Shown here: piece after piece, positions 1 to 64,000 of the stretch
How positions within the stretch are numbered: position 1 is the first letter of the stretch
Layout of the letters: each line of letters starts with the position of its first letter
Assembly (NCBI GenBank): GCA_017407995.1
Contig: JAFQVM010000030.1
Location: forward strand, 124,001 to 188,000
Reading direction: 5' to 3'
DNA length: 64,000 nt
Origin: Clostridia bacterium
GTDB lineage: Bacteria; Bacillota; Clostridia; Oscillospirales; Acutalibacteraceae
The notes under the pieces: model-generated
The model's database searches: none
What the model was told of the DNA's origin: nothing
Seen by the model: the letters and a program-made list of their open reading frames with translations, nothing else
Position numbers and translations under genes: made by a program

Positions 1-1078
1 ATTCACGGTCAAAATCAGGATAAAGCTTCTGTATCTTTTTAAGCACCGCCGCACGTCCTGTAACCTCAGACAGCAGAAAACGTCTGCGATTACCTACAGA
101 CTCGGGGTCTATATGTTCAAATGAACTGCGAATTTTCAACACTCCGTCTGCATGCATACCCGCCTTGTGAGCAAATGCGCTGCGTCCTACAAACGGTACA
201 TTCTTATGCAGCGTGACATTCGCAATTGAAGCTATCTTTATAGCCGAAGACGTCAGATTTTTAAGGTTCTCCTGTGGTATGCACTCATAGTCGGACTTAA
301 TCTGCAAATTAGGTATTATAGAGGTAAGACTTGCGTTTCCGCTGCGCTCGCCGAAACCTATAAACGTACCCTGAACATGCCTTGCTCCGCTTTTTACCGC
401 CATCAAAGTACACGCAGTCGCCATATCCGAATCATTATGCGTATGTACACCTATCATACTTTCAGGGAAAAGTCCGCAAACTTCACTTGTAACCGCTCCC
501 ACAAAATCAGGAAACGAACCACCGTTTGTATCGCACAACGTAAGGCAGTCTGCTCCTCCTCTATGAGCAGCTTTCAGGCACTCAACCGCATAGCCGTCAC
601 CGTCAGACCAGCCGTCAAAAAAGTGTTCTGCATCAAATATTACATACTTGCCGTTGTCTTTAAAGAATCTGCAGGTCTCCTCAATCATCAAAAGATTTTC
701 TTCAAGAGTTGTCTGAAGAACTTCTTCAACGTGCAAAGCTCTGCTCTTTCCGACTATCGACACACAAGGTGTGTACGCTTTCAGAAGCATAGCACAAGAA
801 GCATCTTCCTCAACGGATATACCCTTTCGTCTTGTTGAGCCGAATGCCGAAAGCTTTGAGTTATTGAGTTTAAGCCCTGCGGCACGTTCGAAAAATTCCA
901 TCTCACGGGGATTGGATGCGGGATTTCCTGCTTCAATTATAGAAACACCTATCTCATCAAGCGCACGCACTATCTCAATCCTATCGTTGACAGAGAAAGA
1001 TATACCCTCACCCTGTGCGCCGTCACGCAGAGTGGAATCAAGCATTTGTATAAATTTTCCGGTACCGTTGTTAAGCAT
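1..1078 (-). CDS. cimA: (R)-citramalate synthase, partial (3' end outside window)
   Basis: The gene is open to the window edge, so only about the first 359 codons are present and no stop is visible. It should condense pyruvate and acetyl-CoA to citramalate, the entry to threonine-independent isoleucine synthesis. The N-terminus carries the HMGL/LeuA-type signature (DSTLRDGAQGEG, about residues 14-25), the metal-binding HTHND motif (about residues 218-222) and a GERSGNASL segment, followed by the HKAGMHADG motif that begins the linker region. The DSTLRDGAQ form and the wide linker favour the CimA/LeuA2 branch over 2-isopropylmalate or homocitrate synthase, but the regulatory C-terminal domain that would settle this is missing. 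The ATG at 1076-1078 follows AAAGGATG, which lies inside the last codons of galM; the 4-nt gap suggests coupled translation with galM. Confidence 0.85.
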   Translation of the reverse strand, partial: MLNNGTGKFIQMLDSTLRDGAQGEGISFSVNDRIEIVRALDEIGVSIIEAGNPASNPREMEFFERAAGLKLNNSKLSAFGSTRRKGISVEEDASCAMLLKAYTPCVSIVGKSRALHVEEVLQTTLEENLLMIEETCRFFKDNGKYVIFDAEHFFDGWSDGDGYAVECLKAAHRGGADCLTLCDTNGGSFPDFVGAVTSEVCGLFPESMIGVHTHNDSDMATACTLMAVKSGARHVQGTFIGFGERSGNASLTSIIPNLQIKSDYECIPQENLKNLTSSAIKIASIANVTLHKNVPFVGRSAFAHKAGMHADGVLKIRSSFEHIDPESVGNRRRFLLSEVTGRAAVLKKIQKLYPDFDRE

Positions 1079-1082
1079 AAAA

Positions 1083-2126
1083 TCATCCTTTTACAGAAAA
1101 CTTGAAGCTCGTTCTGCTTTTAAACTCTTCACCCGCTGCATATACGCAGTTGGGAAATTCAGGTCTGTTGGGCGAATCGGGATAGTACTGCGTTTCCAGA
1201 CAAAAGCCTGCATGCTTACCCATCTTTGTATCTCCCTTGCCCGGTACGTCCTCAAGAAAATTACCTGTGTAGAGCTGAACACCCGGCAAATCCGTAAACA
1301 TCTCCATATATCTTCCGCTTTCAGGGTCATAAACAGCTGCGGAGGCCTCGCCTGCAATATTATCAAGGCAGAAGTTATGGTCGTAACCGTTTCTGCAGTT
1401 TACAAGCTGTTCATCGTTATCCAATATATCTCTGCCGATAGCTTTCATCTCTCTGAAATCAAAAGCTGTGCCCGTAACATCACGAAGCTCACCTGTCGGT
1501 ATACTGTCGGTATCAATGGGAGTATATCGGGAAGCTCTGATGAAAAGCTCCTGTGAAAGCACGTCCTTGCGGTCAAATCCGCCAAGGTTAAAATACGCAT
1601 GGTTAGTGAGATTTATGGGCGAAGCCTCTGTGCAGGAAGCCTTATAGTCTATCGAAAGCTCGTTATCATCGCTGAGAGTATATATAACCTCTGCCGTCAT
1701 AACCCCCGGGAATCCGTTTGAACCCTCAGGACTTGTATAAGCGAGAGAAAGAGCGTTATCACCCTTAATCTCTGCAGTCCATACAGCATGAGAAAACTCT
1801 CCGCCGCCGTGCAGACAGGTTATACCCTTCTCATTTTTTGTCACACTGTATTCCTTACCGTCCACGGTGAAACGCCCGTCGCAGATACGGTTTGCATACC
1901 TGCCGACAATCATACCCTGATAGTCGGTACGCTCAACGTGACCCTCTATATCATCAAAACCAATAAGTATATCTTTAAAATTACCGTTCCTGTCGGGTGC
2001 AAAAAGCGACTGCCATGTTGCACCGTAAGTAATAACGCTTGCACTGACACCGTTTATATTTTTTATTTCATATATGTCAATTTCACGCCCGTCAGCGAGT
2101 GTTCCGAACAGTTTTTTGGTTACCAT
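1083..2126 (-). CDS. galM: Aldose 1-epimerase (mutarotase)
   Basis: This 347-residue protein has the normal GalM length. It interconverts alpha and beta anomers of galactose or glucose in the cytoplasm, feeding the Leloir pathway. Motifs of the galactose-mutarotase fold are visible: a conserved Arg in GRYANR (about residue 80), His in CLHGGG (106), the proposed acid His in LTNHAYFNL (176), an Asp in GYDHNF (about 249) and the catalytic-base Glu in GFCLETQ near residue 309. The ATG follows a GAGAGGG ribosome site. It is the first gene after a consensus sigma-A promoter and its stop lies 4 nt before the citramalate synthase start, so the two are one transcript. The pairing of a sugar gene with branched-chain amino acid synthesis is unusual but probably only reflects operon drift. 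Confidence 0.93.
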   Translation of the reverse strand: MVTKKLFGTLADGREIDIYEIKNINGVSASVITYGATWQSLFAPDRNGNFKDILIGFDDIEGHVERTDYQGMIVGRYANRICDGRFTVDGKEYSVTKNEKGITCLHGGGEFSHAVWTAEIKGDNALSLAYTSPEGSNGFPGVMTAEVIYTLSDDNELSIDYKASCTEASPINLTNHAYFNLGGFDRKDVLSQELFIRASRYTPIDTDSIPTGELRDVTGTAFDFREMKAIGRDILDNDEQLVNCRNGYDHNFCLDNIAGEASAAVYDPESGRYMEMFTDLPGVQLYTGNFLEDVPGKGDTKMGKHAGFCLETQYYPDSPNRPEFPNCVYAAGEEFKSRTSFKFSVKG

Positions 2127-2163
2127 AAAACAACATCCCTCTCATTATACTAATTCATGATAA

Positions 2164-2192
2164 ATTATACCTTTTCAATATACAAGTGTCAA
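2164..2192 (-). promoter_or_regulatory. Sigma-A promoter for galM-cimA
   Basis: Read on the minus strand: a perfect -35 TTGACA (2187-2192), a 17-nt spacer and a perfect -10 TATAAT (2164-2169). Transcription should start near 2157, giving a leader of about 30 nt before galM. Confidence 0.85.
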
Positions 2193-2326
2193 GAAAAGGC
2201 TTTGATATACTTTAATTTCTGCTTGATTTTTCAGCTCTAACCCGAAACCCGAATTAACATCACAATATCCTTTAAGAGCAAAGTGACAGAGTCGCTCAAA
2301 AAAATCAACAGTTGGTTTTAAATTGG

Positions 2327-2387
2327 TGGTATAATGAGTTAAGTTTTTTCTCGAAAAATATCAAAAATTGCAGTTTTATGGTATAAT
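2327..2387 (+). promoter_or_regulatory. Tandem extended -10 promoters for the lipase-like gene
   Basis: Two copies of TGGTATAAT occur at 2327-2335 and 2379-2387, each an extended -10 element (TGnTATAAT). Neither has a good -35 at the usual distance. The second lies about 30 nt upstream of the 2417 start and is the better candidate. Confidence 0.55.
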
Positions 2388-2416
2388 AAATATATCTTTT
2401 AAAGGGAGATAAAAAA

Positions 2417-4324
2417 ATGAAGAAAAATACTTTTAAACGTTTAATGTGCGTTATTATTGCAGTAACCATGCTCTGTTCGGCTTTTATCACAACAGCTGCT
2501 GCTGCAACAAAGTGCAACTGCGGACACACACCCGTCATTTTAATTTCAGGCTTTGGCGCAACAACCCTTGCCCAAAAGCAGGATGACGGCAGTCTTAAAG
2601 CGGTGTTTCCGCCTGAGCTGTCCCAAATTCTTTCCCTGGTTGGCAAAAACTTAGGCGGTATTCTCGGCGGCATAGCAAATCTTATAGGCATCTATGAGGA
2701 CGGCAACATCGAGCCTCCGCTCAGAGATATAATAACCTCAATATTGGAACCGTTGCGCATGAATGACGACGGTACATCCTGTTATGACATAGTGCCTATT
2801 ATCAGCGGTGCAAAAGGCACAAGCCTTGAGGCATTCACCAAGAACGACCAGTTAAACTACGTCCCTTATACCGGCTCCGAGTTTCTTGACATGGAGATTA
2901 TCGGCGAAAAAATAGGCGACGACCACGTATTCAACTTCCTCTTTGACTGGCGTTTAAGCCACGCAGAAGCAGCCGCTCAGCTCAGAGATTACATAAAGGA
3001 AGTTCTCGAACTCACCGGTCATGACAAAGTCAGCATATACAGCATCAGTCAGGGCGGTCTTGTTCTCGGCCAGTATATGTACGACTATCCCGATGACAAC
3101 TATATTAACCGTGCGATTTTCGACACTCCTCTTCTCGAGGGCAGTGACCTTATCACCGACCTGTATTCAACTGACTCCCTTGCATTAAACCTTGCTACAG
3201 CTCTTGAAATCGTCGGCAATATCTTCCACACAGAGTTTGATTTATCGTTCATCACGAAAATACTCCCTGCAGACGGTGTAAACAGTATTGCCGGTTATGC
3301 ACTCCAATCCATGATTCTGCCATCAGTCATCAACATCCCCGCTTTCTGGGAGATGTGTTCACCCGAAAGCTACGAGACGCTCAAAGCGATATATCTCGAC
3401 AATGAGAAAAACGCAGAGCTTATAAAAACAATAGAAAATGTCAAAAACGGCTTTATGTCACACATTTCAGAAACCCTGCGTGCTCAACAAAACAAGGGTG
3501 TTGCCGTTTCAATAAAGGCCTGCTCAGGTGTACCGCTTGCCAGCGGCACTATCGATAACAGCGATGGCATTGTAAACCTCAAATATTCCTGCGGCGCTAC
3601 ATGTGCACCGTTTGGCAAAACTTTCAGTGACAGCTATACACAGGCTGTCAACACAGGCAAAAACAACATCTCTCCCGACAGGACAATCGACCTCTCAACA
3701 GGATATCTGCCTGAGCGCACATGGATTGTCAACCGCCACTATCACGGACAGGCTGAATGGGACCCGAGAACATACGATTTGCTCATGGAGCTTCTCCTGA
3801 CCGACAACATCAAAGATGCTTACTCGCATATTGAATATCCTCAGTTCATGGAGTCAATGGCACCTACAAGCGATGTCATCGTCATGTTCAAGTGTACTAA
3901 CTCGTCTTTCCTTCCAACGCTTTCGGAGCGCTCCTTTAAGGGTAACTCCATAATAGTCAAAAATCTCTCAAAAGAGGATAAAATCAGCATCAGCAACATA
4001 ACCGTTACAAACGGCTCACTTAAACTAAATGCAGTTTATCCGTTTACACTTGAAGCAGGAGAGTCAGTTGAGATAGGCTTTACGGGAGATATTCCCACCT
4101 CGGATGTATATGACAGCATTGACGTCACGTACCGCCGTGTATCGCTTACAGCCAAAGAAAAGACTCGCTCTTTCGGTATCACTTTAACAGATGATTACAG
4201 CGGTAAAACAGAAACCGACCTTACACCGTCGTTTGTTATCACAACAGTTCAGACTTTCAAATATGCAGTAAAGATTTTAGAAAAAATTACGGCAATTATT
4301 TCAGCTATCAGCAATGCCCTGTAA
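2417..4324 (+). CDS. Secreted lipase/acyltransferase-like alpha/beta hydrolase
   Basis: This 635-residue protein starts with a clear signal peptide: basic MKKNTFKR, then a hydrophobic stretch ending in an Ala-rich cleavage region near residue 30. Directly after it, HTPVILISGFGATTL resembles the oxyanion-hole strand of lecithin:cholesterol acyltransferase and lipase families. The nucleophile elbow is YSISQGG (about residues 213-219), i.e. SxSxG instead of the canonical GxSxG. A later histidine in NRHYHGQAEWDP (about 440) could complete a triad. The last 120 residues look like a beta-rich C-terminal domain that I cannot name. The family assignment is from fold-level motifs; the substrate (lipid ester or other acyl ester) is unknown. 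AGGGAG sits 8 nt before the ATG. The gene is monocistronic, between its own promoters and a strong terminator. Confidence 0.7.
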   Translation: MKKNTFKRLMCVIIAVTMLCSAFITTAAAATKCNCGHTPVILISGFGATTLAQKQDDGSLKAVFPPELSQILSLVGKNLGGILGGIANLIGIYEDGNIEPPLRDIITSILEPLRMNDDGTSCYDIVPIISGAKGTSLEAFTKNDQLNYVPYTGSEFLDMEIIGEKIGDDHVFNFLFDWRLSHAEAAAQLRDYIKEVLELTGHDKVSIYSISQGGLVLGQYMYDYPDDNYINRAIFDTPLLEGSDLITDLYSTDSLALNLATALEIVGNIFHTEFDLSFITKILPADGVNSIAGYALQSMILPSVINIPAFWEMCSPESYETLKAIYLDNEKNAELIKTIENVKNGFMSHISETLRAQQNKGVAVSIKACSGVPLASGTIDNSDGIVNLKYSCGATCAPFGKTFSDSYTQAVNTGKNNISPDRTIDLSTGYLPERTWIVNRHYHGQAEWDPRTYDLLMELLLTDNIKDAYSHIEYPQFMESMAPTSDVIVMFKCTNSSFLPTLSERSFKGNSIIVKNLSKEDKISISNITVTNGSLKLNAVYPFTLEAGESVEIGFTGDIPTSDVYDSIDVTYRRVSLTAKEKTRSFGITLTDDYSGKTETDLTPSFVITTVQTFKYAVKILEKITAIISAISNAL

Positions 4325-4330
4325 CAGCAA

Positions 4331-4365
4331 GAACCCCACCGTTAATCGGTGGGGTTCTTTTTTTG
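4331..4365. terminator. Intrinsic terminator after the lipase-like gene
   Basis: An 11-bp perfect stem (GAACCCCACCG with its complement, 4331-4341 and 4347-4357) is followed on the plus strand by eight or more T residues. It also separates the convergent rubrerythrin gene. Confidence 0.9.
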
Positions 4366-4373
4366 TTTATTAA

Positions 4374-4913
4374 TTAATAGTTCTCTTTTCTAATCTCAAA
4401 GTATGCCTGCGGATGTGCGCAAGTGGGACATACCTGGGGAGCTGCTTTGCCTACGTGGATATGTCCGCAGTTTCTGCAAACCCATACAACCTCTTCGCTG
4501 CGTTCAAAGACTATACCGTCTTCAAGATTCTTAACAAGAGTGTTGTAACGCTCCTCGTGCTCTTTCTCAATCTTAGCAACAAGCTCAAAGAGAGTTGCTA
4601 TTCTTGTGAAGCCCTCTTCTCTCGCTACTTCGGCAAACTCCTTGTACATCTCTGTCCACTCATATTTCTCGCCTGCAGCAGCATCAAGAAGATTATCCTT
4701 AGTTGAAGGAACAGCGCCGTCATGAAGCTCTTTGAACCACATTTTTGCATGCTCTTTTTCGTTGTCGGCTGTCTCTGTGAAGATTGCCGCTATCTGCTCA
4801 TAGCCTTCCTTCTTGGCCTTTGATGCATAATATGTGTACTTATTTCTTGCCTGCGACTCGCCTGCGAATGCAGCCATAAGATTGGCTTCTGTTTTGCTTC
4901 CTTTAAAATCCAT
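4374..4913 (-). CDS. rbr: Rubrerythrin
   Basis: A 179-residue two-domain protein. The N-terminal ferritin-like di-iron domain carries the paired motifs ending in NEKEHAK (about 53-59) and EKEHEERY (about 115-122). The C-terminal rubredoxin-like domain has VCRNCG and CPTCAHP, giving the four Cys ligands of a mononuclear FeS4 site. Rubrerythrin reduces hydrogen peroxide to water in the cytoplasm of anaerobes using electrons from NADH through rubredoxin-type carriers. Start ATG follows AGGAGG. The gene has its own promoter and is flanked by a terminator, so it is monocistronic. No PerR box was recognised. Confidence 0.96.
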   Translation of the reverse strand: MDFKGSKTEANLMAAFAGESQARNKYTYYASKAKKEGYEQIAAIFTETADNEKEHAKMWFKELHDGAVPSTKDNLLDAAAGEKYEWTEMYKEFAEVAREEGFTRIATLFELVAKIEKEHEERYNTLVKNLEDGIVFERSEEVVWVCRNCGHIHVGKAAPQVCPTCAHPQAYFEIRKENY

Positions 4914-4964
4914 AGTGTTTATACCTCCTGTTTTTTTAATCGCACAGAAATGCTCTGTACAATT

Positions 4965-4992
4965 ATTTTAACATAGTTTTCCTCTTAATCAA
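4965..4992 (-). promoter_or_regulatory. Sigma-A promoter for rubrerythrin
   Basis: Minus strand: -35 TTGATT (4987-4992), 16-nt spacer, -10 TAAAAT (4965-4970). A short hairpin (CAGA/TCTG around 4945-4957) lies in the leader; no known operator was seen. Confidence 0.65.
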
Positions 4993-4999
4993 GAGATTA

Positions 5000-5611
5000 T
5001 TATGAAAAATCTGTAATATTTTTTCGTATGTAATCTACAAAAGTCTTGTAGATATCAAAGCTTTCAACAGCCTTCGAGTAATCTTTGTCAAGTTGCTCTA
5101 TTCTCGAATTAACGAGAGAAGTCTCCTCATCATCGGGGTCATAAGCTCCGTACTCCTCTTCAAAGGCCGCAACTGCCAAGGACGGAAAGAGTTCCCTCAC
5201 ACCCTCTAATGCCACAGGAGTAAGCGGAGCACCGTTGCATTTAAAGAATTCACTGAGTCCTTTCTGAGAATCTTCTGCAAGATAGTACAGTGCATATATA
5301 CGTTTTTGAGGCTCGGTCAAGCCGTCGAAAGCCGCCTCCATATCTTTCTGATTTTCAAGATTTTTCTGAATGTTAAGTGCTATACCGTCAAAAGCTCTTT
5401 TGGGGTCTGCGGCAGAGAGTTTTGCGTCATCAAAATCTTTAAACTCCTTTAAAACACCGTTCTCATACTCCATGCGTTTCATCTGTTCTTCACGTATTCT
5501 GTTAGCCTTTACAGATGCCTTCCATGCCTTACTTATTACCCAGCAGGTAAGTACAATCAATGCAATTAACAACACTGTGAAATACCAATATTCTTTAAAA
5601 GCCTCAAGCAT
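5000..5611 (-). CDS. Membrane-anchored protein of unknown function
   Basis: I chose the ATG at 5609-5611 because it is preceded by CAGGAGG at good spacing; longer upstream extensions would run into rsmI. The 203-residue product has one transmembrane helix near residues 10-29 (FTVLLIALIV...), then a basic stretch, so the remaining 170 residues are probably cytoplasmic. That part is Glu/Asp/Lys-rich and helical, with two segments that could form a helical bundle; no family motif is recognised. The start lies inside the last codons of rsmI (8-nt overlap), so it is translationally coupled to the rRNA methyltransferase. No function can be assigned. Confidence 0.75.
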   Translation of the reverse strand: MLEAFKEYWYFTVLLIALIVLTCWVISKAWKASVKANRIREEQMKRMEYENGVLKEFKDFDDAKLSAADPKRAFDGIALNIQKNLENQKDMEAAFDGLTEPQKRIYALYYLAEDSQKGLSEFFKCNGAPLTPVALEGVRELFPSLAVAAFEEEYGAYDPDDEETSLVNSRIEQLDKDYSKAVESFDIYKTFVDYIRKNITDFS

Positions 5612-6443
5612 TGTCTTTTTCCTCCTGAAGAAGTTTATAAATATCTCCCTTTTTAAATCCGCTGAGCTTCGCCGCCCTGCGTGCCGCCTCCGATGGCGGA
5701 CAGCCATCCTTCATCAATTCATGTGCGGACTCAACAGCCTGTTCAAGAGTCATATCTTCCTCTTTTTCGAGCGGTGCACCTGCAATAATAAGCACAATCT
5801 CACCTTTAAGGTTCTCCTGAGAATACCTACATGCCGCCTCGCAAAGAGTGGTTCTTATAACCTGCTCATGAATCTTGGTTATCTCACGCACTATTGCTAT
5901 CTCCCTGTCACCTAAAGCGGCGGCAAGGTCACGCAGCGTTGCCGCAAGCTTATGCGGTGCCTCATAGAAAATCATTGTCCTATGCTCTTTCGCTATGCTC
6001 TTAATATGCTCTGTACGGCTGACCTTATTAACACTCAAAAAGCCTTCAAATGTAAATCTGCCTGACGGCATACCCGATATCGCCATTGCCGTTGCAAAAG
6101 CCGTCGGGCCGGGAACAGACTCCACTTTGACACCCTGCTCGTGGCACATACGTACCAAATCTTCACCTGGGTCGGAGATTGCAGGCATACCCGCATCTGT
6201 CACAAGTGCACAAGTCTCGCCGCTCAAAAGTCTCTCTACAATTCGTGGACTCATCTCATATCTGTTGTGCTCATGGTAGCTTACAAGCGGCTTTTTTATA
6301 TCAAAATGATTGAGCAGCTTTAACGTAACTCTCGTATCTTCTGCGGCTATAAAATCGCACTCCTCAAGAGCCTGCAAAGCCCTGGGCGACAAGTCACCGA
6401 GATTGCCGATAGGCGTTCCTACAACATATAAAACAGCACTCAT
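5604..6443 (-). CDS. rsmI: 16S rRNA (cytidine(1402)-2'-O)-methyltransferase
   Basis: A 279-residue SAM-dependent tetrapyrrole-methylase-fold enzyme that 2'-O-methylates C1402 in the ribosomal P site. The family signature VGTPIGNLGDLSPRAL is at residues 8-23, followed by AAEDTR, VSYHEHN and the glycine-rich VTDAGMPAISDPG segment. Length is normal. Its ATG overlaps the trmN6 stop as ATGA, and the two are usually adjacent in Firmicutes, as in Bacillus yabB-yazA-yabC (the GIY-YIG gene yazA is absent here). Confidence 0.96.
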   Translation of the reverse strand: MSAVLYVVGTPIGNLGDLSPRALQALEECDFIAAEDTRVTLKLLNHFDIKKPLVSYHEHNRYEMSPRIVERLLSGETCALVTDAGMPAISDPGEDLVRMCHEQGVKVESVPGPTAFATAMAISGMPSGRFTFEGFLSVNKVSRTEHIKSIAKEHRTMIFYEAPHKLAATLRDLAAALGDREIAIVREITKIHEQVIRTTLCEAACRYSQENLKGEIVLIIAGAPLEKEEDMTLEQAVESAHELMKDGCPPSEAARRAAKLSGFKKGDIYKLLQEEKDNA

Positions 6444-7204
6444 TTATTCTCCTCCCGACGCAAAGTGTTCACCGAGCGTTCACGCTCATAATCAGCATAC
6501 AAAGCCTGCATATACTCTGAATATGTCGAATCAGATTTATATACATTCAACTGCGGTTCCACAGTTATACCAGGCTTTGCGCCTCGCTTGCCCTCAACAA
6601 GCACCAGCCACGGTGCGGAACCATCTTTTTTGGAAACTGTACGCAAACGTTTAGGCTCAATGCCGAACTTACTCATACAGCACATCAGCTCACACAGTCT
6701 CTCAGGTCTCAGGCACACACAAAATCTGCCGCCAAACCGCACAAGCCACGAAGCCGCCTGACACATATCCTCAAGTGAACACATCAATCCGTGACGTGCA
6801 ACAGCAGCCGCATCACCGCTGCTGACGATTCCTGCGCCCTGTGCTTTGTACGGAGGGTTCATTGTCACAACATCAAAATATCCCGCAGGCAAAAAGTCCT
6901 TTACATCTCGGATATCACGATTGAAAATCTCCACTTTGCCGACAAGCCCGCTCACATCTAATGCCTGTCCGAGTTGGGCGCAGGCTTTGGAGCTTATCTC
7001 AATAGCAGATATGGGATTTATAAGATTTTTTCTGCACCAAAGTAGCGGTATTATTCCACAGCCTGTACCCATATCACAGCACTTATCCCCCGCTGACGGT
7101 GCGGCAAAATCCGCAAGCAGCAGGGCATCCGTACCAAAACCGTGTTCCTGAGAAATAACCGCAGTAACACCTGAGCCGAGATTTTCAAGACGTATATCGT
7201 CCAT
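6440..7204 (-). CDS. trmN6: tRNA1(Val) A37 N6-methyltransferase-like protein
   Basis: A 254-residue class I SAM methyltransferase of the YfiC/YabB family. Visible motifs are the SAM-binding DMGTGCGIIPLLW (about 43-55) and the catalytic NPPY of N6-adenine methylases (about 118-121), preceded by HGFGTDALLLADF. The ATG at 7202-7204 was chosen over an upstream in-frame TTG at 7214-7216, because the GGAGG ribosome site lies between the two. It overlaps rsmI by ATGA and follows dcd by 15 nt, so dcd, trmN6, rsmI and the membrane protein form one operon. Confidence 0.88.
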   Translation of the reverse strand: MDDIRLENLGSGVTAVISQEHGFGTDALLLADFAAPSAGDKCCDMGTGCGIIPLLWCRKNLINPISAIEISSKACAQLGQALDVSGLVGKVEIFNRDIRDVKDFLPAGYFDVVTMNPPYKAQGAGIVSSGDAAAVARHGLMCSLEDMCQAASWLVRFGGRFCVCLRPERLCELMCCMSKFGIEPKRLRTVSKKDGSAPWLVLVEGKRGAKPGITVEPQLNVYKSDSTYSEYMQALYADYERERSVNTLRREENK

Positions 7205-7219
7205 AAAGTCCTCCAAAAA

Positions 7220-7756
7220 TTATCTTATCTCTTTATCCATGTAGACTCTTGAGCCTGTTGCGCCCATTTGCCCCTGATATTTTCCGTTATACGGATTAAT
7301 TGCACGCTCATCCATTTTTGCAAACACAAGCTGACCTACTCTGCGGCCCGCTTTAAGCTCGATTGCACAGCGATTTGCATTGAAAAGCTCAAGTGTTATT
7401 TCTCCCTTAAAGCCAGGGTCTACCCATCCCGCATTCTGTATAAATAATCCCATTCTGCCCAAAGAGCTTCTGCCCTCCACAAAGGCGGTTAAATCATCGG
7501 GCAGTTCAAAATACTCCATGGTAGTCGCAAGCACAAACTGACCGGGAAGAATAACGTATGTATCTGTTTTTATTGTTTTATATTTAATCTCACTCTCCAA
7601 CGTGATTATTCCGTTAGATGAGTCCTCGACCACGCTGAACGTATCTCCCAATCTCACGTCAACACTGGCAGGCTGAATTTGCTCAATTTCCAACGGAGAG
7701 ACAGTAAGAGTTTTATCTTCTAACATTTTTATAATAGTTCTGTCTGACAAAATCAT
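7220..7756 (-). CDS. dcd: dCTP deaminase
   Basis: A 178-residue trimeric dUTPase-superfamily enzyme. The N-terminal MILSDRTI, the IQPASVDVRLGD strand and the catalytic block VEGRSSLGRMGL are diagnostic; in known Dcd enzymes the Glu that activates water lies in the later strand (here GEITLELFN). It converts dCTP to dUTP, or to dUMP if bifunctional, feeding dTMP synthesis; the sequence alone does not settle which. It is the first gene of the operon, with its own promoter. The ATG is preceded by AAAGGGG. Confidence 0.92.
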   Translation of the reverse strand: MILSDRTIIKMLEDKTLTVSPLEIEQIQPASVDVRLGDTFSVVEDSSNGIITLESEIKYKTIKTDTYVILPGQFVLATTMEYFELPDDLTAFVEGRSSLGRMGLFIQNAGWVDPGFKGEITLELFNANRCAIELKAGRRVGQLVFAKMDERAINPYNGKYQGQMGATGSRVYMDKEIR

Positions 7757-7785
7757 ACAAACACGCCCCTTTCACATATACTCCA

Positions 7786-7814
7786 ATTATAAACTCACAG
7801 CGGTTTTTTGTAAA
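7786..7814 (-). promoter_or_regulatory. Sigma-A promoter for dcd-trmN6-rsmI
   Basis: Minus strand: -35 TTTACA (7809-7814), 17-nt spacer, -10 TATAAT (7786-7791). Confidence 0.75.
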
Positions 7815-7825
7815 CAAAATCCTAA

Positions 7826-7868
7826 TAAAAAAGCCGGGGCTGCACAACGTGCAACCCCGACGTTTTTT
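7826..7868 (-). terminator. Intrinsic terminator after the ferredoxin gene
   Basis: A 13-bp stem (7833-7845 with 7849-7861, one mismatch) around a 3-nt loop. T runs flank both sides, with TTTTTTATT in the minus direction, so it ends the ferredoxin transcript. Confidence 0.88.
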
Positions 7869-7876
7869 TGATGTAC

Positions 7877-8102
<226 letters not shown>

Positions 8103-8131
8103 GTACAAAATATATGGGTTTACAAATAAGC

Positions 8132-9382
8132 TTAAGCCTTCCTTATAGCCTTGATAATTGCGCTGATTTTCGGCGGAGTACCGTAAAGCAGAACGCCTAC
8201 TCGGTAAATCTTCGCAGAGACAACTCCTATGCCTATCACTGAAGCTATCAGAATCGCAATTGATATCGCAATTTCATAAACAGGCACGGTAGTCATTACA
8301 ACACGTGCAAACATAACCATGGGAGATGTAAACGGAATATAGGAACAAACTTTTATTAACGTAGTATCAAAGTTTCCTGTTCCCATAGACACCATAACCA
8401 CTATAAAACCTGCAACAAAAATCAACACTATGGGTGTTACCGAGGTGTTTATATCCTCAAGCTTAGAGGCTGTTGAACCAACAGCACTAAACATAAACGC
8501 ATAGATTAAAAATCCGAGAACGAAGAAAACAAGCATATATATAAGCAAGTCAACGGGCATATCAAACAGCGACTCTATCATGTCTGCGCCTTCCCAATAT
8601 GACTTATTGATATTGAAGAACAACAGAGCCGAACCAAATATCGAAACAAGTTGCACAAATCCCGCTGTGCATGAGGCTATAACCTTACCAAACATCATAC
8701 TCACAGGGTTTGCACTTGTAATCAAAAGCTCCATGGCACGGGAACTCTTTTCGGTCGCAACATTGTTTGCAACCATCTGACCGTAAAGAAGAATCACCAT
8801 ATACAACGCCATAATCATAATGTACGTATATAGATAATTCTGAAATTGGTCCTTGCCGAGTGTCTGCGTCTCGTGCTGAATCTGAGCACTCAGGACCTCT
8901 TCTGCCTGCTCTGCCGATATTCCGTTGCCCACCATGAATCCCATTCGGTAGACGCTTAAAAGCACCTCATCGGCTATCTGTGTATTCATATCCATCATCG
9001 AAAGGTTGTTTACATAGTATGTATACTCTGTAGGATTGCTCATAACAAACGCACATTCCGCATCACCCGAAACAATGCGCTCTTTTATATCATCAACGCT
9101 GCCCTGCGCCGCTTCAACCTTGTAGTCCAAAAAAGACGCTGAGAAAATCTCCGAAACATATTCTGCATTTTCTCCCGCAACAAGCATTACAGGCAATTCT
9201 TCAACATCTTCATAAGACTCAACGTTTGTTGAGTTATCTTCTTTATCAAAAGTTTCACTGATTCGGGGGAAGAACATAACAACAGTAATAGCCAGCACAA
9301 AAAACAAAGTGATGCCTACAAATACTTTGTTCGTAAAATAGTTTTTTAACTCAAATTTAAGTATTTTTCCAAACTGTTTCAT
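8132..9382 (-). CDS. ABC-2 type exporter permease (NatB-like)
   Basis: The start is the ATG at 9380-9382, preceded by AGGAGG 8 nt away; an upstream GTG lies inside that ribosome site. The 416-residue protein has one N-terminal transmembrane helix (about 20-40), an extracytoplasmic domain of some 130 residues, then about five C-terminal helices. This is the layout of NatB/YhaP-type ABC-2 permeases. The central segment EKSSRAMELLITSANPVSMMF is the typical cytoplasmic coupling region. It follows its ATPase gene by 12 nt. Members of the family export Na+ or antimicrobial peptides; the substrate here is not known. Confidence 0.86.
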   Translation of the reverse strand: MKQFGKILKFELKNYFTNKVFVGITLFFVLAITVVMFFPRISETFDKEDNSTNVESYEDVEELPVMLVAGENAEYVSEIFSASFLDYKVEAAQGSVDDIKERIVSGDAECAFVMSNPTEYTYYVNNLSMMDMNTQIADEVLLSVYRMGFMVGNGISAEQAEEVLSAQIQHETQTLGKDQFQNYLYTYIMIMALYMVILLYGQMVANNVATEKSSRAMELLITSANPVSMMFGKVIASCTAGFVQLVSIFGSALLFFNINKSYWEGADMIESLFDMPVDLLIYMLVFFVLGFLIYAFMFSAVGSTASKLEDINTSVTPIVLIFVAGFIVVMVSMGTGNFDTTLIKVCSYIPFTSPMVMFARVVMTTVPVYEIAISIAILIASVIGIGVVSAKIYRVGVLLYGTPPKISAIIKAIRKA

Positions 9383-9394
9383 TATGCACACCTC

Positions 9395-10285
9395 CTATTC
9401 CTGATGTCCTGCATACTCAACAAATATATCGTTGAGCGACGGTTCAAACACTTTTACCTCATCGATATCGTAGCTTTCGACAAGACCTTTCATTACGGTC
9501 TGTTTGTCATCGGGAGAATCAAGCGTAACAATAAGCTCTCCGTTTTCTGTAACAGCACAGTTTTCTCCAAAGCTTTCGGCAATCTCAGCTGTCTGCTCAG
9601 ACCTTATCACAAGACGGTCTCTCGGATAGTTTCGCTTGATTTCATACAAATCTCCCGAAAGGACAACCTCTCCTCCGTTTAATATCGCAATACTGTCACA
9701 AAACTCCTCTATGTAGTTCATCTGGTGACTTGAAAAAAGTACAATTTTGCCCTTTTCTATTTCTTCCTTGACGACATCTTTCAAGAGCATTGCGTTTACA
9801 GGGTCAAGACCCGAAAAAGGCTCATCAAGTATTACAATCTGCGGGTCATGGGCAAGGGCTGTAATAAGCTGTATTTTCTGCTGGTTTCCCTTTGAAAGAG
9901 TATCAAGACGCTTGTTGCGGTATTCGGTCATGCCGAGTCTTGCAAGCCATCGGTCAACAGACTTCACTGCATCGCTGCGTTTCACACCGTTAAGTTCTGC
10001 GAAATACACAAGTTGGTCAATAATTTTCTTTTTGGGATAAAGTCCACGCTCTTCGGGAAGATATCCGAATTTAACCTTTTTATAATCAATCGGTTTTCCG
10101 TCAAGCAAAACCTCTCCGCCGTTTGCAGGGAACACATTCATCAAAATACGAATAGACGTTGTTTTTCCAGCTCCGTTTCTGCCGAGCAGGCCAAATGCCT
10201 GACCGCCCTGGGCACAGAGCGATACACCCTTAAGAACTTGCTTTTCGCCAAAACTTTTTTCAATGTTTTTCAGTTCTAATACCAT
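9395..10285 (-). CDS. ABC transporter ATP-binding protein (NatA-like)
   Basis: A 296-residue ATPase. Walker A GRNGAGKTT (about 37-45), signature LSKGNQQK, Walker B ending ILDEPFSGLD and a switch His in LFSSHQM are all present. The C-terminal extension of about 80 residues after the ATPase core is typical of NatA/YhaQ-like proteins (DUF4162 region). The ATG at 10283-10285 follows GGAGG; upstream in-frame codons lie in a terminator hairpin and were rejected. It pairs with the downstream permease as a two-gene exporter. Confidence 0.88.
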   Translation of the reverse strand: MVLELKNIEKSFGEKQVLKGVSLCAQGGQAFGLLGRNGAGKTTSIRILMNVFPANGGEVLLDGKPIDYKKVKFGYLPEERGLYPKKKIIDQLVYFAELNGVKRSDAVKSVDRWLARLGMTEYRNKRLDTLSKGNQQKIQLITALAHDPQIVILDEPFSGLDPVNAMLLKDVVKEEIEKGKIVLFSSHQMNYIEEFCDSIAILNGGEVVLSGDLYEIKRNYPRDRLVIRSEQTAEIAESFGENCAVTENGELIVTLDSPDDKQTVMKGLVESYDIDEVKVFEPSLNDIFVEYAGHQE

Positions 10286-10300
10286 AAAAGAAACCTCCGC

Positions 10301-10331
10301 AAAAAAGTGCGTAGCCAAGACGGCTACGCAC
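10301..10331 (-). terminator. Intrinsic terminator between ricT and the ABC pair
   Basis: A 10-bp perfect stem (10307-10316 with 10322-10331) and a 5-nt loop, followed on the minus strand by six T residues. It lies immediately before the NatA-like ribosome site. No separate promoter for the ABC pair is obvious downstream of it, so it may act as a leaky terminator or attenuator. Confidence 0.75.
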
Positions 10332-10362
10332 CAAAATGCAGCCGTCCTACGCCGCATCAAAT

Positions 10363-11232
10363 TTATCCTTCAATATCCTTAAATGCTTCCATCTCAGAAC
10401 GATTTACCTTTATCTGAGCATCTTTAATAATCTTAACCTCACGGCGACCGAAAGTATGGGGAGCCGCCTCAGGACATCTGTCAAGCCTTACCTTGAGCAC
10501 ACCCGAAATAAGGTTTGTCTCAACTACGACACCCTTACCTTCGGGAGTATCAACTATTGCGCCCTGCTTTGGCGTGATTTTGAGCAGATGCTCATAGGTA
10601 TCCTGCTCATATTTCAAGCAGCACATCAGCCTGCCACAAGTTCCGCTGATTTTAACAGGGTTGAGGGACAAGCCCTGCTCCTTTGCCATTTTTATGGACA
10701 CAGGCTGGAAATCTCCGAGAAACGTACTGCAGCAAAACGGTCTGCCGCACATGCCCAAACCTCCGAGCATCTTAGACCCGTCACGCACGCCTATCTGCCT
10801 TAACTCAATGCGTGTACGGAATACTCTTGCAAGGTCCTTTACAAGCTCACGGAAGTCAACACGGACATCCGAGGTGTAATAGAACAGTATCTTGCTGCCG
10901 TCAAAAGCGTACTCAACATTGACAAGCTTCATCATGTCAAGGCCGTGTTCAGCAATTTTCTCAATACAAATATCAAAAGCTTCCTGCTCTTTTACACGGT
11001 TCTCGCTAACTACCTTTAAATCCGCCTCTGTTGCCCTGCGAACAACCTTTTTTAGCGGTTTTACTATCTGAGAATCATCAACATCACTGTTTTCAAGAGC
11101 TATCTCACCGCACTCGATGCCTCGCACAGTTTCAACTATAACATGGTCGCCCTTTTCAAATTTATCGTCTACAGGGTCGAAATAGTAAACCTTTCCGACC
11201 TCTCTGAATCTAACTCCGACTACTCGAGCCAT
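10363..11232 (-). CDS. ricT: PSP1/RicT-family protein (YaaT)
   Basis: A 289-residue PSP1-domain protein. In Bacillus, RicT (YaaT) joins RicA and RicF in the Fe-S-containing Y-complex that supports RNase Y-dependent mRNA processing and Spo0A phosphorylation. The N-terminus VVGVRFREVGKVYYFDP and the Cys-rich block (LGMCGRPFCC, then SGTCGRLMCCLKYE, about 163-205) match the family closely; these Cys ligate the Fe-S cluster. I chose the ATG at 11230-11232 because AAAGGA is 8 nt upstream; another ATG 9 nt upstream overlaps that site. It follows holB by 24 nt. Confidence 0.92.
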   Translation of the reverse strand: MARVVGVRFREVGKVYYFDPVDDKFEKGDHVIVETVRGIECGEIALENSDVDDSQIVKPLKKVVRRATEADLKVVSENRVKEQEAFDICIEKIAEHGLDMMKLVNVEYAFDGSKILFYYTSDVRVDFRELVKDLARVFRTRIELRQIGVRDGSKMLGGLGMCGRPFCCSTFLGDFQPVSIKMAKEQGLSLNPVKISGTCGRLMCCLKYEQDTYEHLLKITPKQGAIVDTPEGKGVVVETNLISGVLKVRLDRCPEAAPHTFGRREVKIIKDAQIKVNRSEMEAFKDIEG

Positions 11233-11256
11233 TTGTTTCATCCTTTCGGTATATCT

Positions 11257-12123
11257 TTATCTGCCTGATGCCCGACGCATGTCTGCACATAGGCGGGTTA
11301 TAAGCAGGTTATAATTTTCGTTCCTGTCGATGGATTGAGAAATATCTCTCAAACAATCCATCATTTTCATCAGCGACACAGTTGTCTGAGAAGCAGCAAG
11401 CTTTTGTGCTTGTTGAGTATATTCACCCTCACAACTGCCGCCCGACTTTAAAATCACCGCTAAACGGAAAATCTCCTCAAGCTCAGGCAAGACCGCACGA
11501 AGCAGAGCCTTGTCCTTTTCAAAAACAGACGTAGCGCTCATCAGAGAAAACTCGTTTGCTTCAGGCAGGGCATCGGCAAAAGCCTTAGCTGCCGCAACAG
11601 CCTCCTCATCGACCTTTCTGCCTCCGCCTTGCGAAAACACAACACAGCGGGACAGTACCGTCTGTAAAAATGCATTTCTGTCAGGAGTCAGCAGCAAAAA
11701 GCAAACCGACTCAGGTGGCTCCTCTAAAATTTTAAGCAGCGCATTCTGCGCCTGAGCAGACATATTGTTTGCGTTTTCCAATATATAAACCTTGCGCTCA
11801 GCCTCATTGGGTACGATATATGCATCGCTTCTGATTTCACGCACGGTTTCCACCTTGAAGCTGTTGGGCGTATCGCCGCCTGTAAAAACACGTATATCAG
11901 GATGACAGTCCGACCTGGCTTTCATACATCCCAAACACATTCCGCAAGGTTTTTCACCCTCACCCGTGCAGACAAGCGCCGTAGCAACGCAAACAGCAGT
12001 AAGCTTTAACCGTTCGGAATCCTCATCCTCAAAAATTGAAGCATGGGGAAAACGCCCTGAGCTGACAGCACAGCTCAGAGTTTCTTTAAGAGCATCGGAT
12101 ACAGAAAGCTCATCAAAGCCCAT
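11257..12123 (-). CDS. holB: DNA polymerase III delta' subunit
   Basis: A 288-residue AAA+ clamp-loader subunit. Features: FPHASIFED near the N-terminus in place of a functional P-loop, a Cys zinc module (CGMCLGC, about residues 60-66, with neighbouring Cys), and the sensor-helix region AQNALLKILEEPPESVCFLLLT (about 132-153), with SRC arginine-finger context shortly after. It sits between darA and ricT as in Bacillus yaaQ-yaaR-holB-yaaT; yaaR is missing. Confidence 0.92.
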   Translation of the reverse strand: MGFDELSVSDALKETLSCAVSSGRFPHASIFEDEDSERLKLTAVCVATALVCTGEGEKPCGMCLGCMKARSDCHPDIRVFTGGDTPNSFKVETVREIRSDAYIVPNEAERKVYILENANNMSAQAQNALLKILEEPPESVCFLLLTPDRNAFLQTVLSRCVVFSQGGGRKVDEEAVAAAKAFADALPEANEFSLMSATSVFEKDKALLRAVLPELEEIFRLAVILKSGGSCEGEYTQQAQKLAASQTTVSLMKMMDCLRDISQSIDRNENYNLLITRLCADMRRASGR

Positions 12124-12143
12124 ATGCTTCCCCCATAAGTTTC

Positions 12144-12467
12144 TTAGAGTTTATAAAACTGGTCGACGTCCAGCACGAACACAGTAGCACCGCCTACCGT
12201 AACCTCAACAGGTGCTGTCACAAAGCTCTCCGCCACATAAGACGGTGAAGGCGTCACAAACTGTGCTCTCTTAGAACTGAACTTTCTTATTATATCAATA
12301 AGACCTTCAAGGCGTTCTTCTTCAACACCTATGAGCAGGGTAACATTTCCCGCTTTCAAAAAACCGCCTGAGGTTGAAAGCTTTGTAGCACTGAAACCGG
12401 CTTGTGTTATCTCACCGAGGACAGTATGGCAATCATCATTGCTTATTATCGCTATTACTAATTTCAC
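12144..12467 (-). CDS. darA: Cyclic-di-AMP receptor protein (PII-like)
   Basis: A 107-residue PII-like trimeric protein of the DarA/PstA (YaaQ) family. The N-terminus MKLVIAII, the T-loop region SGGFLKAGNVTLLIGVEE and the terminal beta strands match the family, which binds c-di-AMP at the trimer interface. The start is a GTG at 12465-12467 with AAGGG upstream; a second GTG 9 nt earlier is in the ribosome site. The large B-loop segment (KFSSKRAQFVTPSPSYVAES) is present. Its output partner is not known in any species with certainty. Confidence 0.9.
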   Translation of the reverse strand: MKLVIAIISNDDCHTVLGEITQAGFSATKLSTSGGFLKAGNVTLLIGVEEERLEGLIDIIRKFSSKRAQFVTPSPSYVAESFVTAPVEVTVGGATVFVLDVDQFYKL

Positions 12468-12559
12468 AAAAGTCACCCTTCCTCTCTTTTAAGACTGCTG
12501 ATTTCTCAGTCTTAGTTTAATTAATATGTATCATATTTTTTATTATAATGTATTTCGTT

Positions 12560-13900
12560 TTATTTTACAACTTTTATATTAAAAATCCCATAACTTAAAA
12601 GCTGAGAAACCTCATTTTTTCCTATTTTCTCACCGGGCATAACCACAGGTATAGCCGGCGGACACGGACAAAAAACCTCCGCCGCAACTCTGCCGACACT
12701 TTTTTCAACGGGTACGCTTTCGCTCTGTGAGAGCAGAGCTTCACGTGGAGATATAACCTTTTGCGGCAGTGCAGCTCTTACCAACACGCTTTGAGCGGGC
12801 TCACGTTTTTCGTTGCATATTTTTTCAATTGCTCTGCTCAGCACATCAAAATCCTCTTGTGTATTCATGACAGAGGGAATGAGTATCACCTTACCCTGAC
12901 CCGCATATTCCGGCTCGACTCCGTTCAGACGCAACAGCTCGCCAAACTCACCGTCTGAAAAACCAAGCATCGATGTATCAAAGGCTATTCTTGCAGGGTC
13001 ACAAATCCCCTGCGCAACGGCAAGACCCATCTCAGCACACAAGTCTTTTATTTTGTTCACTCTCCCGACAAGCACCTCTATTTGCTCCCTGCCGTTTTCA
13101 CATAAGAATGCACGTGCAAGGTCAAGAGATATCATTATCGGATACGACGGACTTGTTGAGCCGAACAACGCCATTGCCTGACGAATGTCGGGCACAAAAC
13201 GACTGTCGCAGACCTGCAGCCATGCTCCGCCTGTCATAACAGGCAGCGTCTTATGTGCTGAATCAGCGCTCATCGCTGCGCCCAAAGACGTGGGTGACAT
13301 ATCCTCTTTCAAAAACTTCAAATGCGCTCCGTGTGCATTATCAACTATAAGCGGAACACCGTGTTGTTTTGCCACTTCCGCTATGCCTTTAATATCGCTC
13401 ATCACTCCGAAATAATCGGGCGATGTTATGTAGACTGCACAAGCATCAGGATTAGCTGTTAATGCATCGCACACAGCCTGCGGTGTAATTCTCCCCGAAA
13501 AAGCTTCGCCTGCGCTGTCGTCAGGAAGAATCCAAACGGGCTCTATACCGAGCAGCGCCATAGCATTAATTGCGCTTCGATGCACCACTCTTCCGCAAAC
13601 AACCTTACCGCCATGCGGTGCAACCGCTCTGAGCATTGCCTGTATGCACAAAGTACAGCCTCCGGCACTCATAAAAGTAGCAGCCGTCCCAAAAAGCTCA
13701 GATGCAAAAACCTCTGCCTGTGCAGTAGCACCCTCGCCGTCAAAGAGACTGCCTGTATCGGGAATCTCGGTAACATCAAGAGTCTGCATCTCACTGAGCG
13801 CAGCAAGCGGCTCCGCCACACCCTTATGAGCAGGCATATGCATCGACACCATATTCTTTTTGTTGTGAGCTTTCACCGCATCGTAAAGCGGAGCTTTCAT
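12560..13900 (-). CDS. Orn/Lys/Arg decarboxylase family protein (YaaO-like)
   Basis: A 446-residue fold-type I PLP enzyme of the short Firmicute group, lacking the N-terminal wing domain of the inducible E. coli enzymes. The start SMHMPAHKG, the aspartate-containing IVDNAHGAH and the lysine that binds PLP in DSAHKTLPVMTGG (about 230) are visible. Likely reactions are arginine or lysine decarboxylation in polyamine synthesis; the substrate cannot be read from sequence. GAGGTGA precedes the ATG. It leads the yaaO-darA-holB-ricT order, with tmk missing compared with Bacillus. Confidence 0.85.
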   Translation of the reverse strand: MKAPLYDAVKAHNKKNMVSMHMPAHKGVAEPLAALSEMQTLDVTEIPDTGSLFDGEGATAQAEVFASELFGTAATFMSAGGCTLCIQAMLRAVAPHGGKVVCGRVVHRSAINAMALLGIEPVWILPDDSAGEAFSGRITPQAVCDALTANPDACAVYITSPDYFGVMSDIKGIAEVAKQHGVPLIVDNAHGAHLKFLKEDMSPTSLGAAMSADSAHKTLPVMTGGAWLQVCDSRFVPDIRQAMALFGSTSPSYPIMISLDLARAFLCENGREQIEVLVGRVNKIKDLCAEMGLAVAQGICDPARIAFDTSMLGFSDGEFGELLRLNGVEPEYAGQGKVILIPSVMNTQEDFDVLSRAIEKICNEKREPAQSVLVRAALPQKVISPREALLSQSESVPVEKSVGRVAAEVFCPCPPAIPVVMPGEKIGKNEVSQLLSYGIFNIKVVK

Positions 13901-13931
13901 AATGTCACCTCATATGATATATAGCGTTTCT

Positions 13932-13960
13932 ATTGTACCAACAAGCGGCGTTTTCGTCAA
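13932..13960 (-). promoter_or_regulatory. Sigma-A promoter for the YaaO-like operon
   Basis: Minus strand: -35 TTGACG (13955-13960), 17-nt spacer, -10 TACAAT (13932-13937). Confidence 0.75.
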
Positions 13961-13970
13961 ATAAAAGTCG

Positions 13971-13997
13971 AGCGGGAGACTGAATCTCCCGCTTTTT
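13971..13997. terminator. Terminator hairpin after the nicotinamidase-like gene
   Basis: A 9-bp perfect stem AGCGGGAGA/TCTCCCGCT with a 5-nt loop. The T run is perfect on the plus strand (seven T) but interrupted on the minus strand (CGACTTTTATTT), although only minus-strand genes are present here. Confidence 0.65.
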
Positions 13998-14519
13998 TTA
14001 TATAACATTAACTTGTATACCCTTGAGAATATCAAAAGTCTCTGCGTTAAGTTTTTTATCAAAGGAATCGGTAAGAGAGGTATCGACAGTAACTTTTGCT
14101 TCGGGCAGCGCAGTCTTTGCAAGCACTGCATTCGACAAAACACAGATATTTGATACCAGCCCTGCAAGCTCCACCTCGTCATAGTTGCCCGCTCTCAAAT
14201 ACTCTGCAAGCTCCCATGAGCCGAAAACAGGCTTTTCAAATATCTTGTCGCCGTCTTTAACAGCCTTAGCTGTTTTGCCGTATAGAGCGTGGCCCTCAGT
14301 ACCCTTTACGCAATGCACAACAGGCAGATTGCTACCCTCCTGAGTGTCGAGATAGTTCTCTGCGTGTGTGTCGAGAGTAAACGCCACCTCATCGCCTGCC
14401 AAACGGTACTCATCTATACGCTTACATATTTTCTCATCGAGCAGCTCAGCGCCCTCAAAACCTAATGCACCGTTGACAAAATCCACCTGGTAATCTACCA
14501 CAACAAGAATACGTTTCAT
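13998..14519 (-). CDS. Nicotinamidase/isochorismatase-family cysteine hydrolase
   Basis: A 173-residue hydrolase. The catalytic triad of the family is visible: Asp in VVDYQVDFVNG (about residue 8), Lys in CVKGTEG (about 92) and Cys in VSNICVLSNA (about 129). The size and the conserved ALDTH-like segment TLDTHAENY fit nicotinamidase (PncA), which would return nicotinamide to NAD synthesis, but related amidases share these residues. It lies between gatB (20 nt upstream in the direction of transcription) and a terminator, so it is probably the last gene of the gatCAB operon. Confidence 0.85.
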   Translation of the reverse strand: MKRILVVVDYQVDFVNGALGFEGAELLDEKICKRIDEYRLAGDEVAFTLDTHAENYLDTQEGSNLPVVHCVKGTEGHALYGKTAKAVKDGDKIFEKPVFGSWELAEYLRAGNYDEVELAGLVSNICVLSNAVLAKTALPEAKVTVDTSLTDSFDKKLNAETFDILKGIQVNVI

Positions 14520-14539
14520 AATAAACTTCCCTTTCTCAT

Positions 14540-15964
14540 TTAGTTTAATAAGTCCTTGAGAATCTCCGTAACAGTTTGTGCGGGAGCTTGTCCCCGCAAC
14601 GCTTTCATGCTCTGACCGATAAGATATTGCAACGCCTGAGTTTTTCCGCTCTTATATTCATTGACACTCTTCTCATTATCTTTAACTACAGTCTCAACAG
14701 TTGCGTATATAGTATCGGTATCAGTTACAAGTCCAAGGTTGTTGTCTTCGACATACTCAGCAGGGTTAATATTCTCCTCAAACACCTTTTCGAAAACCTT
14801 TTTAGCTGTACCTCTGTTTATTTTGCCCTTTTCAACCATGAGTATAATCTTACCGAGCGAATCGAAGTTGAAATCCATGTCCTCCGGTTGCTTTGCGCTG
14901 TCATGCAGAAGCTTTAATAAATCTACCAATATCCAATTAGCAGCTTCCTTTGCATTGCCGCAAACCTCATATGTGCACTCAAACAGCTTTGCCAAATATA
15001 CTGAGCCTGCAATAATTTCCGCATCATGGTCGGTAAGACCTAATTGCGTATAACGCTCAATTTTTTTGTCGGGCAGTTCGGGTATCGCTGCACGTGTCGC
15101 ATCTATCTGCTCTTGGCTTATCACTACAGGCGGAATGTCGGGCTCAGGAAAATATTTATAATCCTGCGCCTCCTCCTTTGAGCGCATGGCATAGCTTTGG
15201 CCCTCACTGTCATCCCATCTGCGGGTTTCCTGTATGACCTTTTCACCCTTTTCCAGCAAGGCTATTTGACGCTCGCTCTCAGCCTTTATTGCTCTTGCAA
15301 TAGCCTTAAAGGAGTTCATATTCTTCATTTCGGTACGCACTCCAAGTTCGAATGAGCCAACAGGACGAACTGACAGATTTATATCAGCCCTGAGAGAGCC
15401 CTCCTGCATCTTGCAGTCCGAAACGCCGATATACTGCAATATCACACGCAGCTTTTCAATGTACTCGACTGCCTCCTCAGCACTTCGCATATCAGGCTGG
15501 CTGACTATCTCCAAAAGAGGAACACCGCATCGGTTATAATCCACGAGTGTATTTATTTCATCCGCATCATGAATAAGTTTTCCAGCATCCTCTTCCATGT
15601 GTATCTCTTTTATGCGTATTTTTTTACAAGTTTCGCTCTTTCCTATTTCAATAAAACCGTCGTGACAAATCGGAAGGTAGAGCTGCGAGATTTGATAAGC
15701 CTTTGGCAAGTCAGGATAAAAATAATTTTTGCGGTCAAACTTGTTGCAACAGGCAACTTCGCAGTTCAATGCCAAACCCGTACGCACAGCAAAGTCCACA
15801 ACTGCACGATTCAGCACAGGCAGAGTGCCGGGCATGCCCAGACAGACCTCGCAAACCTGGGTGTTGGGTTCTCCGCCGAATTCTGTGGTGCAGGAGCAGA
15901 AAATCTTGGTCTTGGTCGCAAGTTCGACGTGAACTTCAAGGCCGACAACTACTTCGTAGTTCAT
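14540..15964 (-). CDS. gatB: Asp-tRNA(Asn)/Glu-tRNA(Gln) amidotransferase subunit B
   Basis: A 474-residue kinase-like subunit of GatCAB, which activates misacylated Glu-tRNA(Gln) and Asp-tRNA(Asn). The first residues YEVVVGLEVHVEL, the zinc-binding Cys set (FCSCTTEFGG...CEVCLGMPG) and the KNMNSF segment are diagnostic. The C-terminal YqeY-like tail (last 130 residues) is present. Its ATG overlaps the gatA stop by 4 nt (ATGA). Confidence 0.97.
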   Translation of the reverse strand: MNYEVVVGLEVHVELATKTKIFCSCTTEFGGEPNTQVCEVCLGMPGTLPVLNRAVVDFAVRTGLALNCEVACCNKFDRKNYFYPDLPKAYQISQLYLPICHDGFIEIGKSETCKKIRIKEIHMEEDAGKLIHDADEINTLVDYNRCGVPLLEIVSQPDMRSAEEAVEYIEKLRVILQYIGVSDCKMQEGSLRADINLSVRPVGSFELGVRTEMKNMNSFKAIARAIKAESERQIALLEKGEKVIQETRRWDDSEGQSYAMRSKEEAQDYKYFPEPDIPPVVISQEQIDATRAAIPELPDKKIERYTQLGLTDHDAEIIAGSVYLAKLFECTYEVCGNAKEAANWILVDLLKLLHDSAKQPEDMDFNFDSLGKIILMVEKGKINRGTAKKVFEKVFEENINPAEYVEDNNLGLVTDTDTIYATVETVVKDNEKSVNEYKSGKTQALQYLIGQSMKALRGQAPAQTVTEILKDLLN

Positions 15965-17430
15965 ACCGTTCCCCCTCCCGCTGTTTTTTCGTGGGCATCA
16001 TTTTTTTGCTCAAAACTGTATACCACTCCCAGCAACTCGCTTTCACAGAACGGACGACCAACAAGCTGCATACCGACAGGCAAGCCATTCGAATCAAAAC
16101 CGCACGGGACCGACACGGCAGGTAAGCCTGCAATATTTGCAGTAACAGTATAAATATCAGCCATATACATTTTTAACGGGTCAGATAAGCTCTCATTGAG
16201 CTTTGGCGCCGTCGTCGGATAAACAGGCCCAAAAACAAAGTCATATTCTTTAAAAGCATCCGAAAAGGCTTTTTGAATAATGTCTTTTGCCTGTAGTGCC
16301 TTTTTATAATACTCATCATAGTATCCCGAACTTAAAACGAAGTTTCCGAGCATAATACGGCGCTTTGTCTCAATACCAAAGGCCTCTGAACGGCTTTTTA
16401 CATAAGTTTCAAAAAGACTTTCAGCACCGTCCGAACGGTAGCCGTACCTTATTCCGTCATAGCGTGACAGATTCGATGACGCTTCGGCACAGGCGATTAT
16501 ATAGTATGTCGGAACAGCATACTTCACTTGTGGAAGCTCAAATTCTTCAACTTCTGCACCGAGTTCTTTCAGCTCATTAACCGCTGCAAGAACTGCAGTT
16601 TTTACATCTTCCTGAAGTCCGCCGCCGAAAAACTCCTTTGGGATGCCAATCCTTTTACCCTGCAAAGAGTATCTTTTTATCTTTTCAAGCTCTAATGGAG
16701 TTGACTCCACTGAGGTGGAATCTCCACTATCATATCCGCCGATAATCCCCATAAGCGCAGCGCAGTCCTCTGCATTTCGACCTATCGGTCCTATTTGGTC
16801 GAGCGATGACGCATATGCTATAAGCCCACGGCGTGAAACTCTGCCGTAGGTCGGTTTTAAACCTGTCACCGAGCACAAAGAACTCGGCTGACGAACAGAA
16901 CCGCCTGTATCAGAGCCGATAGCCAGATGCACCATCCGTGCGGCAACTGCCGCAGCAGCGCCGCCTGAAGAACCACCCGATACACGTGTTGTATCCCACG
17001 GATTTAAAGTAACTCCGAATGCCGAGGTCTCGGTAGTGGAGCCCATAGCAAACTCGTCCATATTTGTTTTGCCGACAACTATAAGCCCTGCTTTTTCTAT
17101 CAAATCAACAATATGTGCATTATATACAGGCACAAAATTTTTGAGCATCTTTGATGCACACGTAGTCTTTATCCCCTTAGTGCAGATGTTATCTTTTACC
17201 GCAATCGGTACACCCGCAAGAGCCGACAGCTCCTCACCTTTGTCTATCTGTGCCTGAACAATATTTGCACGGGCATATGCCTCATCACGGCACAAAGTTA
17301 TAAAACAGTTATATTTTTTATCCTTTTCATCTATCGCATAAAAAACGGCATCGAGCACCTCTTTGACGCTCAAATCTCTGTTTTTTATCTTTCTTGCCGT
17401 CTCAACTGCAGACAATGACAAAATATCCAT
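15961..17430 (-). CDS. gatA: Asp-tRNA(Asn)/Glu-tRNA(Gln) amidotransferase subunit A
   Basis: A 489-residue amidase-signature enzyme that releases ammonia from glutamine for GatB. The Ser-cisSer-Lys triad context is visible: AVKDNI (Lys near 79), VSGGSSGGAAAAVA (about 150-165) and GSDTGGSVRQPSS (about 173-185). Length is standard. It follows gatC by 24 nt. Its presence implies that Gln-tRNA and/or Asn-tRNA are made by transamidation. Confidence 0.97.
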   Translation of the reverse strand: MDILSLSAVETARKIKNRDLSVKEVLDAVFYAIDEKDKKYNCFITLCRDEAYARANIVQAQIDKGEELSALAGVPIAVKDNICTKGIKTTCASKMLKNFVPVYNAHIVDLIEKAGLIVVGKTNMDEFAMGSTTETSAFGVTLNPWDTTRVSGGSSGGAAAAVAARMVHLAIGSDTGGSVRQPSSLCSVTGLKPTYGRVSRRGLIAYASSLDQIGPIGRNAEDCAALMGIIGGYDSGDSTSVESTPLELEKIKRYSLQGKRIGIPKEFFGGGLQEDVKTAVLAAVNELKELGAEVEEFELPQVKYAVPTYYIIACAEASSNLSRYDGIRYGYRSDGAESLFETYVKSRSEAFGIETKRRIMLGNFVLSSGYYDEYYKKALQAKDIIQKAFSDAFKEYDFVFGPVYPTTAPKLNESLSDPLKMYMADIYTVTANIAGLPAVSVPCGFDSNGLPVGMQLVGRPFCESELLGVVYSFEQKNDAHEKTAGGGTV

Positions 17431-17454
17431 TTTAATCCTCTCTTTTGAGCAAAA

Positions 17455-17742
17455 TCATTCAACGGTTTTAGGAACACTGAAAAAACCGTCTTTAACCCGA
17501 GGCGCATTTTTGAGAGCTGTATCTCTGTCCAACGATGGCTTCACCTCATCCTCACGCATAACGTTTTTTGCAGAAAACGATTGTGACAGCGGCTCCGCAT
17601 CCTGCGTGTCAAGTTCGCTCAAAATATCCATATGAGAAACTATATCCTGCAAGTCCGAACAGCACTCCACACGCTCCTCATCAGTTAGTTCTATCCTCGC
17701 AAGCTTTTCAAGATAGGCTACAGTTTCATTGTTTATCTTCAT
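17455..17742 (-). CDS. gatC: Asp-tRNA(Asn)/Glu-tRNA(Gln) amidotransferase subunit C
   Basis: A 95-residue GatC that wraps around GatA. Motifs: YLEKLARIELTDEE near the start and the conserved VMREDEVKPSLDRD near the end. The ATG at 17740-17742 was chosen, with AAAGGG 10 nt upstream; an upstream in-frame TTG is too close to that site. It is the first gene of gatCAB. Confidence 0.93.
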   Translation of the reverse strand: MKINNETVAYLEKLARIELTDEERVECCSDLQDIVSHMDILSELDTQDAEPLSQSFSAKNVMREDEVKPSLDRDTALKNAPRVKDGFFSVPKTVE

Positions 17743-17799
17743 TTGTATCAATCCCTTTCACAGGATTTTATTATAAGTCAAGGCAACTGCCTTTGCAAA

Positions 17800-17828
17800 A
17801 ATATATCATAACAGTAAAAATTTGTAAA
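17800..17828 (-). promoter_or_regulatory. Sigma-A promoter for gatCAB
   Basis: Minus strand: -35 TTTACA (17823-17828), 17-nt spacer, -10 TATATT (17800-17805). A perfect 6-bp hairpin (AAGGCA/TGCCTT, 17780-17793) follows in the leader. Confidence 0.65.
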
Positions 17829-18004
17829 CAAATACCGTAAAATCCAAGCTGTGCTGAAAAGTAAAAATATGTAAAAATTTCTATTATAAAGAAGTCAGTA
17901 ATTTATTAACTGCTTATATTTTTAAAAGCTCGTGACATAATAAATAACGGATTTGACGAAAATCCAAAAAAATCGCCCTGCAAAAGGGCACAGGAGAGAT
18001 AGAA

Positions 18005-18154
18005 ATGGACAACCAGAACAGAAATCAGAACAACAACCAGAACCAGCAGAACAGAAACCAGAACAACAACCAGAATCAGCAGAACAGAAATCAGAACAAC
18101 CAGAACAACAACCAGAATCAGCAGAACAGACGTCAGAACAACAACGAGCAGTAA
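18005..18154 (+). CDS. Tiny Asn/Gln-rich repeat protein
   Basis: A 49-residue open reading frame starting at ATG 18005, with AGGAGA 8 nt upstream. The product is 25 Asn, 16 Gln and 5 Arg, plus single Met, Asp and Glu. It consists of an 11-residue unit NRNQNNNQNQQ at residues 5-15 and 16-26, a version with a 3-residue insertion at 27-40, and a degenerate end NRRQNNNEQ. There is no signal peptide or hydrophobic segment. A hairpin (GCCC/GGGC, 17975-17989) lies just before the ribosome site, and a 14-bp hairpin follows the stop. I do not recognise a family: it is prion-like in composition and basic, and a spore-coat, nucleic-acid-binding or phase-separating role is only a guess. A longer overlapping frame from 17953 lacks a ribosome site and is less likely. 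Confidence 0.7.
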   Translation: MDNQNRNQNNNQNQQNRNQNNNQNQQNRNQNNQNNNQNQQNRRQNNNEQ

Positions 18155-18173
18155 TTACGGTTTCTTAAGGTTC

Positions 18174-18204
18174 ACTCTCACAGCGGAATTTCCGCTGTGA
18201 GAGT
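18174..18204 (+). repeat. Perfect 14-bp inverted repeat downstream of the N/Q-rich gene
   Basis: Arms 18174-18187 and 18191-18204 are perfectly complementary around a 3-nt loop. No T run follows on either strand, so it looks like an mRNA 3'-end stabiliser or a non-classical terminator. Confidence 0.7.
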
Positions 18205-18207
18205 TAC

Positions 18208-18237
18208 ATAAAAAAGCTCCGGAAAAATCCGGAGCTT
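18208..18237 (-). terminator. Intrinsic terminator after the alcohol dehydrogenase gene
   Basis: A 10-bp perfect stem AAGCTCCGGA/TCCGGAGCTT (18214-18223 with 18228-18237), followed on the minus strand by a T run. Confidence 0.85.
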
Positions 18238-18250
18238 AATAAATATATTT

Positions 18251-19456
18251 TTAAGCCATCAACTGGCGTATAACTCCCATACAATCCTCAAGGTCCATAA
18301 TCTTCGGAACCGGATACAGCGGATTGGCCTCTTTCAGCGCACGCTGGGCAATAGTCGGAATATCGCTCTCCTGAATCTTGTCAATCTTATCAGGAATATT
18401 CATTCGAGCGTTCATATCTCTTATCTCCTGAATGAATGCTTTTGCTTTCTCCTCATCGGACTGACCGCTCTTTGCTACACCTGCAAACTCACTCAACCTC
18501 GCCAGGCGTTCATAAGCGGTATCCCCGTAGTAATCGAGAACATACGGCAGAATAATAGCATTTGCAAGTCCGTGCGGTATGCCGTAAAATCCGCCGAGGT
18601 TATGTGCAATGGCATGGACGTTTCCGACATAAGCCCTTGTGAACGCAATTCCCGCATAGTACGAAGCGAGAAGCATCTGCTCTCTTGCGTGGATGTTCTT
18701 TCCGTCCTTGTAAGCTTCTTCAAGATTTTCAAAAATCATCTTGGTAGCCTGCTCCGCCTTTTCAGACGTCTCCTTAGTGTTGGAGTGACCTATGTAGGCT
18801 TCAACCGCATGGGTAAGTGCATCCATACCCGTTGTTGATGTGATGTGAGGCGGAAGACCTACTGTAAGCTCCGGGTCAAGCACCGCATATTTCGGACGAA
18901 GATTCGGGTCATTAAGAGCATATTTTTCATGCGTCTTAGTATCGGTAACAACTGCGGCAAGCGTAGCTTCCGAACCTGTTCCTGCCGTTGTGGGAACTGC
19001 AAAAAACGGAGGCAGCTTCTTTAAAATCTTGAGTTGGCCACGCATCTTCTGAACAGGCTTATTCGGACGTACAACTCTTGCGCCCGCTGCCTTAGCACAG
19101 TCCATCGGCGAACCACCGCCGAATGCTATAAAGCCCTGGCATTTATTGTCAAGATAAAGTTTGCGAACTTCCTCGATATTGTCTATAGACGGATTAGGCT
19201 GAGTCTTGTCATATACGACGTAATCAACGCCCTCTTTTTTAAGACCGTCAAACAGTCCGTCAAGCAGATTGAGACTCATAAGTCCTTTATCCGTGACTAT
19301 CATCATTTTGTTAAGGCCCTTTTCCTTGATTACAACGGGAAGCTTTTTAACACTTCCTGCTCCCGTGATAGTCTGAGGCGGAGTCCAGTCAAGGAACTTT
19401 ACCGCTATCCTGAAAGCTCCCTGGTACAGTCTGTAATACATGTGCTTAATTGACAT
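18251..19456 (-). CDS. Iron-containing alcohol dehydrogenase
   Basis: A 401-residue group III alcohol dehydrogenase. The NAD(P)-binding GGGSPMDCAKA is near residue 114 and the family signature FAVPTTAGTGSEAT follows (about 153-166). The Fe2+ ligands appear as Asp/His in GMDALTHAVEAY and as the two His of HAIAHNLGGFYGIPHG (about 278-293). It reduces an aldehyde or ketone to an alcohol (or the reverse) during fermentation; the substrate is unknown. The ATG follows AAAGGG, and a terminator lies downstream, so it is monocistronic. Confidence 0.93.
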   Translation of the reverse strand: MSIKHMYYRLYQGAFRIAVKFLDWTPPQTITGAGSVKKLPVVIKEKGLNKMMIVTDKGLMSLNLLDGLFDGLKKEGVDYVVYDKTQPNPSIDNIEEVRKLYLDNKCQGFIAFGGGSPMDCAKAAGARVVRPNKPVQKMRGQLKILKKLPPFFAVPTTAGTGSEATLAAVVTDTKTHEKYALNDPNLRPKYAVLDPELTVGLPPHITSTTGMDALTHAVEAYIGHSNTKETSEKAEQATKMIFENLEEAYKDGKNIHAREQMLLASYYAGIAFTRAYVGNVHAIAHNLGGFYGIPHGLANAIILPYVLDYYGDTAYERLARLSEFAGVAKSGQSDEEKAKAFIQEIRDMNARMNIPDKIDKIQESDIPTIAQRALKEANPLYPVPKIMDLEDCMGVIRQLMA

Positions 19457-19548
19457 ATTATCAATCCCTTTCTGCGATTGTTCAACATAAATATTCTACT
19501 TTAAAACTGAAGATAAATCAACAGTATTTTCCAAAAACACAATGAGCA

Positions 19549-19767
19549 TTAAAGCTCAAAATCAGTCAAGTCAAACTCAGGCAGCTCCATCGGCATTTTA
19601 GGCTGACGTTTTAACGGGTCATAACTGAATCTGCGACAGCTCGAGTTGTAGCGCATTACACCCTTCTTCGGGCAGAGAACACTCTTTCCGTCCGGCGACA
19701 CTGTGCCGTGTGAACAGTACTCGCACGCAGGCGCTATTCTCTTCTTATTTAAAAGCTTTGAATTCAT
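19549..19767 (-). CDS. Small Cys-containing protein, possible zinc ribbon
   Basis: A 72-residue protein with CEYC (about residues 15-18), C (about 32) in LCPKKG and C (about 43) in SCRRF, a spacing that could bind one zinc ion. The C-terminal third is Pro/acidic (PKMPMELPEFDLTDFEL). AAAGGA precedes the ATG. I do not recognise a named family. It stands alone between the dehydrogenase and the YlbJ-like gene. Confidence 0.75.
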   Translation of the reverse strand: MNSKLLNKKRIAPACEYCSHGTVSPDGKSVLCPKKGVMRYNSSCRRFSYDPLKRQPKMPMELPEFDLTDFEL

Positions 19768-19821
19768 ATTTTTTGTCCTTTCTGGAACTTCAAGGGCTCT
19801 TTTTTACAATCTGCCACTATT

Positions 19822-20889
19822 TTAACACTTTTTTCGTTTAGTATCAAGTTCTAATATGAGCAATGCGCCCATAAAAAGCATAGCCGCTGCTGCGGGAGCC
19901 GAAAAAGAAAATGCAACCGGTACCATATGCGTGTTTTGAGCAAAGGTTTCAACAGAGCACGGAAAAAATTTTAAAAGCCCCGCACAAACAAGTGAGGCTA
20001 TTGCACCGTTGAGGACTCTTGCACAAACGAAGTGCAAAAAAGGCACCTCAGCAGTCTTTACATAGCGCATAACCTGACAATGTACACTGACACCGCTCCA
20101 GCCAAGTGCCGCAGCGATAACGGGAATATTGCCAAGCTCCACGGCACTCGCACAGCCCCTTGTAACTTCTAAAATACAATTCAGCACAATATCCGTTTCC
20201 CTGCTCAAACCGAGCAGCGGTATATACTCAAGCAGACATGAAAACAGTATGACCCACGCACAAATTGACAATATTGCCGTTGTGCCGTCTGTCACAGCCG
20301 ACGGCAGCGCATCACGCAGAGGCTGCGGTGGCACAGAAAATACTGTATCTTCATTTTCGCCACACTCTTTTTCAGGGATAAAACGAGTCAAAAAACCCAC
20401 AACAAGACTTGCTGCTGTCAGCGAACAGAACAGAATAACTCCAGCCCTGACGCTGCCCAGCATCCCTGCGCCAACAGCGCCTATAACAAAAGCAGGTCCT
20501 GCATTGACGCAGAACAGCATTAGCTTTCCTGCTTCGCCTTTACTAAGTGTTCCGTTTTCAAGCAATGCCGCTGTCATAGAGGCGCCCACGGGAAAGCCGC
20601 CGCAAAGTCCCATTATCATGACTCCGCCCGCTTCTCCGGGTAACGCAAAAACACGTTTTGTAACGACAGAGAGAAACCTTCCTAACACAGAGCACAGACC
20701 CGTTTTTACAAAAAAAGAGGACAATACGCAAAACGGAAACAGTGCAGGAATAACCGTCTGTGCACATATAAAGAGTCCGTTTTTTACCCCCTGCGCACTA
20801 TATTGCGGCATTGCGACAAACAGCACCGCTGCCGCCAGAGTGCAGACAGCCGTTACAGCATAACGAATATATAATCTCTCAGATTTCAC
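19822..20889 (-). CDS. ylbJ: Sporulation integral membrane protein, YlbJ-like
   Basis: A 355-residue polytopic membrane protein with about eight hydrophobic segments and two nucleoside-recognition (Gate) type repeats. The segment GGFPVGASMTAALLENGTLSKGEA followed by FCVNAGPAFVIGAVG (about 95-135) is characteristic of YlbJ, needed in Bacillus for spore cortex/core formation and made in the mother cell. The start is one of two adjacent GTG codons; I take the second (20887-20889), 6 nt after GGAGGG. It is divergent from yqfC, another sporulation gene. No clear sigma-E site was found on this side. Confidence 0.82.
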   Translation of the reverse strand: MKSERLYIRYAVTAVCTLAAAVLFVAMPQYSAQGVKNGLFICAQTVIPALFPFCVLSSFFVKTGLCSVLGRFLSVVTKRVFALPGEAGGVMIMGLCGGFPVGASMTAALLENGTLSKGEAGKLMLFCVNAGPAFVIGAVGAGMLGSVRAGVILFCSLTAASLVVGFLTRFIPEKECGENEDTVFSVPPQPLRDALPSAVTDGTTAILSICAWVILFSCLLEYIPLLGLSRETDIVLNCILEVTRGCASAVELGNIPVIAAALGWSGVSVHCQVMRYVKTAEVPFLHFVCARVLNGAIASLVCAGLLKFFPCSVETFAQNTHMVPVAFSFSAPAAAAMLFMGALLILELDTKRKKC

Positions 20890-20964
20890 CACGTTCCCTC
20901 CAACAAGTCTTTGTTCTATTGATATTCACTCGGTGCCTTTAGTTGAACTACATTAATAACAAAC

Positions 20965-20995
20965 TGTACTTTTTGCGTGCTTGACAGCATACATT
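20965..20995 (+). promoter_or_regulatory. Possible sigma-E promoter for yqfC-yqfD
   Basis: CATACATT at 20988-20995 matches the sigma-E -10 (CATACAnT). The -35 region about 15 nt upstream (TGTACTTT) only partly resembles the consensus. yqfC and yqfD are sigma-E genes in Bacillus, which supports the reading. Confidence 0.45.
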
Positions 20996-21028
20996 GTTAT
21001 GGATATTTACGCCGTGGGGAGGGCTTTA

Positions 21029-21325
21029 ATGGCACGCAGAAGAAGGCGAAATGAAGCTTGCAAAAACGAAAGTCCGAAAATGATAGGCAGTGAACTGAGC
21101 ATCCCTATTTCCGCCGCCACAATGGCGCATATTGAAATCTGCGGTAACCGTGAGGCGATTGTAGAGGGCTGTAGGGGTGTATTGGAATATGATGATACGC
21201 TTATAAAGCTCGACACAGGTAAACTGATTATTACCTTCACCGGTTCGGAGCTGTGTCTTGGCACTTTTCAACTGCAACAGACTGTTATCAGAGGCAATAT
21301 CGTCTCAATTGATTTTTCAAACTAA
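21029..21325 (+). CDS. yqfC: Sporulation protein YqfC (YabP/YqfC family)
   Basis: A 98-residue YabP/YqfC-family protein. The ATG at 21029 is preceded by GGGGAGGG; a frame extension upstream was rejected. The body (ISAATMAHIEICGNREAIVEGCRGVLEYDD, then IKLDTGKLIITFTGSEL and GNIVSIDF) matches the family, made in the mother cell early in sporulation; the molecular role is unknown. yqfD starts 12 nt downstream. Confidence 0.88.
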   Translation: MARRRRRNEACKNESPKMIGSELSIPISAATMAHIEICGNREAIVEGCRGVLEYDDTLIKLDTGKLIITFTGSELCLGTFQLQQTVIRGNIVSIDFSN

Positions 21326-21337
21326 GGGTGTGATATT

Positions 21338-22522
21338 TTGCTGCTATTTAAAATTCTGCACTTTTTGCGTGGATATGTAAGACTCAAAGCGCAGGGAGGC
21401 TTTCCCGAGCGCTTTTTAAATCTGTGTTCAAACAAAAAAATACCGCTCTGGAATGTGGAAAGTCGTGGCGGCATACTGCTTGCAAACACCACGCCCAACG
21501 GATACCGACAAATACGCACACCCGCAAAAAAATCAGGTATGAAAGTACGCATACTCAAAAAATACGGTCTGCCTTTCTTCGCATTTTCAAACCGCAAACG
21601 TATCGGACTTCTTTTCGGAATTGTGTGCTTCTTTCTTATAATAGGCATACTGTCGGGAATGGTATGGACCGTTAGCGTAGAGGGATGCGAAACCGTAAGC
21701 GAAGAGGAAATCACCGATGCTCTGGCATCTCTCGGGGTACGTCCGGGAGTTATTCGGCAAAAAATAGACATTGAAAAAACTGAAAGAGAGGCTCTCGGAA
21801 AACTCCCGAATATATCATGGATGTCCGTAAACTTTCAAGGCAGCGCCGTTATAGTAGAAGTGCGTGAAACCACAGGCAAACTGCCCGAAACGCAGGATGA
21901 TACACCGTCCAACCTCGTTGCAGCCGCAGACGGTCAGATTGTCACAATGGAGGTTTTCAGCGGTACCAGAGAACAGCAGGTTTCTGCTGCCGTACTAAAG
22001 GGCGACCTACTCGTCGGAGGAATAACGGAGAATAAAGACGGTACTGTAAACTTCCGCAAGGCTCAAGGGTACATAACCGCAATAACTTCGCACAATGTCA
22101 CAACCACGCTTAATGAGGTTTCACAATTGCGCATGATATCGGATATAGATTCACGCTGTACTTTAGTGTTTTTTGGGCTTAAAATCCCGCTCGGACCTTT
22201 CAACTCAAATAAAGAAAGCTATAACGAAGAAAGCTATGTAACACTAAACGGAATTAAAATGCCCGTGGGCATAGTACTTGACCGCTCGTATAAGACCGCA
22301 CAGGCAAGCGCTGTAACAGACGCAAACACCATTCGTCTGCTGGCTCTTGAAGAACATTTTTCAGAATGCTCACAAAAATTTGAATACATGAAAATCATGG
22401 AAAGTCAGACTACGCTACGACAAAGCAAAAGCGGTGTCACCGTTACAGGAGATTACAAATGTCTGCAAAATATAGGCGAGAGTAAAGAAATCGAAATAGA
22501 TGCCCAAAGCGCACAGCAATAG
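21338..22522 (+). CDS. yqfD: Sporulation protein YqfD
   Basis: A 394-residue membrane protein starting at a TTG (21338-21340) with AAGGGTG upstream. The N-terminal cytoplasmic part has RGYVRLKAQGGFPERFLNLC. One transmembrane helix follows near residues 87-108 (GLLFGIVCFFLIIGILSGMVW), then an extracytoplasmic domain (TVSVEGCETVSEEEI...) of the YqfD/SpoIV type. It is expressed with yqfC in the mother cell in Bacillus. The stop codon lies inside the loop of a terminator hairpin. Confidence 0.9.
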   Translation: MLLFKILHFLRGYVRLKAQGGFPERFLNLCSNKKIPLWNVESRGGILLANTTPNGYRQIRTPAKKSGMKVRILKKYGLPFFAFSNRKRIGLLFGIVCFFLIIGILSGMVWTVSVEGCETVSEEEITDALASLGVRPGVIRQKIDIEKTEREALGKLPNISWMSVNFQGSAVIVEVRETTGKLPETQDDTPSNLVAAADGQIVTMEVFSGTREQQVSAAVLKGDLLVGGITENKDGTVNFRKAQGYITAITSHNVTTTLNEVSQLRMISDIDSRCTLVFFGLKIPLGPFNSNKESYNEESYVTLNGIKMPVGIVLDRSYKTAQASAVTDANTIRLLALEEHFSECSQKFEYMKIMESQTTLRQSKSGVTVTGDYKCLQNIGESKEIEIDAQSAQQ

Positions 22523-22535
22523 CTGTGCGCTTTAC
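22506..22535 (+). terminator. Terminator overlapping the yqfD stop
   Basis: A 12-bp perfect stem AAAGCGCACAGC/GCTGTGCGCTTT (22506-22517 with 22522-22533). The loop includes the TAG stop. The T run is short. Confidence 0.7.
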
Positions 22536-22582
22536 GTTTATATCTTGGCTATGATATTATTTTGATAAGACCTGAATTTCCT

Positions 22583-22611
22583 TGAAGTATTTTCAGTTTA
22601 AAACTCGTTAA
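22583..22611 (+). promoter_or_regulatory. Possible ECF-type promoter for the sigma-factor operon
   Basis: TGAAGT (22583-22588), a 17-nt spacer and CGTTA (22606-22610) resemble the ECF consensus TGAAAC-16-CGTA. This would fit autoregulation by the sigma factor encoded 25 nt downstream. The match is imperfect. Confidence 0.4.
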
Positions 22612-22633
22612 GGGTTACAGAGGCAAAAGTGAG

Positions 22634-23152
22634 GTGGTAAATATAGTTCATGAAGAAAAGTTAAAACAGCTAATGGGTGACTACGGAAAACTCGTTTTCA
22701 GCATATGCTATCGCCTTGTCAACGACTATTTTACCGCCGAGGACTTGACACAGGACACCTTTGTTTCAGCTTTCACCTCTCTCGACCGCTTTGACGGTCA
22801 GAACGAAAAGGCGTGGCTGACAAGAATCGCCACAAACAAGTGCCTCGACCACCTCAAAAGTGCGGCACAAAGAACCAAGCCCTGCGAGAGTGATGAGTTG
22901 GAGTTTCGGGCAGGAGCATCTCCTCTGCTTGAGGACGAGTACATAAAAAGTCAGCTCTCTGCCGATGTGCGAAAAGCCTGTGAAGAACTGCGGGAGCCCT
23001 ACCGAAGCGTCGCTATAGAATACTTCTGCGAGGACAAACCTCTCTCGCTAATAGCAAAGCAGACGGGTGAACCGCTCAAAACAGTGCAGACACGGGCATA
23101 CAGGGCGAAAAAGATGCTCAGAGAAAATCTAAAGGAGGTAATACCGCTATGA
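22634..23152 (+). CDS. ECF-type RNA polymerase sigma factor
   Basis: About 172 residues with only the two sigma-70 regions typical of ECF factors: region 2 (LVFSICYRLVNDYFTAEDLTQDTF through WLTRIATNKCLDHLKS) and region 4 (LREPYRSVAIEYFCEDKPLSLIAKQTG then TVQTRAYRAKKML). The start is uncertain: GTG 22634 is used here, but the strong GAGGTGG site overlaps it and no ATG follows until codon 14. It is the first gene of a four-gene operon with its anti-sigma factor (4-nt ATGA overlap) and two membrane proteins, so it probably answers an envelope signal. Confidence 0.85.
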   Translation: MVNIVHEEKLKQLMGDYGKLVFSICYRLVNDYFTAEDLTQDTFVSAFTSLDRFDGQNEKAWLTRIATNKCLDHLKSAAQRTKPCESDELEFRAGASPLLEDEYIKSQLSADVRKACEELREPYRSVAIEYFCEDKPLSLIAKQTGEPLKTVQTRAYRAKKMLRENLKEVIPL

Positions 23153-23592
23153 CACATGCAGACGATTTAAAACTAAAACTGCTGCTCAAAGGCGAACTTG
23201 ACAGCATCCAATCAGCCGAGCTTATGCAGCATATATCAGAATGCGACGAGTGCGCCGAACACTTTTCAGACCTGACGCTGTCCATGGCGACAATAGAGCC
23301 TCCGTCAGGACTTTATGAAGAAGTGCTTGCGGCTGCCGCTAAAGAGCAGTCAACGCAGCAGAAAAAGCAGGAGAGCCTGTTGATGTACTCAATAAGAGTT
23401 ATTGCAGGCATCTGTGCCGCAATAGTGATGCTATTCTCCGGACTGTTCGAGAAGATAACAAAAATGGACTTTGATATGTCAAAAGTAAGCGATGCCGGTC
23501 GCTCAATAAGCGACGGATTAAATGAAGGTATTAACAACATTGCCGATAAACTTTTTAACTGGGAGGACAAAACCGATGACAAAAAAGAATAA
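23149..23592 (+). CDS. Anti-sigma factor with zinc finger and one transmembrane helix
   Basis: A 147-residue protein with an N-terminal HISECDECAEHF (about 25-36), the HxxxCxxC of zinc-binding anti-sigma domains. A single transmembrane helix lies near 84-102 (VIAGICAAIVMLFSGLF), followed by an outside tail of about 45 residues (AGRSISDGLNEGINNIADKL). It should hold the co-encoded sigma factor at the membrane until its outside or membrane part senses a signal. Its ATG overlaps the sigma stop, and its end overlaps the next start by 17 nt. Confidence 0.82.
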   Translation: MTHADDLKLKLLLKGELDSIQSAELMQHISECDECAEHFSDLTLSMATIEPPSGLYEEVLAAAAKEQSTQQKKQESLLMYSIRVIAGICAAIVMLFSGLFEKITKMDFDMSKVSDAGRSISDGLNEGINNIADKLFNWEDKTDDKKE

Positions 23593-24166
23593 AATTCTCT
23601 TCTTTATTTTTTCACTTATTCCGGGCGCTGCCCACATGTATCTTGGACTGATGAAGCGTGGTCTGGTGCTTATGACTCTTTTCGTTCTTGACATAGGAAT
23701 ATCCATGATAGCTGAAATATTCCTTGTTCTGTTGCCCGTCATGTGGTTCTACTGCTTCTTTGACGCATGGAACAAATATGCACTGCCCGAAGAGAAGCTT
23801 GCAAAAGTGGACGACAGCTTTATATTCTTCTATAATGCCATACCCGAAGAAATACTGCCGAAAAGCAAACGTGTATCTGCACAGATACCTCAAAAGCTGT
23901 TTAAGGTAGGCGGAGTTGTCTGCATATGTTTTGGCGCATATATTTTCTGGGAGAAATTTCTCGATAACATTCTATACAACCTGCCCGAATATGCCGCAAT
24001 AGTCGCTTTGAGAGAAATTTCAAATTATCTGCCTCAAATTGCTATATCCACTTTCCTTATAGTCGTAGGTATAAAGCTTATAGCTCACAAGAAAAAAGAG
24101 CTTGAGCGCTCTGATGAGAATGAAGATATTTACAGCGACAGTGACAACATTGAAATCAAAAAATAA
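23576..24166 (+). CDS. Polytopic membrane protein in the sigma/anti-sigma operon
   Basis: Start ATG 23576 with GGGAGG 9 nt upstream, overlapping the anti-sigma gene. The 196-residue protein opens with a TM2-like hairpin (two hydrophobic segments around PGAAHMYLGLMKRGL, about 14-60) and ends with two more hydrophobic segments (about 105-125 and 150-170) before a charged tail. TM2-domain proteins are small membrane proteins of poorly known role. Its place in the operon suggests it is a target or sensor partner of the sigma factor. Confidence 0.72.
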   Translation: MTKKNKILFFIFSLIPGAAHMYLGLMKRGLVLMTLFVLDIGISMIAEIFLVLLPVMWFYCFFDAWNKYALPEEKLAKVDDSFIFFYNAIPEEILPKSKRVSAQIPQKLFKVGGVVCICFGAYIFWEKFLDNILYNLPEYAAIVALREISNYLPQIAISTFLIVVGIKLIAHKKKELERSDENEDIYSDSDNIEIKK

Positions 24167-24180
24167 AGGAGGCAGAAAAA

Positions 24181-24486
24181 ATGCGCAGCAAACGTATAGG
24201 CTCCGTAACATTGGGCTTGACCCTGATAGTTTTTGGCGTGCTGTTCTTTTTGAGTATATTCATCAAAAATCTTGACTATTTATATGTAGCAAAATTCTGG
24301 CCTGTGATATTCATTTTTCTCGGAATTGAGATGTTGATTTCCGCCTTTTCAAAGCACCCAGAAAATGCAAAAATAGACGTTCCGTCATGCATCATGACAT
24401 TTGTACTGATGGGATTTTCAATGGTAATGGCGGCACTGCAATTTGCAGTTGAAGCCTTTCCGCAATATTTTAACAGGTACATTTAA
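24181..24486 (+). CDS. Small membrane protein, LiaI/LiaF transmembrane-region-like
   Basis: A 101-residue protein with about three hydrophobic segments: LTLIVFGVLFFLSIF, FWPVIFIFLGIEMLIS and CIMTFVLMGFSMVMAAL. The second, with FWPVIFIFLG, resembles the transmembrane region of LiaF/DUF5668-type envelope-stress proteins. AAAGGAGG precedes the ATG. It is the last gene of the sigma operon before a shared terminator. The family match is by eye and moderate. Confidence 0.7.
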   Translation: MRSKRIGSVTLGLTLIVFGVLFFLSIFIKNLDYLYVAKFWPVIFIFLGIEMLISAFSKHPENAKIDVPSCIMTFVLMGFSMVMAALQFAVEAFPQYFNRYI

Positions 24487-24490
24487 AGTA

Positions 24491-24524
24491 AAAACCTCTG
24501 CAGTCTGCTTGCAGAGGTTTTTTA
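24491..24524. terminator. Bidirectional terminator
   Basis: A stem AAAACCTCTGCA/TGCAGAGGTTTT around a 7-nt loop with T runs on both strands. It ends both the sigma operon (plus) and the ATPase gene (minus). Confidence 0.88.
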
Positions 24525-27152
24525 TTAATGTCTTGTCATCTTGCGCTTTTCGCTCAAAGATGCAAAAAACTTTCCGATTTCCAAAGCTACAATGGGAGTA
24601 ACACTCAAAACCAGAACCGTCAGCCACTGTACTGCGTTCATGGGAACAACTTTAAACAGATTTGCCAATGGGGTTATAGTCATTACTACAAGTTGAAGAG
24701 ATATACACACAAACATAGAAAATGTAAGTTTTTTATTTGAAAACGGGCCAATCTTAAATATAGAGCGCTTTGAGCGCATGTTGAGCGAATGCATTACCTC
24801 ACACAGACTCTGCGCCGCAAAAGCCATTGTACGGCCAAGTTCATCACATGAATTTGGGAACAAACAGCGACCCGCTACAAAGCCAAACAGGCTGAGTGCG
24901 CCTATGAGCATACCCTCAAGTGCTATATCTATCCCCGTTCCGTTTGCGAAAAAGCTTTTTGAGCTGTCCTGAGGGGAACGCAGCATGATATCTTTGTCGA
25001 GCTTCTCCGTACCGAGGGCAAGAGCGGGCAGAGAATCGGTTACAAGATTTATCCAAAGTAACTGAATTGGCAAAAGCGGTGCGGGCATACCAAAAAGAGT
25101 TGCCGCAAATACACACAAAATCTCGCCGATATTACATCCCAAAAGATAATGAATGGCTTTACGGATATTGTCATATATCCCTCTGCCCTGCGCTACCGCC
25201 TTGACTATTGTTGCAAAGTTGTCGTCGGTCAGTATCATATCTGCCGCATTCTTTGCAACCTCTGTTCCTCCCTTTCCCATGGCACAGCCTATATCAGCAG
25301 CTTTGAGAGCAGGCGCATCATTGACACCGTCTCCTGTCATTGCAACTATCTCACCACGTGAGCGCAGAGCTTTGACTATTTTCACCTTGTGTTCGGGTGT
25401 CACACGGGCATAGACACGACAGGTGCCTACCGCCTCTTTAAACTCCTGTTCGCTCATTTTATCAATTTGAGTTCCTGTAAGGCAGGTTTCGTCTGAACGC
25501 AGTATACCTATTCTCTCGGCTATGGCGCAGGCTGTAACCGCATGGTCACCCGTTATCATAACCGGTGTTATTCCCGCTCGACGGCAGGTTTTTACAGCTT
25601 CGGGCACCTCCTTGCGTGGCGGGTCCTCCATACCTATAAGGCCACAAAAGCACAGGTTATTTTCATTCTCATCAGCACTCATTGCCGTCTTTTCCGCCAC
25701 GGCGATAACCCGCAGCGCTTTTCGTGCCATATCCTCATTGAGACGCAATATGTTTTTCCGACGTTCGTCTGTCAAGTCAAATTCCGTATCCGATATCTTC
25801 ACCTTACTGCACTTTTGAAGCAACACATCAGGGGCACCCTTAGCGATAAGCTTATATGAGCCGCCATAACGTACCACAACAGACATCATCTTTCGTTCGG
25901 AGGAAAACGGTTTTTCACCCACACGTGGACGGTTTTCCCGAAGTGTAAGGGTATTTATTTTTGCATTTTCGGCAGCGGTGACAATAGCCTTTTCCGTGGG
26001 CTCTCCCATTACCTTTTTGCCCGTTACCTTTGCATCACAACACAGAGATGCCGACTCCAAAAGTTTAATTGCATGCGGCGACCTCAAATCAACTTCACCC
26101 TGCGGACTACACAAAGTTGTGACGGTCATTAAATTTTGAGTCAGGGTTCCTGTTTTGTCAGAGCATATGTATGTTGCAGCACCCAGAGTTTCAACAGCGG
26201 GAAGCCGTCTGATAATAGCGTTGCTTTTGGCCATTTTCTGCACTCCGAGCGACAGCACAACCGTAACAACGGCAGGCAACCCTTCGGGAATTGCCGCCAC
26301 AGCAAGACTGACAGCAAGCATAAAAGAATTGAGAAGTCCCGCATGGCGTAAAACACCGAGAACAAAAATCAACGCACATATACCAACAGCCGCAAGCCCC
26401 AAAACCTTACCGATTTTCGCAAGTTTTATCTGCAATGGGGTCATGGGCGACTCCTCTTCGTTGAGAAGATGTGCTATTTTACCTACACACGTATCCATAC
26501 CCGTCTCAGTCACAACAGCTGTGCCGTGTCCCGCCGTGATAACGGTTGATGAAAACAGCATATTTTTCATATCTGCCTGTGCGCTGTCAGACGGCAAAAC
26601 GGCATTTGCATCCTTTTCGCTGGGCACAGATTCGCCTGTAAGTGCACTCTCCTGTGCGCTCAGCGAGTGCGCTTCTATAAGCCTTGCATCCGCAGGTACC
26701 AAATCCCCTGCACGCAAAACTATCACATCTCCACGCACCACTTGCGATGCCTCTATCTTCTGCTCTTTGGAGTTTCTTATAACCGTTGCTGTAGGTGCAG
26801 ACATATTTTTCAGAGCTTCAATCGAACGCTCTGCTCTTCGCTGCTGAAAAACACCTATCGCCGCATTGAGTATGACTATCACCAATATAATTATCGGGTC
26901 GGCAAGGTCGCCTTGGTCCTCCAAGAACGAAGTTGCAAAAGATATCGCTGATGCAACAAGTAGAATCAAAACTGTAAAATCTTTGAACTGTTCCAAAAAC
27001 TCTGCTACTATACTTTTTTTCTTTCTGCCACTCAAACGGTTTTCTCCGTCGCTTTCAAGGCGTTTCTTCGCCTCACGGTCACTCAAGCCCTTTTGCTCAT
27101 TTGTGCTCAGAGCTTTGATAACCGCAGCAGCACTCATATTATGCCAATCCAT
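24525..27152 (-). CDS. P-type calcium-translocating ATPase (IIA)
   Basis: An 875-residue P2A-type pump. The phosphorylation motif is CSDKTGTLTQN (Asp near 332); TGES is in the actuator domain, and MITGDHAVTACAIA and MTGDGVNDAPAL are in the hinge. Transmembrane helix 4 has IPEGLPAVVT and helix 6 has LLWINLVTDSLPALALG; these carry the Ca2+-binding Glu, Asn and Asp of the SERCA/PMR1-like group. It should export Ca2+ at the cell membrane, or possibly Mn2+. The start ATG follows GGAGGAG. It is monocistronic. Confidence 0.92.
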   Translation of the reverse strand: MDWHNMSAAAVIKALSTNEQKGLSDREAKKRLESDGENRLSGRKKKSIVAEFLEQFKDFTVLILLVASAISFATSFLEDQGDLADPIIILVIVILNAAIGVFQQRRAERSIEALKNMSAPTATVIRNSKEQKIEASQVVRGDVIVLRAGDLVPADARLIEAHSLSAQESALTGESVPSEKDANAVLPSDSAQADMKNMLFSSTVITAGHGTAVVTETGMDTCVGKIAHLLNEEESPMTPLQIKLAKIGKVLGLAAVGICALIFVLGVLRHAGLLNSFMLAVSLAVAAIPEGLPAVVTVVLSLGVQKMAKSNAIIRRLPAVETLGAATYICSDKTGTLTQNLMTVTTLCSPQGEVDLRSPHAIKLLESASLCCDAKVTGKKVMGEPTEKAIVTAAENAKINTLTLRENRPRVGEKPFSSERKMMSVVVRYGGSYKLIAKGAPDVLLQKCSKVKISDTEFDLTDERRKNILRLNEDMARKALRVIAVAEKTAMSADENENNLCFCGLIGMEDPPRKEVPEAVKTCRRAGITPVMITGDHAVTACAIAERIGILRSDETCLTGTQIDKMSEQEFKEAVGTCRVYARVTPEHKVKIVKALRSRGEIVAMTGDGVNDAPALKAADIGCAMGKGGTEVAKNAADMILTDDNFATIVKAVAQGRGIYDNIRKAIHYLLGCNIGEILCVFAATLFGMPAPLLPIQLLWINLVTDSLPALALGTEKLDKDIMLRSPQDSSKSFFANGTGIDIALEGMLIGALSLFGFVAGRCLFPNSCDELGRTMAFAAQSLCEVMHSLNMRSKRSIFKIGPFSNKKLTFSMFVCISLQLVVMTITPLANLFKVVPMNAVQWLTVLVLSVTPIVALEIGKFFASLSEKRKMTRH

Positions 27153-27310
27153 TGAGGACTCCTCCTGCTGTTTTACTTGTTTGACTGTTGATGTCCGTTT
27201 TAAATATATATTCAGTTAAAATTGTAAACTTTCCCAAAGCTGTTGAATGATTAGCCTCAACATGGTAAAATTAGATTAATTGATATACTAAAAAGCAGGG
27301 AGGGAAACAT

Positions 27311-29068
27311 TTGCTCAAAATCATAAAATTTCTTAAGCCCTACAAAGGTGCTACAATAGCTTCACTTCTGCTGTCGCTGTTTAACCACGGCATGCAGCTG
27401 ATTCTGCCGGCTTTGATGTCCGTTATGATTAACACAGGTATTGCACAAGGTAACATGGACTATGTGAAAACAATCGGCGTGCTCATGACTGTCCTCTCCG
27501 CTGTTGCAATAACTTCTGCTATAGCAGGCAGCTACTATTCATCAAAGGTATCAGCCTGCTTCGGTATGTCGCTGCGCAGAGCAGTATTCGTAAAGGTTGA
27601 ATCTCTCAGCCAATGTGATATTGACAAAATCGGTACTCCCTCACTGATAACCAGAACAACTAACGACATTCGTCAAATTCAGGATATGCTCTTGATGATG
27701 ATACGCATAATCATCAGCGCTCCGATAGTAATGGTCGGCGGTGCTGTGATGGCATTCGCACTCAACAAACGTCTCTCAACTATTATTTTTATTGCGATAC
27801 CCATAATCGTAGGAATTGCTCTGCTGGTAGCAAAAAAGGTTTTGCCGCTGTTTGACAAGATACAGAAAAAGACCGACAGACTCAATCTTATTCTTCGTGA
27901 GAAGCTTAGCGGTATAAGAGTTATAAGAGCCTTTAACCGTTCGGAGTTTGAGGATGAAAAATTCAGAGCGGCGAACTTTGATTTGACATCTATGTTGCTC
28001 AAGGTCGACAGGACATTCGCCCTGCTCATGCCGCTTGCAACAATGCTTTTGTACTCCGCTGTTGCAATACTCATCTGGATGGGCGCAAAACAGATTGATG
28101 CGCTTGATGCTACCGTTGATTACGTCCAAATATCCCATACCGTCGGTGATTTGCAGGCATTTATGGTCTATATGCTCATGATAGTTTTCGCAGTAACCAT
28201 GGCAGCATCCCTCTTTGTCATGCTGCCCAGAGCACAGATTTCCGCTAAAAGAATAAATGAAGTGCTTGAACTTCGTCCGATGATAAAAGAGTCCGAACAT
28301 CCCGCTGTTCCCGCAGAACATCGCAAAAGTGAACTCGTATTTGAAAACGTAAGTTTCAGCTATCCGGGTGCGGATTCACCGATACTCTCACGCATATCGT
28401 TTAAAACGATGCCCGGTGAAACCACCGCCATTATCGGTTCAACGGGGTCAGGTAAATCTACCCTTGTAAACCTTATTCCGAGATTCTATGACGTCACAGG
28501 CGGACGAATTCTCGTTGACGGGCTTGATATAAGAAACATGTCAACAAAAACGCTGCACCAAAAAATAGGCTTTATCCCGCAGACAGCTTTCCTTTTCAGC
28601 GGTACCATCGCCGACAATCTTCGTTTCGGTAAACCCGATGCGACGGAAGAAGAGATGTGGCGTGCGCTTGAGATAGCCCAGGCAGCCGATTTTGTGCGTG
28701 CGATGCCAGACGGACTCGAAAGTGAGCTTTCTCAAAACGGCAAAAACCTATCAGGCGGTCAGAAACAGCGTCTTGCTATTGCAAGAGTTTTGATTCGACA
28801 ATCCGAAATCTATGTTTTTGACGACAGTTTCTCAGCTCTCGACTTCAGCACAGATGCAAAACTCAGACGTGCTCTCAAAGAAAACATGAAAGATATAGCA
28901 AAAATAATCGTAGCTCAGCGTGTCGGTACGATTATAGATGCTGACAGAATAATAGTTCTCGACGAAGGCAAAATTGCGGGCATCGGCACCCACAAAGAAC
29001 TGCTCGATACCTGCACGGTATACAGAGAAATTGCACAATCACAGCTTTCAAAGGAGGATTTGGCATGA
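27311..29068 (+). CDS. Heterodimeric ABC exporter, degenerate-site subunit
   Basis: A 585-residue half-transporter starting at TTG 27311, 6 nt after GGGAGGG. The N-terminal six-helix domain is followed by an ATPase with Walker A GSTGSGKST (Lys near 380), signature LSGGQKQR (about 480) and Walker B VFDDSFSALD. The residue after Walker B is Asp instead of the catalytic Glu, as in TM287 of the Thermotoga TM287/288 exporter, so this subunit forms the non-hydrolytic site. The partner starts inside its last codons (ATGA). Substrates of this family are drugs, lipids or peptides; none is indicated here. Confidence 0.93.
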   Translation: MLKIIKFLKPYKGATIASLLLSLFNHGMQLILPALMSVMINTGIAQGNMDYVKTIGVLMTVLSAVAITSAIAGSYYSSKVSACFGMSLRRAVFVKVESLSQCDIDKIGTPSLITRTTNDIRQIQDMLLMMIRIIISAPIVMVGGAVMAFALNKRLSTIIFIAIPIIVGIALLVAKKVLPLFDKIQKKTDRLNLILREKLSGIRVIRAFNRSEFEDEKFRAANFDLTSMLLKVDRTFALLMPLATMLLYSAVAILIWMGAKQIDALDATVDYVQISHTVGDLQAFMVYMLMIVFAVTMAASLFVMLPRAQISAKRINEVLELRPMIKESEHPAVPAEHRKSELVFENVSFSYPGADSPILSRISFKTMPGETTAIIGSTGSGKSTLVNLIPRFYDVTGGRILVDGLDIRNMSTKTLHQKIGFIPQTAFLFSGTIADNLRFGKPDATEEEMWRALEIAQAADFVRAMPDGLESELSQNGKNLSGGQKQRLAIARVLIRQSEIYVFDDSFSALDFSTDAKLRRALKENMKDIAKIIVAQRVGTIIDADRIIVLDEGKIAGIGTHKELLDTCTVYREIAQSQLSKEDLA

Positions 29069-30918
29069 GCAAAAAATCACCCCTTAACAGAAAGCGTATA
29101 CTAAAAGCAAAACGTAAATATGCAGCCTACGCAGGCGGCGAACGCAAACCGGGCGAAAAGCCAAAAGACTTTAAAGGCACAGTATCAAAATTTACCCCCC
29201 TGCTAAAACCATTTCTGCCTGGACTGTTGCTCGTGCTCGTGACCGGTATGATAGGCGCTGTCCTCAACGTCACAGGACCAATGCTGCTCGGCGATATAGT
29301 CGACGCTATAAAAGAGCAGGCGGACATCAAGCTTGCTGGCGGTGAACTGAACTTTGCACAGATAAGAAAAGTTCTGCTGACCATACTTGCAATTTACGGC
29401 ACAAGCTCTATCCTGAGCTACATCCAGCACTACACTATGGCAGGCATAACTCAATCGGTCATTCGCTCACTGCGTGAAAAGGTAAACGACAAAATAACTC
29501 ATCTGCCGCTCAAATATATCGACACTCACTCAAAGGGCGATATACTCAGCAAGATGATGAACGATATTGACAACATCAGCAACACTTTGCAAAACAACCT
29601 CGTGCAGATAATCACATCTGCAGTAAGTTTCATAGGCATGCTTGCACTTATGTTCTACGTGAGCTGGCAGCTGACACTTATAACTCTCGCTGTTTTACCG
29701 CCGAGCCTGCTCATAATTGCACAAATCGCCAAACGCTCAAAGCGATACTTCCGCCGTCAGTGGGACGAAACAGGCGACCTCAACGGTCACGTTGAAGAGA
29801 TGTATACAGGACACAACCTTATAAAGGTTTTTGACCACGAGGAAAAAGCTATAGATGAGTTTGACGACATAAACACTGAACTGACAAAGGTCAGCTACAA
29901 GGCTCAGTTTATTTCCGGCATAATTTCACCGATACTAAGCTTTGTGAGCAATATAGCCTATGTCCTCATCTGTGTTGTCGGCGGAATATATGTTATCGGC
30001 GGTACGCTGACCCTCGGTGCCATAACCACTTTCTTCACCTATTCGAAGCTTTTCATGCAGCCACTTGTTGATATAGGCAACATTGCAAACCGTCTGCAGT
30101 CCTCTCTCGCAAGCGCAGAGCGTGTCTTTGCTCTGCTTGACGAAGAAAACGAGAGTGAGGACAGCTATAATTGCAGAGTCGAAGAACCCACAGGTGCTGT
30201 TACATTTGAAAATGTTAATTTCAGATACACACCCGATGTCCCGCTGATAGAAAACATGAATCTTGAAGTAAAGCCCGGTCAACTTGTCGCTATAGTAGGT
30301 CCGACCGGAGCAGGAAAAACTACCTTTGTAAACCTGCTCATGCGCTTTTATGACGTTGATTCAGGACGTATTCTTCTCGACGGTTGCGATATAAGAGATA
30401 TTCCCAGAGAAAATCTCCGCAGTGTGTTCGGCATGGTGCTTCAGGATACTTGGCTCTTTGAGGGCACTATTATGGATAACATCTCCTACGGACGTATAAA
30501 TTGTTCCCGTGAAGAGGTTGTTGAGGCAGCTAAGGCGGCAAGAGTACACCACTTTATCAACACCCTTCCCGACGGATACGAAACGGTGCTCGAAGAAAAC
30601 GGAGAAAACATTTCGCAGGGACAGCGCCAGCTTTTAACAATAGCTCGTGCAATATTGGCAAACCCTGCTGTACTCATACTCGACGAAGCCACAAGCTCTG
30701 TTGACACACGAACGGAAATCCACATTCAGAAAGCTATGAAAACCCTGATGAACGACAAAACAAGCTTTGTAATCGCTCACAGGCTGTCTACCATACGTGA
30801 TGCCGACATCATACTTGTTATGAATGACGGCCAAATAGTGGAAAGCGGCAAACACGATGAGCTGCTGGAAGCAGGCGGATTCTACGCAGAGCTTTATCAA
30901 AGTCAATTCGGAATATAA
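29065..30918 (+). CDS. Heterodimeric ABC exporter, catalytic subunit
   Basis: A 617-residue half-transporter, the TM288-like partner of the previous gene. The N-terminal extension of about 35 residues is Lys-rich and cytoplasmic. Walker A is GPTGAGKTT (about 412), the signature is ISQGQRQ (about 515) and Walker B is ILDEATSSVD with the catalytic Glu. The SQGQRQ signature is normal for this half. Overlap with the previous stop implies 1:1 synthesis. A terminator follows. Confidence 0.94.
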   Translation: MSKKSPLNRKRILKAKRKYAAYAGGERKPGEKPKDFKGTVSKFTPLLKPFLPGLLLVLVTGMIGAVLNVTGPMLLGDIVDAIKEQADIKLAGGELNFAQIRKVLLTILAIYGTSSILSYIQHYTMAGITQSVIRSLREKVNDKITHLPLKYIDTHSKGDILSKMMNDIDNISNTLQNNLVQIITSAVSFIGMLALMFYVSWQLTLITLAVLPPSLLIIAQIAKRSKRYFRRQWDETGDLNGHVEEMYTGHNLIKVFDHEEKAIDEFDDINTELTKVSYKAQFISGIISPILSFVSNIAYVLICVVGGIYVIGGTLTLGAITTFFTYSKLFMQPLVDIGNIANRLQSSLASAERVFALLDEENESEDSYNCRVEEPTGAVTFENVNFRYTPDVPLIENMNLEVKPGQLVAIVGPTGAGKTTFVNLLMRFYDVDSGRILLDGCDIRDIPRENLRSVFGMVLQDTWLFEGTIMDNISYGRINCSREEVVEAAKAARVHHFINTLPDGYETVLEENGENISQGQRQLLTIARAILANPAVLILDEATSSVDTRTEIHIQKAMKTLMNDKTSFVIAHRLSTIRDADIILVMNDGQIVESGKHDELLEAGGFYAELYQSQFGI

Positions 30919-30920
30919 AC

Positions 30921-30960
30921 AAATGCGCCATCAGCTTATAAGCTGACGGCGCATTATTTT
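30921..30960. terminator. Bidirectional terminator
   Basis: A long imperfect hairpin (ATGCGCCATCAGCTT with its complement, 30922-30955, one mismatch) followed by T-rich sequence. It ends the ABC pair and the AbrB-like gene. Confidence 0.8.
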
Positions 30961-30967
30961 TCAATTG

Positions 30968-31231
30968 TTACCTTGTCTGCAAACGCACAACCTCGTTGAG
31001 TTTCGCTGAGCACTCTTTGCAAACTCTCTGTCCGCAAAATTCAAAAGTCTCACCGACTGTTCCGCAGAAAATGCATCCCGGTGCATATTTACGGATTATT
31101 ATCTGGTCACCGTCAGCAAAAAGCTCAACGGCGTCGGCGTTTGCCTCCAAGCCGAGTCTGCGTCTGAAATCTTTCGGGAGAACTATTCTTCCCGTCTCAT
31201 CAATCTTTCTTACTATTCCTAATGACTCCAA
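30968..31231 (-). CDS. AbrB/SpoVT-family regulator with C-terminal zinc-binding Cys
   Basis: An 87-residue swapped-hairpin AbrB DNA-binding protein: GIVRKIDETGRIVLPKDFRR (about 5-24) followed by the second hairpin of the dimer. The C-terminal half has CIFCG and CGQRVCKEC (about 55-75), a Cys set that may bind zinc; many clostridial AbrB-like regulators have this where Bacillus AbrB does not. The start is TTG 31229-31231 with GGAGG 8 nt upstream. It has a perfect promoter. A role in transition-state or sporulation control is inferred. Confidence 0.85.
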   Translation of the reverse strand: MESLGIVRKIDETGRIVLPKDFRRRLGLEANADAVELFADGDQIIIRKYAPGCIFCGTVGETFEFCGQRVCKECSAKLNEVVRLQTR

Positions 31232-31278
31232 ATCCTATACCTCCAAAAAGTCCTTTTTCCTCTTTTCAAAGCATGGAA

Positions 31279-31307
31279 ATTATACCATTTTTTGACACAA
31301 ATGTCAA
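31279..31307 (-). promoter_or_regulatory. Sigma-A promoter for the AbrB-like gene
   Basis: Minus strand: -35 TTGACA (31302-31307), 17-nt spacer, -10 TATAAT (31279-31284), both perfect. Strong expression is expected unless repressed. Confidence 0.85.
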
Positions 31308-31433
31308 CTGTTTGCGACATTAAACCTCATTAATTTCCCTTTATTTTAACTATACTCTACTTAAAGTGCATAATATGTCGTATTTGCTCAACAAAATAAC
31401 ATTTTCGTTCAAGATACGGCAACACCCTGTTAA

Positions 31434-31462
31434 TTGACTTTTATTGGATATATTGATATACT
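31434..31462 (+). promoter_or_regulatory. Sigma-A promoter for the AI-2E permease operon
   Basis: -35 TTGACT (31434-31439), 17-nt spacer, -10 TATACT (31457-31462), preceded by TGA as an extended -10. The start codon follows 28 nt later. Confidence 0.75.
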
Positions 31463-31490
31463 AAACCAATAAAATTAAGGGGGAATCTAC

Positions 31491-32750
31491 ATGGAACTAA
31501 ACAAGAAAAATGTGAAGAAAATACTTCTTATTGCTTCTTTTTGTATAGCTCTGTTTCTTGCCTTGAGCAACATAACCGTTGTTTGGTCTGCCGTGAAAAA
31601 AATCGGTTCCTTTTTCACACCGTTTGTTCTCGGCGGTTTTATAGCGCTGATTTCAAACGTTTTGCTGGTACCCGTAGAATACCGACTGTTTTCCAAAAGC
31701 AATTCAAAGATTTCACAGCGTCTGCGCCGACCTGTTTCGCTGTTGATGTCGTCTTTAATTGTGGTACTGCTTATTGTTCTTATAGTCTTTATTGTAGCTC
31801 CCGAAATCAAAAAGACCGTCGAGCTTATAATCGAGAACTTCCCCTCCTGGTGGGATAAAGCATATGCAGCGGTTATATCCTTCCTTGATAAATACGATAT
31901 CTCCGCACAAAGACTGCGTGAACTTAATATAGACTGGACAAAGATATACTCACATCTCGAATCCTTTATAAAGGACGGTTCTTCCAACATCTTAAATACT
32001 ACTGTCAATATTACGGCTTCCATTTTCACCAGCATCTTTAACTTTGTGTTGGGAATAATATTCTCGTATTATGCACTCGCACAAAAAGAAAAGCTTGCTG
32101 TGCAGGCAAAGAAAATCCTATATGCTGTTTTTGATGAGAAGAAAGTCCAAAGCATACTTGAAGTCGGTGAAGTATCTTCCCGTGTTTTTTCAAACTTTAT
32201 AAGAGGTCAGGTCACCGAAGCTTTCGTTATTGCTATCTTATGCTGCATAGGCATGCTGATTTTCCGCATGCCGTACGCTTTCATGATATCTGTATTAATC
32301 GGCGTAACAGCACTCATCCCTGTTTTCGGTGCGTTTATTGGTACTGCCGTGGGTGCTCTGCTGATTGTCATGGTTGACCCGATGAAAGCATTTTGGTTTA
32401 TAGTATTTATAGTCATTCTGCAACAGCTTGAGGGTAATCTCATATATCCGAAAGTGGTCGGCAGCTCTGTGGGCTTGCCCGGAATTTGGGTGCTTGTTGC
32501 TGCTACCGTTGGTGCAAGTGCCGGCGGCATTCTCGGTCTTTTCCTTGCTATACCGATAAGCGCAGCCGCCTACTGTCTGATTGCCAGATATGTCTCGAGA
32601 AGACTTGAAGCAAAAGGTATCGACAGCTCCCGCTGGCAATTAGAAAAAAACATTCCACAGCCCGGCAGGATATCAAAAGTTGTTAAGGCTGTAAAAGAAA
32701 AAATAAGACAAAACAAAGAAACAAAAACCACAAAAGGAGAAAACAAATGA
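31491..32750 (+). CDS. AI-2E family transporter
   Basis: A 419-residue membrane protein of the AI-2E/YdiK/YtvI family, with about seven or eight helices. The C-terminal block PKVVGSSVGLPGIWVLVAAT with GGILGLFLAIPISA (about 320-360) is the family signature. Some members export autoinducer-2, others are Na+/H+ antiporters or sporulation proteins (YtvI), so function is open. GGGGG precedes the ATG. Its stop overlaps the aldo/keto reductase start. Confidence 0.88.
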   Translation: MELNKKNVKKILLIASFCIALFLALSNITVVWSAVKKIGSFFTPFVLGGFIALISNVLLVPVEYRLFSKSNSKISQRLRRPVSLLMSSLIVVLLIVLIVFIVAPEIKKTVELIIENFPSWWDKAYAAVISFLDKYDISAQRLRELNIDWTKIYSHLESFIKDGSSNILNTTVNITASIFTSIFNFVLGIIFSYYALAQKEKLAVQAKKILYAVFDEKKVQSILEVGEVSSRVFSNFIRGQVTEAFVIAILCCIGMLIFRMPYAFMISVLIGVTALIPVFGAFIGTAVGALLIVMVDPMKAFWFIVFIVILQQLEGNLIYPKVVGSSVGLPGIWVLVAATVGASAGGILGLFLAIPISAAAYCLIARYVSRRLEAKGIDSSRWQLEKNIPQPGRISKVVKAVKEKIRQNKETKTTKGENK

Positions 32751-33661
32751 AAAAGGTTAAGATAGGCTCCGAAATTACGGCTTCAGCAATAGCCATGGGC
32801 TGTTGGCGCTACGGCGAGATTGATGTTCCAACCGCAACGGCGCTTACGCAGACAGCTATGGACTGCGGAATAGATTTTTTTGACACCGCCGATATCTACG
32901 GCGGCGGAAAAGCAGAGGAATTTCTCGGAGAGGCTATAAAGCAACTCGGTATCCGTGACAAAATTATGTTGCAGACAAAATGCGGCATACGCCCCGGTAT
33001 GTTCGATTTTTCAAAGGAGCACATTTTAAACTCTGTTGACGGCAGCCTCAAACGCCTTAAAACAGACTATATAGACGTTCTTCTTCTCCACAGACCTGAC
33101 ACTCTTGTTGAGCCTGAGGAAGTTGCCGCCGCTTTTGACGAGCTCAAAGCCGCCGGTAAAGTACGTCACTTCGGTGTAAGCAACCAAAACCCCATGCAGA
33201 TAGAACTGCTAAAGACAGCTCTTAATGTACCGCTTATAGCCAATCAGCTTCAATTCAGTCTCACCAACTCTTCTATGATAGACTGCGGACTCAACGTAAA
33301 TATGGAGCACGACCCTGCACTCAACCGTGACGGCGGTGTACTCGAATACTGCCGCATAAAGGGCATGACGATTCAGGCCTGGTCACCGCTTCAATACGGT
33401 GTTTTCAAAGGCACCTTCCTTGACGATTACGAGCAGTTCCCGCAGCTCAACGAAACTTTGGACAAGTTCGCCGAGGAAAAGGGCGTTTCAAAAGCCGCAA
33501 TAGCTTTTGCCTGGATTTTAAGACATCCGGCAAACATGCAGGTTATCGCAGGAACAACCAAGCCCGAACGTCTCCGTGAAATCTGCCGCAGTACAGAAAT
33601 CACTCTCAGCCGTGCTGAGTGGTATGAGCTTTATATATCCGCAGGCAACTGGCTGCCGTAA
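32747..33661 (+). CDS. Aldo/keto reductase
   Basis: A 304-residue NAD(P)H-dependent TIM-barrel reductase. The catalytic tetrad context is clear: Asp and Tyr in DTADIYGGGKAEEFLG (about 43-58), Lys in LQTKCG (about 78) and His in VLLLHRPD (about 111). It is closest in layout to the YdhF-like group. The 4-nt overlap with the permease gene and the 12-nt gap to the BNR protein place it in a four-gene operon. The substrate is unknown. Confidence 0.92.
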   Translation: MKKVKIGSEITASAIAMGCWRYGEIDVPTATALTQTAMDCGIDFFDTADIYGGGKAEEFLGEAIKQLGIRDKIMLQTKCGIRPGMFDFSKEHILNSVDGSLKRLKTDYIDVLLLHRPDTLVEPEEVAAAFDELKAAGKVRHFGVSNQNPMQIELLKTALNVPLIANQLQFSLTNSSMIDCGLNVNMEHDPALNRDGGVLEYCRIKGMTIQAWSPLQYGVFKGTFLDDYEQFPQLNETLDKFAEEKGVSKAAIAFAWILRHPANMQVIAGTTKPERLREICRSTEITLSRAEWYELYISAGNWLP

Positions 33662-33673
33662 GGGGGGTACAAA

Positions 33674-34636
33674 ATGATAATATCACAAAAAAAAGAATTC
33701 ATTTTTACAGACAAACCCACACCCAACTGCCACGCTTCAACAGTCCTGCCGTTAGATAACGGCAGTGTCTTAGCTGCATGGTTCGCCGGAACAGAAGAGG
33801 GCAAAGATGATGTGGATATTATGACGTGTGTGCGAACCGATAAAGGTTGGCAAAAGCCTGTCAGAATATCGGCAGACCCCAATATCCCCCATTGGAATCC
33901 GGTTTTATTCCAAAAGCAAAACGGTGAAATTATACTGTTTTTCAAAGTAGGCAAAAAAATCTCCGAGTGGCAGACGTACTTCTGTCTCTCCGATGACGGA
34001 ATAAGCTGGAGTGCACCACAGGAACTTGTGCCGGGTGATACAAGTGACGGCAGAGGTCCTGTCAAAAACAAGCCGATAAGATTGTCTGACGGCAGGGTGC
34101 TCGCTCCGGCTTCCGACGAACGCAATAAACATTGGTGTGCCTTTGTCGACATCTCGGATGACGACTGCAAAACTTGGCGCCGTATAAAAAACATATGCAC
34201 ACCTTCATTTTTTAAGTTTTATGTTCCGATGATTCAGCCCACTCTTTGGGAGTCTGAAAAAGGTCATGTACATATGCTCACAAGGACAAGAGTGGGAAAA
34301 ATCTACCGCAGCGATTCTTTTGACAACGGCGAAACATGGTGTAAGGCTTACTCGACTAAGATGCCTAACAATAACAGCGGCATTGACCTTGTCCGAGTTG
34401 ATGACGGCAGACTTTTCCTTGTCTGCAATCCGGTGTCGGAAGACTGGGGTGCCCGAACACCGCTGGAACTTTTTGTATCAACAGATAACGGAAAATCTTT
34501 TAGTAAAGTTCTTTGTCTTGAGGACAAAAAAGGTGAATTTTCATATCCTGCTATCACCGTCAAAAATAATACGTTGCACATAACATACACCTATAACCGA
34601 GAATACATCGTATATTGGCAGGTAGAAATAAAATAA
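33674..34636 (+). CDS. BNR-repeat (sialidase-like) protein, apparently cytoplasmic
   Basis: A 320-residue beta-propeller protein with several Asp-box motifs (SxDxGxTW-like): SDDGISW, SDDDCKTW, SFDNGETW and STDNGKSF, spaced about 60-90 residues apart as in the six-bladed sialidase fold. Start ATG 33674 follows AAGGGGGG. There is no signal peptide, so it probably acts inside the cell. It resembles the BNR_2 group, whose members include exo-sialidases and other glycosidases or lyases; whether catalytic Arg/Tyr/Glu residues are all present cannot be judged by eye. Confidence 0.78.
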   Translation: MIISQKKEFIFTDKPTPNCHASTVLPLDNGSVLAAWFAGTEEGKDDVDIMTCVRTDKGWQKPVRISADPNIPHWNPVLFQKQNGEIILFFKVGKKISEWQTYFCLSDDGISWSAPQELVPGDTSDGRGPVKNKPIRLSDGRVLAPASDERNKHWCAFVDISDDDCKTWRRIKNICTPSFFKFYVPMIQPTLWESEKGHVHMLTRTRVGKIYRSDSFDNGETWCKAYSTKMPNNNSGIDLVRVDDGRLFLVCNPVSEDWGARTPLELFVSTDNGKSFSKVLCLEDKKGEFSYPAITVKNNTLHITYTYNREYIVYWQVEIK

Positions 34637-34651
34637 AAGGAACATAGCCAT

Positions 34652-34966
34652 ATGAGCAATCTTCCCATTACACAAAAGGAATATGACCAATCTGTCCTTG
34701 TGGCAGACTTTATCGCCAAGACAAGGAGCATTGCACAATCAAACGAAGATATATCCGATATTTGTTTTATGCCTAAAGTCAAAGGGTACGAGATTACATT
34801 TAATAACGGTACAACTGCAATAAATATCTCACTCAACTTTAAAAGCAAAATCTTAAAAGGCATAAAAATCAAAAAGCTTGTCAACGGTGCCACAAAGGGT
34901 TCATTTTATTCAAAAAGCCAAGAAGATAACACTTGCATAATAAATAAGATTTTTGACAAGCATTAA
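34652..34966 (+). CDS. Small protein of unknown function
   Basis: 104 residues, mixed alpha/beta, Lys-rich near the end (KSKILKGIKIKKLVNG), with no membrane segment or known motif. AAGGAACATAGCCAT precedes the ATG. It is 15 nt after the BNR gene and is the last gene of that operon before a perfect terminator. Confidence 0.65.
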   Translation: MSNLPITQKEYDQSVLVADFIAKTRSIAQSNEDISDICFMPKVKGYEITFNNGTTAINISLNFKSKILKGIKIKKLVNGATKGSFYSKSQEDNTCIINKIFDKH

Positions 34967-34983
34967 TATTATGACAAACAAAA

Positions 34984-35020
34984 AAAGAGAGAAGTTCATA
35001 TGAACTTCTCTCTTTTTATA
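34984..35020. terminator. Bidirectional terminator
   Basis: A perfect inverted repeat AAAAGAGAGAAGTTCA/TGAACTTCTCTCTTTT with T runs on both sides, serving the BNR operon and the convergent membrane-protein gene. Confidence 0.9.
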
Positions 35021-35027
35021 ATGCGTT

Positions 35028-35864
35028 TTATTCTTCAGCCTCAGAGGACGTCTCCTCCTGAGTTTCATCCGTTGAAGATGAAGTATCCTCTCCGGTAGTA
35101 TCAACCGGTATTGTCGTTTTCTCTGCTGTTGTTTCGACAGGCTTTTGCGTTGTCATAACTGCGGTCTCCGGCGCCTCGGTATTTTGTATAGCACTTATAA
35201 AATAGCTTTTATCATCATTAAGACGCAGAGTTATCTTCATATACTTATTGGGTGCAGGCTCTATATAGTTGCCTCTCTCATCCTGGTCCCAACCGTCACC
35301 GCTTATATATCCGACAGTCAGTATGATAGAGTCGCCCTTCTTATCCTGCGAAATTACACGGGGAATAAATGTCGGCATAACGCCCGTAAGAGGTACGATA
35401 TAAGTCTTATTGGCTTCGTCGTATGTGAAAGTATAGGTTCCGCCCTCAACCGTTGTGTGAACAGGCTTTACATCCTCACCGAAAAGCTTTCTAAACTGCT
35501 TTTCAACATCCTTCTGCGGAACGATAAGACCCGATGTGTCACCCTCTGCATACTCATATTTATCTGGGTCAATATCACTCTTCATCAGCGCCCATATCGT
35601 TGCATCAAGAAGCTGAGTCATTTCAGCCTTACTCACATCGTCAAACGGGTCGGGGTCATTCATGACCACAGGTGCTAAAAATTGCTCATATTCGGTGAAT
35701 TTCTCGCTGTTGTCCGTAATATCAGCAATTCCTCTGGTGGCAAGCACAATAACTGAACCAACACCTATAAGCGCAAAAATCACTATAACAATGCCAACCG
35801 GAAATGCCCACTTTTTCTTATCAGAAGAAACATCCTTGCGTTTTTCACCTTTTTTAATCGGCAT
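35028..35864 (-). CDS. Membrane-anchored extracytoplasmic protein of unknown function
   Basis: I chose the ATG at 35862-35864, 7 nt after AGGAGG; an upstream ATG lies before that site. The 278-residue protein has a basic cytoplasmic start (MPIKKGEKRKDV), one transmembrane helix (about 24-46), then an outside domain of about 190 residues and a 40-residue Thr/Ser/Glu tail (TTAEKTTIPVDTTGEDTSSS...) that looks like a wall-spanning or disordered linker. No family was recognised. It starts 21 nt after proA and is probably cotranscribed. Confidence 0.75.
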   Translation of the reverse strand: MPIKKGEKRKDVSSDKKKWAFPVGIVIVIFALIGVGSVIVLATRGIADITDNSEKFTEYEQFLAPVVMNDPDPFDDVSKAEMTQLLDATIWALMKSDIDPDKYEYAEGDTSGLIVPQKDVEKQFRKLFGEDVKPVHTTVEGGTYTFTYDEANKTYIVPLTGVMPTFIPRVISQDKKGDSIILTVGYISGDGWDQDERGNYIEPAPNKYMKITLRLNDDKSYFISAIQNTEAPETAVMTTQKPVETTAEKTTIPVDTTGEDTSSSTDETQEETSSEAEE

Positions 35865-35885
35865 AACCTTGCCTCCTAACATTTA

Positions 35886-37133
35886 TTATCGTATCTGACC
35901 TGAGCCGTAGATTATATACTTCTCTGAAGTCAGATTTTTAAGTCCCAACGGGCCTCTTGCGTGAAGCTTTTGAGTAGATATTCCTATCTCTGCACCGAAG
36001 CCAAACTCGCCACCGTCCGTAAAACGGGTTGACGCATTGACGTAAACGGCAGCTGAATCCACCTCGTTCAAAAACTTCTGTGCACAGGCATAATCCTCAG
36101 TAACTATACACTCACTGTGTCCCGTACTGTATTTTGAAATGTGGTCGATTGCCTCGTCTATGTCTGAGACAACCTTTACACTTATCTTATAGTCGAGATA
36201 TTCACAACCCCAATCATCGTCTGTAGCAGGCGTTGCAAAATCCAAAACTGCACAGGTTATTTCATCGCCTATAATCTCAACATTCTTCTCGCTCAGCTTC
36301 CCTGCAACTGCCACTAAGGCTTTCTCTGCAATATCTTTATGAACAATCAAGCTCTCGCATGCGTTGCACACCGACGGACGTGAGGTTTTAGCGTTGAAAA
36401 CAATCTCTGCCGCCATATCAACATCTGCATATTTATCAATATAAACATGACAGTTCCCCGAACCTGTCTCTATAACGGGAACTGTTGAGTTTTCAACAAC
36501 GCTTCTTATAAGGCCTGCGCCGCCTCTGGGTATAAGAACATCGACATAACCGTTAAGACGCATCAGCTCATTTGCAGAGTCTCTCGACGTGTCCTCAATA
36601 AGATTTATACAGTCCGCAGGCAGACCGGCACTTTCAACTGCACCACGCATAATCTCAGCTATCGCCTTGTTGGAGTTTATAGCCTCCTTGCCGCCACGCA
36701 GGATAACTGCATTTCCTGATTTGAGACAGAGTGCCGCCGCATCAGATGTAACATTGGGTCGTGCCTCATATATTATTGCCACAACTCCGAGCGGTACGCT
36801 GACTTTTTGTATTTTCATCCCGTTAGGACGTGTTGTTCCCGACAAAACTGCTCCAAGCGGGTCAGGCATAGCGGCTACTGCCTCTACTCCCGCAGCCATA
36901 CCCTCTATTCTCTCTGCGCTGAGCTTGAGTCTGTCTACCATCGACTCGCTCATGCCGTTGAGTTTTGCCGCCTCTATATCAGAAATATTTGCAGCCAGTA
37001 TATACTCTGCTTTCTCCCTGAGTGCTGCAGCTATCGCATTAAGCGCCTGCGTGCGCACAGCACCGCTGCTCTTTGCAAGCAAACGCTGTGCACTTTTTGC
37101 ACCTTGCGCTATCCCTAAAACTGTTTTTGCCAT
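35886..37133 (-). CDS. proA: Glutamate-5-semialdehyde dehydrogenase (gamma-glutamyl phosphate reductase)
   Basis: A 415-residue aldehyde-dehydrogenase-fold enzyme, second step of proline synthesis. Visible: VPLGVVAIIYEARPNVT (about 113-129), the glycine-rich LIPRGGAGLIRSV, the catalytic Cys in SVCNACESL (about 255) and the C-terminal FGFGAEIGISTQKLHARGPLGL, a ProA hallmark. It follows proB by 42 nt. Confidence 0.97.
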   Translation of the reverse strand: MAKTVLGIAQGAKSAQRLLAKSSGAVRTQALNAIAAALREKAEYILAANISDIEAAKLNGMSESMVDRLKLSAERIEGMAAGVEAVAAMPDPLGAVLSGTTRPNGMKIQKVSVPLGVVAIIYEARPNVTSDAAALCLKSGNAVILRGGKEAINSNKAIAEIMRGAVESAGLPADCINLIEDTSRDSANELMRLNGYVDVLIPRGGAGLIRSVVENSTVPVIETGSGNCHVYIDKYADVDMAAEIVFNAKTSRPSVCNACESLIVHKDIAEKALVAVAGKLSEKNVEIIGDEITCAVLDFATPATDDDWGCEYLDYKISVKVVSDIDEAIDHISKYSTGHSECIVTEDYACAQKFLNEVDSAAVYVNASTRFTDGGEFGFGAEIGISTQKLHARGPLGLKNLTSEKYIIYGSGQIR

Positions 37134-37175
37134 AAAAAGTCCCTTTCGTGTAAGAACAAAATCAAAATAATACTA

Positions 37176-37961
37176 TTAACGGGGTAAGAAGTGAGTTCCG
37201 ACCTGTCTGCCATCAAAAAGACGGTAGAGGTCCTCGGGCTCTGAGCCGTTCATAACAACGGTATCAATACCGACATCGGTAGCTATCTGAGCAGCATGCA
37301 ACTTTGTAACCATGCCGCCTGTACCTCTGGCACTGCCCTTTGTATCTGCAAGCGCAAGTATATCATCGGTTATCTCATTGACAACGGGAATAAGTGTTGC
37401 ATTTTCGTCCTCACGTGGATTTCCGCTGTAAAGACCGTCTGTATCGGTAAGAATGACAAGACAGTCAGCACCTATGAGCTTTGCAACTATCGCAGAAAGC
37501 GTATCATTATCGCCGAAAACTATCTCCTCAACAGCGACGCTGTCATTCTCATTTATTATCGGAATCGCACCAAACTCAAAGAGCTTTTCAAAGGAGTTCA
37601 CAAGATTAATCTTGCGTTCTTCATTTTCAATATCGCTCCTGGTTATAAGAAGCTGACCTATTACGTTGCCGTACTCGGAAAACAGCTTGTCATACATAAA
37701 CATCAGCTCGCACTGACCGACGGTTGCCGCCGCCTGACGGCTCGGAGTATCGTGCGGTTTTTCCTTTAGTCCGAGTTTGCCGACACCGACACCTATTGCA
37801 CCGGATGTAACAAGTGCTACCTCCAGACCTGAATTTCTCAGGTCTGCCAGTACACGCACAAGCTTATCCATGCGGCGAAGATTTGTTTTTCCTGTTTCAT
37901 ATGTAAGCGTAGAGGTTCCGACTTTGACAACTATGCGCTTTGCGTTCTTAAGACCCCTCAT
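37176..37961 (-). CDS. proB: Glutamate 5-kinase (short form without PUA domain)
   Basis: A 261-residue amino acid kinase. The N-terminal VVKVGTSTLT, GAIGVGVGKLGL and the acceptor region INENDSVAVEE, plus GTGGMVTKLHAAQIA, are all typical. The usual C-terminal PUA domain is absent, which is common in some Firmicutes and changes proline feedback inhibition in other species. AAGGTG precedes the start. It begins the proBA operon under its own promoter, which lies in the end of the M16 gene. Confidence 0.95.
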   Translation of the reverse strand: MRGLKNAKRIVVKVGTSTLTYETGKTNLRRMDKLVRVLADLRNSGLEVALVTSGAIGVGVGKLGLKEKPHDTPSRQAAATVGQCELMFMYDKLFSEYGNVIGQLLITRSDIENEERKINLVNSFEKLFEFGAIPIINENDSVAVEEIVFGDNDTLSAIVAKLIGADCLVILTDTDGLYSGNPREDENATLIPVVNEITDDILALADTKGSARGTGGMVTKLHAAQIATDVGIDTVVMNGSEPEDLYRLFDGRQVGTHFLPR

Positions 37962-37996
37962 AATTGAAATACACCTTCATCCAAAATATATAGATT

Positions 37997-38025
37997 ATTA
38001 TATCATCAAAGTTCCCCGCTGGCAA
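37997..38025 (-). promoter_or_regulatory. Sigma-A promoter for proBA
   Basis: Minus strand: -35 TTGCCA (38020-38025), 17-nt spacer, -10 TATAAT (37997-38002). The -35 lies inside the last codons of the M16 gene. No T-box was found. Confidence 0.7.
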
Positions 38026-39268
38026 CCTTATTATAGAACTTAAGACCTGCTGTCCTGCCGACTGCACATATGCAGGCCTTTGAGAAATCAGCAAGTTCCT
38101 TCGCTGCAGCAGCCACCTCTTCAATAGTTATGGCTCTTATTTTTTGCTCAAGCTCTTCTACGCTCATTGCGCCGCCGAGCAGAAGCTCACTCATACCGTA
38201 TCTTCCCGCACGTGCGGAATTAGATTCAAGCGACATGATAAGACCCGAAAGATAGTGATTGCGAGCCAAATCAAGTTCCTCCTGAGTTACGGTTGACGCA
38301 AACTCTTTCAAAATCTTTACAACACTCTCAACCGCCTTTTTCTCAGAGCCGTGAGAGACACCCAGGCTTATAATAAAAACACCTGTACACAGATACGAAG
38401 TTATGTATGCATCTACGGAGTATACAAGACCTTGTTCCTCACGCAGACTTCGAAACAGCCTTGATGATGCTGAACCGCCAAGCATCGAAGACAACAGTTG
38501 AAACACAAATCTACGCTCGTCCGTAAGGCTGCTGCTCTTAAAGCCGATTGCTACCTGATTTTGCTCTGTGCGTTTTTTCAGCGTATATACCTTCGGAGAA
38601 AACTCCGCACACGGTACAGTAATACTCTCGTCAGACGGCTTCAAATTTGCAAAATACTTCTTACACAGCTCAAGCATTTCATCACGGTCGAAATCACCTA
38701 CAAAACACGCTGTCATGCGCTGCGGAGAATAAAACTTCGCCATATGGTTACGCAACATATCAGCCGCAAAAGATGAAACCGTATCTCGTGTTCCCAGAAT
38801 ATTTCTTCCCAAAGAACTTTTCTCAAATGCCGTAAGATAGAATGTATCCATACACAAATCCGCAGGATTAGATTCATACATGGCTATCTCCTCAATAACA
38901 ACGCCCTTTTCAGTTTCGATATCGCCCTTATCCAGTTTCGGATTGACTATCATATCCGCAATCAGGTCAAAGGCCTTTGGCGCATCTGCGCTTAAGGTAC
39001 GGGCATAATAGCAGGTAAGCTCCCTATCCGTATAGGCATTAAACTCGCCGCCCATCATATCTGCAGCTCTGGCTATCTCCTCAGATGAGCGTGAGTGCGT
39101 ACCTTTAAAAAGCATGTGCTCAATAAAATGCGATATGCCGCTGTTCTGCTCATCCTCATAGCATGAACCGCTGCCGACCCACACTCCCATTGAACAGCTT
39201 TTAGCACCGCTTACTCTCTCAAATATTATACGGAATCCGTTTTCTAAAAATATCTTCTCGTACTTCAA
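38006..39268 (-). CDS. M16-family zinc protease (YmxG/MlpA-like)
   Basis: A 420-residue pitrilysin/processing-peptidase-like metalloprotease. The inverted zinc motif HFIEH is at residues 47-51 in the N-terminal domain, followed about 75 residues later by a Glu-containing helix. The second inactive half-domain has AIGFKSSSLTD... and SSRLFRSLREEQGLVYSVDAY. Start TTG 39266-39268 with AAGG upstream. In Bacillus, MlpA is near the proteome and sporulation genes dacB/spoVFA; that context is not present here. Substrate unknown. Confidence 0.92.
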   Translation of the reverse strand: MKYEKIFLENGFRIIFERVSGAKSCSMGVWVGSGSCYEDEQNSGISHFIEHMLFKGTHSRSSEEIARAADMMGGEFNAYTDRELTCYYARTLSADAPKAFDLIADMIVNPKLDKGDIETEKGVVIEEIAMYESNPADLCMDTFYLTAFEKSSLGRNILGTRDTVSSFAADMLRNHMAKFYSPQRMTACFVGDFDRDEMLELCKKYFANLKPSDESITVPCAEFSPKVYTLKKRTEQNQVAIGFKSSSLTDERRFVFQLLSSMLGGSASSRLFRSLREEQGLVYSVDAYITSYLCTGVFIISLGVSHGSEKKAVESVVKILKEFASTVTQEELDLARNHYLSGLIMSLESNSARAGRYGMSELLLGGAMSVEELEQKIRAITIEEVAAAAKELADFSKACICAVGRTAGLKFYNKVASGEL

Positions 39269-39318
39269 CTGTAACCTTATGCTCCTTTATAGGACTTTTT
39301 GTGTCATTTCTGCATACA

Positions 39319-39347
39319 ATAATATTATTATTCGAGCAGAAAGTCAA
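39319..39347 (-). promoter_or_regulatory. Sigma-A promoter for the M16 protease gene
   Basis: Minus strand: -35 TTGACT (39342-39347), 17-nt spacer, -10 TATTAT (39319-39324). Confidence 0.7.
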
Positions 39348-39348
39348 T

Positions 39349-39377
39349 AAAACCACCGATTTCATCGGTGGTTTTGC
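39349..39377 (-). terminator. Intrinsic terminator after the metallophosphoesterase gene
   Basis: A 12-bp perfect stem AAAACCACCGAT/ATCGGTGGTTTT with a 3-nt loop. The T run on the minus strand is provided by the stem base. Confidence 0.75.
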
Positions 39378-39379
39378 TT

Positions 39380-40543
39380 TTACAGATAAATCCTGTTATA
39401 TCTCGGTTTAATATCAAAGCTTCCGTCGCTGTGCAAGGTGGTAACAGTAACTCCCTGTACCCACTCGCTTTCAGGTTTATTAAAGTTTGTTCCCAAATGA
39501 TACAGATTATATCCCTGCGGCAAGCTGTAACACAGGTGCACACCCTTATATATTGCAACCCAATCATTTATGTGGTCGTGTCCCGCAAAAACAGCTTTAG
39601 TACTGCCCTTTTCAAGAATGGCATCAAACATTCCGCTGTTAAACTGTGAGCTTCCCACACTCTCATACTGCTCACCGTATATTACCTCGTAATCTCCCGC
39701 AGGCTCATATTTTCCGTCGGGAGTGGGGGTATCCTTAAATATGTTCTCATACTCCTTAAGCGGTATGTGCATATACATCATGGAGTTGAAGTCACCGTAC
39801 TTTTCACGCAGACGGTCGACCTCATTTTTATAAAACTCAATCTGCTCTTTTTTGAGGAAATCGTAACCTGTCATATCATCAGGAATTCCGTATTCGGCAC
39901 GATATTCATCGATTATATCTCTGCCCGAATCAAAGAGAAACAGAGTCTGTCTGAGTTTGCCGTCGGCGCCGAGAATGTTTACTGTATGGTTACCGTAACC
40001 GAAAAGGTCCTTTGGGCCGTGCTTGCACAGACAGTGCTCATAGTCAGCAAAGCTCTTCATAAGCAGATATTTATAAAAACCTTTTTCCTCACGAACCTCG
40101 TGGTTGCCGAAAATCGCTGTCCAATAAATACCGATTTTCTCCATCATCTGCGCAAACTGTATGGCATCTATCTGCTGAAACTTTGAGAGAATAACATCAC
40201 CCGTAAGCACAACAAGGTCGGGTTTTACCTCTTTTATGTGATTGACAAACATCTCAGTTGTCTTTTTGTTGTATTCGTGGTTTGTATCGTAATGAAAATC
40301 AGTACTTGAAACAATAACAAAATTCTCATCACTCATGCTGCCGTCAGCATTGAATTTTGCTATGGTGGTCCAATAGTCACCTTCGTCGACCTTTCTTACC
40401 GTTGTGCCGACTTTCTCAACGCCTGACCGCTCACTGAAAAGTGATTTAGGTATGTGTCCGCCGCTGAGCTTAAATATAATACGTGCAACAAAGAGATGGA
40501 TTCGCACCATACTCTGTCTGAAAAAAGCCCAAATCTTATACAT
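39380..40543 (-). CDS. Calcineurin-like metallophosphoesterase
   Basis: The start is ATG 40541-40543, 7 nt after GGGGA; an ATG seven codons upstream precedes that site. The 387-residue protein has the metallophosphoesterase motif set: STDFHY (about 96-101), VVLTGDV, FGNHEV and AGHDHIND. The order Asp-x-His, GD, GNHE, GHxH matches two-metal phosphoesterases. The N-terminal 40 residues are basic and somewhat hydrophobic (IWAFFRQSMVRIHLFVARIIF) and may attach it to the membrane. Substrate unknown. Confidence 0.85.
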   Translation of the reverse strand: MYKIWAFFRQSMVRIHLFVARIIFKLSGGHIPKSLFSERSGVEKVGTTVRKVDEGDYWTTIAKFNADGSMSDENFVIVSSTDFHYDTNHEYNKKTTEMFVNHIKEVKPDLVVLTGDVILSKFQQIDAIQFAQMMEKIGIYWTAIFGNHEVREEKGFYKYLLMKSFADYEHCLCKHGPKDLFGYGNHTVNILGADGKLRQTLFLFDSGRDIIDEYRAEYGIPDDMTGYDFLKKEQIEFYKNEVDRLREKYGDFNSMMYMHIPLKEYENIFKDTPTPDGKYEPAGDYEVIYGEQYESVGSSQFNSGMFDAILEKGSTKAVFAGHDHINDWVAIYKGVHLCYSLPQGYNLYHLGTNFNKPESEWVQGVTVTTLHSDGSFDIKPRYNRIYL

Positions 40544-40579
40544 AAAAACATCCCCATTCATGTGGCTTATCAGTATCTA

Positions 40580-40608
40580 ATTATATTGTCTAATCCAAAT
40601 AAAGTCAA
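40580..40608 (-). promoter_or_regulatory. Sigma-A promoter for the metallophosphoesterase gene
   Basis: Minus strand: -35 TTGACT (40603-40608), 17-nt spacer, -10 TATAAT (40580-40585). Confidence 0.75.
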
Positions 40609-40652
40609 TTAAAACTATTATTCTTTTAGCAGTATGCGTTTTAAAAATTATG

Positions 40653-40681
40653 TTGTTTTTTGTTTGGAAAATATTTATAAT
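40653..40681 (+). promoter_or_regulatory. Sigma-A promoter for the polytopic membrane protein
   Basis: -35 TTGTTT (40653-40658), 17-nt spacer, -10 TATAAT (40676-40681). The start codon follows 18 nt after the -10, with GAGGTG as ribosome site, so the leader is very short. Confidence 0.6.
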
Positions 40682-40698
40682 GAAATCGAGGTGATAAA

Positions 40699-42066
40699 AT
40701 GTCAACGACAAAAAAATCAACCGCAATTGAAAACATAATTACTGTTTTAGCGGGTGCACTCCTATTGGGATTTCTCTGGCGTGTCAGAGGAACAACCGGC
40801 TGGGGGTCCTCCTGGGGTCTTTTAAACGCAGGCTTCATTTTCACAATGTTTATCATTTTAGTTAAAGGGTCTCGCCAAAAGTGGAACATCGGATGGCTTG
40901 CTCTGACAGCACTGTCCTTTATGATGACTGTTCCGAGTTGGGGCACCCTGCTAAACCAGATAACAGGAGTTCTTTACAAAGCAGAGTTTTGGAGCGTCGG
41001 TGACAGTAACGTATATGTGTCTGTCGCATCAGCCGTATTCCTTATGCTCTGTCTTGGTTTCGGACTTGCGACCCTGTTTGGTATTATGCTCGGCAGAGGT
41101 TTCAGCTCAAAGCAATGGAAACTTAAAGATTTTATCATAGTGGTCGCCGCCTTTTACATCGCAGATTTGATTTCAAAGGCTACCATATCGCACTTGATTC
41201 TCAACCTTATTCAGCCTCAGGCCGTTGAGATTTTCGAAGAGGGCCTTGCCGCTGCAGGACTCGACACAAACGTATATAAAATATACTTGGAACACTTCAA
41301 TGACCTTCCATGGGCAAAGAAGTTCGATGGCGGCAGAAACTATTTCTCTTCAATACAGGCAATCTCCTCGGTTATAAGGTCCGCTGCAGCTCTGCTTGCC
41401 GTAAGGTTTATTGTCAAAGATAAAACGAGTGCAAAAACAGGCTTCGTAGTTTCGGCAGCATTCTCTTTTTCCATCACTATATCCGACCTCTTCTTCTACT
41501 TCGGAAACGGCGGATATCATATGCAAAGGGAGTCCTATTTTACAGACTTTATATATCCCTGGTCATGCTGGGAGTACTTTACGGGCTTTATCGCAGGTGC
41601 AATTATCACGGCGTTCATGTTAAAGCTCAAAGATGAAGAAGATTTACCTGAGCTTGCTTTCCAAAAAGTTCCGACAAAAATAAAAACCGTCTTAACTTTC
41701 ATTTTGGGATACGCCTTTATGGTCGGTGTAAGTATTGTAAGACCCGTTCTTGAGAGATTTAAAGATACAGATTACCAGATTATTTTTACCGTTGCAGCCG
41801 TTATTGTCGCTGTTGCAGTAGTTGCTATACTGTGTATTAAATGGGGCGAAAACGCACAGAAAATAAGCATAACAAAATTCGCAGCAGTTATGCTGCCAAC
41901 ATTTATCGCATATGTATTTGCGTCCTATATGTTCATAGCTTCACCTGACCGCCAGGAATTCAGAGATATCAACAACCTACATACAATTTTGTGTATTGTT
42001 TCAGTAGCAGCCACCTTGGTATGGGCTGTTGTTAACGGAAGAAAGAAACTGAAATCTGACAAATAA
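40699..42066 (+). CDS. Polytopic membrane protein of unknown function
   Basis: A 455-residue protein with about ten hydrophobic segments spread over its length. A distinctive N-terminal stretch WRVRGTTGWGSSWGLLNAG (about 26-44) lies right after the first helix, and a soluble loop lies near residues 175-215 (IFEEGLAAAGLDTNVYK...). It ends in a short basic tail. I do not recognise the family; the Gly/Trp-rich motif would be the best search handle. It is monocistronic, with its own promoter and terminator. Confidence 0.7.
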   Translation: MSTTKKSTAIENIITVLAGALLLGFLWRVRGTTGWGSSWGLLNAGFIFTMFIILVKGSRQKWNIGWLALTALSFMMTVPSWGTLLNQITGVLYKAEFWSVGDSNVYVSVASAVFLMLCLGFGLATLFGIMLGRGFSSKQWKLKDFIIVVAAFYIADLISKATISHLILNLIQPQAVEIFEEGLAAAGLDTNVYKIYLEHFNDLPWAKKFDGGRNYFSSIQAISSVIRSAAALLAVRFIVKDKTSAKTGFVVSAAFSFSITISDLFFYFGNGGYHMQRESYFTDFIYPWSCWEYFTGFIAGAIITAFMLKLKDEEDLPELAFQKVPTKIKTVLTFILGYAFMVGVSIVRPVLERFKDTDYQIIFTVAAVIVAVAVVAILCIKWGENAQKISITKFAAVMLPTFIAYVFASYMFIASPDRQEFRDINNLHTILCIVSVAATLVWAVVNGRKKLKSDK

Positions 42067-42074
42067 CAAAAGTA

Positions 42075-42113
42075 AAAAGCACTGATGCAAAATTTTGCAT
42101 CAGTGCTTTTTTA
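42075..42113. terminator. Bidirectional terminator
   Basis: A perfect inverted repeat AAAAGCACTGATGCAAAA/TTTTGCATCAGTGCTTTT (42075-42110) with T runs on both sides. Confidence 0.92.
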
Positions 42114-44090
42114 TTAATCCAATTCAAACTGTCCTGTATAAAGCTGATAGTACTTGCCCTGCTGAGCTATAAGGTCATCGTGGTTTCCTCGTTCGATTAT
42201 CTCTCCGTGTTCAAGCACCATTATAGCGTTGGAATTTCTTACGGTCGAGAGTCTGTGAGCAATTACAAAAACCGTTCTGCCCGCCATAAGTCTATCCATA
42301 CCGAGCTCTATGAGATGCTCTGTGCGGGTATCGATAGAGCTTGTTGCCTCATCAAGAATCAGTACAGGCGGGTCTGCAACGGCAGCTCGTGCAATTGCAA
42401 GCAGCTGACGCTGTCCCTGGCTTAAGTTACCGCCGTCACCTGTTATGACGGTGTCATAGCCCTGCGGAAGTCTTGTGATAAACGAATGTGCATTGGCAAG
42501 CTTTGCCGCACGCTCTATCTCCTCCTGTGTAGCGTCGAGCTTACCGTAGGCGATATTTTCACGCACTGTACCTGTGAACAAGTGGGTGTCCTGCAAAACC
42601 ATAGCAAGTGAGCGGCGCAGGTCATCCTTCTTTATCTTTTTGATGTTTATTCCGTCGTAGGTTATCTTACCCTCCTGGACATCATAAAAACGGTTTATGA
42701 GGTTGGTAATCGTAGTCTTACCCGCTCCCGTCGACCCGACAAAGGCTATCTTTTCGCCGGGACGTGCGTAGAGCGAAACATTCTTAAGAACTGTCTTTCT
42801 GCCGTCATAGCTGAATGTCACATCGTGGAAACGCACATCGCCCTTGAGCTCGACATATGTCGTTGTGCCGTCATGGTGGTTGTGCTTCCATGCCCAAAGA
42901 CCTGTTTTTTCCTCGCACTCGGTTATATTGCCGTTTTCATCCTTTTTAGCGTTTACGAGCATAACATAACCGTCATCCTCTTCATGAGGAGTGTCGATAA
43001 TCTCAAAGATACGCTCAGCACCTGCAAGTGCCGCAAGAATAACATTAAACTGCTGTGAAATCTGGGTTATGGGCTGAGAAAATTGTCTTGTATACTGTAG
43101 GAAAGACGCAAGCGAACCTATTGTCAGGGGAGCTGCAAGAACAGCCGCATCCCAGCTGAACAAGGCTGAGAAAATATCTCCGATACCAAAAGCGCCTGCA
43201 CCCTTGACCATTATATACGCACCGATAACAGCCGTTGCCGCATAGTTAATATACGAGATGTTACCCATTATAGGCATTATAATACTCGCATATGTGTTAG
43301 CGTTTGTAGCCGCATGACGGAGTTCGGAATTGAGCACGTCAAAATCGCTTTTTACCGCCTTCTCGTGACAGAAAACCTTTACAACTTTCTGTCCCTCGAT
43401 AAGCTCCTCTATATAGCCGTTAACAGCACCAACTGCCTTCTGCTGACGGCGGAAAAAATGTGCGCTTCGGCTTCCTACGAATTTTATGATAAACATCATA
43501 ATAAAAAGCATTGCAATTATCAGAGCCGTAAGCTTCATACTGATAACACACATCATAACAAACGTACTGACAACGGTTATCGTGGAAGATATCGCCTGAA
43601 TAAAGCTCTGGCTTATGCACTCACGAAGTGTATCCGTATCGTTTGTAAAACGGCTCATAAGCTCGCCGTGAGTCTTTGAGTCAAAGAAGCTGATGGGTAA
43701 GTCCTGCATATTGTCAAACAGGTCACGTCTTATTGTGTTGAGGGTGCCCTGCGCAACGCCTATCATTATCCTTGAATATGTGTAGGATGAAATTGCACCG
43801 CAGATATATACAACTGCAATTAAAGCTATCCTTTTTATCAGCGGAAGAAAATCCTGTGCAGTCGGCGTTGTTCCTATAAGAGGAACTATACCGTTGTCTA
43901 TAGTGTCACCTATCATGTAGACACCGAAAACATTGGCGCCCGAGCCGATTATAACCAGGAAGAAAACTAATAACAAGCGGCTTTTAAACTTACCTATATA
44001 TCCGACGAGACGGGAGAATGTCTTTCCCGTGTTCTTCGGTTTCTGGAAGCGGTTGCCCTCCGGACCGCCTTTAGGTTTATTGTTCTTCAT
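42114..44090 (-). CDS. Heterodimeric ABC exporter, catalytic subunit (second system)
   Basis: A 658-residue TM288-like half-transporter. Walker A GSTGAGKTT (about 451), signature LSQGQRQ, Walker B ILDEATSSID with the catalytic Glu. Between the membrane domain and the ATPase is an insert of about 40 residues (NAKKDENGNITECEEKTGLW...HNHHDGTT) not present in the first exporter of this window; the His cluster HNHH in it is notable. The ATG directly follows the stop of its partner gene. Confidence 0.93.
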   Translation of the reverse strand: MKNNKPKGGPEGNRFQKPKNTGKTFSRLVGYIGKFKSRLLLVFFLVIIGSGANVFGVYMIGDTIDNGIVPLIGTTPTAQDFLPLIKRIALIAVVYICGAISSYTYSRIMIGVAQGTLNTIRRDLFDNMQDLPISFFDSKTHGELMSRFTNDTDTLRECISQSFIQAISSTITVVSTFVMMCVISMKLTALIIAMLFIMMFIIKFVGSRSAHFFRRQQKAVGAVNGYIEELIEGQKVVKVFCHEKAVKSDFDVLNSELRHAATNANTYASIIMPIMGNISYINYAATAVIGAYIMVKGAGAFGIGDIFSALFSWDAAVLAAPLTIGSLASFLQYTRQFSQPITQISQQFNVILAALAGAERIFEIIDTPHEEDDGYVMLVNAKKDENGNITECEEKTGLWAWKHNHHDGTTTYVELKGDVRFHDVTFSYDGRKTVLKNVSLYARPGEKIAFVGSTGAGKTTITNLINRFYDVQEGKITYDGINIKKIKKDDLRRSLAMVLQDTHLFTGTVRENIAYGKLDATQEEIERAAKLANAHSFITRLPQGYDTVITGDGGNLSQGQRQLLAIARAAVADPPVLILDEATSSIDTRTEHLIELGMDRLMAGRTVFVIAHRLSTVRNSNAIMVLEHGEIIERGNHDDLIAQQGKYYQLYTGQFELD

Positions 44091-45824
44091 TTAAGCCACA
44101 CTCCCTTCCTGCTGAGAAGTATAGACTTCTTTATATATCTCGTTATTTTCGAGCAGTTCTTCATGCGTGCCGATAGCATTTATCTTACCGTCATCAAGTA
44201 CGACTATCTTATCGGCATGAGAAATAGAGCTGACACGCTGAGCAATTATTATTGTGGTTACGTCGCCCAGACTTGTTTTAAAGCCTTCTCGAATCTTTGC
44301 ATCAGTTGCCGTATCTACAGCGCTGGTGCTGTCATCAAGAATGAGTATCTTCGGCTTTTTAAGCAAGGCTCTTGCAATACAAAGTCTCTGCTTCTGTCCG
44401 CCCGAAAGGTTTACACCACCCTGACCAAGGTCAGTTTCATAGCCGTCGGGGAAACTCTCAACGAAGTCGTGAGCCTGTGCTATTTTACATGCTTCTTCAA
44501 TCTGCTCCTGAGTGGCATCAGCATTACCCCAGCGCAGATTCTCTGCTATTGTTCCGGAGAACAACACGTTCGTCTGCAGAACCATTGCAACAGCGTCACG
44601 CAGGGTGTTTATCTTGTAATCTGTAACCTTTCTGCCACCTACAAGCAGCTCACCTTGTGTAACATCATAAAGACGGGGTATCAGTTGCACAAGAGTCGTT
44701 TTAGCAGAGCCTGTGCCTCCGATAATACCTACGGTCTCACCGGATTTGATGCTGAGGCTAACATTATCAAGAACATTCTTCTGTGCATTCTTATTATATT
44801 TAAAACATACATTCCTCATCTCTATGCTGCCGTCAGAAACCGACAGACTTTCATCCGCCTGTGAATCGTTTATATCGGGCAGCTCATCAATAACTTCGAG
44901 TATTCTCGTGCCTGCCGCTTTAGAGGTGACTATCATTACAAAAATCATCGATATCATCATCAGCGACATCATTATCTGAGTGATATATGTGATAAAGCCC
45001 ATGAGTTCGCCCGTCTGCATTGAGCCCTCTATAACAAAGCCGCCACCAAACCAAAGAGCTGAAATTATACAGATATATACACACAGCGTCATAGCGGGGT
45101 TATTTATTATTACAAGTCGCTCCGCCGCTACAGATGCATTCATCAGAGCATCGTTTGACTTCTTAAAGCGTCCCTTTTCATGCTGGGAACGCACAAAAGC
45201 CTTGACAACCCTTATAGCTATCAAGTCCTCCTGAACGGTTGCGTTAAGGTCGTCATAGCGTTTGAACATCTGCTTAAACAACGGGAAAGCCTTTGATATT
45301 ATAAATGCAAGCACAAAGACAAGCATAGGTACAACTACAGCAAAAACAACAGAGAGCTTTGCATTAAACTCTATGGCACACAATATCGCCATACAGAACA
45401 TTATCGGTGAACGCACGCAGATTCTTATAACCATCATATATGTGTTCTGTACAGTGTTTACATCGGTTGTAAGTCGTGTTACAAGTGAAGCTGTGCTGAA
45501 CTTGTCAATATTTGCAAAGGAGAAATCCTGAACCTTGCCAAAAAGCGCAGCTCTTACATTAGAACCGAATCCCATTCCCGCTACAGATGCAAATCTGGCA
45601 GACATCGCTCCGCAAGTAAGAGATGCCAGCGCCATCAACACCATTTGCAGACCCTTTTCAAGTATATAATCTATTCCGCCGCCACCGTTGATACCGATGT
45701 CAACTATATCCGCCATCAGCAACGGAATGCGCACTTCAAGTATTACTTCGCCTATAATTGTAATCGGCGCCAAAAGAGAGTATATTCGATATCCACGGGC
45801 ATATTTCAAAAGTTTTTTTATCAT
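44091..45824 (-). CDS. Heterodimeric ABC exporter, degenerate-site subunit (second system)
   Basis: A 577-residue TM287-like half-transporter. The P-loop reads GGTGSAKTT (about 369-377), with Ala in place of the Gly before Lys. The signature is LSGGQKQR and Walker B is ILILDDSTSAVD, with Asp instead of the catalytic Glu, marking the non-hydrolytic site. AAAGGGGATG precedes the ATG. It lies between the MarR regulator (19 nt) and the catalytic subunit, so all three are one operon. MarR control suggests export of a toxic compound. Confidence 0.93.
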   Translation of the reverse strand: MIKKLLKYARGYRIYSLLAPITIIGEVILEVRIPLLMADIVDIGINGGGGIDYILEKGLQMVLMALASLTCGAMSARFASVAGMGFGSNVRAALFGKVQDFSFANIDKFSTASLVTRLTTDVNTVQNTYMMVIRICVRSPIMFCMAILCAIEFNAKLSVVFAVVVPMLVFVLAFIISKAFPLFKQMFKRYDDLNATVQEDLIAIRVVKAFVRSQHEKGRFKKSNDALMNASVAAERLVIINNPAMTLCVYICIISALWFGGGFVIEGSMQTGELMGFITYITQIMMSLMMISMIFVMIVTSKAAGTRILEVIDELPDINDSQADESLSVSDGSIEMRNVCFKYNKNAQKNVLDNVSLSIKSGETVGIIGGTGSAKTTLVQLIPRLYDVTQGELLVGGRKVTDYKINTLRDAVAMVLQTNVLFSGTIAENLRWGNADATQEQIEEACKIAQAHDFVESFPDGYETDLGQGGVNLSGGQKQRLCIARALLKKPKILILDDSTSAVDTATDAKIREGFKTSLGDVTTIIIAQRVSSISHADKIVVLDDGKINAIGTHEELLENNEIYKEVYTSQQEGSVA

Positions 45825-45843
45825 TAATAAGCATCCCCTTTCC

Positions 45844-46338
45844 CTATAAACTCTCTTCGTTACGTTTTTTATCTTCTTCTAAAACATCAAACATTTCCTC
45901 ACGGGAAATCTTATCACCCGAAAGGTTCTCGTTTATGCGTTTGAGAAAACCCGTAAACTGTTGCAGCTCCTCATGGGAAAAGCCGCTGAACATACGCTTA
46001 TCAATCTTATCAAACTCTGCTCGACAGGCTCTCTCAATCTCAACACCCTTAGGTGTTATTTTGATTTTGTTAAATCGTAGGTCGTTTTCGTCCGCCGTCT
46101 TTTCAAGCAGTCCCGCCTTCGCCATACGCTTTACACTTACGGCTACCGATGCAGGTGAAACACGCAGATAGTCGGCAATTTCACGCTGAGTAGCCTCACC
46201 ATTTTTTATCAGATAATCCATTATCTGCGGCTGTCCTCTATATACTCCCATGCTGTTGGCAACCTTTGAAATATGGTACCTGTGCAGACATGACAGAGTA
46301 TTAAACTGAAATATAATGTCACGCAGATTCTCTTTCAA
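45844..46338 (-). CDS. MarR-family transcriptional regulator
   Basis: A 164-residue winged-helix regulator. The recognition region is GEATQREIADYLRVSPASVAVSVKRMAKAGLLEK (about 48-81) with the wing DENDLRFNKIKITPKG after it, both typical of MarR. Start TTG 46336-46338 with AAGGAGG 7 nt upstream. It is first in the operon with the ABC pair. A 29-bp palindrome between the promoter -10 and its start is the likely binding site, so it probably represses itself and the exporter until a ligand binds. Confidence 0.92.
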   Translation of the reverse strand: MKENLRDIIFQFNTLSCLHRYHISKVANSMGVYRGQPQIMDYLIKNGEATQREIADYLRVSPASVAVSVKRMAKAGLLEKTADENDLRFNKIKITPKGVEIERACRAEFDKIDKRMFSGFSHEELQQFTGFLKRINENLSGDKISREEMFDVLEEDKKRNEESL

Positions 46339-46361
46339 AATCAGTCCTCCTTACGCAAAAA

Positions 46362-46390
46362 GTTAACCGACTAACAGTTAATCGGTTAAC
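46362..46390. promoter_or_regulatory. Palindromic MarR operator
   Basis: A 29-bp near-perfect palindrome centred at 46376, arms GTTAACCGA...TCGGTTAAC, with a single mismatched pair (46371/46381). It lies just downstream of the predicted transcription start, the usual place for autorepression. Confidence 0.8.
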
Positions 46391-46401
46391 TAATCTTTTA
46401 A

Positions 46402-46430
46402 AGTATAATCCCCTCAACCTATGATGTCAA
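46402..46430 (-). promoter_or_regulatory. Sigma-A promoter for marR-ABC exporter operon
   Basis: Minus strand: -35 TTGACA (46425-46430), 17-nt spacer, -10 TATACT (46402-46407). Confidence 0.8.
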
Positions 46431-46504
46431 GGGGATTAGAAATTTTCGACCTATTGCAACTTTTGAAACAGAACGGACAAAGCTATATGTACGCTTTGCA
46501 CAAA

Positions 46505-47197
46505 TCACTTGACAAGCTCGCCTGTCTGAGCGTTAACTACATTCTGAAATACAGCAATATGCGATGATGAGATAAACTTATCCACATGCATTGAGCCAAA
46601 GAACCAACGCTTGTATTCACAGGCAGCACCGAGCTCCTCAAAGTATGTATTAAGACCCGATACCCTTACAGGCTCTTTATCCTTAAGTTTTAAGAAGCCT
46701 TTGATTTTTGTAGGTGGCTCATGGGTAACGATAATATCAATCTTATTCTCGTGAGCTCTCAGATTTTTAGCTCCCGCAAGCAGTTCCTCCTGAGTGGGAA
46801 TCTCCTCTCCCGACCATGAGTTGCCATCCGTACGGATGTCGATGTCAGGGCTTTCGCCGCCGCCCATTGTGAAAACCGTTGTTCCGTCAAAATCAAACAC
46901 CTGACCTCTCATCAGATGATAGAGATTACCGCAAATATGGTGTGCATTTCCGCCGTGGAACTCCACCTGCTCATACTCCTTGAGCCTCATAAAATTTTCA
47001 TGGGTTCCGTCAACAAAGCAGACATTATATTTAAGCTTGCCGATTTTCTTGAGCATTTTCTCCTCTTTTTTAGAGCCATCCCAAACAAAACCGAAATCAC
47101 CGCAGATGAACAGCACATCGCCTTTGCCGAGCTTTTTGAGCTTGGAAGACGTGAAACGCTCAAAATCACCGTGGGTATCTCCTGTTACATAAAGCAT
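46505..47197 (-). CDS. Metallophosphoesterase (calcineurin-like)
   Basis: A 230-residue single-domain phosphoesterase. Motifs: VTGDTHGDFERF (about 4-15), ICGDFGFVWDG, DGTHENF and the late IVTHEPP, with GSMHVD replacing the last GHxH. The Asp-x-His, GD, GxHEN order fits the family. It is cytoplasmic; substrate unknown. A weak hairpin follows at about 46483-46500. Divergent from the DacF-like gene. Confidence 0.85.
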   Translation of the reverse strand: MLYVTGDTHGDFERFTSSKLKKLGKGDVLFICGDFGFVWDGSKKEEKMLKKIGKLKYNVCFVDGTHENFMRLKEYEQVEFHGGNAHHICGNLYHLMRGQVFDFDGTTVFTMGGGESPDIDIRTDGNSWSGEEIPTQEELLAGAKNLRAHENKIDIIVTHEPPTKIKGFLKLKDKEPVRVSGLNTYFEELGAACEYKRWFFGSMHVDKFISSSHIAVFQNVVNAQTGELVK

Positions 47198-47332
47198 AAA
47201 TAATTGTCCTCCCCGAATATTTTACTGATTATCTATTTATTTTATAAGCCAAAACTGTTATAATCTTCTTGTCCTTAAAACATAACATTTATCATTATAT
47301 AATATAATACATCATTTGGCGGTGACTTGTCT

Positions 47333-48745
47333 ATGAAAAAGCGAATAAAATTTTTAGTATGTTTCATAATTATTTTTTCCATGCTCTCCTCTATTACTGC
47401 TTTCGCAAATTACAATGCTGTGCTGGAAAGCTCCGTAAAAGAAAAAGGCGGAAAAATTTACTCCGATATATATATTCTTTTCAACCTTGATAACGATACC
47501 GTCATATTCGAGAAAAATGCCGACAAAAAAGCTGCTCCCGCTTCACTGACAAAAATTATGACGGCTGCTATAGTAATAGAGAAGTGTCAGAACCTCGAGG
47601 AGACAGTTGACATCCCTGCAGCGCCGATAAGGCTTCTCGACGGAACAGGCAGCTCCATGGCAGGATTATATGTAGGCGAAAAAATGAGCGTTAAAAATTT
47701 GCTCTACTGTCTGCTTGTGAGAAGCGGTAACGATGCAGCAAACATACTCGCTCAGCATATCGGCGGCACCATTGAAAATTTTGTACAGATGATGAATGAG
47801 CGTGCAGCAAAGCTTGGCTGCACCAATACACATTTCGCTAATGCTCACGGTCTTGATGACCCCAACCACTACACCACCGCTCGTGACCTCTTGAAAATAA
47901 GCGAATATGCACTCTCTCTTCCGCATTTTGAAGAGATTACTTCTACCGTCTCATACACCATTCCTGCAACAAATATGAGCTCTGAACGTTACCTGCACAA
48001 CACCAACTACCTGATGAACAAGGCATATTCGGACTACTATTCACCCTATGCATCAGGCATAAAGACAGGAACTACCGACAATGCAGGCCGATGCGTCATC
48101 TCAAAGGGAACAGGCAACGGATACAACTATCTGTGCGTTGTTATGAACGCCCCGTTCATGAACATCGACGACGATGCCATCGAGGAAAACTGCGCCTTTA
48201 TCGACTGCAAAATGATGTTCAACTGGGTATTTGATAACATTGAACTCCAATCGGTTGCAAGTACTACCCAAATAGTTGCAGAAGTTCCTCTTGAGCTCTC
48301 TTTTGAAAAGGACTACATCACTCTTGTCCCTGCAGAGGATGTGCTTGCTCTTGTACCAGTGGGAACACAAGCAGGCGGAGTCCTGATAGACCCCATTGAG
48401 GATACCATACCCGAACACGTTGACGCACCCGTTGAGAAGGGACAGGAAATCGCAGAAGCAAGGGTACTCTATGCGGGCTCGGAGATTGCCAGAGTTAAGC
48501 TTGTCGCCTCCGAATCGGTATCACGAAACGGACTGCTGTATATCGGCTCGATTATAAAAAATATTGTGTCAAGTCTCGCTTTTAAAATTATCGCAGCCAT
48601 TCTCGTTGCAATGATTTTGGCATATGTGGTTCTGTTTGTTTACGTCAACTACAAACGCAGACAGCGTCGCAAGCTTAAAATCGTCCATCCCGAAGTCAAG
48701 AGCAACGGTGAGTACACCAAAAAAGATAATAAAAAGAAAAAGTAA
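47333..48745 (+). CDS. D-alanyl-D-alanine carboxypeptidase (DacF/PBP5-like)
   Basis: The ATG at 47333 is used, with GGTGA upstream; an in-frame TTG two codons earlier is less likely. A signal peptide (MKKRIKFLVCFIIIFSML, cleavage near 25) leads a peptidase S11 domain with SLTK (71-74), the SGN motif in RSGNDAAN and KTGTTDNAG. A C-terminal transmembrane helix (about 425-447) and a basic tail anchor it to the membrane. It trims the terminal D-Ala of peptidoglycan stem peptides. The Bacillus DacF is a sporulation enzyme; a vegetative role is equally possible here. Confidence 0.92.
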   Translation: MKKRIKFLVCFIIIFSMLSSITAFANYNAVLESSVKEKGGKIYSDIYILFNLDNDTVIFEKNADKKAAPASLTKIMTAAIVIEKCQNLEETVDIPAAPIRLLDGTGSSMAGLYVGEKMSVKNLLYCLLVRSGNDAANILAQHIGGTIENFVQMMNERAAKLGCTNTHFANAHGLDDPNHYTTARDLLKISEYALSLPHFEEITSTVSYTIPATNMSSERYLHNTNYLMNKAYSDYYSPYASGIKTGTTDNAGRCVISKGTGNGYNYLCVVMNAPFMNIDDDAIEENCAFIDCKMMFNWVFDNIELQSVASTTQIVAEVPLELSFEKDYITLVPAEDVLALVPVGTQAGGVLIDPIEDTIPEHVDAPVEKGQEIAEARVLYAGSEIARVKLVASESVSRNGLLYIGSIIKNIVSSLAFKIIAAILVAMILAYVVLFVYVNYKRRQRRKLKIVHPEVKSNGEYTKKDNKKKK

Positions 48746-48751
48746 CTTAAA

Positions 48752-48780
48752 ACCGCCGTACTAAATGTACGGCGGTTCAT
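48752..48780. terminator. Terminator hairpin between dacF-like and mntP genes
   Basis: A perfect 11-bp stem AACCGCCGTAC/GTACGGCGGTT with a 5-nt loop. The T run is better on the minus strand. Confidence 0.75.
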
Positions 48781-48785
48781 TATCA

Positions 48786-49370
48786 TTAGAAATTAATATA
48801 TCCGAGATGCTCAAGCAGAATTTTTACTCCCATAAGTATAAGAATAAGGCCTCCTGCAAGCTCTGCTTTTGACTTATATTTTTCGCCGAAAACATGACCT
48901 ATCTTGACTCCGCAGGCCGAAAGGCTAAAGGTAATAACACCTATAAAAGCTGCTGCAATCCAGATGTTTTCATTTAAGAACGCAAAGGTTATACCTACTG
49001 CCAAAGCATCTATGCTTGTTGCTATGGCAAGCACTACCATCTTTGTAAATTTGAGTTCTGCCTTATCGTTTGCCTCAAGAGGACAATCAGTTTTTTCCTT
49101 TTTAAAGCTTTCAAAAAACATCTTTCCGCCTATTACTCCCAGAAGAACGAAAGCTATCCAATGGTCAAAGCGGACTATCTTATCGGCAAATCCTATACCG
49201 AGAAAATAACCGATAACAGGCATGCCCGCCTGAAAAAGGCCAAAATATCCGCCGACAATACTACACTGTCTCAGGGTCGCCTTTTTAAGACAGACTCCCT
49301 TGCATATCGCAACGGCAAAGGCATCCATTGAAAGACCTATGGCAATTATAAACAGCTCAGCAGTGCTCAT
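48786..49370 (-). CDS. mntP: Manganese efflux pump MntP
   Basis: The ATG at 49368-49370 was chosen, after GAGAGG. The 194-residue protein has six hydrophobic helices. The two inverted repeats of the family each carry an Asp motif: GLSMDAFAVAICKG (about 12-25) and ATSIDALAVGITFAF (about 115-129). It exports Mn2+ from the cytoplasm. The Mn2+ riboswitch directly upstream independently supports the assignment. Confidence 0.95.
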   Translation of the reverse strand: MSTAELFIIAIGLSMDAFAVAICKGVCLKKATLRQCSIVGGYFGLFQAGMPVIGYFLGIGFADKIVRFDHWIAFVLLGVIGGKMFFESFKKEKTDCPLEANDKAELKFTKMVVLAIATSIDALAVGITFAFLNENIWIAAAFIGVITFSLSACGVKIGHVFGEKYKSKAELAGGLILILMGVKILLEHLGYINF

Positions 49371-49389
49371 CTCTTTTTCCTCTCTTTTC

Positions 49390-49526
49390 AAAAAATAAAA
49401 AGGACCCACCTGCGCCATGTGCGCAGATAAGTCTCATCAATTAAAACAAAGCCAGATAAAAATCAGTATGTTGACCTTGTTACGTCCGAAAACAATGTTT
49501 TCGTCGCCGACTACTCCCCTATCGCT
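49390..49526 (-). promoter_or_regulatory. yybP-ykoY manganese riboswitch with terminator
   Basis: On the minus strand the leader contains the conserved loop sequences of this class: GGGGAGTAG (49511-49519), GGTCAACATAC (49466-49476) and the ATGAGAC element (49431-49437), ending at GGGTCC. A fully paired 13-bp hairpin (49403-49415 with 49421-49433, including G-U pairs) followed by a T run is the terminator. It uses the GAGAC strand, so Mn2+ binding to the aptamer should prevent it and allow mntP transcription. Confidence 0.9.
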
Positions 49527-49532
49527 CGGTCA

Positions 49533-49561
49533 AGTATATCTCAGCGCAATTCTTTTGTCAA
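49533..49561 (-). promoter_or_regulatory. Sigma-A promoter for riboswitch-mntP
   Basis: Minus strand: -35 TTGACA (49556-49561), 17-nt spacer, -10 TATACT (49533-49538). The expected start near 49526 begins the aptamer at once. Confidence 0.82.
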
Positions 49562-49571
49562 GCAAAACCAA

Positions 49572-49600
49572 TTGATTTAATATTGCTTTTTTGATATAGT
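49572..49600 (+). promoter_or_regulatory. Sigma-A promoter for the 49653 gene
   Basis: -35 TTGATT (49572-49577), 17-nt spacer, -10 TATAGT (49595-49600). Confidence 0.6.
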
Positions 49601-49652
49601 ACCATTTAATGATATGCATTAAAGTGATTTGATATGAAATCGGGGTTATGGC

Positions 49653-50162
49653 ATGACATCTTTTTTAGAGAACGAAAAAACGCTGTGCGCACAGATTGAC
49701 GAGCTTTGTATGACAGACCCGCAAAGCGCCCACGAACTGATAAACAACCTTCTGGACGAATGCACGCCTGAACAAAAAAGTTCAAAGGTTCAGTCCGCCG
49801 CACTTTCAAGAATTTGCTGCAGGTTTTTGATGCACCGAAAGTCAAAGAGTCATCTGACAAACATTCTTACCAAAAATAAAAAACTGCGAACTGCGCTCTT
49901 CGGAGAGCTTAACACCTACAAATACAGCCTTGTTTTTCTGCTGCGCAGGCTGATAAGATTAAATGATACCGCACTCACACAGGAGCTGTTCAACCTTTTG
50001 AGCAACAATCCCTACCGTGATGACAGTGCAAAGGATTATTCCGACAGATGGTCGCTGCAATTCATAATAGACGAATCGCTCAATGCACCTGAAGATTATC
50101 TCGATTTAAGTGATGAGAATAAATTCGTTATACAAAAATACACAACCCCATCGGCTGATTAA
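49653..50162 (+). CDS. Helical protein of unknown function
   Basis: 169 residues, predominantly helical, with Cys at several positions (LCAQIDELC, RICCRF) and a mid-region rich in basic residues (MHRKSKSHLTNILTKNKKLR). No membrane segment or known family was recognised. The ATG at 49653 follows GGGG at somewhat long spacing. Its promoter is divergent from the mntP riboswitch promoter. A weak hairpin overlaps the stop. Confidence 0.68.
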   Translation: MTSFLENEKTLCAQIDELCMTDPQSAHELINNLLDECTPEQKSSKVQSAALSRICCRFLMHRKSKSHLTNILTKNKKLRTALFGELNTYKYSLVFLLRRLIRLNDTALTQELFNLLSNNPYRDDSAKDYSDRWSLQFIIDESLNAPEDYLDLSDENKFVIQKYTTPSAD

Positions 50163-50173
50163 CCGACGGGGTC
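50146..50173. terminator. Weak hairpin at the convergent gene ends
   Basis: A 10-bp stem ACCCCATCGG/CCGACGGGGT with one mismatch overlaps the stop of the plus-strand gene. Neither strand has a good T run. Confidence 0.45.
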
Positions 50174-50176
50174 AAT

Positions 50177-50650
50177 TTATACCACTCTGATATTTTTACA
50201 GCCTCTCACGCCAAGAAAATCTACAACACGCTCACCGTTAAGTATCGCCTTGCTGCAAGGTGCAATATCGACAAATTTTTTAATTATTTCATCCTTGCCG
50301 CCCTGTGCGACAGCCATTATGTTTTCAATTTTCTCGCAGAAAACCGGAATAAAATCATCAGGTGCAATTTCAAAATAATGAATCTCTGTCATCGCACGTG
50401 AAAAATTAAACCTCAGCTTGCCGCAGCGCACATCAGTTTCATAGTATTCCGGATGCGGAAGATGCATATTGAGCCCACTGAAGCTGTAAGCAAACTCAAT
50501 ATAATAATGATTATCGAAAAATGAACGGTGCAACCACACAGAAAGCGTGACCCCATTGTCAAATTTCTTATAAAAATTATCTTTTCTCTTTGTAAATCCC
50601 TGCTCTTTGAGCGTGTTTGCACAAATTTTGACAAATTCATTTCTGTTCAT
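50177..50650 (-). CDS. DUF4304-like protein of unknown function
   Basis: The ATG at 50648-50650 gives 157 residues. The opening MNRNEFVKICANTLKEQGF then RKDNFYKKFDNGVTLSVWLHRS (about 20-41) resembles the DUF4304 group (a small soluble alpha/beta fold). No catalytic motif is visible. A GGGGGAACC sequence upstream serves as ribosome site. It has its own promoter. Confidence 0.68.
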   Translation of the reverse strand: MNRNEFVKICANTLKEQGFTKRKDNFYKKFDNGVTLSVWLHRSFFDNHYYIEFAYSFSGLNMHLPHPEYYETDVRCGKLRFNFSRAMTEIHYFEIAPDDFIPVFCEKIENIMAVAQGGKDEIIKKFVDIAPCSKAILNGERVVDFLGVRGCKNIRVV

Positions 50651-50752
50651 AACAAAGGTTCCCCCAAACCTTTCTGCTGACAACTTTCATCTATTTTCTC
50701 TAACGTTGCACATAAGAAAACTACTTCAATCCCCTGAGTTTTCCTAAAAACA

Positions 50753-50781
50753 AGAATAACATTGCGCCTTTATTTTGTCAA
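50753..50781 (-). promoter_or_regulatory. Sigma-A promoter for the DUF4304-like gene
   Basis: Minus strand: -35 TTGACA (50776-50781), 17-nt spacer, -10 TATTCT (50753-50758). Confidence 0.65.
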
Positions 50782-50820
50782 TAATATTTAAGGCGGTTTT
50801 ATTTGTCAATCATATGTATA

Positions 50821-50871
50821 ACCCGCAGAAAGCAGACAGCCTTTGTAAATTATTGTCTGCAAACTGCGGGT
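50821..50871. repeat. Two-part symmetric hairpin downstream of spo0A
   Basis: ACCCGCAG (50821-50828) pairs with CTGCGGGT (50864-50871); inside it GCAGACA (50832-50838) pairs with TGTCTGC (50854-50860). The stems are separated by AAA on both sides. No T run follows on either strand. It may slow transcription or protect the spo0A mRNA 3' end. Confidence 0.6.
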
Positions 50872-50893
50872 ATTGTTATTTTCATAAAACCAA

Positions 50894-51667
50894 TCAGGAA
50901 ATCTTTAACTTTAAACGAAGTTTGTCGGATATCATAGCTATAAATTCACTGTTTGTAGGCTTGCCACGTGAGTTCTGGATAGTATAACCAAAGTAAGAAC
51001 TTAAAACATCAACATCGCCTCTGTCCCACGCAACTTCGATAGCATGACGAATCGCTCGCTCAACACGGGATGCAGTTGTTTTGTATGTTTTTGCAACTGT
51101 GGGATATAAAAGTTTTGTTACTGAATTCATAATATCATCATCATTGATAGCCAGTATTATCGCCTCTCTAAGATACTGATATCCCTTTATATGGGCAGGC
51201 ACTCCGATTTGATGCATTATTTCGGACACCATTATCTCCAGACTCTTACTGTCGTTCTTGAGATTCAATATATTATTATGCTCTGCACGGCCTGCACCCG
51301 TGAGCTGCTTTATTCTTTCAACAAAAACCTGCATATCAAAGGGTTTTATAAAATAATAGTCTGCGCCGCTCTCTATTATCTCCTGCTGAAGTCTCGCATT
51401 TGAATTTCCTGTCGTTACCATGACGAGCGGACGTTTATCTCCCAACGATTTTATACCGTCCAAAACGCCGATTGCATCAAGACCCGGCATGAACGCATCT
51501 ATTACCAATACATCGGGTGTGTTCCCCTGCTTGAGCAACTTTAACACCTGCGAGCCATCTTTTGGCACAAGGTGAACCTCAAAACCGTTTGAACGCAACG
51601 CAGAGACACAACTTGACCCGAATTCATTTCCCTCTTCAGCTACCATAACTTTTAACAAATTTCCCAT
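50894..51667 (-). CDS. spo0A: Sporulation transcription factor Spo0A
   Basis: A 257-residue response regulator. The receiver has the phospho-acceptor Asp57 ([14 protein letters not shown]), a Thr in VMVTTGN and Lys in FIKPFD. The effector domain is nearly identical to the Bacillus protein: [16 protein letters not shown], the recognition helix [18 protein letters not shown] and the end [18 protein letters not shown]. The usual acidic pair of the phosphorylation pocket (ADD) reads AEE at residues 10-12. Phosphorylated Spo0A starts sporulation and represses transition-state genes. AGGAGG precedes the ATG. spoIVB lies upstream, as in most spore formers. Confidence 0.97.
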
Positions 51668-51699
51668 ATTTAGTTCCTCCTGTTTTATTTTTCACATGG

Positions 51700-51728
51700 A
51701 TTTTACCATTAATGGGAATAAATGTCAA
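51700..51728 (-). promoter_or_regulatory. Vegetative sigma-A promoter for spo0A
   Basis: Minus strand: -35 TTGACA (51723-51728), 17-nt spacer, -10 TAAAAT (51700-51705). No good sigma-H site was found in the rest of the intergenic region. Confidence 0.75.
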
Positions 51729-51783
51729 TAATTATTTGCCATTTTTTGGTATTTTTTTACTTTCATTCGTTGATTTGTCAGCA

Positions 51784-51888
51784 ATCGACAAAATAACAAT
51801 AATTTCGTTTTCTTTTATTTATCTTAATATTGTAATAAAATTTCAAGTTTATTTGATTTTGTCTAATTTTGAAAGCGAATGGGTCGAA
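51784..51888. promoter_or_regulatory. Possible Spo0A boxes upstream of spo0A
   Basis: TGTCGAT on the minus strand (51784-51790) and GGTCGAA on the plus strand (51882-51888) each match the 0A box TGTCGAA at 6 of 7 positions. The first lies in the inverted pair TTTGTC/GACAAA (51775-51792), about 55 nt upstream of the -35. Confidence 0.4.
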
Positions 51889-51924
51889 CAGTTACTTCCT
51901 CTGCAAGTAACAACTTGTTACAAC

Positions 51925-51967
51925 CATAAAATAAAACTGACACATCGAATAATTTTGATGTGTCAGT
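51925..51967 (-). terminator. Intrinsic terminator after spoIVB
   Basis: An 11-bp perfect stem ACTGACACATC/GATGTGTCAGT (51936-51946 with 51957-51967), followed on the minus strand by TTTTATTTTAT. It separates spoIVB from spo0A. Confidence 0.85.
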
Positions 51968-52004
51968 CTTAATTTAAATTTTACGTCCTTTTCAGGTACG
52001 TCTT

Positions 52005-53210
52005 TTATGATGCCTTGTCCAAGCTTTCTTTTGCTAAGCCGTCCGCAGTGTCCAACATGTTTTTAGCAAAAATTGCATACCCTTGAGTCGGGTCGCTAAT
52101 AAAAACGTGCGTGACAGCGCCGACCAACATACCGTTTTGCACTATCGGACTTCCGCTCATACCCTGAACTATTCCGCCTGTTTTCTCGAGCAGTTCTTTA
52201 TCTGTAACCTTAACGACCATATTGCGCTGCTGCTCCGATTTTGAATAAATCTTTGTAATTTCGATATCATAATACTTGGGACCATTGTCGTCTACTGTCG
52301 AAATTATCTGTGCTTTACCCTCTTTAACTTCATCGGGAAGCGCTACCGGAAACTCCTTAGAAGAAGGCAAAGTGATATATGAGCCGTATATTCCCTTGTC
52401 GCAATTTTCATATAAACCGCCTATTTCTCCATGTGTAAACACGCCGCACAATTCCCCGGGAGTGCCCTGCGTTCCCTTATAACACCCTTTCACGCAGGCG
52501 TTAACAGCATCGCCGCCGGATATTATAAGACGCTCACCTGTATCAACATCGCACACAGCATGTCCAAGGCCTGCAAAAACACCGGTTTTCTTATCATAAA
52601 ATGTCATCGTACCTATGCCCGCAGAACTGTCACGCACCCAAAGACCTGCTTTTAACTTGCCGTCAGAGGTACTGCGTGCGGGCAAAAGTGTAACCGTCTT
52701 GTTTGAATCGCCTCTTTTTACCAAAAGCTCTATCGTTTCACCGTTGCTCTTTTCAACAGCACTTGCGATATCATTATTTCGGCTTACTGCCGAACCGTTG
52801 ATTTTTAAAATTATATCGCCCTTCTTAAGTCCTGCCCGCTGTGCAGGATTGACTAATCCCTGATTTGTCTGCACGTCATCACAGCCTACGACGAGTACGC
52901 CCTGTGTATAGAGCCGTATTCCGAAAATATCTCCGCCTACAGTCACATACCGCCGCTGAGTAACCGTCACTTTAGCTGTCTTTACAGGAAACAGTCCGAA
53001 TGCACTTACGTTAAGCTCATACTCGCCGTTCTCTTCCGCACTTATTTCTTCGGTATCCGCTGAAAAAATCGGCATTTCAACACTCGGCACACTGCCCGAA
53101 GCAACATGATATTCATTCGGCAACTCCATAAATCCATAGGCTATTGACGAAAAAATGCCAACAGCAAAAATCAACGCAAATACGCTCAATGTTTTAAAAA
53201 ACCTTTTCAT
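52005..53210 (-). CDS. spoIVB: SpoIVB peptidase
   Basis: A 401-residue serine peptidase (family S55). An N-terminal transmembrane/signal segment (about 8-25) leads a PDZ domain (QRAGLKKGDIILKINGSAV, about 127-145) and the peptidase domain with FAGLGHAVCD (catalytic His, about 220) and GGIVQGMSGSPIVQ (nucleophile Ser, about 350). Made in the forespore, it crosses the inner membrane and cleaves SpoIVFA, releasing pro-sigma-K processing. GGAGGTG precedes the ATG. A small hairpin GTCCG/CGGAC (53233-53247) followed by A/T runs lies in the leader. Confidence 0.95.
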   Translation of the reverse strand: MKRFFKTLSVFALIFAVGIFSSIAYGFMELPNEYHVASGSVPSVEMPIFSADTEEISAEENGEYELNVSAFGLFPVKTAKVTVTQRRYVTVGGDIFGIRLYTQGVLVVGCDDVQTNQGLVNPAQRAGLKKGDIILKINGSAVSRNNDIASAVEKSNGETIELLVKRGDSNKTVTLLPARSTSDGKLKAGLWVRDSSAGIGTMTFYDKKTGVFAGLGHAVCDVDTGERLIISGGDAVNACVKGCYKGTQGTPGELCGVFTHGEIGGLYENCDKGIYGSYITLPSSKEFPVALPDEVKEGKAQIISTVDDNGPKYYDIEITKIYSKSEQQRNMVVKVTDKELLEKTGGIVQGMSGSPIVQNGMLVGAVTHVFISDPTQGYAIFAKNMLDTADGLAKESLDKAS

Positions 53211-53340
53211 CCTTCACCTCCCAAAAAATTTTTGTCCGCCTTACGGACATTAATACTTTTGCCGTTTGAGGTGATAATATTGTAGGAAAAAGCGGGCGGC
53301 GTTGAAATTAAACACTTGTTTATTTTTGCCTTAAAAAATA

Positions 53341-53368
53341 AAAAACGCACAGCAAAATGCTGTGCGGA
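53341..53368 (-). terminator. Intrinsic terminator after the lipoprotein gene
   Basis: Stem CGCACAGCA/TGCTGTGCG (53345-53366 region) followed on the minus strand by TTTTTTATTTTT. Confidence 0.85.
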
Positions 53369-53383
53369 AAAATTTGTTTTTTT

Positions 53384-53788
53384 TTATTTTTCTTCTTCAA
53401 CCTTTGTAAGCGAAAGAGTTATGTCAAGGTCAGAACTGTTGAGGGTAAGAACATCATCCTCATAGACAGCAGTAAATGTCAGGTTTATATCTATAAAAGA
53501 AATGTTAATCGGACTATCCGGAACAAATTTTATCTCTGCCGGTTCTTTCTCAACATCTATAGTGTATGTACCTTCTGCTTTGAGCTCTATCGGGAAGCCC
53601 AAAACCGTCACGCTGCCAAAATCAAAAGTAACTGTTCCATCCTCTTTAAATTCTACGCTCGCAGTATTGTCAGCGTTTGTCCATTTGCCGATAATCGCCT
53701 TATCAAGGCTCGCCTGACAGCCCGCAAAAGCTGAAACCATAACAGCCGCTACCAGCATAACAGCTACAAGTCTTACTATCTTCTTCAT
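53384..53788 (-). CDS. Small predicted lipoprotein
   Basis: The ATG at 53786-53788 gives 134 residues. The signal MKKIVRLVAVMLVAAVMVSAFAGC ends in a lipobox (AFAGC), so the mature protein should be lipid-anchored outside the cell. The rest is beta-rich with GKWTNADNTASVEFKEDGTVTF, a layout seen in small DUF5640-like lipocalin-type proteins. Acidic overall. Function unknown. An in-frame GTG 9 nt upstream is too close to the ribosome site. Confidence 0.8.
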   Translation of the reverse strand: MKKIVRLVAVMLVAAVMVSAFAGCQASLDKAIIGKWTNADNTASVEFKEDGTVTFDFGSVTVLGFPIELKAEGTYTIDVEKEPAEIKFVPDSPINISFIDINLTFTAVYEDDVLTLNSSDLDITLSLTKVEEEK

Positions 53789-53859
53789 TAAACCCACTAT
53801 CCTCTCATTAAAAATTTTTCTTCCGTTTTATTATAACATATAATGACATATTTTGTCTA

Positions 53860-53891
53860 TAAAATGAGCTGTACCTCAAAGGTACAGCTCA
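53860..53891 (-). terminator. Intrinsic terminator ending the Gfo/TIM operon
   Basis: A 12-bp stem TGAGCTGTACCT/AGGTACAGCTCA (53865-53876 with 53880-53891), then TTTTAT on the minus strand. Confidence 0.85.
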
Positions 53892-53900
53892 CAAGTGATT

Positions 53901-54965
53901 TTATTCGTCAAAGAAAACAACCTTATTGTTATATCCGCTCTCAAAGATAGCGTCAACAAGCTTCATCAGACGGCGCTGCTGGTCGTGAGTAACAATCTGC
54001 TCTTCCTCGCCTCTTATTGCAGCAAGCACATTCTCATAAAACTGAGTCCAACGTGATTCAACCTTGGGAAGCTCATAACGTTTGATAGTATCGTCAGTTC
54101 TGGGGGCCATCGTCTTTGTAAGTCCGACACCTGCCAGAATCGGCACTGCATCACGGTTCTCCCAATCGGAAACCTTGACAATCTCACCGTTTACATCCCA
54201 GTCGGTAACAACCGCAGAGCCGTTCTCACCAAGAATGTACCAACGGGGCAGTTCAATGAAGTTGCTGGTTGTAACCTCAACATAATATGAGAGGTCGCCC
54301 TCAAAAATGAGAGTTGTTCTGAAACCGTCGTCGCACTCCTCATTGGTGACGTTCGTGAGCTCTGTATAAACAGATATAAGCTTTCTTCCCTCACCAATCT
54401 GGAGGGCCTGGTCAAGCAGATGAATGCCCCAGTCAAGCACCATTCCGCCGCCGTGCTTTTTCTTATTTCTCCAGTCGCCTGGAATTCCTCTTGAACCCTG
54501 AACCCTTGACTCGATGCGGAACACCTTGCCAAGGCTGTTGTCATCAATTATCTTGCGTATGCACTTATAATCGGGGTCCCAACGTCTGTTCTGGTGAACG
54601 GTGAAAAGTTTGCCGTATTTTTCAGAAGCGGCAATCATCTCCTCAAGCTCCTGAGGGTTCATTGCAACCGGCTTTTCGGAAATAACATTCTTACCCACTG
54701 CCATAGCAGCTACGGCAATCTCCTTATGTACGTCATTAGGCGTTGCAACGGTTACAAGGTCTATACGCTCGTCTGCGAGTAACTCCTCACGGGAGGAAAA
54801 TGCGTGAATTCCCCGCTCCTCTGCAAGTGCACAGCGTTCAGGATTTATATCGTAAATTCCTATTAGTTCTGCAGTATCCTCGAACTTTTCCATCTGTGAA
54901 GCATGCCAACTGCCCATTCCGCCGTATCCAATAACGGCAAATCCTATCTTTTTACTCTTATCCAT
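53901..54965 (-). CDS. Gfo/Idh/MocA-family oxidoreductase (operon gene 4)
   Basis: A 354-residue NAD(P)-dependent sugar dehydrogenase. The dinucleotide fold begins with FAVIGYGGMGSWHA (about 9-22), EKPVAMNPQE holds the catalytic Lys (about 97) and GGGMVLDWGIHLLDQAL (about 170-186) has the substrate-side Asp and His. It is the last gene of a four-gene operon with two TIM-barrel proteins and another Gfo member, so substrates are likely successive forms of one sugar or polyol. Confidence 0.9.
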   Translation of the reverse strand: MDKSKKIGFAVIGYGGMGSWHASQMEKFEDTAELIGIYDINPERCALAEERGIHAFSSREELLADERIDLVTVATPNDVHKEIAVAAMAVGKNVISEKPVAMNPQELEEMIAASEKYGKLFTVHQNRRWDPDYKCIRKIIDDNSLGKVFRIESRVQGSRGIPGDWRNKKKHGGGMVLDWGIHLLDQALQIGEGRKLISVYTELTNVTNEECDDGFRTTLIFEGDLSYYVEVTTSNFIELPRWYILGENGSAVVTDWDVNGEIVKVSDWENRDAVPILAGVGLTKTMAPRTDDTIKRYELPKVESRWTQFYENVLAAIRGEEEQIVTHDQQRRLMKLVDAIFESGYNNKVVFFDE

Positions 54966-55006
54966 TATGATTTACTCCCAAGTAAACTATAAATTGTTTT
55001 AACGAA

Positions 55007-55972
55007 TCACACCCACCACATATCTCCGGTGCTCTGTGTGATAAGAACATCTTTAAGAAGCGTTGCAGCCTTTGTCAGACCCTCATCCTGACTCATGAGT
55101 GAATCCTCATGCTCAATGCTGATAGCATAGTCATAGCCGACAAGACGAAGATTCGAAATAATATCCTTCCAATAAGAATAATCGTTGCCGTAACCGACTG
55201 AACGGAATATCCATGAACGGTTTATCTCATCGGAATAAGGCTTTGTATCAAGTACACCGTTGACAGCGGTGTTGTACTTGTCAATCTTTGTATCCTTTGC
55301 ATGGAAGTGGAAAATCGCATCGCCGAGTTTTCTGATACATGCAACAGGGTCCATACCCTGCCAGATAAGATGGCTCGGGTCAAAGTTAGCGCCGATTTCA
55401 GGGCCTACTGCCTCACGGAGTCTCAAAAGACTCTCACAGTTATAAACACAGAAGCCGGGATGAAGCTCAAGAGCTATCTTATTAACACCGTGCTCCTTTG
55501 CAAATGCCACAAGGTCTTTCCAATAAGGAATAAGAACCTCGTTCCACTGCCACTCAAGAACCTCAGAAAAATCATTGGGCCACGGGCATACTACCCAGTT
55601 CGGATACTTTGCGCCCTCGTGGTCGCCGGGACAGCCGGAGAATGTGTTTATCTGATGAAGTCCGAGTTTTTCGGCAAGAAGAATTGTGTTTCTGATAGTC
55701 TTATCGAACTCTGCTGCAATCTCCTTGTTCGGATGCACAGGGTTACCGTGACAGCTAAGAGCGCTTATCTCAAGGCCGTATTTAGCTATAGTTGCCTTAA
55801 ACTCCTCAAGCTTTGCCTCATCATTCAAAAGAACGTCGGGGTCTGCATGAGAGTTGCCGGGATATCCGCCGCAGCCGATTTCCACCATCTCTATGCCTCT
55901 TGATTTAAAATATGCAAGTGCCTCATCGAGCGGTAAGTTGCCCAAAAGGCAGGTAAAAACGCCTAATTTCAT
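55007..55972 (-). CDS. TIM-barrel sugar isomerase/epimerase-like protein (operon gene 3)
   Basis: A 321-residue AP-endonuclease-2-fold protein. Metal ligands of the family are visible as Glu in IALELHPGF (about 163), Asp/His in GANFDPSHLIWQG (about 195-200), His in FHFHAKDTKI (about 225) and Glu in AISIEHEDS (about 290). The longer length and FHFHAKD fit the group near IolE/IolI-like and keto-sugar processing enzymes. GAAAGGAG precedes the ATG. Confidence 0.85.
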   Translation of the reverse strand: MKLGVFTCLLGNLPLDEALAYFKSRGIEMVEIGCGGYPGNSHADPDVLLNDEAKLEEFKATIAKYGLEISALSCHGNPVHPNKEIAAEFDKTIRNTILLAEKLGLHQINTFSGCPGDHEGAKYPNWVVCPWPNDFSEVLEWQWNEVLIPYWKDLVAFAKEHGVNKIALELHPGFCVYNCESLLRLREAVGPEIGANFDPSHLIWQGMDPVACIRKLGDAIFHFHAKDTKIDKYNTAVNGVLDTKPYSDEINRSWIFRSVGYGNDYSYWKDIISNLRLVGYDYAISIEHEDSLMSQDEGLTKAATLLKDVLITQSTGDMWWV

Positions 55973-55986
55973 GTGCTTATCTCCTT

Positions 55987-56709
55987 TCAGACGAGTGTTT
56001 TAAGATATTTTATGCTTCTGCCGATATCTTCTAATCCGGTCGGAACAGGGTCGTCATTTTCGACTATCAGCCACTCTATTCCGATATCCTTAGCTGCTTT
56101 AACAACTTTAGCTATATCGCAGTCACCCTCGCCTAAAGCAAGCGGCTTGCCGTCAATACCGTCCTTGACATGCAGGTGAACTATCCTATCCTTATTCTCT
56201 GTTATAAGCTTATAGTTATCCTGGCCTGCATGGTGGCTCCAATATGTATCTATCTCCAAGCAGCAAGCATCTTTAAGCGCATCAAACGGATAAACTCCGT
56301 TCTTATTTTGCTCAAACTCATCGGAGTGGTTATGATAGTAAATCTTCATACCGTTCTCCTCAGCTACAGGAGCTGCTTTTTTGAGAATCTCACAAGTGTC
56401 CCTGAGTTTTGCAGGTGTGTCGTGCGGAGCTCCTCCCATGCCTATTGTTGTCATACCGAGTGTTTTGCAATACTCGATAGTTTCCATAAGCTTCCTGGGC
56501 TTGTAATTTTTGATGTCCATATGTGTGCCGACGGCAACAAGTCCTGCATCATCAAGTGCCTTGCGCAGAGTTTCAGCAGGCAATTCAAAATATCCCGCAA
56601 ACTCAACACCGTCATAGCCGAGTTCTTTGACCTTTGGAAGAATCGCCAGAAGGTCCTCGCCGTTCTCTATATGGTCACGCACAGAGTAAAGCTGAACAGC
56701 AATTTTCAT
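55987..56709 (-). CDS. TIM-barrel sugar isomerase/epimerase-like protein (operon gene 2)
   Basis: A 240-residue AP-endonuclease-2-fold protein, shorter than the next gene. It has GVEFAGYFE (first Glu, about 36), IYYHNHSDEF, LEIDTYW with His-His after it, HLHVKDG and IVENDDP: the metal-binding Glu/Asp/His/Glu set. Probably isomerises or eliminates from a keto-sugar. It is separated from its neighbours by 14 and 27 nt. Confidence 0.85.
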   Translation of the reverse strand: MKIAVQLYSVRDHIENGEDLLAILPKVKELGYDGVEFAGYFELPAETLRKALDDAGLVAVGTHMDIKNYKPRKLMETIEYCKTLGMTTIGMGGAPHDTPAKLRDTCEILKKAAPVAEENGMKIYYHNHSDEFEQNKNGVYPFDALKDACCLEIDTYWSHHAGQDNYKLITENKDRIVHLHVKDGIDGKPLALGEGDCDIAKVVKAAKDIGIEWLIVENDDPVPTGLEDIGRSIKYLKTLV

Positions 56710-56736
56710 TTGTATATACCTCTCTAAATCAGGTTA

Positions 56737-57819
56737 TCAATCAAAATATACGGGCTGGCCTGTCTTTGCAGACTCATAAATAGCCTCAAGAATCTGAGTA
56801 ACAACAAGTGCCTGTTCGGGCTTTGTTCTGACCTCTTTATCATTTATGACAGCGTCATAAAAAGCTCTTGCCTCAAGCTCTGAGGGGTCACTGCTTGAGC
56901 CCTCAAAGAAAGCCGCTCCGCCTGCTTCAAAGTTCGGAGTCTCGATGCACTGACGGCCATACTTAACATAGTTCAAACGAAGTCCGTCAAGCATATCTGC
57001 GCCTGCCTTGTCACCGCAAAGATATGTAATAGCCTCTCTCGGGTCAGCAAGGTTCAATGCCCAGCTTGCCTCAACAGAAATTGTAGCACCGTTCTCCATT
57101 GTAACAAAGCCGAAAGCTGAGTCCTCAACTGTATACTCCTTGGGGTCCCAATCGCCCCATGCGTTACCGGGTCTCTTCTGGTCGCCGAGCTTCTTGTATA
57201 CGTTACCTACAACCATCTTAGGCTTGTAGTTATCCATCATCCAAAGGGTAAGGTCAAGTGCGTGAGTTCCGATATCGATAAGCGGACCGCCACCCTGCTC
57301 ATACTCGTTAAGGAAAACACCCCATGTAGGAACTGCTCTGCGGCGAAGCGCAATAGCTCTGCCGTAGTAAATCTCGCCCAATTCGCCGTTTTCGCAAGCC
57401 TCTTTGAGATAAAGAGAATCTGCTCTCCAACGTGACTGATAGCCGATAGTCAGCTTTTTGCCTGTACGCTGGGCAGCCTCGCACATAGCCTTTGCTTCTG
57501 CATATGTCTTTGCCATAGGCTTCTCACACATAACGTGCTTGCCTGCCTCAAGAGCATCAATAGTGATAAAAGCATGTGAACGGTTAGGTGTACAGACGTG
57601 GACAGTCTCAATGCTCTCATCCTCAAGAAGCTCTTTGTAGTCTGTGTAGACCTTTGCGCCTTCAATGCCGAATTTCTCCGCAGCCTTAACAGCTCTTTCT
57701 TCGACGATGTCGCAGAAAGCAACCATCTCAACTTCTGCTATCTTCTTAAGTGCAGGCATATGCTTGCCGTTAGCGATGCCGCCGCAACCGATGATACCTA
57801 CTCTTACCTTTCTCTCCAT
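56737..57819 (-). CDS. Gfo/Idh/MocA-family oxidoreductase (operon gene 1)
   Basis: The ATG at 57817-57819 is 8 nt after CAGGAG; a longer frame upstream was rejected. The 360-residue protein has the NAD(P) fold start VGIIGCGGIANGKHMP (about 6-21), EKPMAKTYAEA with the catalytic Lys (about 96) and GGPLIDIGTHALDLTLW (about 172-188). It is paralogous to gene 4 of the operon but only distantly similar. As the first gene it lies behind a palindrome-bearing promoter. The substrate is not indicated; there is no transporter in the operon. Confidence 0.9.
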   Translation of the reverse strand: MERKVRVGIIGCGGIANGKHMPALKKIAEVEMVAFCDIVEERAVKAAEKFGIEGAKVYTDYKELLEDESIETVHVCTPNRSHAFITIDALEAGKHVMCEKPMAKTYAEAKAMCEAAQRTGKKLTIGYQSRWRADSLYLKEACENGELGEIYYGRAIALRRRAVPTWGVFLNEYEQGGGPLIDIGTHALDLTLWMMDNYKPKMVVGNVYKKLGDQKRPGNAWGDWDPKEYTVEDSAFGFVTMENGATISVEASWALNLADPREAITYLCGDKAGADMLDGLRLNYVKYGRQCIETPNFEAGGAAFFEGSSSDPSELEARAFYDAVINDKEVRTKPEQALVVTQILEAIYESAKTGQPVYFD

Positions 57820-57872
57820 AAAAACAACTCCTGTACTTTTTCTTTTATCGGGACTCATCCCATTTCACATTA

Positions 57873-57900
57873 ATTATAATCGATTGAACAAATAGTTCAA
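57873..57900 (-). promoter_or_regulatory. Promoter and palindromic operator of the Gfo/TIM operon
   Basis: Minus strand: -35 TTGAAC (57895-57900), 16-nt spacer, -10 TATAAT (57873-57878). The -35 is one arm of a perfect palindrome TTGAAC-5-GTTCAA (57884-57900), so a repressor bound there would block RNA polymerase. No regulator gene is adjacent. Confidence 0.7.
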
Positions 57901-58064
57901 GAAAAAATGAAAGAAAGTTTTTCAAAGCACGTGCCAAAATTAGATTAATATATTTAGCTAAAATGCACAAAAGCTTTAAAGCCGTCCCATTTACCCTCAT
58001 TTTTTAACAAAATCAACCGTTTTTATTAAGACTTTGTTCACAGCGACTTAATAAAAAAAGGGTA

Positions 58065-58219
58065 TCATTGTCTTGCGCAGATGAAGGAGCCGCACCTTCC
58101 AACTGCGTGGTGTCTGAGCGTCAGACATCTACCCCTCCTCAAATCAGATGCTATAATAGTTGCATCAAACCCCTCATTACGAAAAAGCACTCGATTCGTC
58201 GGGCGCTTTTTCGTTTTTT
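58065..58219 (+). ncRNA. Candidate C-rich small RNA upstream of the SpoIIQ-like gene
   Basis: About 155 nt without a coding frame but with four ordered hairpins: CGCAG/CTGCG enclosing GAAGG/CCTTC (58076-58107); TGTCTGA/TCAGACA with loop GCG (58111-58127); GATGC/GCATC (58147-58166); and a terminator CGAAAAAGC/GCTTTTTCG capped by a TTCG tetraloop and six T (58180-58219). Between the stems lie unpaired ACCCCTCCTC (58131-58140) and AACCCCTC (about 58168-58175), complementary to Shine-Dalgarno sequences. This is the architecture of trans-acting antisense RNAs. No convincing promoter was identified upstream; the 5' end is a guess. Confidence 0.55.
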
Positions 58220-58227
58220 CATTCTGC

Positions 58228-58257
58228 GTATAAAAATGTTTTTTTCGGGTCAAAATA
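58228..58257 (+). promoter_or_regulatory. Sigma-F promoter for the SpoIIQ-like gene
   Basis: -35 GTATA (58228-58232), 15-nt spacer, -10 GGTCAAAATA (58248-58257): a full match to the published sigma-F consensus GYATA-15-GGnnAnAHTR. It starts just after the T run of the upstream terminator, so the gene is transcribed independently of the small RNA. Confidence 0.8.
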
Positions 58258-58307
58258 ACCTTGAAAAACGCACCGCACACTTTTATATGCGGAGAAATGA
58301 GGCAGAT

Positions 58308-59069
58308 ATGATAGACAACTCATATAACAAGAAAAACTTTTTTAAATCCAAAGGCCTTTATATCGCAATAGCTCTGTGCATAGTCGCCGCAGGAGCAGGA
58401 GTCTGGGGTGCTGTCAGCGGAGGAATGAACCTCAATGACGCAAACACAGACACCACCGCTGAAAGCTCAACTATAAACTGGAACATCAGCTATAACGAGC
58501 CCGCAACAGCAAATGAAACCGAGGCTAACAATCCCATAAAGAATGTTCCCGACACCAGAAACAACACCACGCAACCCGCTGAACAGACAACCAAAGAGGA
58601 TAAAAATACTCCCTACACCGGATACTATGCCCTGCCCATGGGAACTAACATCACAAAAGATTACAGCGCCGGAGAGATGGTAAAAAACACAACCACAAAT
58701 GATTGGCGTGTACACTCCGGAATAGATTTCGGCGGTTCAAAGGGCAATGATGTACTTGCAATTCAGGACGGTACAGTAAAGAAAGTATATAAAGACTCTC
58801 TTTGGGGTAACGTTGTTGAAATAGACCACGGCAAAAGCCTGACAGCAAAATACTGCGGCTTGGCAGACAGCGCTCTGCCGACAGTCGGTGCAAAAATAAA
58901 GCAATTCGACCACATTGGAACTCTCGGCGACATTCCCGTCGAAGCCGCAGACGGCGACCATCTTCACCTTGAAATAACGGTAGGCGGAAAAATCGTTGAC
59001 CCGCTTGAAGCGATGAATAAACTCGGCGGCTCCGAAGCCGCTACCGAACAGACAACAAAAGCACAGTAA
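58308..59069 (+). CDS. spoIIQ: SpoIIQ-like M23 peptidase-domain protein
   Basis: The ATG at 58308 follows GAGG at good spacing; the long upstream frame crosses a terminator and was rejected. The 253-residue protein has one transmembrane helix (about 18-38), a Thr/Asn-rich linker and a LytM domain with WRVHSGIDFGG (about 131-141) and GDHLHLEI (about 219-226), the zinc HxxxD and HxH ligands. SpoIIQ anchors the engulfment channel (SpoIIQ-SpoIIIAH) from the forespore side. In Bacillus the first His is lost; here it is kept, as in several Clostridia. The sigma-F promoter supports the sporulation role over a cell-wall hydrolase. Confidence 0.83.
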   Translation: MIDNSYNKKNFFKSKGLYIAIALCIVAAGAGVWGAVSGGMNLNDANTDTTAESSTINWNISYNEPATANETEANNPIKNVPDTRNNTTQPAEQTTKEDKNTPYTGYYALPMGTNITKDYSAGEMVKNTTTNDWRVHSGIDFGGSKGNDVLAIQDGTVKKVYKDSLWGNVVEIDHGKSLTAKYCGLADSALPTVGAKIKQFDHIGTLGDIPVEAADGDHLHLEITVGGKIVDPLEAMNKLGGSEAATEQTTKAQ

Positions 59070-59074
59070 AATAT

Positions 59075-59144
59075 ACAGGTGTAAAGAACAGTATGAGTAA
59101 ATGCCACACCACACTCATACAAAAAATCTTTACACCTGTTTTTC
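59075..59144 (+). terminator. Large branched terminator after the SpoIIQ-like gene
   Basis: Outer stem ACAGGTGTAAAG/CTTTACACCTGT (59075-59086 with 59128-59139) encloses a second stem GTATGAGT/ACTCATAC (59091-59098 with 59113-59120), followed by five T. Confidence 0.8.
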
Positions 59145-59223
59145 ATTGCACAAAATAAAAAAACATGGTACTATAATTTTGCAAAGAGAATGATTGATAT
59201 TAATTCTAATCGGAGGTGCTCCC

Positions 59224-60378
59224 ATGGAAATACGGCTTATAAGCCAAGATGAAGCGGTTGACTTTCTAAAAGTTTCTTCAGCTTCGTTCATCTGGAATTT
59301 TGACCCCAAAGTCGATAATAAAATGAATGTTCCTGTAATGGCAGCCTTTCATGAAGGCAAGCTCATTGCAGGACTTGAAATGTTGGATTTTGAAAGCAAT
59401 TACTGCGGCAATTATCTAAAAACCGTCGGAATAGGCGGCGTTTGCTCACTTCCCGAAAGCCGCAGAATGGGTGCAATCAAAGCAATTTTTGATAAAATCG
59501 GAAACACAGCACAGGAGAACGGTTGGGCAATGGGATTCCTTTTCCCCTTTTCCGTTTCCTATTACGAAAAGTTCGGTTACGCTTATATAAACCGCATGCT
59601 TTCCATAACCGTCCCTTTTGAAAACATGAACCACATCCCACGCAACACAGATGTGATTCCTTATTCACCGGAGTATTTTGAGGAGCTGAGTGCCCTACAC
59701 GCAAAATGTTCTCTTAAAGAAAATCTGTTAACACTTCGCAACGAAAGAAAATGTTTCTGCGAAACGCCCCTCGAAAAATGCGATTATACATATTTCCGCC
59801 GAAACACCGCAGGAGAGGCTGACGGATATGTCCGTTTCCTGGTTGACAGACCAAGCGGAAATTTAACCGTCACAGACCTCTATTTCCTCAGCCCTGAATC
59901 ACTCTACGGTTTGATTGGCTTCCTGCGTAATTATGATGGTATTGTCAAGCGTATTATTGTTCAAAAGCAGTACCAGGGTTCGCCATTCGCCTGTATTGCT
60001 GACAGAATTACAGGAGTAAAATATTCAGATGACGGTTGTGCCGCAGGCAGAATTTACGACATGAAAAAGATTCTCGAAAGCAACACCTATCCGGAACAAT
60101 ACGGCAAATTCCGACTTTTAAGTCTTGATGACTTTGAGCAAAACTCGGGTATTTTTGAGGTGGAATATCAAAACGGCAAGGCTTGTATTACACGTAAAAG
60201 CAACGGAGACTACGACATTGCGCTTACTCCTGCTGCCGCAGCGAGATTACTGCTTGCAGGAGAAGGACACACAGCCGAAACCGCAGCCTATATCAACGGC
60301 ACTGAAATCAAAGGCGATGCAAGAGACTTCTTTAAAACTTTCCCTCTCCGCCCCACACGCTTTACTGATGGTTTTTAA
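59224..60378 (+). CDS. Eis-like GNAT acetyltransferase
   Basis: The ATG at 59224, 7 nt after GGAGG, gives 384 residues. The N-terminal GNAT domain has the CoA-binding segment SLPESRRMGAIKAIF (about 76-90) after VGIGGVC, then a second GNAT-like domain and a C-terminal SCP2-like domain, the layout of the Eis family. Eis proteins acetylate amines (some acetylate aminoglycosides), but many relatives have unknown substrates. Monocistronic, with a TATAAT at 59172-59177 but no good -35. Confidence 0.82.
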   Translation: MEIRLISQDEAVDFLKVSSASFIWNFDPKVDNKMNVPVMAAFHEGKLIAGLEMLDFESNYCGNYLKTVGIGGVCSLPESRRMGAIKAIFDKIGNTAQENGWAMGFLFPFSVSYYEKFGYAYINRMLSITVPFENMNHIPRNTDVIPYSPEYFEELSALHAKCSLKENLLTLRNERKCFCETPLEKCDYTYFRRNTAGEADGYVRFLVDRPSGNLTVTDLYFLSPESLYGLIGFLRNYDGIVKRIIVQKQYQGSPFACIADRITGVKYSDDGCAAGRIYDMKKILESNTYPEQYGKFRLLSLDDFEQNSGIFEVEYQNGKACITRKSNGDYDIALTPAAAARLLLAGEGHTAETAAYINGTEIKGDARDFFKTFPLRPTRFTDGF

Positions 60379-60430
60379 ACTACGGTCTATCGAGTGGATG
60401 TCAGCTTTCCTACATCAATATAGCTACAAA

Positions 60431-60475
60431 AAAAGAGCCTGACAAATTAATGTCAGGCTCAAATATTTTTATTAT
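60431..60475. terminator. Bidirectional terminator
   Basis: A perfect 10-bp stem GAGCCTGACA/TGTCAGGCTC (60435-60444 with 60451-60460) with T-rich ends on both strands. Confidence 0.85.
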
Positions 60476-60477
60476 AC

Positions 60478-60996
60478 CTATTCATCTAACCCGCATAACA
60501 AATACAGCTCAGCTATGCACGATGATTTGTGAGCAATATATTTATCTATATCGTCAGGATATAATCGGGCTGCTTCCTCCTTTATTTTGCTATATCTTTC
60601 AACCGCTTTAGTATTACTTCGAAGATAATCCCTAAAAACAATGTGACGGCGTAACTCGTCTGAGTTCTGCGGACATACATACAAATGATGTTTTTGCAAA
60701 TGAGGCTTATCATTATAGCAAAACGCTTCTCTGTCCTTAATCCCCAAGTCGCCTTCATGTTCATAGCCTATTGACTTTAACCTGTTGACAACTTCACTAA
60801 ACACAGAATAATCTTTAATAATTATGTCGATATCTATAATCGGTTTAGCTGATAACCCTTCTACAGCTGTGCTGCCAACGTGTTCAACATCAATAATTAA
60901 GTCTTTGAGTTCTTTTTCTATTTCCTGTTTGATATCTTCAAACTCAGTTTTCCATTTTGAATTATATGGTTCAACAATTACACGTTTTTTCTTCAT
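60478..60996 (-). CDS. GrpB-family protein (UPF0157, nucleotidyltransferase-like)
   Basis: A 172-residue GrpB-family protein. EPYNSKWKTEFEDIKQEI (about 8-25) and the motif HVGSTAVEGLSAKPIIDIDII (about 40-60), with GS and D-x-D, match the nucleotidyltransferase-like fold of the family. Function is unknown in most species. The codon third positions look more AT-rich than the neighbours, which may hint at transfer. It follows mnmA by 18 nt. GGAG precedes the ATG. Confidence 0.85.
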   Translation of the reverse strand: MKKKRVIVEPYNSKWKTEFEDIKQEIEKELKDLIIDVEHVGSTAVEGLSAKPIIDIDIIIKDYSVFSEVVNRLKSIGYEHEGDLGIKDREAFCYNDKPHLQKHHLYVCPQNSDELRRHIVFRDYLRSNTKAVERYSKIKEEAARLYPDDIDKYIAHKSSCIAELYLLCGLDE

Positions 60997-61014
60997 GTTT
61001 CACTCCGCTTAATC

Positions 61015-62049
61015 CTATTTCAAGCCTATCCTTCCGCCGCCGAGCACTGTCTCACCGTCATAAAAGGCGGCAAACTGACCGGGTGTCACCGAGCGTTGTG
61101 GTTCATCAAACTTGACGAGCAGGTTGCCGTTTTCCGTCGGTGTAACCGTCGCCTGCGCAGCAGGCGCTCTGAATCGGATTTTCACCTGTGCTCTGAACTC
61201 CTCTTTCGGAAGTTCGCCCGAAATCCAATTTATACCCTCGGCACAAAAACCGTCCGAATACTGTGCTCCGCACTCGCCGAGCACCACACGGTTATTCTCC
61301 GCATCAACACGGGTGACAAACATAGGTTTGCCAAAAGCGCCGAGTCCTTTGCGCTGACCGACTGTGTAATTCATAATTCCCTTATGTCTGCCGATATTTT
61401 TACCCGCTGTATCAGCAAAATCGCCTTCACCCATATCACGAAGTCCGAGAGATGCGATAAAACTCGAATAATTATTATCGGGGATGAAGCAGACTTCCTG
61501 ACTGTCTTTTTTGGCTGCAACGTGCAATCCGTATTTTTCAGCAAGGGTGCGTATCTCACTTTTCTCCATGCCATCAAGCGGAAACATTGCGTGTGAAAGC
61601 TGATGCTGCGATAACATACACAGAAAATAACTTTGGTCCTTTGCCGAGGCAGAGCGTTTAAGCAAGGTTTTGTCGTCTTTTCTCTCAAGCGAAGCATAGT
61701 GGCCCGTTGCAAGAAAATCTGCGCCGTTTTGCAAGGCGAAGTCAAGCATCGCCCCAAACTTTATATCTCTGTTACATACAACACAGGGGTTTGGAGTAGC
61801 ACCATGCAGATACTCATTTGCAAAATAATCAATGACTTTTTCTTTGAACAGCTCACGTAAGTCGAGCACATGGAGCTTCACTCCTGCGCTATGTGCGGCA
61901 CGCCGTGCATCCTCAATATCTGCATCTGCAAGAGAGTCAGGTTTCAGCCTCAGCGTTACTCCCTCAACATTATATCCCCGCTCCTTTAACATGACTGCTG
62001 CAACGGAGCTGTCCACTCCTCCGCTCATTCCTACAAATACCGTCTGCAT
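61015..62049 (-). CDS. mnmA: tRNA-specific 2-thiouridylase MnmA
   Basis: A 344-residue enzyme that puts sulfur on U34 of tRNA Lys, Glu and Gln. The PP-loop GMSGGVDSSVAA is at residues 7-18, the first catalytic Cys is Cys89 in NPCVVCN and the second is Cys187 in SQEVCFIPD. The C-terminal beta-barrel with VTPGQFAAFYDGE is present. GGAGGAGG precedes the ATG. It is slightly shorter than the E. coli protein, and transcribed with the GrpB gene. Confidence 0.95.
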   Translation of the reverse strand: MQTVFVGMSGGVDSSVAAVMLKERGYNVEGVTLRLKPDSLADADIEDARRAAHSAGVKLHVLDLRELFKEKVIDYFANEYLHGATPNPCVVCNRDIKFGAMLDFALQNGADFLATGHYASLERKDDKTLLKRSASAKDQSYFLCMLSQHQLSHAMFPLDGMEKSEIRTLAEKYGLHVAAKKDSQEVCFIPDNNYSSFIASLGLRDMGEGDFADTAGKNIGRHKGIMNYTVGQRKGLGAFGKPMFVTRVDAENNRVVLGECGAQYSDGFCAEGINWISGELPKEEFRAQVKIRFRAPAAQATVTPTENGNLLVKFDEPQRSVTPGQFAAFYDGETVLGGGRIGLK

Positions 62050-62145
62050 ACCGCACCTCCTCCAAAACTTAAGCTTATAAGCCTATTTTACCATATGTAT
62101 ATAAAAATTTCACCTTTTTCTGCCAAAAATAAACCGCTTTTTTAC

Positions 62146-62174
62146 TTGCAGAATCAGAAAAAAAATAGTATAAT
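62146..62174 (+). promoter_or_regulatory. Sigma-A promoter for the PHP gene
   Basis: -35 TTGCAG (62146-62151), 17-nt spacer, -10 TATAAT (62169-62174). The start codon is about 170 nt downstream. Confidence 0.75.
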
Positions 62175-62180
62175 AACATT

Positions 62181-62340
62181 ATATTGAGGGATTTTGCACT
62201 TCAAGCTTATATGTGCGCAGCGCTGCGGTCGGTTCGTGATATGACACATTATGTCATTGCTCTTTCTCCGAACCGCTGTTCTGTGCTTTTTATGGAATCA
62301 ACAGGATTTCGGCGCCAATACTTTGTTGAGCTATCCAAGG
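62181..62340 (+). promoter_or_regulatory. Structured leader RNA upstream of the PHP gene
   Basis: The long untranslated leader holds a perfect 12-bp palindrome CGCAGCGCTGCG (62216-62227). It also has a two-part hairpin: CGGTTCG/CGAACCG (62230-62236 with 62269-62275) enclosing ATGACA/TGTCAT (62241-62257). No riboswitch class is recognised and no terminator is seen, so any control would be on translation. Confidence 0.45.
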
Positions 62341-62352
62341 GAGGATTTTATT

Positions 62353-63201
62353 TTGTCCGTCGATTTACACTGCCATACCAAGCTTTCAAACAGTTCAATG
62401 GGCATTGATGACCTCATCGTCCTCGCAAAGAAAAGAGGGGTCGACACAATCGCCATAACCGACCATGACTGTCAGGCCGGCTCTGTAAGAGGTAAAATTA
62501 TCGCCGCTCGCCGTGGTGTTACTGTCATCCCCGGCGTTGAGCTCTCTGCCATCGACGATAAAACCGGTCGCCAGGTACATATTCTGTGCTACCATTGCGA
62601 CAGTCCGGAAAGAATTGAAGAGATTTGTCACAAAAACACCGCCGCTCGCAAAAAAGCCGGTCAATATATGATTCTTAAAACCGCTCAGCGTTATCCGATA
62701 ACTGCGGAGCTTGTTATGAAGTGTGCTTCCGGCTCAACCGGAATATTTGAAGAGCATATTATGCACGCTCTCATAGAGTGCGGTCTCACTCAGAATATAC
62801 ACGGGGAGCTGTATGATGAGCTTTTCTCTCCTGACAGCCCCGACAATGTTATTGTTGAACCTAAGTTTTTACCTGTAAGTCAGGTTATCGAAGCTATACA
62901 CGGAGCAGGCGGCATCGCTGTCCTTGCCCATCCGTATAAATACAACAGCGTTGAATCTTTAGACTACTATGTCTCGCTCGGCCTTGACGGAGTTGAAGTC
63001 TGGTGTCCGTCCAACTCACCTGAACAGCAGGAGTTTTTACTCAGCTATGCAAAAAAGAAAAAGCTCCTCACCATCGGCGGCTCTGACTTCTGCGGAATGT
63101 ATAACAACGGTGTCGTAAGCATCGGAGATTTCGCAACTCCCGACGAAAGTCTGAAAGCACTTAACGATTATAAGGCTGCGATGAAAAAGAAGTCACGCTG
63201 A
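62353..63201 (+). CDS. PHP-domain phosphoesterase
   Basis: Start TTG 62353-62355, 9 nt after AAGGGAGG. The 282-residue protein starts directly in the PHP domain: VDLHCHTKLSNSS (HxH), ITDHDC, PGVELSA, GIAVLAHPYKY and GGSDFCG, the metal-binding His/Asp/Glu set. It resembles YciV/RNase AM-like 3',5'-nucleotide phosphatases more than histidinol phosphatase. It is transcribed with the following unknown gene (23 nt apart). Confidence 0.88.
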   Translation: MSVDLHCHTKLSNSSMGIDDLIVLAKKRGVDTIAITDHDCQAGSVRGKIIAARRGVTVIPGVELSAIDDKTGRQVHILCYHCDSPERIEEICHKNTAARKKAGQYMILKTAQRYPITAELVMKCASGSTGIFEEHIMHALIECGLTQNIHGELYDELFSPDSPDNVIVEPKFLPVSQVIEAIHGAGGIAVLAHPYKYNSVESLDYYVSLGLDGVEVWCPSNSPEQQEFLLSYAKKKKLLTIGGSDFCGMYNNGVVSIGDFATPDESLKALNDYKAAMKKKSR

Positions 63202-63224
63202 ATAAGTCTTAAAGGATGATTCCC

Positions 63225-63809
63225 ATGCCTTACAATGAAGATTGTGATATAAAATTATTTTATCCATCCGATGACAAAAACGGCAGTTCTGAAAAAGATA
63301 TTCTTGCAATTGCCGAAATTTTGGACAATCAGCGCAGCAACGGAAATCTCTTGCTTGCCCGCAAACTCGGTGAGCATCTTGCATCCATCAAACCCGAAAA
63401 CGCCGGCGAACTCGACGGCATAGACCTTGAAAAAGAAGGTATTGATGTAGACAAGCTTCCGTCCGAAATCCTGTACGAAGTTCGTGTACTCATGATTTTC
63501 ACCGCTCAAATCACTCTGCACTCTGTTCTTCCCTCTGTCCTTTCGACTGAGGCTGTCAACATAATGTATAACCAGATGAGGGACAAATCAGAGGCTTTCT
63601 ATGACAACGTGATGGATGGAACGTCGTTCTCATTCTACTATCTTGCAATAAGAAAAGGCGTTAACGTTGAAGAGGCTGTCGGCAAAAACTTTGCGATGCT
63701 CTGCGGTGATGAGGATGAGGAAGACTTTATAGAGCTTGGCAAGAAAGTTTATATGCTGACAAACGGATATATACGAGAGCTTGTCAGAAACTACAACTTT
63801 AAACTTTAA
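63225..63809 (+). CDS. Acidic protein of unknown function
   Basis: The ATG at 63225 lies 9 nt after AAGGA; an ATG at 63216 overlaps that site. The 194-residue protein is acidic (DEDEEDFIELGKK near the end) and helical, with a hydrophobic stretch in the middle (VLMIFTAQITLHSVLPSVLS, about 92-111) too polar for a clear membrane helix. No family recognised. It follows the PHP gene and ends before a terminator. Confidence 0.7.
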   Translation: MPYNEDCDIKLFYPSDDKNGSSEKDILAIAEILDNQRSNGNLLLARKLGEHLASIKPENAGELDGIDLEKEGIDVDKLPSEILYEVRVLMIFTAQITLHSVLPSVLSTEAVNIMYNQMRDKSEAFYDNVMDGTSFSFYYLAIRKGVNVEEAVGKNFAMLCGDEDEEDFIELGKKVYMLTNGYIRELVRNYNFKL

Positions 63810-63815
63810 AACTTT

Positions 63816-63847
63816 TACCGCACAGCAAAGCTGTGCGGTATTTTGTT
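63816..63847 (+). terminator. Intrinsic terminator after the final unknown gene
   Basis: A perfect 10-bp stem ACCGCACAGC/GCTGTGCGGT (63817-63826 with 63830-63839) followed by TTTTGTT. Confidence 0.85.
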
Positions 63848-63963
63848 GCATAATGTTGAAAGTTTTTGAGATTAATCTTTCATTTATTTTTAAAATACAC
63901 CGTATTATATTGATATATCTACACATCTTTTGAATTTTCAACCTTATAATCTTTCATTTTAAC

Positions 63964-63993
63964 TTGACCTTAATACATTTTTTGTGATATAAT
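63964..63993 (+). promoter_or_regulatory. Sigma-A promoter for a gene beyond the window
   Basis: -35 TTGACC (63964-63969), 18-nt spacer, extended -10 TGATATAAT (63985-63993). No coding sequence is visible before the window end. Confidence 0.65.
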
Positions 63994-64000
63994 AAACATT

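Follow-up and report, generated by a model that had tools for sequence, protein, structure and literature searches.

A 49-residue asparagine/glutamine protein gene of a Clostridia bacterium and its compositional class with forespore-type promoters

The spores of Bacillus hold a large pool of Asn/Gln (N/Q)-rich gamma-type SASP, and SspE of Bacillus is a small, hydrophilic, N/Q-rich protein with repeats and a sigma-G gene of its own. A cleavage motif for the spore protease GPR is a feature of the gamma-type SASP; the alpha/beta-type SASP, for their part, bind DNA through a conserved fold. The consensus for sigma-G promoters in B. subtilis is GHATR-N17/18-CATNNTA. In Clostridioides difficile the sigma-F and sigma-G consensuses are very alike, according to an excerpt of PMC3789822. 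The same species has GerG (CD0311), which the available portion of PMC5241399 describes as a protein with Asn-rich repeats that gels in vitro, is controlled by sigma-E in the mother cell, has ~30% N besides abundant M and P, and is reported from C. difficile only. It also has CDR20291_0316, which we compare by its name, "spore coat assembly asparagine-rich protein", and which tables in the accessible parts of PMC5311115 and PMC5864091 assign to SigK and to SigE/SigF. A class of tiny proteins made almost wholly of N and Q is not named in the excerpt available of a survey of bacterial prion-like proteins (PMC4606120), nor is one described in the titles or abstract openings of the papers that searches of an open-access library brought up. 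Such a protein is encoded in the 64,000-nucleotide stretch of DNA analyzed here, which we call the window.

The window gene and its surroundings

The N/Q-rich ORF runs on the plus strand from ATG to TAA at 18005..18154, and its translation agrees with an earlier note on this DNA, which had described a 49-residue protein with ~84% N+Q behind an ATG with a proper ribosome site. The protein has 25 N and 16 Q among its 49 residues, together with 5 R and 2 acidic residues, and uses only N, Q and R besides M, D and E; with 41/49 residues N or Q it is an N/Q-rich low-complexity chain of the prion-like kind. The ribosome site, AGGAGAG (17992..17998, plus strand), resembles those of the same-genus copies and lies 6 bases ahead of the ATG, and the repeats that the note had pointed out correspond to a tandem DNA repeat of period 33 with a 94% match. 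This repeat leaves open an overlapping 71-aa frame with a TTG start (17953-18168). Among the stop-to-stop frames of at least 25 residues in the 64 kb there is no second one with a 24-residue stretch in which at least 14 residues are N or Q, and a search of its own genome with the window protein recovered this copy alone.

Forty-five same-genus genomes, the window's own among them, were searched at the DNA level and yielded 24 loci besides the window, of which 11 have a short N/Q-rich ORF (35-48 aa) with a ribosome site; the remaining loci, where no such ORF could be made out clearly, were excluded, L217 being a weak twelfth. All 11 homologues use the N/Q frame from the ATG, not that of the 71-aa ORF, and share the C-terminal motif N-[RNKS]-E-N-[FY]. 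In a protein-guided alignment of the 11, in which pairs are non-independent, codon differences at positions 1/2/3 number 370/151/769, a bias toward position 3 that is the pattern expected for a translated frame. The earlier note had proposed frame conservation and a comparison of substitutions as checks, and its view of a real small protein in a spore former is supported by the frame kept in the 11 homologues, by many similar tiny ORFs in other genomes, by the lack of any family model that matches and by an alpha/beta-SASP gene on the window's contig. The safest statement is that the window ORF is a real small gene, not a one-off repeat, and belongs to a compositional class of genes with forespore-type promoters.

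Upstream, TTTTGTCAATAA[AG]TA is common to 11/11 same-genus copies, as read from the alignment. It is followed by CATAATA in nine and TATAATA in two, at the same place as the window's candidate -10, a CATAATA of the sigma-G type (CATNNTA; 17936..17942, plus strand). The window's candidate -35, TTATA (17914..17918, plus strand), has one mismatch to GHATR and is weak alone. After the -10, all 11 same-genus copies (L201-L210, L215) have a TGAAC..GTTCA dyad, perfect in nine and with one mismatch in two, which may be either an operator or a leader hairpin. The CATAATA of the window copy is followed by a dyad unlike TGAAC..GTTCA in sequence, namely a first leader hairpin directly 3' of the -10 (17949..17965, plus strand), and a second leader hairpin stands ahead of the ribosome site (17975..17989, plus strand). 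Past the stop codon there is a strong hairpin without a T run (18175..18203, plus strand) and then another (18215..18237), assigned to neither strand, which is terminator-like on the minus strand, where the Fe-ADH gene ends, and is possibly used from both sides. The hairpins that had been noted on both flanks are thus matched by fold z scores of -4.05 for RNA 17949-18007 and -10.46 for RNA 18152-18250. Rfam gave three matches only, all far under their gathering scores.

The N/Q gene stands alone between a divergent gatC and a convergent Fe-ADH gene, both on the minus strand, and these neighbors, which had been named before, matched PF02686 and PF00465, respectively. The suggested synteny with them did not extend to the genus, as 9 of 10 scanned same-genus loci adjoin another gene, which we take to be flavodoxin/ferredoxin-like. 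Over 95 loci no conserved partner gene was found; neighbor genes recur within lineages only, e.g., a presumably MurD-like gene near 18 of the 95, in one lineage. The adjacent amidotransferase genes are a curiosity of their own. GatB (window 14540-17751) has a match in 12/36 same-genus genomes at 42-48% identity, with up to 53% in other families, and GatC-like matches occur in 3/24 same-genus genomes, 22-26% identical and inside long frames, so that this genus seems, from the sequences at hand, either to lack these genes or to have unusually divergent forms of them. The sparse GatB matches raised the question of contig mis-binning, which was set aside: the contig's SASP gene has a genus-typical upstream region, and SpoIVB (PF05580), encoded in the window, is also present in 19/36 same-genus genomes.

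N/Q mini-proteins in other genomes and their promoters

Among the best DNA matches in 391 genomes of the taxonomic class, 25 of 29 loci carry a tiny N/Q-rich ORF; one of these (L044) runs into a contig edge and two (L020, L025) have weak ribosome sites. Of the remainder, L019 and L035 are DNA repeats with a likely Glu/Pro-rich coding frame instead of an N/Q one, and L032 and L038 have no tiny N/Q ORF. A pattern combining a ribosome site with N/Q codons, run over a named genome collection, gave at least 119 loci. Among the matches listed, an ORF of 24-80 aa with at least 45% N+Q is present at 83 of the 119, which is not a frequency, since the pattern favors such genes and relatives recur. Going by record titles, all of these 83 are from Bacillota, and 15 of the other 36 loci lie outside that phylum. 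The pattern also caught long ORFs with a short N/K/Q-rich start (L060, L062, L073, L086, L089, L103, L109, L129, L146), which we presume to be FtsH-like. Dropping L057, with its short upstream DNA, left 82 of the 83, and removing similar upstream regions left 64. N makes up 52% of these 64 proteins, Q 15.5% and K 10%, and hydrophobic residues are almost absent; chains in the class are 25-69 aa long, net charge is +2 to +6 in 62/64, and the C-terminal residue is R or K in 45/64. A stem of at least 8 within 70 nt past the stop follows 31/64 of the N/Q ORFs, as compared to 129/927 long ORFs. Eighteen of the 64 have a cysteine among their last four residues (NCR, NCK, NCD), e.g., L046, L076, L083, L115, L125 and L138.

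The window protein is unmatched in Pfam, NCBIfam, PHROGs and PDB sequences, as are 17 of 18 other N/Q proteins in Pfam and NCBIfam; the exception, a Peribacillus ORF (L104) with 32% N+Q and sub-cutoff matches only, was left out of the class. When the 49-aa sequence was searched as protein against 40 genomes, it hit its own genome only, probably owing to low-complexity handling, whereas the DNA search worked. A strict pattern of 24 bases had hits in 19 of the 391 genomes, several hits being AAT/AAA repeats also found by a reversed control, and its counts were therefore not used for co-occurrence. SpoIVA is present in 24/25 genomes with a verified ORF versus 255/366 others (Fisher p 0.002), or, with the window's own genome added to the carriers, 24/26 versus 255/365 (p 0.008), in a statistic that ignores relatedness and counts carriers missed by the DNA search among the others. 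In G163, the one verified-ORF genome without SpoIVA, there is a SASP gene; the window's own draft genome, 86% complete, yielded no SpoIVA. Several same-genus genomes contain repeated 5' fragments of alpha/beta-SASP genes, each with the upstream region and ~27 codons, after which unrelated sequence abruptly takes over at one and the same codon; they lie kilobases apart on one contig (L262, L271, L274 and L278 on one contig of G043; also L270, L273, L277 and, in the own genome, L249 on C25); these could be a product of duplication or insertion.

The sigma-G consensus was chosen after CATAATA had been noticed in the window and two homologues, and promoters were scored with the B. subtilis form. 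The first set of 22 loci (the window and 21 of the 25 verified ones, leaving out the near-duplicates L025, L041 and L045 and the contig-edge L044) contains the cases that prompted this choice; a score of at least 9/10 was reached by 11/22 versus 2.4 expected (Markov shuffles over 150 nt, with spacers of 16-18). The second set, the 64 N/Q loci, is independent; here 35/64 reached this score versus 3.5 +- 1.9 expected (120 nt), and the excess recurs by larger group: 18/29 (2.1 expected), 6/6 (0.2) and 10/27 (1.1), with 1/2 in the Paenibacillus group. As negative controls, the long ORFs with the pattern gave 0/17 versus 1.0 expected, and other genes at these loci with a GGAGG site gave 18/192 versus 10.5. 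The positive control, alpha/beta-SASP genes, gave 10/26 versus 1.6 expected, the 26 scored out of 28 loci having been chosen by match coordinates, without L239 (contig edge) and L249 (fragment). A matrix derived from 13 of these 26 promoters, which were selected for a full GHATR -35 and include three close relatives, separated the 64 N/Q loci from the 192 other genes with an AUC of 0.935 (p about 1e-25) and placed 53/64 over the 5% line and 23/64 over the 1% line, with the -10 in most cases ~30 nt upstream of the ATG.

In the second set there is no excess of sigma-H sites, sigma-K sites at 7/8 or better number 5/64 versus 5.3 expected, and sigma-A sites are hardly raised (7 at 10/12 versus 4.5 +- 2.0). 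Sigma-F sites (8 at 11/12 versus 0.8 expected) and sigma-E sites (12/64 versus 4.1 at 10/12, none at 11/12) are in excess, as the overlapping consensuses would produce. In the first set sigma-K (7/22 versus 3.3) and sigma-F (9 versus 4.2) are somewhat raised. The window promoter itself scores 9/10 over -35 and -10, which ~6% of shuffles reach, and 9.84 with the matrix against a 5% line of 9.91, a line exceeded by 1 of 10 scored same-genus copies. The -35 of the genus is not GHATR in its N/Q genes, and its SASP genes are preceded by a conserved region of another kind, which as read lacks GHATR-17/18-CATNNTA. Because of the borderline score and this non-GHATR -35, the sigma assignment of the window copy leans on the class, and control of this copy by sigma-E is a possible alternative. 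As a class, the N/Q genes have forespore promoters of the sigma-G type, whereas the window copy alone is borderline. The N/Q proteins form a compositional class whose shared trait may be composition plus promoter, and N/Q chains could have arisen repeatedly rather than as one homologous family.

A candidate role in the spore core

The reading that we prefer, with moderate confidence, is that the window protein is a sigma-G-controlled, disordered, basic protein of the spore core that works like a gamma-type SASP while standing outside that family. Late in sporulation, forespore RNA polymerase with sigma-G, or the closely similar sigma-F, would transcribe the stand-alone N/Q gene, giving a short monocistronic mRNA whose ribosome site is good; on this reading the window copy would be expressed in the forespore. 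The product would be a small, hydrophilic, mildly basic chain, presumably disordered to judge by its composition, that would be packed in the spore core. Its role would most likely be that of a gamma-type SASP, i.e., an expendable bulk protein yielding nitrogen or amino acids on germination, and/or a filler that immobilizes the core; this reserve or matrix role, drawn by analogy, is the least certain part. More tentatively still, the Clostridia may possess unrecognized forespore proteins of near-pure Asn/Gln, selected on composition and promoter rather than on sequence, which replace the gamma-type SASP as nitrogen bank and core-solidifying filler and have been missed by standard annotation as short and low-complexity. 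The gamma-SASP model PF04259 is over its cutoff in 0/391 genomes of the class, with 26 weak sub-cutoff matches, and in 1/14 control genomes; a widespread set of N/Q mini-proteins with SASP-type promoters is a direct candidate for that role in Clostridia. If this is true, they would be a natural example of selection acting on composition, and the class illustrates how short low-complexity genes are lost from annotation and masked searches.

Three other functions rank below this one: a gel or matrix former, then a nucleic-acid binder, then a coat protein. The first, a self-assembling forespore chain whose gel, glass or condensate would solidify the core and protect proteins on drying or heating, we regard as unlikely. 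The composition is nearly pure N/Q, and the Asn-rich repeats of GerG gel in vitro; against this, GerG is sigma-E controlled and contains much more M and P, the repeats being dispensable for germination (PMC5241399, in the portion available), and short chains (25-69 aa) whose positive charges are spread out may remain soluble. A nucleic-acid binder of the core, attaching to DNA or RNA through spaced Arg and Lys like a minor alpha/beta-type SASP, is more doubtful. The net charge and basic C termini of the class, and the 5 R versus 2 acidic residues of the window protein, are consistent with such binding, but the chains have low charge density and no nucleic-acid binding motif, and PF00269 is unmatched. 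The leading idea of the earlier note, a role in spore coat assembly and hence a mother-cell coat or exosporium protein, fares worse and seems improbable: the annotation of C. difficile does include Asn-rich coat-type proteins (PMC5311115, PMC5864091, in the parts accessible), and the window's ATATT-15-CATAATA could be taken for a sigma-E site, if a poor one (9/12), but the class promoters are sigma-G/sigma-F-like, there is no sigma-K excess in the larger set, and none of its sigma-E sites reaches 11/12. An untranslated or functionless repeat is very improbable, since the tandem DNA repeat, the second open frame and the likely Glu/Pro-rich matches L019 and L035 that would suit it are opposed by what the 11 homologues have in common, namely their start, their ribosome site, their end and a bias toward position 3, and by the promoter and 3' hairpin signals.

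Comparison with known spore and prion-like proteins

The preferred reading, a spore-core protein working like a gamma-type SASP, places the N/Q class closest to that family (PF04259), whose members are likewise small, N/Q-rich and almost without hydrophobic residues, and the likeness extends to a sigma-G-type promoter at the class level, with the window borderline. The N/Q proteins differ in their smaller length and their much more extreme N+Q content. The window protein and 18 other N/Q proteins are unmatched by PF04259, and a motif like the GPR protease site is absent from the window protein (by eye) and from 62/64 others (in a loose scan that hit two Paenibacillus ORFs only), so that membership in the gamma-type SASP fails. 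Two N/Q-rich Paenibacillus ORFs with NAEF motifs (L065, L087), unmatched in Pfam and NCBIfam, presumably resemble gamma-type SASP; their promoters score 9/10 and 8/10, both with CATACTA, and it is possible that they bridge the two groups. The alpha/beta-type SASP (PF00269) likewise come from small genes of the forespore that share this type of promoter, and the window protein and the 18 others do not match their model. GerG has N/M/P repeats where the window protein has N, Q and R besides M, D and E, and its sigma-E control contrasts with a class in which sigma-E sites are only mildly in excess. Prion-like N/Q domains, such as that of Clostridium botulinum Rho (PMC4703818), are similarly N/Q-rich and of low complexity, but that domain is part of a larger protein, whereas the window protein consists of its N/Q chain from end to end.
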